Assembly (NCBI RefSeq): GCF_016859285.1
Contig: NC_053415.1
Span: forward strand, 4,289,001-4,353,000
DNA from: Xiphias gladius
Taxonomy: Eukaryota; Chordata; Actinopteri; Istiophoriformes; Xiphiidae
Direction of reading: 5' to 3'
Length of the DNA: 64,000 bases
This document shows, one piece after another, positions 1-64,000 of this stretch; position 1 is the first letter of the stretch, and each line of letters begins with the position of its first letter. Both the position numbers and the translations under genes were made by a program. The notes under the pieces are model-generated. The model saw nothing but the letters and a program-made list of their open reading frames with translations, did no database searches and was not told the DNA's origin.

Positions 1-2328
1 TTTCAAGGTCCTGGTGAAACAAGTACAGTTAACTCCTCAAGCTCTCCGAGAAAGCGACCAGTAACTGTGATATCGAAGATCATGGGCAGCATTTCCAAGC
101 ACAATGTTAGACATTGACTCAAAAGATATGTCATCTTTGCAGACTTTGCCTCATGGTAATCCTAATCCTTTCTGAAGGGCCAGGCTGGCTAGATGTGTGT
201 CATAGTTCTCTATCTTATACAACAATGTCAGAAACGTCATCTACATGTGTGACCTTCACCAGGTTACTCAATTACATCACACAGCACTTGACAACAGAAA
301 AAGTGCTGAGTTTGGACACTGGAAGACACACTGAAGTTGTGTATGAAGGTGAGGGATGAGGCAAAATCACAGAGGCCAGCAACTGAAAGAAAGGGATACA
401 TCTTTTTTATTAAATTTCAAAGTATAGAAACCTTTTTGACTGCAAATAGATGTGCAAGCATACAGTGTCTATAAACACTTGACACCATGCCCTCGGACTT
501 TTCCATGTTTTTAATTTGGTAGACTGTGGCTGTAATTAAGAGTTTTTGACAAATATCAACAGAAAACAAAAATTCTTTAATGTACAAGTTGAAAACTAAT
601 CTCCTTAAATTGATCACTGATCAAAATAAATGATGGCATAATTATCTAATCCCCTTTCTACAACATACCCAAATCATCACTGGTGCAGCCTGCTGTAGGT
701 CACGGATTAGGTGAAATGTTGACCATACGTATGTAATCAAGGCATGGCAGTTGATTTAAGGTCAAATAAACCTTATGTGGAAGATGCAGGTGTGCTTTTA
801 TTTTATATCTTGTCAAAAACTACATCATGAAGACCAGTGATTTCCAATCAGCAGTACTTGTACCCTAGGGGGTAATTCTGCAGTTACCAGGAGGTAATTC
901 TTCAGGAAGGATTCTTCATTATATTGTAACAAAAAACAATAATTTTCCAACTGCACAGGTCGCACCTTAGTTTCCAACCAAACTGACTTGGCTGTAACAG
1001 CCTGTCCTGTGACCGAGAATGCGTGCAAACTGCTTAGCAAGATAATAGGAATCTATAGATAGGTCAAACGTCCAACTTCTAAGTCATAGGTAGTATGAAT
1101 ACAAATTTGATTGAACGTACTAAAAAAAAAAAAAAAAAAAGACCAAGCCACTGATGAAGACAAAGAAAGATTTCAATACAGTCTGCAACAACTTAACTGA
1201 AATACAAGGCGGCAGAAGGATATAACATTTACAAAACCCCGAATATCTTTCTGAGTACAGTGAGATGAATGATAAAAATGAATTAAATATGGTATGGCCA
1301 CGGTTTTGCAATTCTGTAATTCAATAACATGAGGTCCACAGCTAGGGCTTGCCAGCAGGCATGTAGGCTGAAGACGGAAATGGCAGTTTTGAATCAGAAA
1401 AATCTGAGCTTTTTGATCATCATACTAAACTCAGTATTAGCTGTGAACAAGAGACTGTACGTCAGCAAAAAAAACACCATTTCCTTCAGTAGGTCTGGTG
1501 GAGGCACCATCACGCCAAGGATTGTGGGGATGTTTCTGTGCAACAGGAACTTGGAGGCTTTTTGAATGTAGCAAGTAAAAGGGTCCTGTTTCACAAAAGC
1601 AATTTGGACGATGTCAGCTCCAAATTGCAGATATATTTTAAAGCCTTACAGATCTCTTAGATGCTTGTGCATCAATCGGATGTATGGTGTTTGTTTTGAC
1701 TGGTGAAACACGAAGAGATTGGAGAAATGATCTAATGTTAAAAATCTTGCATGTAGCAAAGTTGGTAATACAGGCCCCACAAGTGTAGCAAAATACAGAG
1801 AAATCCTGGAGGAAAACCTGCTGCAGTCTGCAACAGAACTGTGACTTGGGAAAAGATTTATTTATTTTCCAACAAGACACCACCAAAGCTATACAGGAAT
1901 GGCTTAAAAAACAACAGTGTTAATGTTCAGGAGGGGCTGAGTCCAGTCCTCAAGACATTCCAAGCGTTTCGGGCAAGAAAACTGCTGTTCACACACGATG
2001 CTTGTGCAACAGAGCCTCGGCAGTTTAATAAAGAAAAGCGGGGAGATTTTTTTTGGTTAAAATATGTAAAACTGACATACTTTGTTTTAAGGCTCTAATT
2101 GCTGCCAAACTGTCGAACACTTATGCAATCAAATATTTCTGTTTTATATTTGCAGAGATTTGTTTACACTTTGACATTCTTTTTCTTTCCAGAAGAAATC
2201 CATTCTGGTTTCATGGTGAAAAAACAATATAACCATTAAAAAAAAAAAAAAAAAAAATCTACTGCTGTGGTGAAAACTTTGTATAGGCACTGTATCTGTG
2301 TCAGTGTCTATTTTCTACATGGTCATGT
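1..2328. other. Non-coding stretch downstream of wdr75
   Basis: I see no convincing gene here. The open frames are short, overlap on both strands and have no family resemblance that I can name. Two A-runs (about 1,123-1,140 and 2,239-2,258) are present. The stretch around 830-930 (an AGTGATTTCC start followed by GTACTTGTACCC) resembles the end of fish hAT-type repeats, but only weakly. The part next to 2,329 should be the wdr75 3' untranslated region. Confidence 0.5.
1857..1866 (-). terminator. Candidate wdr75 polyadenylation signals
   Basis: Two overlapping AATAAA hexamers read on the minus strand, seen as TTTATTTATT on the plus strand. They lie about 465 bases past the wdr75 stop codon, and no other AATAAA lies between them and the stop. 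Their use as the true poly(A) signal is inferred from position only. Confidence 0.35.
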
Positions 2329-5002
2329 TCAAGAGTCCAGGAGGCCTGCAAGCCAGCTGTGGTCAAGTTTCTTCACCCTCCTCAGTTCCCTAACCTGGGA
2401 TTTTGACAGAGGGGGGGCTGCAGTCTCTGTCACTTGGCCTCGCACTGACGCCTCATGTGGTCTCGAGGTGCTGGATTCCATTTCCCCCTCTGAATCCTCT
2501 TCCTCTTTCTCACTCTCCATTTCCTCCTCTGCATGTTTGTTTTCCTCCCTGAGGCCATGAGAACACATGTGTAAAAAGAGGTTAAAATGACTCTGCATAT
2601 TTTCAGAGACAAACATGAACAAGTCCACATTTTCCAATGTGCACCATTTCAGCCAGGATCTTAAGTTGCTAAATCACAAGAAGCCTGAATTCCAGCAGTG
2701 TTTTGTCAGCTCATACTGACATCATTAGACCCGCAGTGATGAAGTTAGTGAAGTGTCAAATATATTGTGTGGTCACATTTTTATCCCAACCAACCAATGA
2801 AAACATTAAAAACGTTACAATTAACCGCTGAGACTGTACATTATCATTATAAACTCTGTGTTAGGACATGTCGAATTTCTGAAGCTTGCCTTAGTGGAGT
2901 ACTGACCTGGAGTCTGCGACAGAAATGAGCAGAGACTGTACAAACATGGAGCAGAGGAAAGAGGTAGAGGGCAGGACGTGGGCGGGGGTCTGCAGAAGCT
3001 GCCAGAGAGACAAGGTTTAAGGCACCACAAACGGACACATCCAAAAACTACAAAGATGTCCCTGCATTCAAATTTCCACAAAAATCTGAAAATCTTAAAT
3101 ATCCATGTCACAAATTTGAGAAGCACAAACAAAAATTTTTCACTTGTTCACTTGAACCATATGAACCAGCTTATATTCAATACAAAGTGACAGAGGGTGT
3201 TGTATGCTACACACACTGTAAAGCCCCCTGAGGAAAATATGTAACACTGGGATATATAAATAAAAGTGACTTGACTTAATCCATGCAGGGCTGCACTACT
3301 GACCTCCTTAATAGCAACAGAGCCCTGCGGCAGAGGCGTTCTTTCAGCAGATAAGGTGCTTAGTATATCTTGATTTTCCTGTTGCTGCTGCCGGTGTTTT
3401 CCCAGCAACAGGTAGAAAGGTGTCATGGCGACACTGTCATCGATCACAAGCTTAAAGGGGGAAAAATCATAAGCAATGTTAGGGAAAACAGGAAAGTTAT
3501 CACATTACTAGAAATGAAAATGGGTCATCAGTTTGAAAAAGTGGGATAAAGGTAAATCTTCAGCACTCATGTCTTTTGATAGAGACAGAAACAGAGAGGG
3601 TATATTTTGTGGATTGTGTTCCCTCTGCCCAATTTTAAGAGAACAGAACCTTAAAAAAGCGATACGGATCCACAGATGGTTTGTTTATTGGAGTTTTAGT
3701 GACCTTCTGCCAGTTCGTGTAACTTCAGCTTAGCACAAGGAGCTGGGTTTTCACCAGGTTTTACCCTCGGTGTTCATTTGAGAAGAAAAACATATGAAGC
3801 GACAGCTGAAGACAGGCATCAGTCAAGCTCACAGTTTTCATTTTCTAGTTGTGACATGTTCCACCTGGCAAGCATGTGGAATTACTGCATATCAGAGCTT
3901 AAGTTTGGTCCCCTCAGAGTTCAGAAAACTGCTGCAAACATCCTCGCTATTTAACACCTTGAGCTTTTGAGCCCCAGGCCAAAAACGTTTGCAACCCTCT
4001 CATGCTGAGCGGTGGTTGGTGCACAGGTGACTGTACCTGTTTGCTGGAAGCCATCAGTCTGTCGTCTTCTGCCCTGGTAGTGAAAGTCATGAGGTCCTGC
4101 AGGAAAGTCCACATCAGTCAACAGCATCAACAACATAATGACACACAGAATGTGCTAAGGTAGCTAAGGAACAAAGTTCTTTTTGTGCCAACGTTATATT
4201 TTCCCAACGTCACACGGTTACAAAAATCTCATGATGATAGCCACAACATTCACAGCACATACAGTTAGGTACATTAGTATTTGGACAGTGACACAATTTT
4301 GGTAATTTTGCCACTGTACACCAACACAGTGGATTTGAAATGAAGTCATCAAGATGTGATTAAAGCATAGACTTTCCGCTTTAATTCAAGCCATTTTTAT
4401 AGATAGTCCCTCATTTTCAGATGCTCAAAAGTAATTGGACAATTTAATATTGATCTGTTTCATATCCAGCCGTGGCCTGTTCCCTTGTTATTTCATGACA
4501 AATTAAGCAGAAAAAAGGTGTGGAGTTAATTCCAAGTGTTGAATTTGCATTGGGTAGCTGTTTCATGGGAACTCTTAATATGTGGCCCAAAGAGGTGTGG
4601 ACACAAATGAAGGAGGCCATCACTAGGCTGAAAAAACAAAACAAAGACAACTAAAGTGGAAGACTGCAGAATTCTTTCCTTGGTGAAGAAAAACCCTTCA
4701 CAACATCTAGCCAGGTCAATGACAATATCTTATAATGTCAAAGAAAAACTCTCCTCGTTTCTGTTCTATTCTTAATACCAGTTTAGCATAAAATCTTTTC
4801 TTGAGTGTTTACCATGTACTGAGTGAGGAAGTAAAGCTGACTGCAGTTGAGCCACTGACTGCTCTCTTCACAGCTCTCCAGCATCTCATCCCTCGGTGCA
4901 AAGACGGCACGAGTCACCTTGCCTGAACACACAGCCTTATGGGAAAACAGTGGCCGAGGCTCATTGGGCTTAAACACAAACACTGAAACAGAGAAGGAAG
5001 GG

Positions 5003-5033
<31 letters not shown>

Positions 5034-8000
5034 ATGCAAAAATCATTAAAAAGGAAAGATTGATTTCTACATTCAGATTAAACCTTTAAGCTGACAGCTA
5101 AAAAGAAATTTAAGCGTCAAAGCCCTGGCGCAATGTATGTTACAAATTTTAATTCTGTTGCAGCCTTATGCCAACATCGTTTAAATTCATTTTTTCCCTC
5201 ATCAATCTACACTCAATTCCCCATAATGACAAAGCAAAAACTGAAACATCACATTGTCATAACTATTCAGACCCTTTGCTATGACACTTGAAATTTAGTT
5301 CAGGTGCTTCCTATTTCTGTAGATCATCTTTGAGATGTTTCTACACCTCAAGTGGAGTCCACCTGTGGTCAGTTCAATTGACTGAACATGGTTTGGAAAG
5401 GCACACACCTGTCTACATAAGGTCTCACAGCTGGAAATGCATATAAGTTAAAAACCAAGCCATGAGGTCCAAGATACTGCCTGCAGAGGTCAGAGACAGG
5501 ATTGTGTCGGGGGCACAGATTGGAGGAAGGCTAGAAAAAAAAAAAATTGGTGGGCTGAAGGTTCCCAAGAAAAAAGTGGCCTCCATAATTCTTCAGTGGA
5601 AGAAGTTTGGAACAACCAGGACTCTACCTAGAGCTGGGGGAGCAGTTTGGGGAGAAGGGCCTTGATACGAGAGGTAACCAAGAACCTGATGGTCATTCTG
5701 GCTGAACTCCCGAGATCCTGTGTGGAGATGGCAGAAACTTCCAGATGGACAAACACCACTGCAATACTCTACCGATCTGGGCTTTATGGCAGAGTGGCCG
5801 GATGGAAGCCTCTCCTCAGTCAAAGACATATGAAAGCGGCATGAACTTTGCAAACAAGCACCTAAAGGATTGTCAGACTGTGAGACACAAGATTCTCTGG
5901 TCTTATGAAACCAAGATTTAACTATTTGGCCTTAATTCTAAGCGTCATGTCTGGAGAAGACCAGGTACCGCTCATCACATGCCCAATACCATCCCAACGT
6001 TGAAGTGTGGTGGTGGTAGCATCATGATGTGTGAGTGTTTTTCAGTGGCAGGGACAGGGAGACTGGTCAGGGTCAAGGGAAATCTGAACAGAGCAAAGTA
6101 CAGAGATATGCGTCCTGAAAACCTGGTCCAGAGCAGTCAGGACCTCAGACTGGGCCAAAGGTTCCCCTTTCAACAGGACAATGACCCTAAGCACACAGTC
6201 ACATGAGTGGCTCAGGGACAACTCTGTGAATGTCCTTCAGTGGCCCAACCAGAGCCCTGACTTGAACCCAATCAAACATCTCTGGAGAGATGTATAAAGC
6301 TTATCGCCTCATACCCTATAAGTTGTAATTGCTGGCTAAGGTGCTTCAACTAAGAACTGAGTAAAGGGGCTTTTAATAAATTTGCAAAAGTTTTCCAAAT
6401 TCTGTTTTTGTTTTGCCACAATGGGTTACTGAGTGTAGACTGAGGGAAAAAAATTATTTAAACGATTTTAGCACAAGACTGCAACATAAAATGTGAAAAA
6501 AGTGAAGGGGTCTGAATACTTTGTGAATGCACTGTAATTTTAACCTCGTGAACACGTAACTTTTCATGCTTTGGTATTTTTAAAAAATAAATCGATAGAT
6601 TTATACTCAAATGATATACAGAGTGAAAGTAAATTGGAGATCTTTTCTTTGGACTGACTGACATTATTACTGCCACTCTGGCCAGATTTATCCTTCATAT
6701 TCAAGTATTAACCTGTTCAGAAATGGTTGCTGTGGCTTTAAATTTGATTAGCAAAAAAAAAGCTTTCCGCATGGTTTGAGAAAGGATTCCAACTCTGATT
6801 TGGGCACAAGGTTGAAGCTTACAGTCGGTGCATCCAGACTGACAGCAGAAGGCAGCCATGTTCTCAGAGAGGGGGTCAGCCAGCAGCAGGCTGATGTCCA
6901 TGGAGGTGCTCCACTCCACTGCAAGAGAGGACAGGAGACAGAAGAAAACAGAGAAAGAAAAAAAGGAAAAATTTTGTTATATGTATGGACAAAATAAAAA
7001 ATCAGCTTCAGTTAATGCACACAGTTACAAATTTATTTATGACATGTACACATGTGGTCTTACAGGAGCAGGTGAGGAGGTTCCAGCAACAGAGCTGGCT
7101 GTTCACAGTGGTTCCCAGCAGATACTTGGAACAGCTTAGTCGTCCAAAATAAAGATCCCTGATGGAGAAAAAAAAAGTCTCTTTAGTTTTTCTGTGACAC
7201 ACACCACACATATTTCACAGGATTAGCTTTTGAAGAGTTTTCCACTTTGGGGGCTTCAAATGGGAACATGTAAGCAGGGTCTGAAGACCCACCAAGAACC
7301 AATGGCAGATGAATCAATAACTATTGCCTTTCAGACTTCAAAATACTGCCTTCTACGCATCATTTAAAGTAAGTCTGACATCCCCATGAAAAAATGCATT
7401 ATTACTTTTCTTGATAAAAATTACTCTCAATTGTATCTCTTTTATCAGCCTCCTGCAAGTGAGCAAAAACATTATTAAGTCCTGAAGTTACGTGTAAAAA
7501 GTCGAGAGTTAGTGAAGTTGGAAGAGAAGTAATTGACCCAGCTTTACACATCCATAGGTGGTAGTTATGTAAGGGGCACCGGGCAGCTGTCAAAACAGTT
7601 GACCATTAACATTTTCCACTTTCCCCCCTTTCAACTTTGAAGTCTTATTACTCACAAATTCCCTTTCAGCTTCCAAATTACACAGGAAATGTCTGCTCGT
7701 CTGAAGAGGTTTTCTGAGTATGATTGCATTAAGTTCGTGTATGAGGGAAAACAAATAAAAGTCTGCCTATTGCCACTAATTACCAAGTGAGCTTTTCTAG
7801 TGCTGTCGACTGAGACACCTTTTAAAGAAGTTTCCTTTCTTTATGCTTATCTCTGTTGGGTCCTTCATTTTAAGATAAATTGCAAGTCATCTCTTTGTTT
7901 TTCTTGCAAATATAATAAAGGCTGACTGAGTGTTTTGGGCTTATTTCAGAAAAGTGGTACAGAAAGTAAAAACAGTAGCTTTGTGTCCTCATTGACCAGG

Positions 8001-10352
8001 GGGCCCCTTCTTCAGCAGAAGGGACAACTGCCAACATTTCTTAGACTCAGGCAACGTTGCAAAACTGCGGCCGGTCCCCGTGTTCAGCTGGCTGACAGGC
8101 AGCACTTCTTTTGCTCAGGCGGTTACATCTCCTTTCTGCTGTGAGAAACAACACTCTGGACCTCTGCCAGTGTGTTGAAGAGGTCATTTAACTGCTCAAA
8201 GACGTCCACCACTGAGGAGCCTCAGCAGCTAATTGTTTAGTGAATCTGTGTGCGCGTTTGTGTGTGTGTGTGCGTGCGCTGTGTCTTAAGTAACTGCCCA
8301 CTGTTACTTGTATGTCTCTTGGCATTGCTTTAACTGAATATGAGTTGTGATTTCTCTTCAAAATAAGAAGACTGAATCAGAGTTATGAGCACAAGGCTCT
8401 CTCCTCCCCTTTTGTTGTCCAAAAACTATTAAAAACAAATGAACATCCCACAATGTGCACTGGGTAACATGTTTCTTCATTACCATGAACACACACACTC
8501 TAGTTAATTTCGAGTTTATCCCACAAACAACATCCCGCTGCTGTAAATACTCACTAGAGCACCAAATGGGGATTAATTCACAGCTGAAAATAGTCCCCGC
8601 TAAATGCCTAATTTCCTAATGATTGAGTAACATTTACTAAAATCTTTTTCACAAATGAAACTACACTCACTGAGCACTTTATTAGAAACACCTTACTAAT
8701 ACTGGGTACAGCCTCCCCTTGCTGTCAGAACAGCTTCAGTTCTTCGAGGCATGGATTCCACAAGATGGTGGAAACATTCATTTGAGATTCTGGTCCATGT
8801 TGACATGATCACATGATTTCTGCAGATTTGTCAACTGCACATTCATGCTGCCAGTCTCCTGTTTTACCACATCCCAAACGTGTTCTACTGGATTCAGGTC
8901 TGAGGAATGGGGAGGCCATGAAGTACCCCTAAGTCATCGTGTTCATGAAACAAGTTTGAGACAACTTTTGCTTAGTGACCTGGTACGTTATCGTGCTGGA
9001 AGTTGCCATTAGAAGATGGTAAACTGTGGCCATGAAGGGAAGCATATGGTCAGTAAAAATACTCAGATAGGCTGTGGCATTCAAACCACGATTATTGGTA
9101 TTAATGGGCCCAAATGGTACCAAGAGAACATTCACTACACTATTACACCACCATCACCAGGCTTGACTGTTGATGCAAGGCAGGTTGGGTCCATGGATTC
9201 GTGCCGTTGACACCAGACTAATACCCTACCATCTGCGTGCATCAGCAGAAATCCAGATTCATCAGGCCAGGCTACATTTTTCCAGTCTTCAGCTGTCCAG
9301 TTTCTGGTGAGCCTGTGCCCACTGCAGCCTCAGATTTCTGTTCTTGGCTGACAGGAGCGGAACCTTACAAGGACTTCTGCTGTTTTAGCCCATCTGCCTC
9401 AAGGATCGAGGTGTTGTGCATTCTGTGACGCTTTTCTGCTCACCGCAGATTAGTGGGCAATTCAGACTAATTTGGCTAAAACCTTAAATTCAATTGATGT
9501 GTCAGGAAACTAAAAGGATAAAGCCCGGCACCAACAAAGTTCCTTGATTCTTACTCACCAACAATCATGCCATAGTCAAAGTCACTGAGATCACGTTTTT
9601 GTCCCCATTCTGATGTTTGATGTGAACATTAACTGAAGCTCCTGACTTGTATCTGCAGGATTTTATGCACTACACTGCTACTACATGATTGGCTGATTGG
9701 ATAACTGCAGGTGTACAGGTGTTCCTAAAAAGGGCTTGGTGAGTGTGTATATGAGTATATATATATATATATATATATATTTGTGACACTATATATTTTG
9801 ACCCCGTTTTAAACATTTATGTCTTCAGTAGGAACTAATTGCCTTGGTTCTGAGTTGCACAGACAAGGCAGGGAAGTGAAGAAGTATTTAGAGACAGGCT
9901 GTAGATTTTGGTCTTTTCATGGGATCTTTTTGACAGTAAGGAAAACCTAAAATAACACCAGCCCTATTCCTTAAAAATGCTATTTACTGCAGGGTTTTGT
10001 ACTGTCAGATGTTATCATGTCCAAATCCATTGTTTTTTTTAGCTGAATGTGAGGCCTTGATGTCCCTTTATGCTTTCTGTACTTGTTATATCAGTTTGTA
10101 CTAATCTTAAACACTCGTTGCTTGTTCACTGTGACAAATTCTGTGGGTATGAAGATTTTTCATGTTAGTTGTGTCTTTCTCATTATGTGTGTGTTAGGAC
10201 TGTGTAATAACCTTAAAATGTTTATGTCAAATTTTTTGGATACAAGTGAAACTATGATATCTGTGTTGCAGTACAGATAGTAAAATAATGCTTTGACACC
10301 CTAATTTGCAGAGTAAACGAGTATTTCCATTAAAAACGTTTTTTCACCATTT

Positions 10353-10385
<33 letters not shown>

Positions 10386-13300
10386 TCACAATTGTCAATA
10401 CATTATTCCTTAATCCGTACAGCTGTACAGAAAGAAGTTGATTTAAAGACACAATATAAAGAATCTGACCAAGTATTCAATGATAATTTTCAATATTTAA
10501 AAGTTCTGCAAACATAATCCACTTAGTATTACAAGTATTGAGATTCAACAACAAGCCCTACTTAATATGGGTATTTGTGTGCATGTATATAATCTGACCT
10601 GATAGCTCCAGGCGGCTGGGACAGAGTCGTCAGGAGCTCCCAGGAGGACGGACTCCACACAGTCACTACCTCCTGAAAGCTGACAGCCAACAAAGAACCA
10701 TCGGCTGAAAAACAGCAGCACTCGGGCACCAGCCCGTGATAGCCTCCAACAAAATCACACAACCAAGATGGACCTTCATCTGTTCAAGAGGAAGGAGAGA
10801 GGGAGACAGACACAGAGGGTATTAGATTAGTGAGAAATACAGCCTAATTTGGCCAAAACCTTAAATTCAATTGATGTGTAAAGAAGCTAAAAGGATAAAG
10901 CCTGATTCTTACTGATGTCTTCGAGACTAAAAATGTCCAAATCATGCTTCGTCAAAGCACTTTGGATAAAAGCTGATGGTAAGATAGACATTATAATATG
11001 GAGTTAAGATGTTGTAGGAAGAAGTCAAACTAAAATGTTACACATTTCAACTTTCAACAGGTAATTTGGTCTTTTTGGCTTGATAGTTGTATATGATTTA
11101 CAGTTTCTTGCTCCAGTATTTGTTTAAAAGAAGATGTGCAGTGACCTACAGTATAAATTGACCTTATGATGTTTTTCTTTAGATCAAACAATTAAAAAAA
11201 AAGACTGGTAGAGATAGGAAATGTATGCTTTTTCAACTGTACAGATATGGTTTGTTTTTTGCTGTTACTTTTTTACTATTATTTTAATGGTGCATTTCTC
11301 TATAGAAATCTATGCTATCCCAAAATTATGCTTAAATGTTGGGAAAAAAGAGCATGGACCTCTGTGGGTAAAGACAGTTATGGGTTAAATACTCAAATTC
11401 TATCGCTGAGGACAACTCACACTAAGCTATGCTAAACTCATAAAGAACACAGTTCTTGAACACTAAGTTGGAGATGAACACCAAGAATCAGAAAAGTCAA
11501 AGCCTAAAACAACAGAGAAAGAGAGAGTTAAAAGAGCACAGTAAATGTTACCACAGTTTAACAGCTCAGCCAAATTCTACCTTTCGGTTGAATGGACTGT
11601 CAAAAACGGAGGTAGAGTACTTACCCTCTGTGTGGGCTGGTGCATCCAGCTGCCAGGCTTTGAAGTGTCCGTCCTTGCTGGCGGAGACCAGCATGGTGGT
11701 CTGGCTGTTGGTGGCATGGCAAAAGCACATGGCTGTAATCCGGGACTCGTGGGGGGCCGAGATGGTCGTGTTCAGCACAAAACTGAAAGTGGTTCAGTAA
11801 ATATGTTACAGGGTCATGGTTGGGGATCAAGAAAAAAAAATAATTAACTGTTGCTTAACTGCACTAAGAAAAAACACTAGTGGACTGACTGAACTACAAA
11901 CTCAGAAACACTTTCAGGCCAGTCTACTACCGAATTTAGTCTATGTGACTGACACCAGCATATAGAAAGACAAGATATACTTTACATGTCTATACCTCTG
12001 TGTTTGTTCATCAAATGCCCACAGTTTCAAACTAAGCTCCAGCTCAGCAGCTTTCTGTTTTCTTTCTTCCACTGTTGCTAGCCAGTTTCCAGAGGCATCG
12101 AAGGCCGCCTTGACCACCTCAAACTGCTGCAGGCCCAACTCATGAATATACTCCTGCTGCACGATGTCCAGCTGCAGGAAACACGGAAGATGATCTTAGT
12201 ATTTAGCTATTAAGGCTAATTCAAACCAAGGTGTGGCTCACAGTATTGTGAAGTGAGCCTATGGAAAAGAATGGATTTGTGTTTCTGTCCTCAGAAATTT
12301 CTGAATTGGTTAGTTTGTTCAAATTGGTTGTTTTGAAATACTTGTAGAATACACAATTTGAACCATATTTATAGAATTTCACAAGCTGAAATAGCATTAC
12401 GTCAGTAAAAGCCTCTCAAAATAATCAACAAACTCACTTGGACTGGCGTGCATGTGAAATCTTAAACTAAGTTTATAGAGCAGCGTGCTTACGTTGTACA
12501 GCAGTTTGTCTCTTTGGAGGGAGTAAAACTGCAGGTGGCCTGGTTTGCCGTTCAACACCATGGCTCTGCTGCGTGGGTCCACCATCAAGTCTGTCATGAC
12601 ACTTTCTCCTGCACCAGAAGAAAAAAAGTGATAATCAGTTGCTTCCTTTACACGCACAGAGTAACCTTGCAGGTTCAAACCTTGTTTTTTTTCCTCTCTT
12701 TTTGATGAAAGGTTTGATGCGAGAGACATAGAGGCACAATTGTTCAGAAATCTGTAATCATTTTACAGGATACATTTTTTTACCTCTGCCTACTCATACA
12801 GAATGATGCAACAAAATACACATTGTATAACACTAAGTCAATCTGCTGGGGATACTGATGTAAAAATACAAGACAAGGTATTTCTTGTTAATATGACAGA
12901 AGATTTGGTGACAAATTAAAAAAAAAAAGTTATTTTAATTTCACAATAATCCTAACAATAATACCTTTACCAGTAATACCTTTACATCCATTGATTTAAC
13001 ACTGATGTATTGAAATGTACAATCTTGTTAGCTGGGGCTTTCTTGATGATACTTATGCAGCTGGTATACCTGATTAAAAAGCCATTGCCAGGGGTTTGTT
13101 TGAGTTCCTTTATCTCTCATGTTCATCTCTGATGTGGTTGTCTCGGCACATATCTAGTTATTTGCAAGTGAGGAATTTTGTTATTTTTCTACACCCTTGC
13201 CCTATTACAGGGTCAGCAATGTGGTTGTCTGGTTTACTGGTTAAGCTGAGTACTGGTGAATTAAAACCTTATTCTATAATGGCCATAATCTTCCTTAGAA

Positions 13301-16300
13301 GCAAGATTGGTATATGTTTTTGTAGTATTTATGAGGCCATACAGCATATTTATGATCAGTGTACATGCTGTTGCACCTACAGTCTGTACTCACCTTTGAC
13401 CAGGCCCTGAATGACAGCTGATACTTTAACACAACTCTGGATGATGGTGATCTCTAGAAGAAGGAGGATACAGAAGTCAGCTTTTCATTAATACTGAAAA
13501 CTCTGCACCAGGTCCATATACAGATTCCACAGCTGCAGTCATTGCTTCCATTTGTGTTACCTTTCTCTGCTCTCTCGTACAATGACACAGATAAGAGCTC
13601 TCAGGTACAAAATGAACTGTCAAACGCAGGGTTCCACTAGTGGCCACTAGATGCTTGCTCCAAAATGGTTATTTACTTTATATACACAAACTATTTCTAC
13701 TATTACCACAATAACTCATTGTTTGTCATCTGAGTGCATAATGCAAGTAAAAGCTCCTTACTGTTGTCACTGTGTGAGGTGCAGAACAGCGCTCCATCAG
13801 GTGAGACAGCGATATGTGTGATGGCAGCACCCAGGCGGGGCAGGAAGTCCCGCTGGCTCTCTTGGTTGTATCGCCATTGGACTAGCACTGACTCCACACC
13901 TCCGCTCAGCAGGTTGGTGCCTGGTAAAACAAACCAGAAATACATACGGAGGCAGGAACAGGGCACTGATGCCTTTTTCTTGAAAGAAAAAAAAAATTAT
14001 GAGTTTATTCTGTCATTCTACAACTCAATCAGAAGCCCTTTGGAAGGACTGGTAGATATTTTTCATACTGTGGGAACTCAGAGTGGATTCCACTTTATTG
14101 CATAACATATTAAAAAAGAAATGGAACAAATGGTAAGGCAACAAATGACATGTATGTACCTTCTGGAGTGAAGCGCAATGAGCTGACAGCACAGTGGTGC
14201 CAGTGCAGAGTGGAGTATGTGTACTCCTTCTTGTGGTTGAAGTTTCTCCTTAAAAGATAAACAGGATTGTTAGACTAAGTTTCATCTCATCTGAGGAACC
14301 AAGTTCATACATTTTACACTGTACCATCCAACGGACTAAAGTTGTGTTGGAAAGAAAACATGGGAATTTACAGCTATAAATATAAAAGAAAATTTCAGCA
14401 CAATAGTAAAAAATAGAAACTCAGCAGCAGATGTTTTACACAGTCTACACAGTTTTTCAAAATTATCAACACACTAGGTGTGACTGTGTATGCTTCAAGG
14501 CCATGTTGTCACTACACTCACCACAGACGAATCTTGCCATCCTCATGCCCAGTGGCAATGCAGTCCTCTTTTGGGTGGCAGGCAATGCATGTGAATGTGT
14601 TCTTCCCTCCTTTCTTGTTGTCTTCTTTGAGGGAAAACCTAGCAACCCACACAGGGAAAGATGTATGGTGTTATGAAACATCATTGCTTTGTGGAAAAAT
14701 GTGAGTTTGTCAACATCATGGGTTTTATGATTCATTACCTTTGTCACATATGACAACTTCACTCACTTGATATGTATACCATTTTGTGTCTAATGAACCA
14801 GAAATTCCCCAAAAATAAAAGTTTTTTTCTGCATTTGTAATCTAAAGCTGTGAATGGTTTTTGGTTTTACTTGAAAATGTTTTTAGAAGAATGTGTGGTG
14901 AACATCACTTATTTATTTATCATCTTTACACTTTGAAACTGATGCAATGGCTCACCTGTATGACTTCTGCTTCTTGAAGAAGTAAACCTCAAGCTGCAAA
15001 CTTTTAGCTGAAGCGATATATTCCCCCTGAAAGGATGAAAACATCTGGTTATTATCACTTACAAGCAATCACATACACCTTTCAGGTGTTTTAAGAAGGC
15101 TGACCAAGGATCTGCATTTGAAACCTGTTCTTGAAGAAATGCCTTTGCCAATTCGAAGTGGGGCTTGTCCCAATATTTACCATACAAACGAAACTATACT
15201 CGTAAAAAGTTAATATATGTTATGTTATATATTCATTTTTGGGGGAAAAAGAACCACTATCCAAAGTTAATTTTATATTTATTCAATTTATGATCCCATT
15301 GGGTTTTATTGAGGTTTTTGAAGACATAAAATTTGAACTGAAGCTAAAATTAGTTCTCATTGCAAAAATATATCGTCTACTGGATGATTTTAATTTGGCA
15401 GGGCAGAGTAAAGCCTGATGAAGTCAACAAGCTTTCAAACCGATACACCTCTGATTCGTCAGCAAATAACCAAGCACAGGATATCACTTATGGGAATGTA
15501 ACAGTTCAAGATGTTGTGTAGGTGACAGCAGTGGTGTGTGCGTACCCCTCTACCGAAGGCAATGGCCGCTGGGTTGGAGCTGACGTCGCTAAGCACAGCA
15601 GAAAGCTCTCGGGCCTCCACCAGCTGATCTCCACTCTGCGGCAGATGTATTGCAACCAGCTGGAACAACTCTGCGCATGTACGTACACACACACACACAC
15701 ACAGTCAACCTAAGCCTGTTACACATTCTTACCCAGTGACCTCTTACTCAGTTTCCACTCATACGTTAAAGCCCCTATCAGAATTATTTGACATTCTCTG
15801 TATCTGGCGACTCCTAGAGGGAGTATAAAAAAAGATAATATAGTAGACTGCAATGCATGTGGATACACCAATGCACCCCCCTTCTCTGACCTGGAGACAC
15901 TGGAGTGACAGTCCCAGTTTTCACCAGAGTAGTATTATTTTCTACAAACAAAAATTTCTGCCATTTAAAAATAAAAGCAACAAAACCACTGTTTTTCATT
16001 TGAACAATATGCTGCTACGTAGTGGTGTGAACCTTCCTAAAAACAGCCAGCATTCCAGCCAGCCTGGTTCTGTAGTTTGGTACAATTTCAGCAATATTAC
16101 TGATCACTCCCATGTTCTGGTCTCATCTTCTTCTCTCATTGAGAACGTGCATGCCACGAATTACTTAAGGTTTTGGGTTCAAACTGAAGACCCCAACATT
16201 AAAATTATCCACTGACCTTTCCTCTGTCAAGGCACATATGGTGTCTGATGGATGTGGAGACAGCGTAAGTAACAAATTCAAGCAATGATCACAATTAGAA

Positions 16301-18410
16301 TAGATGTCAAACCTACCAGATCTTTTGTCACTTAGTGTGTTTGTAACAACAAAAATGGCTCCTTCGTGGTTTGCCGACGCATAGATGGAGTAAATTGGGT
16401 ATCCAATGACATAAGTCTGTAAGAGATCACACGGCTGTCACACATGGCTTCCAGACATCAGAGAAAACACGATATAGGCTCTTTCTCAAACTGATTCCTG
16501 ACCACTAGTCCTTCACTACTGTGTTACAGCACCTAAAGTCACCCTCACAGCTGTTGTGGGCTCTCTAAACAAAGGGGGATGGTGTAAATATATAATACAG
16601 ATAAACTGTGATTCAGATTAATTCAGAGACAATGTAGACAAGATGTGTGTGTGGGCTGGACTGGGATGAGCCACAGTGAAAGCAAAAACTGGAGAGAAAA
16701 CAATACAACAATCAAGCGTACCTTAATAAGGATGCCATCTGTGAAGTCCCAGAGTCTGACAGTGCCATCTGCTGAGCAAGAGTAGACCTGCAACAAAACA
16801 GGAACACATTAGCACAGGAGGAGAAATGTAATGTATGGATGTTCTAGAACATAGTTTTACACATTTAGTGTCAGGGATAACACTAAAAGAAACACATTTT
16901 AAAATAGTTTGCAAGCTTTATTTAAGTTAAATATTTGAATAAAGCAATAGTTTACCCCAAACCCCAATATTGCTTAATGAAATGGTCCACAGTAAGGTCT
17001 GCCCTAGCCCTGAGTTATACTAAGATACAGAAGCATAACCATGCCAAAAAAATGCAGGAAACAAGACATTTAACAAGGGTAGGGTGAGGTGGAGAGTGTA
17101 GGAATTCAAGTTACTACCTGTTTTCCTCATAATATACTTTAGTTATGAAACTGATGATAAATATGAGGCTTTAACAATATCTTCAATCAGGCCTTGAATT
17201 TGAGAAACTAAACTGGAAAGGAGCTGGTTGGTATATACATATAAATATAGAAAAACACATTCAAGTCAATGAGAAACTGGTCTCAGAGTTTTGACCCCAC
17301 TTTGTGCATATAAGTCACTCCATACCAACTCACCTAGGGCCTCCCAGTTCACGTCATGAATTTTCTTGAAAAAAATTGATGTGAAAACTTTGATTCATGA
17401 GACCATGCACAATCCTATAGCTCTACTTCAAATTGATTTTTAGTTATGATGTTTTGACGTTTGGCCCTTGGAGCTAAATTGAATCATTTCTCCTCTCCAA
17501 TCACTTTTCTTTCCACTAATTTCTGGGCTGAAATTAGTACTGAACATCCAAGAAACCCTAAAGAAAATTTGCAATATGTATTCCTGTACTGTGTGTATAT
17601 ATACACATACACACACACCATTCAGCCAAAATATTAAAACAGGTAACTGGTTTTGATGTTGCTGATTGGTTTATACATTAAAACAACATACACTATGCAT
17701 GAACTGCTGTGAGCTGTCTTTAAGTTAAGTACTTTTGCGGTTATACTTGAGGATGTTTCAACACAAGTAAGGAGTCTTCTTCGGGGCGAGTTAGCAGTAC
17801 TTCTATTTCCACCTTCTATTTCTACTCTTTCCACCGCCGTTAACAAACTGTGTAGTGACTTGCGTGTACCTGCAGGTGGTTGGAGGGCTTGAGCAGCACA
17901 CCTGTCACCAGGTCGGTGTGTCCCCGCAGGTCGTGGAGACACTCCTCTGTGGAGGTGCTGAACACCTTCACACAATCTCCAGAGGCGCACAGGAGGAATC
18001 TGCAGTGGTTGTTTTACACAAGAACTTACAGTTTAAGGACAAAGACGGTTATGTTTTTGTTGGAAAGTTATATGTATTAAATCGCTGCTATAGGAAATTG
18101 CCAGAGTGTTGCAATGGTGAGACAAGCTGGTGATACTATTTGTAAACAGCAGCAGAAATATTAACTGTTAGCAAGCAGCTTGTATTGCTAGCGCTAACAG
18201 CTAGCACCGGCTCTCAGTGTAGGCTCATAAACACTTGAAAAGCCGTGAGAACCTCTTCCACCCATTATTTAATATTTTCCGATTGAAAACGCGCACTGAC
18301 CTTGAATCATTGGTTATGACAGGCTCCCTGAGTGTAATTTTACTGCCACCTCGGTGAACCACGCGGATATCCCCTTGCTCAACCATGTTTTTGCTAAAGT
18401 CAACTTTCAC
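2329..18410 (-). CDS. wdr75: WD repeat-containing protein 75 (21 coding exons, complete)
   Basis: WDR75 (the UTP17 counterpart) belongs to the nucleolar t-UTP part of the small-subunit processome, which supports rRNA transcription and early pre-rRNA processing. Exons on the minus strand: 18386-18301, 17999-17870, 16787-16722, 16416-16317, 15670-15546, 15026-14956, 14638-14522, 14248-14160, 13920-13762, 13453-13394, 12608-12493, 12171-11996, 11782-11625, 10779-10599, 7158-7064, 6918-6823, 4982-4813, 4096-4037, 3450-3304, 2998-2907, 2548-2329. All introns are GT-AG and all phases join. The total is 837 codons plus stop; human WDR75 has 830. Recognisable segments include [40 protein letters not shown]-like, [42 protein letters not shown], and the acidic tail ending in [12 protein letters not shown]. 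The start is either [10 protein letters not shown] (18386), which matches the human N-terminus, or an in-frame ATG eight codons upstream (18410). Introns hold Tc1-type copies. Confidence 0.96.
4260..4645 (+). mobile_element. Truncated Tc1-type transposon, left part
   Basis: The sequence begins with the characteristic terminus CAGTTAGGTACATTAGTATT, followed by the TTGGACAGTGACACAATTTT block known from fish Tc1-type elements. It runs into the start of a transposase reading (AAAGAGGTGTGGAC...GGCTGAAAAAAC) and then stops abruptly. The rest of the transposase and the right terminus are absent. It lies in the wdr75 intron between the exons at 4,813 and 4,096. Confidence 0.7.
5006..5033. repeat. A-run in a wdr75 intron
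   Basis: About 28 consecutive A residues lie just upstream (on the minus strand) of the wdr75 exon at 4,982-4,813. Read on the gene strand this is a long T-run some 25 bases before the acceptor, so it forms part of the polypyrimidine tract. Confidence 0.8.
5133..6540 (+). mobile_element. Decayed Tc1/mariner transposon
   Basis: A Tc1-family DNA transposon. The right end (about 6,430-6,537) carries the GTGAAGGGGTCTGAATACTT terminus. The left end has the matching inner part (TGTTGCAGCCTTATGCC, CCCCATAATGACAAAG) but lacks the outermost 30-40 bases. The transposase is still recognisable: a helix-turn-helix start near 5,462 ([16 protein letters not shown]), then the catalytic region near 5,979-6,206 ([12 protein letters not shown] and [10 protein letters not shown], the latter holding the second DDE aspartate), followed by [13 protein letters not shown] in another frame. 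The reading is broken by several frame changes and stops, so the copy is dead. It sits in the wdr75 intron between the exons at 6,823 and 4,982. Confidence 0.88.
7159..8390. other. wdr75 intron, no gene seen
   Basis: This is the start (on the gene strand, the end) of the 3.4-kb wdr75 intron 14. Short open frames occur, but I recognise none. A short TG-rich run (near 8,256-8,280) is present. Confidence 0.5.
8391..9990. repeat. Dispersed repeat copy A, split by a Tc1-type insertion
   Basis: Two flanks, 8,391-8,645 and about 9,775-9,990, match in order and orientation the two halves of another copy at 48,240-48,690. Shared blocks include ACCATGAACACACACACT, GCTGCTGTAAATACTC, CACAGCTGAAAATAGTCC and TTTTCATGGGAT. 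The intervening 8,661-9,750 is a Tc1-type transposon, so the transposon jumped into an existing repeat. Confidence 0.65.
8661..9750 (-). mobile_element. Tc1-type transposon relic, transposase on minus strand
   Basis: Imperfect terminal inverted repeats are visible. The left end reads CACTCACTGAGCACTTTATT, and the right end reads its complement ending in GGTGAGTGTGTA. On the minus strand around 8,880-8,930 the reading contains [14 protein letters not shown], the Tc1 signature around the third catalytic position. Blocks at 9,000-9,200 match the reverse complement of the rest of the catalytic core. The right third (about 9,430-9,600) is rearranged and partly replaced by unrelated DNA. No intact transposase frame exists. 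Confidence 0.8.
10357..10383. repeat. A-run
   Basis: About 27 consecutive A residues in wdr75 intron 14, possibly the tail of a retroposed sequence. I could not identify any parent element next to it. Confidence 0.7.
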
Positions 18411-18499
18411 CTCTGACCGCTGAGCCTTCTTCTTCGAAGTGGTTATTCGCCGCTTACGAGTCCCTTTGTAAACATGTATACTGCCACCTACTGGACTGG

Positions 18500-19784
18500 A
18501 ATGTAGGGTGTGGCATTAGTGCAAAAATAAAATGAGGCGATTTTATTATCTCGGCTAAATATGTTAATCACACGTTTCGCCCATTGCACAACACATTTAT
18601 ATCACAGACTAGAAATAGAGTTTCATGTAGCCAGGGGCGTTGTTGAACGTTGGGGGCTTCCCATCAGTACAGGCTGGCTTTCCCAACATGAAATCAAAAT
18701 CAAAAAAATAGGTGCAATCTGAGTCCTCATTCAACTTCATTATTATATTTATTCTCAGCAGCAGGAGTAAAACCCTAAGAAGAAATAAGAGCCTTGACAT
18801 TGATGAAGCAGTCATATGCTAGATTTTATGTTGCCAACCTGTGGACCAACCCTGGGCTCATAGATTCTGCTTCTAGTATGTGACATGGGCTCCCTCTGAA
18901 CTGTGAAAGATTTGAACTATGACAAACTATGTGTTAAATCTGTGTCTTATCTGTCTATTTGAGACTCTCCTTTTCTTCACCTCTCTTGTGGCTCTGTTCT
19001 GTCTGTTGCACTCCTCCTCTCATCTGACCTCTCCTCCTGTTCTCTTCTCCTCTCTCCTGTCCTGGTCCCATAAAGAATGCAATCAGCATGTGCCAACCAC
19101 AATCTAACCAAATCTGTAATTTTTTGATGTTGTTAGATTATAAACATATCATTATCATTTTCTTTTAAGTATAGATTTAACCAATTATTTGAACACACCA
19201 ACCATTCTCAGATCATGCAAAGGCAAACCATTAATATGCATAATCCATAACCTAGGGGCTAAATAGTCATCAGTGCTCAGTATTCCATATGGTCACACCA
19301 CACAGCAACACTATCGGATGCCAGCTAAAGGCCAGTATTCAATGCAGCAACAGATGTATATCAATCAGCATTCCAAGGGCTTAGGTTGGGTTTTATCTTT
19401 GGTTGGGACATTTTTTGTCAGTTGGCCAAAATAATATGTGCACCTGTCCTTAATCTCTCTTCTCTCTACACACATAAAGAATCTGACTCTGCAGAAAGTT
19501 TACTTGAATTGAATATGTGTTTGCTGATATAACTCGCCTGAAACTGAACTTGTAACATGTTTTTTTTCTATGATTTTAGAGATATATTTAACTTTTTTGT
19601 AAATTAATAGAAACCTTGACCTGATAGATTTTATGAGAAAATGTTACAAGAAAAAATATGGGCAACACAACTGAAGAGTTTCATGACAAAGTCACAGTGA
19701 TACTCAAACCGATCTTTAAATTATATTAATAAAACTTTATTATTTTAGTATTTTTCATTCAGCTCCTGAACTTATGGCAAGACA
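18500..19784. other. Intergenic sequence beyond wdr75
   Basis: This is the upstream side of wdr75. The wdr75 promoter should lie just above 18,410, but no TATA box is evident. The remainder is AT-rich, with short unrelated open frames and a CT-rich tract near 18,960-19,060. No gene is recognised. Confidence 0.5.
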
Positions 19785-21560
19785 TCAGACATCAGAGCTC
19801 ACCAGACAGGCTGCTGCAGCTCACCTTTCTGTCTGTGACATCAGAGCTCACCTGAGAGCCTGCAGCTCACCTGTCTGCCTGTGACATCAGAGCTCACCTG
19901 AGAGCTTGCAGCTTACCTTTCTGCCTATGACATCAGAGCTGACCTGAGAGCCTACAGCTCACCTGTTTTTGTATCTGTGACATCAGAGCTCACCTGAGAG
20001 CCTGCAGCTCACTTGTCTGTGTGTCTCTGACATCAGAGCTCACCTGAGAGCCTGCAGCTCACCTGTCTGCCTGTGACATCAGAGCTCACCCGAGAGCCTG
20101 CAGCTTACCTGTCTGTGTATCTGTGACATCAGAGCTCACCTGAGAGCCTGCAGCTCACCTGTCTGCCTGTGACATCAGAGCTCACCTGAGAGCCTGCAGC
20201 TCACCTGTCTGCCTGTGACATCAGAGCTCACCTGAGAGCCTGCAGCTCACCTGTCTGCCTGTGACATCAGAGCTCACTTGAAAGCCTGTAGCTTACCTGT
20301 TTTTGTATCTGTGACATCAGAGCTCACCTGAGAGCCTGCAGGTCACTTGTCTGTGTGTGTCTGACATCAGAGCTGACCTGACAGCCTGCAGTTCACCTGT
20401 CTGCTTGTGACATCAGAGCTCACCTGAGAGCCTGCAGCTTACCTTTCTGCCTATGACATCAGAGCTCACCTGTGAGCCTACAGCTCACCTGTTTTTGTAT
20501 TGTGACATCAGAGCTCACCTGAGAGCCTGCAGGTATCTTGTCTGTGTGTCTCTGACATCAGAGCTCACCTGAGAGCCTGCAGTTCACCTGTATGCCTGGG
20601 ACATCAGAGCTCACCCAAGAGCCTGCAGCTTTCCTGTCTGTGTATCTGTGACATCAGAGCTCACCTAAGAGCCTGCAGCTCACCTGTCTGCCTGTGACAT
20701 CAGAGCTCACCTGAGAGCCTGCAGTTCACCTGTCTGCCTGTGACGTCAGAGCTCACCTGAGAGCCTGCAGCTTACCTTTTTTGTATCTGTGACATCAGAG
20801 CTCACCTGAGAGCCTGCAGGTCACTTGTCTGTGTGTCTCTGACATCAGAGCTCACCTGACTGCCTGTAGCTAACCTGTCTGCCTGTGACATCAGAGCTGA
20901 CCTGAGAGCCTGCAGATTTCCTGTCTGTTTATCTGTGACATCAGAGCTCACCTGAGAGCCTGCAGCTCACTTGTCTGTGTGTCTCTGAGATCAGAGCTGA
21001 CCTGAGAGCCTGCAGCTCACCTGTCTTCCTGTGACATCAGAGCTGACCTGAGAGCCTGCGGCTCACCTGTCTGCCTGTGACATCACAGCTCACCCGAGAC
21101 CCTGCAGCTCACTTGTCTGTGTGTCTCTGACCTCAGAGCTCACCTGAGAGCCTGCAACTCACCTGTCTGCCTGTGACATCAGAGCTCACCCGAGAGCCTG
21201 CAGCTTTCCTGTCTGTGTATCTCTGACATCAGAGCTCACCTGAGAGCCTGCGGCTCACCTTTCTTCCTGTGACGTCAGAGCTGACCTGAGAGCATGCAGC
21301 TCACCTTTCTGTGTATCTGTGACATCAGAGCTCACCTGAGATCCTGTAGCTCACCTCTCTGCCTGTGACATCAGAGTTCACCTGAGAGCCTGCAACTCAT
21401 CTGTCTCCCTGTGACATCAGAGCTCACCTGAGAGCATGCAGCTCACCTGTCTGTGTGTCTGTGATGCTCATGCTGCTGACAGGATTTTCAGAATAAAATG
21501 ATGCCTTACATCTGTCTGCCTGTGACATCAGAGCCCAACTGAGTGCATGCAGCTTACCTG
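19785..21560 (+). repeat. Minisatellite, about 36 units of 46-50 bp
   Basis: A tandem array whose unit runs through GACATCAGAGCTCACCTGAG, AGCCTGCAGCTCACCTGTCT and a short variable end. The end is GCCTGT in 46-bp units and GTGTATCTGT or GTGTGTCTCT in 50-bp units. I counted about 36 occurrences of the GACATCAGAGCT core, with scattered point changes. Each unit carries up to two CACCTG E-boxes, an AGCT pair and a TGACATCA that in two units is a full CRE palindrome (TGACGTCA). The array ends in two copies of a TGCTGACAGGATTTTCAG flank (about 21,470 and 21,590). Confidence 0.95.
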
Positions 21561-21619
21561 TCTGTGTGTCTGTGTTGCTCAGGCTGCTGCTGACAGGATT
21601 TTCAGAATAAAAAGATGCT

Positions 21620-22900
21620 GGACATTAATAAACAAATCAGTTGGACAAGCTGTGGCTTGTGACTTTATAAATAATGTTCATTTTTTAATGACCCATATGA
21701 ACTAAGAGCTCTGCTCTTGAGCCACTCGTGGAAAGAGTAGTATAGTAGTCTTAGATAATAAATATCTCTCCAACTAATTTCAAAGACGATACATGTTGTT
21801 ACAGAACATTCTTATCAGCTAAGCTCAGCTTTTACTTAAACTTTGGTTCTTCTCTAAAAGGGACCTGATGTCTTATTTGCTTTGGGAAGAACCCTTACCT
21901 CCCAAATTAGCTCACACTTAACCACAGAAATTTTAATATAATATCAACTGATGTTGATTTTCTCCAGTGAGGATGTCTTCAATTCTATGATATCTGAAAC
22001 TTTTACTTTTGAAAAGTATAAATACTCACTGCTTCAGATTCACCATCACTCAACACCAAACCCACTCCTGCTACTTCAAACCGCAGCTGGTCAACAATGC
22101 ATAATGTTGTTTGAAGTTGAAGGTTGCCAGGTCATAGTCGAGTATCCCCCAAATCCCAGCCTTTCACTCTTTATCATAACGAACATTTTGAAGAAAAAAC
22201 AAACCAATCTGGCAGCTCTTACACACAACAACAAAGCGTTTAAGATAGTATTGTTATACGTTCTATTTTTTTTAAATGGGTAATAATATGACAATTTATC
22301 CACCCTTGTTTTCTCCCATGCCTGTATATGGGGGCCGGCCTTTATTTGTTCTTGTCGACCACGGCCATTATCAGAGACCCGTCTTTTAATTGACTCCTAG
22401 TTCTTATTTGAAGAGATACTGTAATTCTTTCATTCAATCCGGAAACTTAATAAACAATATAATGATTTTGTAGGCTTTAAGAAAGGGGAATGGCTGTGCT
22501 TTCCCGTTTTCCCCTTGAAATAGGTAATCTAATTAACATGACAACCAAAAAAATTATCTTATTTATCCTATCATATTTCTGTTTTTCTGTTATTTTGTCT
22601 TGGTCTGTCTCTCAACTGCGGAAACGGTGAATAAAAGTAAGAAATCCACGAAAACATATTTTTTGTTTGTTTGTTTGTTTGTTTGTTTATTAGATGACCC
22701 ACTTTTAAACTAAAATAGGAAAACACAGTTATTTTCTTTTTTGACACTTGCAAAAAACGAAATTCTGGCCCGATTTTCCGTTTTTTTTGTTTTGTTTTCC
22801 AGACTGAATGAAATGAACGAATGAAGTGTGCCATACACGGACCCGTCTAAATGGCAGACAGAGACCATTAAATTGTTAATGAACCTGCAGTTACAACAGC
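21620..22900. other. Intergenic sequence with a (TTTG)n microsatellite
   Basis: No gene is seen. A TTTG tetranucleotide tract occupies about 22,661-22,692. The block is AT-rich, and short open frames on both strands have no recognisable content. Confidence 0.5.
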
Positions 22901-22924
22901 CTTATTTTTCCCAACTGAGGTAGC

Positions 22925-23085
22925 CGAAGAACCTCCTCTACCCTGCTTCTGATTGGTTTACCCTAATAATTTTACCTTAACCCTCACCAATCATTACTCT
23001 TCCTGCCTAAACCTAACCGAACCCACCAACGAAGGCAACAACTACTAGCCAATCAGAGGCAGTGTAGGGGCGGGTCTTTACCCAC
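22925..23085. repeat. Short inverted-repeat element with two CCAAT boxes
   Basis: The left arm CTACCCTGCTTCTGATTGG and the right arm CCAATCAGAGGCAGTGTAG are near-perfect reverse complements about 110 bases apart. The loop contains TTACCTTAACCCT and CCTAAACCTAACC stretches. It looks like a small non-autonomous foldback or MITE-like element. Each arm carries an ATTGG/CCAAT box. Confidence 0.65.
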
Positions 23086-23099
23086 CTTCAGTGCGAAAA

Positions 23100-25400
23100 A
23101 ATAATGCGTTACAACAACTATGTAAGCTTCTGTTCCAAGTTTAATTTAAACTAAACAAACAACAAAACTAAAAATTCATATCGTGGAGAATTAATCAATC
23201 CAAAAGCAGCCTATGCACTTTAAAGTATATTAAAATATTTTAATATTCGTGATGAAATAATGAGTGAAACCATAACACTTTTTAAAAAAATTTCGAATAA
23301 AAATGTGATTAAAATAAATAAATACTACTAAAAACTAAAAACTACTACCCACGTTGTTGATGAAATGACATTAGGATTCTCTGGGTGCTATGGATTGCTT
23401 ACACATAGATATATTGGATGACCTAATCATCCCCATCATTTCACACCTGTGTTTGAGAGAAGGCGTGCTCACAAATGGGCTAATTGTTGGACACCTTGCT
23501 AGCTAGCACCTACAAAAACCACAGACAGAAGAGAAACACCGAAGGACCAGCGACTGACCTCAGTTCAGTTAACACGGAAAAGGTTAGAATATTAATGCTT
23601 TAAAAATCATTTGAACTTCTCTTATTTTCTTTCAGTTAGATGCCTCCTATGTTTTTTGGGTAATTAGCTTATGAGGTAGCTCAATTAGCTCTTATCTTTA
23701 ATGTTAGCGCTCACCTGTAGGTTAGAAAGTTCAAATTCATGAATTTAGTGTCAATAACTCACATTACAATTAAAAAGCCTAATGTAATGTAATCATAAAA
23801 AAACCCTTTGAAAGTGTTCTGAAGCCTTTTTATCCCAAGTCTCCTCTCATACTTGAAGCTGGAACGAATTCACAAATTTAAAATCAATAAATAAAAACCT
23901 TATTGTGAATAACTGAAATTTTGTTAAGACAAAAATAACGATGCACAATAAATGACTGAACGACCAAATTTACTCTTTATTTTTTAAACATCATTTGGAG
24001 TAAATGAAATAATCCTGCATTTAGCTTTAATTAACACCTCCATAACTTTTCAGTTCAGCAGGAAACTATTAATAATTTGGTTTTTTTGTCCATATCCCAC
24101 GTTTAATAGCAAAGTCAATAAGCAGCTAAAGCCACCAGTTCCTCTGAAACTGAGATGTAAAGGGTCGTGTAGTTTATTTGATGGTGTTGATGATGTGAAG
24201 AGGATGAAGGAGACTCCGCTGACACTGTCTTGATTGCATATAAAGGTTTATTACAAAGAAGAACAGCATCAAGTCAAGCATCTGCAGACCTGCTTGTGAG
24301 AGGGTGTGAAGCCAATGAACCACTCTGAAAATCAGTCTTGACTACCGACTCTTAAATAAAGCAGTTGTTTTCCTAAAAACTGTCACTAACGTATGGTTTC
24401 GATCACAAAGCATAAACTTCCTTTCCCAAACTGTGAGGCACCCCCTGAGGACCTTTGACCTAGGGCCTCTATAAACACAGCTCTACATAAATAAACATAC
24501 ACCTCAGTCGCCTTTATGGCTTTGAAGATGACAATGAATATTAAATGCATTTTGTGGCTGGATTTTTCTCGGACACTTTCAAATAAAATGTTTGCTCATT
24601 TTCAAATATTGTCTTCGGTCTATTAACCAGACATTTTCAATGTATAAAGTAGATATTTTTTACTCACCAAAATGTGCGTCCTGGTCATCCCTCAGGTGTA
24701 ACATCCTAGCTCACCGTGGACCGTCAGCCCCTCCTGACGGGCTGCTGACGGCGCTGTCAGCCGGACTCTCGGCCACACTGGACGGCGGTGGAGGAAGGTG
24801 TACCAGCGTCTGGCTCAGAGGACGTTTAGTTGACTTCACTGTCAGTCAGCACCGGACCTGAGAGCGTCGGCGCGGACAACGCAGACGTTAACATCACCCG
24901 TCTCGGCTTCCATCCCAGTTAGTTTTGTGGTTTTGTCATTTTGAGGCAAGACTGGGTTTGTAAAGCTTTACAGCCGGCCAGGCTGTTGCTCCTGCACTGC
25001 TCTGCGAACAATGACACAGCTAAAAGAACAAAAAAAGTGCAGTGAGTTGACTCAGGGTCTGACTCTGCATCGACTCATCATTTTTTAGGGACAGCCATAG
25101 TCATTTTAATGTAATATCAGATACTGTTTCAATTGAACAAAAATAATTTAAAGAAAGTGTTATTAAAAAAAAACAACCTCACAAAGTGTTGAAAATTAAA
25201 TTAACTATTTTATCCAGTGAAAAACAAATAAAGGTGCAGAAAGTAGTAGAGAGTGAGTACACCACAGAAGTAACTTATAGAGAACTATCAGCATTACAAA
25301 GTGCTTACTAAACATAGATTTATCACACTGTATTGGATCACGCAGAAAGAAATTTAACTGAACAAGTTTGACCATATTCTTTCATGTTCTCCCTCTCTCC
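23100..25400. other. Intergenic sequence, possible upstream exons of the 25.4-kb gene
   Basis: No coding exon can be assigned. Two places could be 5' parts of the plus-strand gene whose 3' end lies at 25,414-25,993. One is a segment at about 23,500-23,582 ending in AACACGGAAAAG before GTTAGA. The other is a GC-rich, CpG-bearing segment at about 24,700-24,930. Neither shows a reading that I can link to the downstream exons. Confidence 0.35.
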
Positions 25401-25413
25401 ATCTCTCTAACAG

Positions 25414-25993
25414 GAAAACAACAAGAGGAAGAGGAAGAGGAAGAGGGAGCAGGAGAGCAGCCCCGGAGCCCTTGAGGAGCCTCCAGAAAGAAGATCCTCC
25501 AACGGCATTGCTGCCCAGCAGGAGAGGAGGTCCAGCCCCCAGCCGTCCACCGCTGCCTCACTGCATGGAAGGCAGGAAGCTGCACAGCAGGAGGTGAGTA
25601 GTCCAGCCTAAGCACTCTGCTGAAATGTACGGAAGACAACTGCCTTCTGTAGAGGTTGCCTATAGTGAATCTTACAAATACAGAAATATCACTGACTAAA
25701 AAATCCCAGTAGACATTCTGAGATCAGGATATTTAACAAGAAAAAAAAGTTCATGTGGAGGGATTTTTTTCCCTCAAAATATGACTTATGAATAGTCTTG
25801 GTGTCTCTGCTGGCAGAGTGACCTCCTGGACCCCCTTCAACCAAAATGATTTGTGTCATTCTTCTTATTGAAATAGTTTTACCTGTTTCTTCCTTTCCTC
25901 CAACAGCTGAACCTTGCCCGGCCAGAGAGGAGCACCTGCTCGCAGCCATCTACCACTGGTCGAGGGGAGAGGAGAGAGGAGAGTCTTACCTAG
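25414..25993 (+). CDS. 3' end of an unrecognised gene, two predicted exons
   Basis: Predicted exon 25,414-25,593 follows a good acceptor (TCTCTAACAG) and ends before GTGAGT. It reads 60 codons, starting with a lysine/arginine-rich block (NNKRKRKRKREQESS) that resembles a nuclear localisation signal, then a serine/proline/glutamine-rich stretch (QQERRSSPQPSTAASLHG). The second exon, 25,907-25,993, follows CTCCAACAG. It reads LNLARPERSTCSQPSTTGRG, then RREESLT and a stop. The other frames of both exons hit stops when joined. An AATAAA lies 165 bases after the stop. I do not recognise the family. A low-complexity basic nuclear protein fits what can be seen, but no start exon was found, and a non-coding transcript or chance open frame remains possible. 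Confidence 0.35.
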
Positions 25994-26157
25994 TCTGTTG
26001 GCCATGGTGAATTGAGAATGATATATGCTCATAAATTGGTATTAACTGTAATGAAGTCATAACATTGTGACGTAGCAGTCGAAAGTAACATAAATGGAAA
26101 GTAAATTGTAGTCACTGAACATAAACCCTCCACAAGTCTCTCTCATTGCAATGTTAT

Positions 26158-26163
26158 AATAAA
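26158..26163 (+). terminator. AATAAA after the unrecognised gene
   Basis: A canonical polyadenylation hexamer 165 bases past the predicted stop at 25,993, on the same strand. It supports, but does not prove, that the two predicted exons belong to a transcript. Confidence 0.4.
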
Positions 26164-26185
26164 TAGCGGAGGCTAATAATTAGAA

Positions 26186-26720
26186 CTGGCTGCTGCTGAG
26201 GCTGATTGTTACAGGCTTTGGCTGTAGCTGTGATTAGACTATGGACATAGCTATTGCTATGGGCATTGCTGTTGCTGTGATTATGACTAGGGTTACATCT
26301 ATTGGCGCTTTTGATTGGCAAGGCTGTGTTTTTAAGGAGTAATACTAACTAACCTACATGCCAGTGTGAATTGACTTGGTTGCTGAGCATCATGATGAAG
26401 CTATTCCTAAACTCCTAGGGTGTAATTGTAACACATCTGGCATATCTGATAGAAGTACCAGGTTAAAATCCAGGTGGGAGTTTCTGGCTTCACACAGCTG
26501 TCATAGCCAATGTTGCTGTTACATGTGCTGTGAAAGTAGCCAGTCTGTCAGGTTCACAGCCACAGCTAACGTTATAGCCATAGTAAGAGCCATTTGCCAC
26601 AATAATAGCTACATCTATAGACATAGCTATAGCCATGGCAATACATGCAGCCTTCGCCACAGAAAAGGGCACTGCCACTCACACTGCGATCACAGCCAGT
26701 GGCTATGGCTACAGTTGGAG
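26186..26720. repeat. Degenerate GCTRTN-type simple repeat, two opposed blocks
   Basis: Left block (about 26,186-26,300) is rich in GCTGTAGCTGTG and GCTATTGCTATGG words. Right block (about 26,570-26,720) is rich in the complementary words, such as ACATAGCTATAGCCATGGC. The two blocks are therefore in inverted orientation around 250 bases of other sequence. Open frames across them (ATANVIAIVRA-like) are by-products of the simple repeat. Confidence 0.5.
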
Positions 26721-27299
26721 CTTGACTATCCTCATATATGAGAGCACAGCGTCTTCAGTTAAAGAGACAGTTATGAAAAGTCAGTCTGGAAAAAATATGT
26801 ATTTTATTCATTTTGAAATTTCTTAAAAAGTACAAACTCAATTTCTCTGACTTTTCCCTCATACAAAATTTTAATTTTATTTTTTTTAATTTATTTTATT
26901 TTTTTATTTTAACCGTTTTTACTATTTTACATTTTACATTAAGTTCTGAGAAATGGATTGGATTTTAAACTGACACACCATTATTTTAAGCACTGAGAGG
27001 AAAAAAAGGGAGAAAACTACATGATATATAAAACTTAGTGAACTCTAGTGAAAGTGAAATTACATCTATAATATCAAAAAGTAGAAAGTAATGCTTCTAT
27101 TCTTCCGGGTTTATTATTTTTGATCAACTGATACATTAAAAAAAATAGAAAAACATGATTCAACAGTCAGTAAGTGTGTTTATTGAACATATTAACGTGT
27201 ATACAAAGCAGATACAATCATCATTTAACACTTTTTTATGAAAACTTTGAATGTACATCGGCACAACAGCAACATGTAGATCAGCCCATGTGTTCAAGC

Positions 27300-27857
27300 T
27301 TTGTCCTGAGTGCTGTTGTTTCCTCATCTGCTGTTTTCTCTCCTCCAAGCTCCCCTTGATAGTCAGCTCTCTCTCAGCATCCTCCACACATGGATGTTTG
27401 GCTGTCTGGATGTGGAGTTTCCCATCTGGATCAAGGTAGCAGGTGACGTCCTCAGGGCTCGGGCCTTCAGGGAGATCAAACTCCTGTATGAGCTCCTGGT
27501 GTCTGAAAGAGCCTTTCTCAGCCTCCTGCTTCTTCTCTGTCTTCCCTCTGACTCTTAGCTTCCACCCACCTGCCTTACAGACAGCTCCTCTGGAGAAAAG
27601 CCTTGAGTGTCCAGGATCAGGCCAAAGTGCTCTCCCTTTTTCTGCAGCTGGACATATGTTGCAGGGCGGCAGTGGTTTGGAAAGCTCCATCACCTCCACG
27701 ATCTTGTGTTGAAGTTTTTCCATCAGCTCCAGACTGCTGTGGAGCTCCTGTAGGTTCCTCTGCAGCAGGTTTGACCTCTGGCCACAGACTGCATCCAGGC
27801 CAGTACAAGTCCGTGAATGGGCTGAGGGCAGACTTGGAGTCCATGAGAGCACAGCAT
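27300..27857 (-). pseudogene. hsp30-type small heat-shock protein gene, frame broken
   Basis: Intronless small Hsp (alpha-crystallin family chaperone) of the fish/amphibian HSP30 type. The start is ATG at 27,857 (MLCSHGLQ) or 27,844 (MDSK, then SALSPFTDLYWP and SLWPEVKP). Next comes LLQRNLQELHSSLELMEKLQ in a second frame, then FQTTAALQHMS back in the first. EHFGLILDTQGFSPEELSVRQVG follows in a third frame, and then KLRVRGKTEKKQEAEKGSF and QEFDLPEGPSPEDVTCYLD in the second. The order and spacing fit the whole family protein, but at least four changes of frame are needed (near 27,765, 27,670, 27,620 and 27,545). It is therefore a pseudogene or a badly resolved stretch of assembly. The protein similarity is too good for great age. 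TATA and heat-shock elements lie upstream. Confidence 0.75.
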
Positions 27858-27967
27858 CTTTGGTGTATGTTTAGTGTTGAGTCCTCTTGTTGTGAGGTGA
27901 CATAAAGTGTGTGTGCTCCTCTGGGTGGGTTGTATTGCTTTCAGTCTCAGCAGTGGGGCTGTCCCAG

Positions 27968-27975
27968 CTTTTATA
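27968..27975 (-). promoter_or_regulatory. TATA box of the hsp30-type gene
   Basis: TATAAAAG on the minus strand, about 111 bases upstream of the ATG at 27,857 and 26 bases downstream of a heat-shock element. The spacing is typical of heat-shock promoters. Confidence 0.7.
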
Positions 27976-28000
27976 TTCTAACTGGAGGAGCTCCAGAGTC

Positions 28001-28013
28001 TTCAGGAACTTTC
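28001..28013. promoter_or_regulatory. Perfect heat-shock element
   Basis: TTCAGGAACTTTC, a perfect TTCnnGAAnnTTC trimer of alternating HSF1 half-sites, directly upstream of the TATA box at 27,968-27,975 of the hsp30-type gene. HSF1 binding is known for this pattern. That it works here is inferred. Confidence 0.75.
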
Positions 28014-28099
28014 CTGTCATTACCACAACTCTCCACTTGGTGGGGCTTTTTCTCAGGTGTGCTGACATCACTGGATCGTTGGTTCACTGTCTGGCTCAG

Positions 28100-29800
28100 T
28101 TTCACGCTACATTTAACTATTGCTAAATGAAGTTTAAAGACACATATTAGAGGCATTTTCTCGTGATTTTTGAGGATAAATCATTCATATGAGGACAGTT
28201 ACTGAAAAATTTTTTTTTGGTTTTGGTTTTTTTGGTTTGTATGAATTACAGTCATACAAACTTATCATCATGTGACTGGCTAAATTACATTTCATTACTG
28301 ATTCTATTGATGTGTTCTTTGTGTGTGTCAACTGCGTCTCAATAAATAATTTTAAATCTAAAAATCTTAATTTTGTTTTTTATTTGTAGTGCTTTAACTG
28401 AAACTGTGTAAAATGTCAGAAGGTCATCATTATTCATCATGACATTATGACACCAAAACAATAATACTTAATGCTTTTGATAACACAGCAGATGGGCTGC
28501 TATCATCAACACTATCATATTATATTTATACACATATACACAGCTATAGCTATATGGTCTAGTCCGGTGGAAAGGGGATAACAATTTGCATAAATGTGGT
28601 ATATCAAGATATTAATCTTCACGGCACTGTGATATGCTATAGTGTATTTTGTTTATATACTTCCTATGACATTACCGTTGTAATGTCTGCTGTTAAACAG
28701 AGAGAAACCTGTTTAACAGCAGACAACACAAAAAACCTGTGTTTTTTTTTTTTTAGAGTGGCAAATTGAATTGAACCTTGGTGTGATTTGAACTGGAGTG
28801 CATTGTAGGGTCTACTTTTCTATGTTTATTTAGTTGACTGTCACAAAAACTATTTACTCCCAGTACCAAAAATTTCACGTGGCCTATGTCATCTTGTGAA
28901 CTTTAATTTGCCGGTCACATGCAATGTGAAGTATACACTTATCTATCTACACAACCCATTGAAAGGGACAGTTTATTCAGCACCTCTGTTTCTCTATTGA
29001 CTAACCTTTACAGTTCTGAATCTGTCAGTGAACTGTCATGATTCTGCTCTTGCACATCAGTGTTGGTCAGCCAGCACAAACACTTAAAATTGTGAGGTTT
29101 CAGGTGCTACTTTTGATTACAAATTCTTTATCCCTTAGTTACAAGAAAAGCATTTCTTTATTACAAGATATTTATATGGGTTTTCTAATTATGAAAAAAG
29201 TCATAATTTAAATATATAGAAGTCAAGTATGAGAAAATAGAAACTAAACTCACCTTTTCAAGTTTTTATTAGGTTCTGTCAACTAATAATTCACATTGTT
29301 GTTCAGATTACTTACTTTTTTTCCCTAGACAGTGTTAATGTTTACATAAACTAATATTTCAACATTTCTAACAATTTTGTTCAAACATATAAAAGTAAAT
29401 GACTTTTTTTTGACAAGTTTTTGACAGAAATTAGGTTCAGTCAACACCTGTTTAGTATTACTGACAAGATTGGTAAGTTAGACTTCATATGTTAATTTAT
29501 TCACAACTAAAACAAGTTAAATTCCTCATGAAACACTGATGAATCCTTAAAGGTTTTACTGTCCTGGCAAACACATACCAAACCATACTGGTTACTATGT
29601 TATTTCTAATTATTTCATTAAAACTGCCACCACTGCCGCCTGTAAGCCCAGTTTTTGTGAGTTCTTACTACCGGTAAAAACATTACCTTCTTCCTCTCTC
29701 AACTCACACACACATCAAAATCATTGTGTGTGCTGTGTGTGTGTGTGAGTGTGTGTGTGTGTGTGTGGTGACTGAATGGGCGGGTTTCTTGAATAGCTAG
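28100..29800. other. AT-rich intergenic sequence upstream of stat4
   Basis: No gene is seen. A TG-rich microsatellite (about 29,725-29,767) and several A/T runs are present. The last few hundred bases should contain the stat4 promoter. No TATA box stands out. Confidence 0.5.
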
Positions 29801-29839
29801 AGTACAGCCACTGAGGATAAATGAGGTCGCTTCCTGAAC

Positions 29840-29930
29840 TGACAGGCACATTGAAAAACAGAAGTCAAAGAGAGAAACAAGTGCACGTGGTCAATGTGAC
29901 TGGGGGGAAAGCAGCGCAGAAACGTCTCAG
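29840..29930 (+). other. stat4: Probable stat4 5' untranslated exon 1
   Basis: A non-coding exon is inferred from the strong donor AACGTCTCAG|GTAACA at 29,930. This fits vertebrate STAT genes, whose ATG lies in exon 2. The left edge is not visible. A CACGTG E-box lies within it, near 29,884. Confidence 0.45.
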
Positions 29931-30035
29931 GTAACAAATACGAGAAAAATATTATTCAACCACAAAACTAATTATTACAGTGAATAAATATGGCGCAATT
30001 TTTTCACTTAAAGCACGTTTAAACGCTGTTAATAA

Positions 30036-49339
<19,304 letters not shown>

Positions 49340-49538
49340 AGCTAGATGAAATGTGCAACATTTTGCTCAGAGGTTCCTCGATTCCTTCCTAACAATGTTT
49401 TACCACTGACCTGACACCAGTCTCCAATCAACGTCTACATCTTGACAGTCAACTGCGTTAAAAGAGGTTTTTGTGGGGAAATTGGATTCATTACTTGTGC
49501 TGTTGTTTGTTGTTTTTTACATTCATAATTGTTCTTGA

Positions 49539-49544
49539 AATAAA
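49539..49544 (+). terminator. stat4: stat4 polyadenylation signal
   Basis: AATAAA 200 bases after the stat4 stop codon (49,339), in the expected place for a short 3' untranslated region. Confidence 0.65.
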
Positions 49545-50374
49545 TTTTGATGTCACTGTTTACTGTAGATCTGGACATCTGACAACTTGGATTTGAGTTG
49601 ATTATATTTTTTTGAGTTTCTATAAAGCTTGTATTGTATATTAAACAGTTTAAATATGTTTATCTTGACTGCGATGTACCATATTGATATTAGCTTGCTA
49701 TTTAATTTATACATCACTGACACCACTGTCTCTCTTAGTCAGTTGTAACTAGCAAAAGCTGCAGCTGCATATTCACTACAAAATGTTTTCATTCGACCTG
49801 TGTTGCATGCACGCTCATTCACATAAACATTCATTCATTCACTGATGGTTAGCTCGCCTGCCACCTATCGGCGACGAGGACGTACGGTAAGGTCTACAGA
49901 CAACTTTGCGGCAGTGCTGAAATTTATAAAGCTTTTATTTTGGAAGTAGCCGGAAGTACATCTGCCTACAACTCTTTGCCTCTAGCTTGATAGTTTTTCC
50001 TACAGCGTTAGCCGAGAATCACGTGATTACATAAGCGAGACCCAATCATAATAATTAGACCTTTTTTGCAAACCACGATCAAACGATCTTGCTTGAAAAA
50101 GCTTATAGGCTCACTCAAATCCAGTACCATACAATTCAAAAGCCCTTCCGCACCTTTGGACAGAGAGTGTGGAGAACCTGATAAGATGAGCTATTTTAAT
50201 ACAAGTAGACTGAGTGGGCTCTACACCTCTAGCAACACCGGCCTGATATTTGTCTTTGAAAGATGTTGGGCTTGGGACTGGGGACAGGGCCTCCATCAAG
50301 AAATTAGTTTTCATGAAGTCAAGAGCAAGTCTAAGTAAAAAATACAGATACACATTTTTTTTAATTCTTAAATT

Positions 50375-50538
50375 AGCCAACTGTTTCCCCGTTTCCAGTC
50401 TTTATGCTAAGCTAGGCTAACTGCCCGCTGACTCCAGCTTGCAGCACACAAATATGTGAACGGTAATGAACTTCTCATCTATCTCTCGTCCAAGAAAACA
50501 AATGAGTGAGTTCCGAAAATGTCAAACTATTCCTTGAA
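50375..50538 (+). repeat. Single arm of the palindromic MITE-like family
   Basis: Contains CCAGTCTTTATGCTAAGCTA, then CAGCTTGCAGCACACAAATA, CTTCTCATCTATCTCTCGTC and an end AAACTATTCCTTG. It corresponds to the right arm of the full copy at 56,841-57,385. Confidence 0.6.
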
Positions 50539-50547
50539 AAGGTAGTC

Positions 50548-50930
50548 AAGGGTGTGAAAGTGTTGGCAAACAGGTGCCTATGTACACATCCAGCAGACAC
50601 GGCGCAGCATTAGCATTCAGCTGGACTTGTGTTTCTGTCCACCTGATGAATCCGAGTCCAGTATTCCCTCTCCTCTCTACCTGTTTTCCTGAGGGAAATG
50701 TCGGGCACTTCAGCTGCCGGATGCTCCACTGTGTTCGCCTGCTGGTCGCCAACTCTGCCCGCTCTTGGTTGCTGAGCGTACAGCTTAAACCGGGTTTTTC
50801 CACTGAAAAAAACCGCCTGCTGCTGCTGCTGCTGCGGGAACAAGGGCTGGTGAAAACTGAGATGCAGCAGGACACGAGACCAAAAACAATGAACTAAAAG
50901 AAGCTAAAAAAGAAACACTAGAGGTGAGAA
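50548..50930 (+). repeat. Dispersed repeat fragment with (CTG)5
   Basis: Shares blocks with 59,640-59,870 in the same order: GTCCACCTGATGAAT / GGCCACCCGACGAATTT, TCCCTCTCCTCT / TCGCTCTCCTTT, TTTTCCTGAGGGAAAT / CTCCTAAGGAAAAAT and GATGCTCCACTGTGTTCGCC / TACGTGCTCCGCTTATGTTC. Despite the raised GC and open frames in three phases, it is best read as repeat DNA rather than an exon. Confidence 0.5.
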
Positions 50931-51631
50931 ACCGCAGAGTTGGTCATATTGTTCGTGGGTTTGTCACTATATGCGAACTTCCCACGTCGTATAGGTGATT
51001 CGAAATATTGGTTGGTGCCGCTTGGAAATAGACGTAGCCAGCAAGGTAACGTTTAACCATCGGGAGTCCTCTATGTAAAAACCCACTTACTGTAAGTTCC
51101 GGTCACTGTTTCACACTTGTTCCGTTGTCTGACAACAGAAACAGGAAAAAGTAAACGAGAGCAACTTTATTGGGAATTCAGCTGGATTGAATCACATACC
51201 ACCCCCCCCACACACACACACACACACACACACACCAATAGTACTTAATTACTATATATCAATAATAATAAATAAAAAGAAGAAAGAAAAGCCACAAAAA
51301 TGCAACAAAAGAAGATACTGCTGTTAATAAATGTTGCACAGATTATGCACCCAGGTTACAAATCCACTGGGCTAAAGGGGCAGTTCAACCCCCTGCTTGG
51401 CCCAAATGTTCTGTCTAATTGGCTGACTTTAAAATTCCATTAGTTTGAGGAAGCAGTTAAGTAGACCCCCCCCTGCCCCGTTTTTACTGTTCAGAGATGC
51501 CCCCTGTGTTAGAGGCTTCGCTTACTTGTTACTTTTGATGTTGAATTATTTTATACAAAGTATGCCCTCTTTCAGCACATGTCGCAAGACACAACCCCTA
51601 AATTAATGCACATTTTCTGTTGCTCTGTTAG

Positions 51632-54438
51632 GGATTTGGCAGCTGTGGAGGAAAATAAAGCAAAGGCTTGTTTCCACGAACTCCTGGTGTATTTGGAACA
51701 ACAGTGGAACCATTCTGTCCAGGAGAACATCATTTTGCAGAGTCCTGACTTTCCAGGGATGAAAGACTACTTGGTGGTAGGGAAGACATGCTGTAATGTG
51801 GACTGAACATTGCAATGCAGTGCCACATTTGAGATGATGTGTCTTTCTGGGAGCATCCTCGGCTGCACTGCACTTGTTATTTTGAGTAGTGGCGCTCAAC
51901 CTGGGCATCCCAACGCCCACGGGGCATCACTTGTACCAGTGATGTAATTTGCCTTAGACTAGATTTTGGCACTTGTGGGCCACAGTGTTGTGCTTAACCA
52001 GGCAGCTGTAGCCAGCTTTGCAAGCTGTCACATCCATTTCAGAACTATGGACAGGGCCGCACCTACACACGCACCCCCTAATTTAGCCGTACTCATTTGA
52101 CCATTTCACAGGCCAAACGCCCACTGGTTTAGCTGCAGGGCTCAGAGAAATGTGTCAGAAACCAACCTGGTTATTCTGGGGCAAGATGGGCCACTGAGTT
52201 TGGCCGTAATCCTCTCTGAATGCCCAAAGGAGGAAAAGAAAATGCTGGCTTCAGCCTCTGAAAAATTGGTAAATTGACTGATACAAGTTGTCGCAATGAA
52301 CTTTGTACTTCGGTTTGATCAAGGGCTTTGCAGATGAATACGACGTCCCTGGCGTTCTGCAAGATTTTCAGCTAATTCTGGTATAATCTGTCAAAAAAGA
52401 AAGGGATTAATGCTTCTTCTTCGAGTTAGGCTTCCTCTTTTTAATGCTGACTGTGTTTAGTAGCGCAACCTGTAAAGGTTCAAGAAGCACACACTGTTAG
52501 CATAAGAGTCTGTTTTGTAAGAATCGCCACCGTGCCCCAATAACAGCAAGAATGACAGATATATCTGTGTTTTTATCAGGGTTGTGGCAGTTCGGCTGTG
52601 GAGCAAAAATGGACAGAGTTGGACGACAGAGTCAACGAACTGAAAAGGGAGGCTTCGGTATACTCCCTTGGTCTTTCTTTTGATTCCACAGTTGTTTGCT
52701 GGTTTGTATTTCACCCGGCAGTCATCCCGGGAAAACAATACTTTATTATTTCTAAAGTTGTGACTTTCAACTTTAATGCAGGAGGTAAAGAAGGAAATGA
52801 AGTCACTGGAGGTCCTATATGAAAACCATGACTACATGCAGAGGACCTGGCAAAGCGAAGGTAGAGTAGAAGACATTCAGAAACAGATGATAGTTTTGTG
52901 GGTTTGGTATGAGTTCATACTTAATTTTTATGTGGCTGTGAAAGAGGAATGTCTTAAGCAGACCAATTTTATCATACAAACAAAGCAGGTACTCTAGATT
53001 CATCCTTTTTGAGTTTTAAGCAATTTAAAGGAAGATCCCATCATTTTCCTTTAAGTTTCCTTTAAGAAGTTCAGCATCCTTGACCTTTTTTTTTTAACAG
53101 CACCCTTATGTGAAAGGCTTATAGAAGCTGTAATTGCTGTCATAGCAGAAGTGTGTTAAAAGCATGTCGTATCTGACAGTGTAGGGTTTGGGTATTATTT
53201 TTAAGTATCAATTTTTATTCTAAGCCGTTTTCTTCCTCCCATTAATTTTCTCATGGATGTCAATGCAAAACCTTACTGTTTAAAAACAAAAAAAACAAAA
53301 CAAAACACAAAACCAAGTCATAGATGCCTTTCTTGATAAAATTCTTGTTATAATGATTCTAAGCCACAACACTCTCTACATTATTAGTAAAGTCAGTGTT
53401 TAAGCAGCTTAATTAGATGTCCTCCACACATACATAATGCTTAGATTTTTTTTCTTGCAGATGGTGCTGCTGAAGATAGTAAAAATTTTAAAACAGGCAG
53501 AGCAGCTTGTTGCAGTTCTCACTGATATGGAACTGCCTGAGTGGAAGCGCATGCAGCAGATGGCCTGCATTGGAAGTCCGGTTGACACTTGTCTGAACCA
53601 CCTCCAGAAGTGGTAAGAACTTACGAGTTCTACAGCACTACATCGGCTTTTCACACTTCGTGTTAAGGAGGATACTCGTGTACTTAACATATCGTCTTTC
53701 TGTCCCAGCTGTCACACTTAATGCTTACTGACAAAGTAGGTGTTATGTGTGCCTGTGCATGCTAAATTTTCTGTGGCAGAAGTGCTAATACAAGTACGCC
53801 AACAGCTGCAGAAACTACAAGACCAGAACGAGAAATACAACAGCACTGATGCCTCCAGCCTCCCTGGAGAAACTGAGAAATTTGCCCTGTCCTTGGTCAC
53901 AAAGCTTTTTTCAAAGTAAGACATGGCATCAGGCCGGTTGTGTGTCGTATACAGTACATACACACAGACTGATACTCGCACACTTTCATATTGTTGACAT
54001 ATTTTGTTGTGGTCTTGCATTGCAGTGCTCTAGTGGTTGAGAAACGACCTGTCATGTTGAGAATACCACAACGCCCTCTAATACTTAAGACCGGGGTGCG
54101 GTTCACAGCGGCGGTTAGGTAAGGCTGCACTCAACACAGTGTTGTTATGCAGGCTCTTTAAGAAAAAGTAGCCAACACAGAATTGATGAGGGAATATCTT
54201 TTGGAAGAATGGTGTCCATCCCTGCTGTAGAGATCCAGAGACCTGTAGAATCAGTGCCAAGGTGCATCGAAGCTGTTCTGGAGGCTTGTGGTGGTCCAAC
54301 ACCTCACTGAGACAACATGTTGGTTTTTCCATTTAATTTGTCACCCCGTCTGTGTGTTTGTGTGTGTGTGTATATATGTATGTGTATGTATGTATGTATA
54401 TATATCTTTGTGTGTGTCTGTGTATAATAATAATAATA

Positions 54439-54480
<42 letters not shown>

Positions 54481-57400
54481 GAGAGATGATGATCAGTGTC
54501 TGTTTCTTGCCTTCTCAGGTTCTTAGCAAACTTACCTGAATTCAAGTGCCTGCTCAGAGTCAAACCTGTGTTTGTCAAGTATGTCAAAGAGACTTTGGTC
54601 TGAGCCAGTGATATAGAACATTATTATTTTACATAAACACAAATCGTCCTTTTTAAAATTTTGATTATCTTGTTTGTTTTAATAAATGTTCCTTTTTCAA
54701 TAGCTTTTGTATTCTGATAAATCTTTTTGTATCCTTTTTTCCTACCCTCCCCCAAAAAAGGGATGTCAAAGAAACCATGACTATTAATGGGTAGGTCAAG
54801 GGTTCTCAAAACAATTTGAAAATCTGAAATGTAAACTGATTATTTATATCATCATTCTTCATTCTTCGAGAATACTGATTCATTTTTGGACATAGATTTA
54901 CTCTGGACTGATGTTTTCGTAGGTTCCGTCACTTCAATTTCAACAGGGATAACAGTAAGGTGTTGGATGTGGACGTGCCCGGTGGAGGCTTGGTGGCAGA
55001 ATTTGCGCACATGGTATGAAACTCCACAAACTACCGAACTCTGACATTGAAGAAAAACTCAACCTTTGTAATGCGAACATAGGCTAAAGCAAAAATCCCT
55101 TTTGTTTTGTACTGATGTTTCTGTCATTGAACAAACATATAGCTTTGTATTTATGAACAATATGTGTAATATAATGCAGACATCACTTAAATCAAATGAA
55201 TATTGTAAGGTATATAATGACTGCATTTACTTAAATGTTTCAATTTTTTTTTTCAGTCACTCAAGGAAAACAAAGCAAGAACCAAAGATCCTTTGGTAAG
55301 AGGTAAGAGGAGACATTTATATTAAATTATTATATAAAAATCATTTGTAGGTATAAACAAACACTTGATACTATATGCATTGGTCACCACTAGGTGCTCT
55401 AATGGGTCACTCACTGGCATGAAAGTGGAGCCAGTTATCCAGTCCAGCCAGTTTGAAATAAGTATTTTTTTTTCTAACTTTTTCATTATATCAAACTTTG
55501 TCTCTAAGTTTTTCCTTTTGGAAAAAAAAGCCCCACATCTCCAAATGAAGCTTTTTGTTGCTCTGTATCTGCTGGATGTGTAAATAAGCATTTGCTGTCT
55601 CAGCTTTTTATAAAGTGATAATATGCCAGTGTTGTTTACAGCCGGTTGCACTGCTCACAAGTGGCCAAAAAAATCCCTTAGTGCAGGTTTAAAGCAATGT
55701 TCACGTGATTGTTTATGAAGGACAGTATCGCACGTATTTCAGCAACACCCGCATGTTGGTAGATAAAACCTGATGGAACTGAGTGAATGGGAATAATGAA
55801 ACCGAGTTAGTAAAGAGAGATACAAGTGAGATGTTTTAGGGTTGGCAGGTAGATATAACCACAACACTTAATCAGCCAGTGAATTCCATGTGGATATATT
55901 TTACTTACTCACACGTCACAACTTAGATGTGTTTATTTGTCCGTGAATGTGACAAGCGAATAACTGTCCCCTGTAAACTATTGTTAGTATTGGGTTATAT
56001 TTCAGTAAGCTTTTTTTCCCCATCACTACTTCTAAGTGCTTTTTTTGGGATCAAAATAAGCACCTTTTTTTTCCTCCTTAAACCATGTCTCTTTCATCAA
56101 TGTCATCTGGGAGTCACTGAAGAACTCCACATCATGAAGTTTGTGACAGGGTTTCAGCACAATGTACTGAGTTGTGACATCGAGGTGAGCAAAGATGACA
56201 TTTAAATTACCGTCAGAGGCATTTCAGTTTCATTTTTAACTCCAGTGCAGCACAACAAACATGCCTGCAAGTTAAGACATGTCCAGATTGCACCAAATAA
56301 CAATGACTTCTTTGTATTCCTTAATATTTAGTAGTTTTATCTTTAATTTCTCCTGCACAGGTATAACCATTTTCTTTCTTCCTATTTTGCTGAATAAGTT
56401 CATATTTGCAAAACTTCAAATATCAGTCTTAAAACCATTGTCGTGGTCACATCCCTAGGTTAGTGTATTTTGTCCCTTCAGAAAGAAAACTGTATTAAAA
56501 CTCTAGTTTCGTTCTTTCGAACCTGTTGTTGTTTGCCGACCCCCTTCCGCTCACCTGGCAGCAGCTGTCAGAGGTTCTGAGCTGGCAGTTTTTGTCTGTT
56601 GGCCAACGAGAACTTGATGAAAACCAGCTCTCCATGCTACGAGGCAAAATTGTGGGTGAGTATTTGGCTGTTTTCTTCCATTGAATTGAACCATGCCCCT
56701 TATTGTTGGTAGCTTGAAAAAAGGAGTTCACCCCTTGTCAGGAATGTTGATCCTTTAGAACAAATTTTAATGGCAAAAGGACTAATCAGTATTGGAGAAC
56801 GCGCAAGTTGTAATCCTTGTCAGCTTCTATCTATGTTAAGGTTAGAGTCTGACATTTTGGGAAATACACTTATTAACTTTTTTGCTTAGAGTTAGATGAG
56901 AAGATTGATACCACTCTCATGTCTTTGCGATTAAATAAGAAGCTACAGTCAGCAGACTGTTAGCTTAGCTTAGCTTAGCATAAAGACGGGAAACGGAGAC
57001 AGCTGGAAACAGCTAGCCTGGCTCTGTATGTACAAAACAACACGTTGTAGTTTAACCGAGGGTTATGTACTGGACTGTTTCTTGACTGGGTACAGTGATT
57101 TCTTGGACATCACTGTGAAAATATTTCATTTTTTGTACAGATGAAACAAAAGAGATTATTTTCAATTATTGAGCTTTAGAGTTGCTAATAGGCAGATTTT
57201 GTTACCTTTGGAAAGAGCCCAGCTAATTATTTCCCCCCCTATTTTGAGTCTTTATGCTAAGCTAAGCTAATCAGTTGCTAGCTGTAGCTTTACATTTACC
57301 ACACAGACATAAGTGGTATCGATCTTCTCATCTAAATCTAAGCAAGGAATTGTATTTTCCAAAATGTTGAGCTATTTCTTTAAAACACCATCACTGTTGA

Positions 57401-60400
57401 CTCCTATATGACAAAAAAGGGGGAGAAAGCTACCATTTCCAGGTTGTTGGTCGGGGTTTCACAGATGATCCTGATGGTCTCATTCATTGGATCCAATTCT
57501 CCAAGGTGAATGTTGAGAAAGGTCCTTGCCATGCTGTAGTTTACACAAATCATACAATCTGTACGATGTGTGTGTGTGTGTGTGTGTGTGTGCGTGCGCG
57601 TTTGTGTTTTTATGCTGTTTACATGTTGCCTTTTGTTTTCCTGTGTGCCAGAATGAAAGTGCCTGGATTTGGATCGATAGAATCCTGGATTTGATCACAA
57701 GACACTTGGTGGATCTTTGGCGGGATGGGTAAAGCACATCTTAAATCGTCTTTTGATTTTTCACGGTGTATAACTGTATAATCCACAAATAATTCCCACA
57801 TTAATAATGAGACAGTGGCCCTCGTGTGACCACTAAAAGAATAACCCTGTTTTCTGAGTATTATTAGTTGGGAATGTGGAAGGGGATTAAGGCACGATGC
57901 TTCCCGGTTAATTAACCTCTTGTTATATTGTGCATGTGGGTTTTCAGGTACATCATGGGGTTCGTGAGCAGGAAGACAACACATGTCCTGTTGCAGGAAA
58001 AACAGTCCGGGACCTTTCTGCTCCGCTTTAGCGAGAGCAACAAAGAAGGAGCCATCACTTTCAGCTGGGTTGAACACTTCAATGGTGGTATGTTTCTGTA
58101 CTCTTTCAAAATTAGGGTTTTAACAATACAGGTTTTTCCAGGCCAATACACTTTTGGTATTTTCAGAAAACCCTCTTAAATAGCAGATGGACAAAGTAAC
58201 ACTAACAGCACTTTCACACTGTAATAATAGTCAAATCAAAACCAGAGCTTGCTTGTAACTGGCAGTTTTGTGTTGTGTCTGATAACAAACGAACCTTGAT
58301 CAAAGAAAAATATTGTATTAACATGTCTCTTTCATTGTCACTTCACATAAGACCACTCATCATTTGTAGCGAGAAAAAGCCTAACAGTGTGTCTACACGT
58401 ACGCCCGTCAACGTGACCCGAAGCGTGTTCTTAAACGCGGGTGATCTACAACTCGATACTGTACCTGAAAGTCTCCTGTGTAGACAAAATACCGGAGCTG
58501 CTGCTGCTGCTCTGCTAATATGCTGCCCACAATACCCTCTGTGTGAACATGGTGTAAGATAAAAATAGCCCAAACAAACCACCATGAAGTGAGAGTACAT
58601 AATGCACAATTGATTGTTTCTTCTGCCTCCAGTCATGTGTCCTGTCTTGTGCGGAATAATTTCCACATCAGACATTTAGATACTTGTTTTCTTGTTTGCT
58701 TACTTTTCTCTTTGTATATGGCTCCCCAATAGAGACCCGTGTGCGTGCAGTAGAGCCTTTCACCGAGAAGGAGCTGCTGGCCATGTGTCTGCCAGACCTT
58801 ATTTGCTGCTGCAGGCTGGAAGCACAGGGGAACGAGACCAGGAATCCTCTGCTCTACCTTTACCCAGACATCCCCAGAGACACTGCCTTTGGACGCTGCT
58901 GCAGCATCTCTGGTACTGTCTCTCGCTTGACTTTCACCCTAAGAATCCGATAACTTTATTCACCAAGTGTTTTTTTTTTTTTTTTTTTTTTTATGTACTC
59001 TTGAAAAAGCATTGTCTAACATAACAAGTATTGCATAACACTGGGCTGAAATGGAGCTCCTCACCCTGTCCAACTTGTAATGATTGATGGATTTCTGTTA
59101 GCGTTGCCATTGCAACTGCATAGATCATCCAGCTTACTGTAAGTCTGCGTATTTATTACATATTATTGTTTGTTTATTGTTTATTGATCCTTAGGGGACT
59201 TTGATCACCACCTCTGTTTATGCAGAAAAGGCAGCAGCTAAAAAGGACAAAAATGGATACATTGACAGAATGCTCTACTTTTTCTTTATAGTAAGATGAT
59301 GATTATTAAACCAATAAAGCTTCCGGAGTAAATGCTTTGCATCACAAATATTTAACCATTCTGTATGGTTTCTGGCTGTACAGGAAAAAAAATTGTCTTC
59401 ATTTTTTTTTTTCTCTTTTCCCACAGCTCTCTCACACCATCTCCATCCCCACTGCAGGACATGCACATGGGCATGGACCTAGACACAATTGTGGGTTTGA
59501 AATTTTACAACTCATTTCCCTGCAGTCCTTTAAAGCTGCACTCATTTGTATTTTTGGCCACTTGGGGGCAGTGGAACAAGCTGCTAACTCAACATGGACA
59601 TATGATCAGCCTTGTTCCTTGTTTACACTTCCAGTAACACTCATTTGGAGTCGTGCTTCTGGCCACCCGACGAATTTCAAATCTAATTTTCGCTCTCCTT
59701 TCAGCTCTTAGTTTTGGTCTCCGCTGACTCCTAAGGAAAAATATCTTTCTCTGTAGCTGCTACGTGCTCCGCTTATGTTCACCAGCTCGTTGCTAACTTT
59801 GTATGTCCTCTTTGGTGGTGGACAGGCAGTGAACAGTGCGTTGTTGCTGGAAATGAGGTTGATGAGAGAGATGGGACTAAACCCGAAAATTAAAGTAGCG
59901 AGCCATAACACCAGCGGTGTATTCCAGAAAGCGGGTTTAGTGAAAACTCCGAGTTAACTCTGAGTTGAGAGAAACTGCTGAGTTTCCTGTTCCAGAAACA
60001 GAGTAAATGTAGTAACTTACTCTGTGAATCTAACCTGCTCGCTGGCAGGTTTTCTTCAACAATCCCCATATTTCTTTCCATGCAGAAGTGTTAGCACAGA
60101 GACAGTGATCCCTGTCCTTACATTCAAATATTCCGCGGTCATGGGATCATCATCAACTTACAATAAAATCTACAGCCTACACTGTCTGTCATTATAACAA
60201 CTGCCAGGTTGTCAGTCGGCTCTACACTGAAACATTTGTCCTACGTTACTGTATTACTGTACTATAAATACTTTAAAAAAAAAATCTGATCAGTGAATCA
60301 GTCGAGCTGATCATTTCTTATGTTGTGATTAGTCAAACTATCATAGTTATCATAAGAGATTATGTGATATTTCTGAGTGAGGATGATTGCTGTGCAGCTG

Positions 60401-61035
60401 AAAAGACTTTTTTTTAAAAACTGGACTAAATGACATTTAAAAGTGAGGTTTTTTTAATACAGGCTTCATATAGTCATAACTTACTGTTGACATTTACTAG
60501 ATGTTGAAATATAACATTGTATAAAATATATCCAGTTGAGTAATATTTTTAAATGTAAAATAGGCCTCTAAAAATTTACACTTCGACACTTTCTTTCAGC
60601 AGCAACTTGAGACATCGCTGTCTCCATCTGTCTTCTGCTCTCATTCTGTGTCGTGGATGTATAAAGAGCTGCAGGTCTGTGTGTCTGCTCGACCGAGGCG
60701 CAGGGCCGAGCTACACAGGCGCAGGGCGGAGAGGCCCCGGCGGACAGGGAGAAGCGTGCGCTCCAATGCGCCACCTTCCCGTAACCACTGTCAAACAGAA
60801 AAGAATGTTTTATTTCGCTGATTCTCTCTTGTTCCCGCTGACACTGCTCCCTCTCTTCATCCACTCTCTAGCTCGCTCGACCAACACTCCCCTCTCTCTT
60901 TTTCTTTACTTGTAGACAGAGGATCATCAACTGACTCAATATCTCTTCTATGATCTCCTCGATTTACCCAGCGGTCCCTCCCTCTGGACACCAACAACTC
61001 AGGCCAATGTTTTCAATCCCGGTAGCCCCTTCTGA
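51632..61035 (+). CDS. stat1: STAT1-type gene, divergent and partly eroded
   Basis: STAT1 is the interferon-activated SH2 transcription factor. Readable exons: 51632-51776 ([19 protein letters not shown]), 52146-52268, 52580-52657, 52782-52860, 52945-52988, 53461-53612, about 53767-53915 ([15 protein letters not shown]), 54026-54118 ([18 protein letters not shown]), 54519-54578, 54761-54790, 54923-55013, 55257-55302, 56114-56184 ([10 protein letters not shown]), 56520-56655 ([11 protein letters not shown]), 57465-57505, 57652-57728, 57948-58087 (SH2, [19 protein letters not shown]), 58733-58912, 59226-59290 (tail tyrosine in KNGYIDRM), 59427-59490, 60916-61035. STAT1 is shown by [23 protein letters not shown] and its position after stat4. 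Not found: the start exon (MxxW...), and an exon for SNVSQLPxGWASxxWYN. The exon near 53,767 and the one at 56,520 lack an AG acceptor in the needed phase, and 59,290 does not join 59,427 in phase. The gene is either a recent pseudogene or contains assembly errors; SH2 and tail look sound. Confidence 0.75.
54420..54480 (+). repeat. (AAT)n/(ATT)n microsatellite
   Basis: AATAATAAT switches to a long ATT run, giving a self-complementary junction. It is preceded by TG/TA-rich simple sequence (54,354-54,420). It lies in an intron of the STAT1-type gene just before the exon at 54,519. Confidence 0.9.
55310..55690 (+). repeat. Dispersed repeat fragment
   Basis: Contains TGTTTACAGCCGG, TTGCACTGCTCACAAGTGGC and CAAAAAAATCCCTTAGTGCA, similar to pieces at 35,400-35,450 and 59,520-59,590 (TTTTTGGCCACTTGGGGGCA in inverse sense). 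A fish repeat of unknown class in the STAT1-type gene. Confidence 0.4.
56841..57385. repeat. Full palindromic MITE-like element with long inverted arms
   Basis: Left arm: GACATTTTGGGAAATACAC, GAGTTAGATGAGAAGATTGA, TACCACTCTCATGTCT, GAAGCTACAGTCAGCAG and TTAGCTTAGCTTAGCATAAA. The right arm is the reverse complement: TTTATGCTAAGCTAAGCTAA, GTAGCTTTACATTTACCACA, GGTATCGATCTTCTCATCTA and TTTTCCAAAATGTTGAGCTA. Arms are about 150-180 bases around a unique centre (TGGACTGTTTCTTGACTGGG). It lies in the STAT1-type gene between the exons at 56,655 and 57,465. No coding capacity is seen. Confidence 0.8.
57569..57600 (+). repeat. (TG)n microsatellite
   Basis: A short TG run followed by CGTGCGCG in the intron before the STAT1-type exon at 57,652. 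Open frames of cysteine-valine across it are artefacts. Confidence 0.85.
58969..58993 (+). repeat. T-run in the STAT1-type gene
   Basis: About 24 consecutive T residues in the intron after the exon ending at 58,912. Confidence 0.85.
59510..59895 (+). repeat. Dispersed repeat, companion of 50,548-50,930
   Basis: Starts near CAGTCCTTTAAAGCTGCACT with TTTTTGGCCACTTGGGGGCA, and carries the same block series as 50,548-50,930. It directly follows the STAT1-type exon ending at 59,490. Confidence 0.5.
59916..60200 (+). mobile_element. Fragment of a DNA transposon, probably Harbinger-like
   Basis: The blocks GTATTCCAGAAAGCGGGTTT, TGTTCCAGAAACAGAGTAA, CTAACCTGCTCGCTGGCAGG and ATGGGATCATCATCAACTTA are in the order I know from a common fish repeat, usually placed with PIF/Harbinger elements. 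No transposase reading is left. The family assignment is from memory and uncertain. Confidence 0.4.
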
Positions 61036-61145
61036 AAACAGGCACTGTGTCATCAGAATGGAAATTTTTACTTCTCAACTAGAAGGACTTTAGTTTTACA
61101 TAGATTTTATTGTACTTTCTTTTGGTGCAGGTGTTTATGTAACAA

Positions 61146-61151
61146 AATAAA
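61146..61151 (+). terminator. stat1: Polyadenylation signal of the STAT1-type gene
   Basis: The first of several overlapping AATAAA hexamers in an A-rich stretch, 111 bases after the stop codon at 61,035. The position fits the end of the STAT1-type transcript. Confidence 0.5.
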
Positions 61152-61871
61152 AAAATAAAAATAAAACAGAACAAGATCACTTACCATCAAAAGTTAAAAT
61201 GTAATAAAAATATGGTTGACTAAACTTACAGGGGAGTTAAGATTTGCTAAATGTATTAAACATATAATTTACACAAAAATACAAGCAATGTTAAGATATT
61301 TGGGCAATGTAATATTGTTTTTTTGTTGTTTTTTAATTCGAATATTTGCACAAGCAAGTTTTAGAGGAAAATCCTGCTGTGGCTAAAAAATGACAATGCA
61401 GTACTGTAGATCTTTTTTTTTTTTTTTAACTTTTGTTTATTAAAATAAACATATAATGCATTCCACAGTATACACAGTACTGAACCTATAATTATAATTT
61501 TGTTTATACAGAGAAAAGGATAAACACATTCAGCCGTCCTGTGTTTCAAGACCTCACTTTCTGGGAGAAAAATCCCTACATCAACTTCAAAAATTCAGCA
61601 CATCGCATGGTTTCAGGCCTGGAAAATGCCAAAAAAAAATTTTTAAATGATGAATGAATGAGTCAAACGTGTCTGTATTTTCATTTATGATAATATGAAA
61701 AGCACACACAATGCATATCTTCCCAGCCAAAACTCCTGAATCTGAATGTAGTTCCTTGAAAAATTTTGTAAAAAACAAACAAAAAATCTAGGCTTTAATA
61801 AACGTCTTCACCTTCTGAATTTTCCTATTTTCTCAGTCATAGCACATGTTTAATTGTGTCCATTTTTAGCC

Positions 61872-62150
61872 GTGCTAGCTGCATGGCAGTGTTGGTTGGT
61901 CCCCACTGAATATCTGAAATTTGGTATAGACTTGGTCCCCAGAGGATGAATCCTGTTGGCTGTCGTGAGCCAAAGTCACCATAAAGTTGTACTTCTGACC
62001 AAATACCTGAAAAAATGACGATGTTCCCATCAACCTCAGCTGTACTGTGTTATTAGTGTTAATTAGTAAGTTTTAAATAAAAGGGTGAACATGGTAAACC
62101 TCACAGAGCCCTTAGCATGGCTATAGACTCTTAGAAGGGTGTCTCGAAGT
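61872..62150 (+). repeat. Dispersed repeat (TTGGTCGGTCCACCA family), copy 2
   Basis: Blocks GTGTTGGTTGGTCCCCACTG, TGGTCCCCAGAGGATGAATC, CCATCAACCTCAGCTGTACT and AGGGTGAACATGGTAAAC parallel those at 37,640-38,035. It ends in GCTATAGACTCTTAGA, like the fragment at 35,755-35,850. Confidence 0.55.
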
Positions 62151-62209
62151 ACTGTCCAGGGAATGATTTAATTACTTTTCAATTTGATTGTCTTGGGTGT
62201 TCGTGTAAT

Positions 62210-62500
62210 TTCAGAAAGCACACTCTCCCTAATTGATTGGGTATCACGGTGGGGCGAGAAGGTTCTGGGTTGGAACGCTGGTTTGCCCAGGGCCTTTCTG
62301 CCTGGGTTTCCTCCCCAATCCAAAGACATGCAGGTAAGGTTGATTGACTGTAAATTGGCCGTAGGTGTGAAGGTTTGACTGGTTGTCTGTCTGTCTGTAA
62401 TAGACTGGCAACCTGTCCAGTCTATTACAGACTGGATAGGTTGCCCCCCCCCCGCCTTATGTCCCCACGACCCTCAAAGGATAAATCGATGGATGGACTC
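62210..62500 (+). repeat. Rearranged copy of a common fish repeat with GGATGGATGG-type end
   Basis: Blocks TATCACGGTGGGGCG, GGGTTTCCTCCCCAATCCAA, AGACATGCAGG, TGTAAATTGGCCGTAGGTGT, GACTGGCAACCTGTCCAG, CGACCCTCAAAGGATAAAT and GATGGATGG follow the known order of a very common teleost repeat. A partial inverted duplication and a C-run (about 62,445-62,455) disturb the middle. Confidence 0.6.
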
Positions 62501-64000
62501 TTCGATGAATAATTAACAGTGGGTGGTTGCATGTTTGGTCCCTCGTGATATCAGTAACTGTCCCTGAATTTGTAAATGAAAGTAGTTAAATACTTGTTGA
62601 ACTCCTTATATGAGCAACAAAAAAAAGAAAAAAATTATTTGACATCTGCTAAGGATAAGAATGCATTGGGGGAGGGGTGGAAAAGTGAAGAGAGCCGGTT
62701 AAAGATTAGAAAGTATCATTAAGTGTTTTCATTTTTTTTAATCACCTCATTTCAGTTGACATATAACTTTTTTTAACACTGTATAACATTTTTTTTTAAA
62801 TTTTAAAACAAATTATTTAACCACCTTCATTTATTTAATGTGCTCAATTTCCCCTTTAACTCGTTCAGTGTTGTTGACATTTGTCACCTCAGAGACTCCA
62901 AAGAGTTGCCCAATTAATATTTTGTCCCTCCTGTGTGGACTTTGTGCTCACTCTTGTTACTCAGTTTTTCAAGATGAAAGAATCGCTGTTTCTAAAGTTC
63001 AAGCTGTCACACAGCAAGTCATGTATGTAAAAGAAGAAAACACACACACACACACACAGGCACACATTCAGTTTAGATCTCAATGAAACCGCTTAGAAAT
63101 CGAAAGCACTGGGAAAAGCATTTGGGTAAGAATTAATGCAAGAAGGCAGCTCAGACTTTCCAGGTGCTGTTGGCGAAATTGTTGTGTGCAGGAAATGTCA
63201 ATACCAGCAGCATGTAATAAAACCAGGTTGCAGAAATATATATTTTGCCTATGGAGTCAAAGAATTGGAAAGAATTTGCCTGCTGGCATTGTCGATGGGA
63301 AGGGATGGAGGATGTGGGGGTGGACGGCAGATGACCCACCTGCTTTTGAACATTATCAACATTATATTATCAGCATTCTTTGTCTAGTTTAAAAACCCAT
63401 GAAACATACACAAAAAATGTAACTGTGCCAACAAAAATAAAGAAACCAATGGTTCCTTTATCGCAAATGCAACAAACAACGCGCTCTCATGTCTTCAATT
63501 TGACGCATTAAAAAGTCTTTCTGTGAAATAAATACCCACTGCTTCTGCAAGCGTTGCCACTGGAAAATACATTCAGAATACAATCTTTCAGCGACTTCAA
63601 AGAAGATGTGGAACTTTGTAAAAAAAACCTGCCGATGACCTCGCAGCAGTCAGGAGAACAATACGAAAACAGATGCAGGTGCACGGAGATCAAACGAGCC
63701 CAGAACGGCAGCGTTAGCATAAGAGACACATCGTACAATTTATACCAGAATTTTCAAACAACTCTACACTATCTCACAAAAATAACACAGTCTGAGTATT
63801 ACCAAAATATTACCAGGTAGGTCAGAGTATAAACAGAACTATACTGTAACTAAACTAATACACTAACCCGTGATAGCACAGATATGTTTTACAGTCCTGA
63901 AAGATTACATGAAAAATATACTGCATTACAGATATTTAGATATTGTATCATTTGTTTAAACAGTAGCGACAAGGTGCTCACTCACACATACAACACACAT

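What the first reader, a model, noticed from the sequence alone, without database searches (positions are those of the whole stretch)
51632..61035. STAT1-type gene with working SH2 and tail but several unusable splice junctions
Most exons show purifying-selection-like conservation (SH2 arginine, [12 protein letters not shown] tyrosine, good GT-AG sites). Even so, the start exon and the exon for the [13 protein letters not shown] segment are missing. The exon at about 53,767 has no AG directly before its conserved frame, and using the nearest AG gives a stop and the wrong frame. The exon at 56,520 is preceded by CG, and 59,290 joins 59,427 out of phase. Either a STAT1 copy is being lost beside an intact stat4, or the locus uses alternative exons, or the assembly has local errors. 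Teleosts often carry two stat1 genes, which would allow loss of one (established knowledge).
Basis: partly seen in the sequence, partly recalled or inferred. Interest (0 to 1): 0.72.

Follow-up and report, generated by a model that had tools for sequence, protein, structure and literature searches.

The report
Broken stat1b gene beside stat4
A fish-like genome carries a fast-evolving second copy of the interferon-signalling gene STAT1 that can no longer be spliced into a whole STAT1 protein, while an intact copy survives on another contig; this fits a known pattern of stat1b loss in fish.

Summary
In the gls–stat1–stat4 order lies a stat1b relic (51,632–59,490, +). Measured against stat4 in the window and an intact stat1a on contig C13, it lacks exon 1 and the ISNVSQLP exon (E15). 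E21 and E22 are out of phase. A whole STAT1 cannot be made.

The tail is not in working order: KTEL and LPMSP are gone, and nothing supports exons out to 61,035.

The exon bodies are strikingly clean. All 18 exons placed in E2–E20 are free of stops, with lengths equal to stat1a or differing by multiples of three, although the protein evolves several times faster than stat1a. So it lived long and was lost recently, or it is still expressed in a shortened form. An open path of 512 codons with GT–AG sites exists, but random damage leaves such a path in 25–57% of cases, so it is no evidence of life.

stat1b absence is already reported in lumpfish (PMC10556531). Ordinary, mildly interesting.

The parts
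51632..51776 (+). stat1b E2 homologue (rest of N-terminal domain); same length as stat1a E2
52173..52268 (+). stat1b E3 homologue; TT instead of AG at the place homologous to stat1a, an in-phase AG lies 27 nt upstream (exon from 52146)
52580..52657 (+). stat1b E4, coiled coil
52782..52860 (+). stat1b E5, coiled coil
52945..52988 (+). stat1b E6 (inferred), 48 nt shorter than in stat1a
   Evidence: placed by reading the sequence
53461..53612 (+). stat1b E7, coiled coil; same length as stat1a and stat4
53764..53765 (+). lost acceptor of E8: AA
53766..53915 (+). stat1b E8, coiled coil, open frame, not joinable to E7 in full
54026..54118 (+). stat1b E9, DNA-binding domain
54519..54578 (+). stat1b E10
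54761..54790 (+). stat1b E11
54923..55013 (+). stat1b E12
55257..55295 (+). stat1b E13 (a second donor 7 nt downstream, intron from 55303)
   Evidence: DNA alignment to stat1a E14
56101..56184 (+). stat1b E14, end of DNA-binding domain
56185..56519 (+). stretch where E15 (ISNVSQLP, 99 nt in stat1a and stat4) should lie; exon not found
56518..56519 (+). lost acceptor of E16: CG
56520..56655 (+). stat1b E16, linker domain; in-frame cryptic acceptor before 56562
57465..57505 (+). stat1b E17
57652..57728 (+). stat1b E18
57948..58087 (+). stat1b E19, SH2 core with the arginine of [10 protein letters not shown]
58733..58912 (+). stat1b E20, rest of SH2
59226..59290 (+). stat1b E21, GYI present, KTEL replaced; donor at 59291 phase 0 instead of 2
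59427..59490 (+). stat1b E22 homologue (transactivation tail), tail-like frame entered in phase 2; end uncertain
30078..48080 (+). intact stat4 (control); end approximate

Best explanation
This is the teleost stat1b gene in its ancestral place between stat4 and gls, now a recently inactivated duplicate (an unprocessed pseudogene in the making). It evolved fast but in frame for a long time, while stat1a on another contig kept the STAT1 role. It then lost exon 1, the linker exon E15, the acceptors of E8, E14 and E16, and the phase of the last junction. Shown: the lesions, the intact paralogue and the in-frame exon bodies. Inferred: that no other transcript rescues it, that the loss is recent, that stat1a covers its function, and that the organism is a teleost (from the gene set and gene order; no species test was possible).
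For: Six defects against the exon template shared by stat4 and stat1a, perhaps not all independent: the E14 acceptor, E15 and the E16 acceptor lie within 421 bases. E1 and E15 are absent by profile and DNA tests. An intact stat1a lies in the same genome. stat1b is much faster: in 603 columns, 212 where stat1a equals human and stat1b differs, 27 the other way; branch 1.26 against 0.25. Its donors are weaker than those of stat1a (mean 2.21 against 4.87, p=0.0007; against stat4 3.31, p=0.07). The pTyr motif after GYI is lost, with a -2/+2 pattern against stat1a (that alignment alone scores 24, shuffle maximum 31). [quoted passage not shown]
Against: No stop in about 1,800 coding nt (E2-E22 without E6), no frame-breaking length change in E2-E20, and GT at all 20 donor places. 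If decay were neutral, three splice lesions before any exon lesion has p about 0.02 (0.013-0.14 by the assumed indel rate); that test was made after seeing the data, leaves out the deletions of E1 and E15, and counts no lesion in E21, whose -2/+2 pattern could be two. A continuous 512-codon path with GT-AG sites exists. The surviving acceptors are not significantly weaker than in stat1a (p=0.07) or stat4 (p=0.54).
Confidence: 0.8

Rival explanations
1. The locus is alive in a rewired, shorter form: E8, E14 and E15 are skipped, E3 and E16 use shifted acceptors (exons from 52146 and 56562), and translation stops at the third codon of intron 21, much as in the STAT1-beta isoform (recalled). The product would keep part of the coiled coil, part of the DNA-binding domain and the SH2, and might act as a decoy or inhibitor of STAT1a.
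For: Open path of 512 codons and a stop with AG acceptors and GT donors; exon bodies without stops, 9 of 9 length changes in E2-E20 in multiples of three; neutral-order test p about 0.02, with the limits given above; the E16 cryptic acceptor scores 3.5, like real ones.
Against: Random triples of dead acceptors plus loss of E15 leave such a path in 466 of 816 and 211 of 816 cases for stat1a, 316 and 202 of 816 for stat4 (two score cut-offs). No first exon is known; the first ATG in the path is codon 43. The E6 acceptor and E4 donor of the path are weak (-3.2 and -3.1). The pTyr motif is lost.
Confidence: 0.13
2. Assembly or base-calling errors, or a null allele in the sequenced animal, mimic a broken gene.
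For: Only one assembly was seen; the E8, E14 and E16 acceptors differ from AG by one or two bases.
Against: Two exons are missing from sequence without N; stat4 (same contig) and stat1a are clean by the same method; the decayed tail is not an error pattern; exon bodies E2-E20 show no frame-breaking indel.
Confidence: 0.05
3. A tandem duplicate pseudogene like the zebrafish stat1 pseudogene next to stat1b, with an intact stat1b elsewhere.
For: Zebrafish has a stat1 pseudogene just downstream of stat1b (PMC3296744, passages). The genome search is not sensitive: it missed the SH2 exon of stat4 in this very window.
Against: DNA search of the genome with the SH2 exon found two places, this one and stat1a (a copy closer than stat1a should have shown). 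From 59,400 to 10 kb past the window stat1a gave one weak match only (E 0.23, with a stop), and gls follows.
Confidence: 0.02

Closest known systems
teleost stat1b (zebrafish, salmon, stickleback), next to stat4
   Same: Position beside stat4; nearest solved relative is STAT1 (387 bits, against 314 for STAT3 and 252 for STAT2); wdr75 and gls nearby, as described for fish
   Different: Exon 1 and E15 missing, three acceptors lost; 42.5% identical to human STAT1 (259 of 609) against 69.9% for stat1a (515 of 737). A five-tip tree puts it on the STAT4 side, which I take as long-branch attraction
lumpfish stat1b absence (PMC10556531)
   Same: A fish with stat1a and stat4 kept and stat1b not identified
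   Different: No remnant is described in the passages seen; here a relic with nearly all exons is still visible
zebrafish stat1 pseudogene downstream of stat1b (PMC3296744)
   Same: Decayed stat1 copy at the stat4 locus
   Different: Zebrafish also has stat1b beside it; here this is the only stat1b found

Membership tests
STAT1 (functional gene) | Sequence closest to STAT1 among STATs | tested here: met
   (score 789 against STAT1, 626 against STAT4). The five-tip tree does not confirm it
STAT1 (functional gene) | Complete N-terminal domain (exons 1-3) | tested here: not met
   E1 not found
STAT1 (functional gene) | DNA-binding and linker segment [13 protein letters not shown] | tested here: not met
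   E15 not found
STAT1 (functional gene) | SH2 arginine in [10 protein letters not shown] | tested here: met
   E19
STAT1 (functional gene) | Phosphotyrosine tail GYIKTEL and transactivation motif LPMSP | tested here: not met
   GYI present, KTEL and LPMSP absent; stat1a has GYMKTEL and LPMSP
STAT1 (functional gene) | Usable junctions giving one full frame | tested here: not met
stat1b orthologue | Place between stat4 and gls | tested here: met
   stat4 upstream, gls C-terminus downstream on the other strand in L006
stat1b orthologue | Groups with stat1b of other fish in a tree | not testable with these tools
   no other fish sequence was at hand; a five-tip tree did not join it to stat1a
Unprocessed duplicate pseudogene | Several disabling changes, introns kept, intact paralogue present | tested here: met
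Unprocessed duplicate pseudogene | Stops or frameshifts inside exons | tested here: not met
   none in E2-E20; E21 is inconclusive (-2/+2 pattern)
Unprocessed duplicate pseudogene | No functional transcript | not testable with these tools
   no RNA data

The most novel reading that the evidence does not exclude
stat1b has not died but been rebuilt. Apart from exon 1, the lesions fell where splicing can jump in frame, leaving a short STAT without the ISNVSQLP linker exon or a normal tail, but with an SH2 that could bind cytokine-receptor phosphotyrosines and restrain STAT1a.
Probability: 0.1. Interest if true: 0.6.

Novelty: new member of a known kind. Interest (0 to 1): 0.27.

Why it matters
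It catches the loss of an interferon-pathway duplicate at an early, readable stage: fast in-frame evolution first, then splice and exon losses, with the exon frames still clean. Comparing it with lumpfish (stat1b not identified) and zebrafish (stat1b kept and induced by type I interferon; passages) could show how and when fish fall back on a single stat1. If the short form is expressed, it would be a natural truncated STAT.

Tried and rejected
Protein scans for relatives in viral contigs and genome contigs gave none, as expected for a vertebrate gene. An ISRE-like pattern scan found no excess (6 against 5.41 expected). The open alternative path and the in-frame alternative AGs were considered as a sign of life and rejected: 18 of 21 stat1a and 17 of 21 stat4 junctions also have such an AG (score -5 or more), and one search gives 25-57%. 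A bias of lesions to acceptors (3 of 19, E3 left out, against 0 of 19 donors) is not significant (p=0.23). E3 was first counted as a lost acceptor and dropped, because 52146 is usable. Structure prediction was not used: it would follow homology and not tell a live from a dead gene.

Own errors: exon offsets (E6, E8) and some exon ends were off; one search replaces them, except that its E21 end is one base too long (one search is right). In one search, E21 and E22 are printed as not differing by multiples of three from stat1a; both ends are uncertain or shifted, and they are left out of the E2-E20 count. The stat1a protein carried a wrong E19 end, so its last part there is meaningless; corrected, and the spliced alignment of stat1b to it was not rerun. 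The one odd junction of stat1a was an aligner artefact. My aligner accepts GC donors. Its splice score tables and the indel rates are approximate values from memory.

Full report
What the window is. The window is C16:4,289,001-4,353,000 of an unnamed 690.8-Mb genome in 1,298 contigs. It holds wdr75 pieces on the minus strand (12.4-13.9 kb, Pfam), stat4 on the plus strand (30,078 to about 48,080) and the stat1-type gene (51,632-59,490, plus). Just past the window, gls exons lie on the minus strand in L006: the joined pieces match glutaminase over residues 2-71 of 71 (85.6 bits), though designed ankyrin-repeat proteins rank above it in the list. [quoted passage not shown] PMC10556531 (passages) places fish stat1b next to stat4 near wdr75 and slc40a1. 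That the organism is a teleost is inferred from this gene set.

What the gene is. Its exons, read together for a search, match STAT1 best among solved structures (387 bits; STAT3 314, STAT2 252) and hit the Pfam domains STAT_int, STAT_alpha, STAT_bind, STAT_linker and SH2 above their cut-offs. By position and similarity it is stat1b. A five-tip tree did not join it to stat1a but set it, on a very long branch, at the STAT4 side; I take this as long-branch attraction, and it is a result against a simple placement.

Controls. The same home-made spliced aligner gives stat4 21 accepted junctions, one with a GC donor, and counts 20 introns with no frameshift or stop against either human protein. A DNA search of the genome with the SH2 exon found two places: this one and C13 about 1,623,700, 75% identical; it missed the SH2 exon of stat4, so it sees close copies only. 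On C13 lies an intact stat1a: 741 codons without a stop, 21 of 21 GT donors and 21 of 21 AG acceptors, last exon end not determined, 515 of 737 residues identical to human STAT1 against 259 of 609 for stat1b.

The lesions. Against the exon template shared by stat4 and stat1a: E1 and E15 are absent. The E8 acceptor reads AA at 53,764-53,765 (GC three bases upstream if no codon was lost), and none of 17 AGs lets E7 join the whole E8. The E16 acceptor reads CG at 56,518-56,519. E21 offers a phase-0 donor at 59,291, whereas the tail-like frame of E22 must be entered in phase 2. E3 has TT at the homologous place but an in-phase AG 27 nt upstream, so I do not count it. The tail has GYI but not KTEL, with a -2/+2 pattern against stat1a (the score alone, 24, is within the shuffle range, maximum 31), and no LPMSP.

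The clean exons. The 18 exons placed in E2-E20 are free of stops, and their lengths differ from stat1a by 0 (9 exons) or by a multiple of three (9 exons). The starts of E3, E8 and E14 and the end of E13 were set by homology and are not independent evidence; in the 13 exons left after setting aside E3, E8, E13, E14 and E16, 6 of 6 changes are multiples of three (E6 itself is inferred). E21 and E22 do not fit this rule, their ends being shifted or uncertain. So the frame was guarded for a long time. Yet the protein ran fast: 212 columns where stat1a equals human and stat1b differs, 27 the other way, of 603.

Dead or rewired? If decay were neutral, the chance of three splice lesions before any stop or frame-breaking indel is about 0.02 with one indel per ten substitutions (0.14 with none, 0.013 with 0.15). 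This test was made after seeing the data, ignores the two lost exons, and would weaken if the E21 pattern is two indels. A continuous path of 512 codons and a stop with AG acceptors and GT donors does exist, skipping E8, E14 and E15 and using exons from 52,146 and 56,562; its first ATG is codon 43. But random triples of dead acceptors with E15 removed leave such a path in 466 of 816 or 211 of 816 cases for stat1a, and 316 or 202 of 816 for stat4 (two score cut-offs), so the path says little. Donors are weaker than in stat1a (p=0.0007), less clearly than in stat4 (p=0.07); the 16 surviving AG acceptors are not significantly weaker (p=0.07 and 0.54). I judge a recent loss most likely and keep a rewired short STAT at about one in ten.

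Known or new. Absence of stat1b is in print for lumpfish, and a figure legend there speaks of (partial) loss of stat1b genes (PMC10556531, passages). A stat1 pseudogene at this locus is in print for zebrafish (PMC3296744, passages). Paper searches were made; in their listings I saw no description of this relic, but the species is not known to me and most subscription papers are not held.

Limits. No RNA, no second individual and no related fish sequence was available; the genome search for E15 elsewhere did not complete. That the lost linker exon carries a base-contacting asparagine of STAT1, and the STAT1-beta comparison, are recalled and not taken from a call.

Noticed in passing
window 52782-52988: E5, the presumed 84-nt intron and E6 form one open frame of 69 codons, so retaining this intron would keep the frame.
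   Followed up: partly
window 56855-57022 and 57197-57381: Two arms in opposite orientation in intron 16 match one stretch of a stat4 intron (about 45119-45305) at about 76%; a third, weaker match (70%) lies at 50381-50535. A repeat element, perhaps a MITE-like inverted repeat.
   Followed up: no
window 51096-51195: A 100-bp repeat, 90% identical to a copy in L006, lies between stat4 and E2, near where exon 1 should be.
   Followed up: no
window 46963-47391: Reverse-transcriptase fragment in the last large stat4 intron (RVT_1, 28.8 bits, just under the cut-off of 29.6).
   Followed up: no
window 27160-27870, minus strand: Open frame of 236 aa between wdr75 and stat4 without a Pfam match at E 0.1.
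   Followed up: no
window 46232: The aligner chose a GC donor in stat4 before the exon with the tail tyrosine (HPYIPS); the exon boundary there is uncertain.
   Followed up: no
L006 about 211-1440, minus strand: C-terminal exons of gls, convergent with stat1b.
   Followed up: partly
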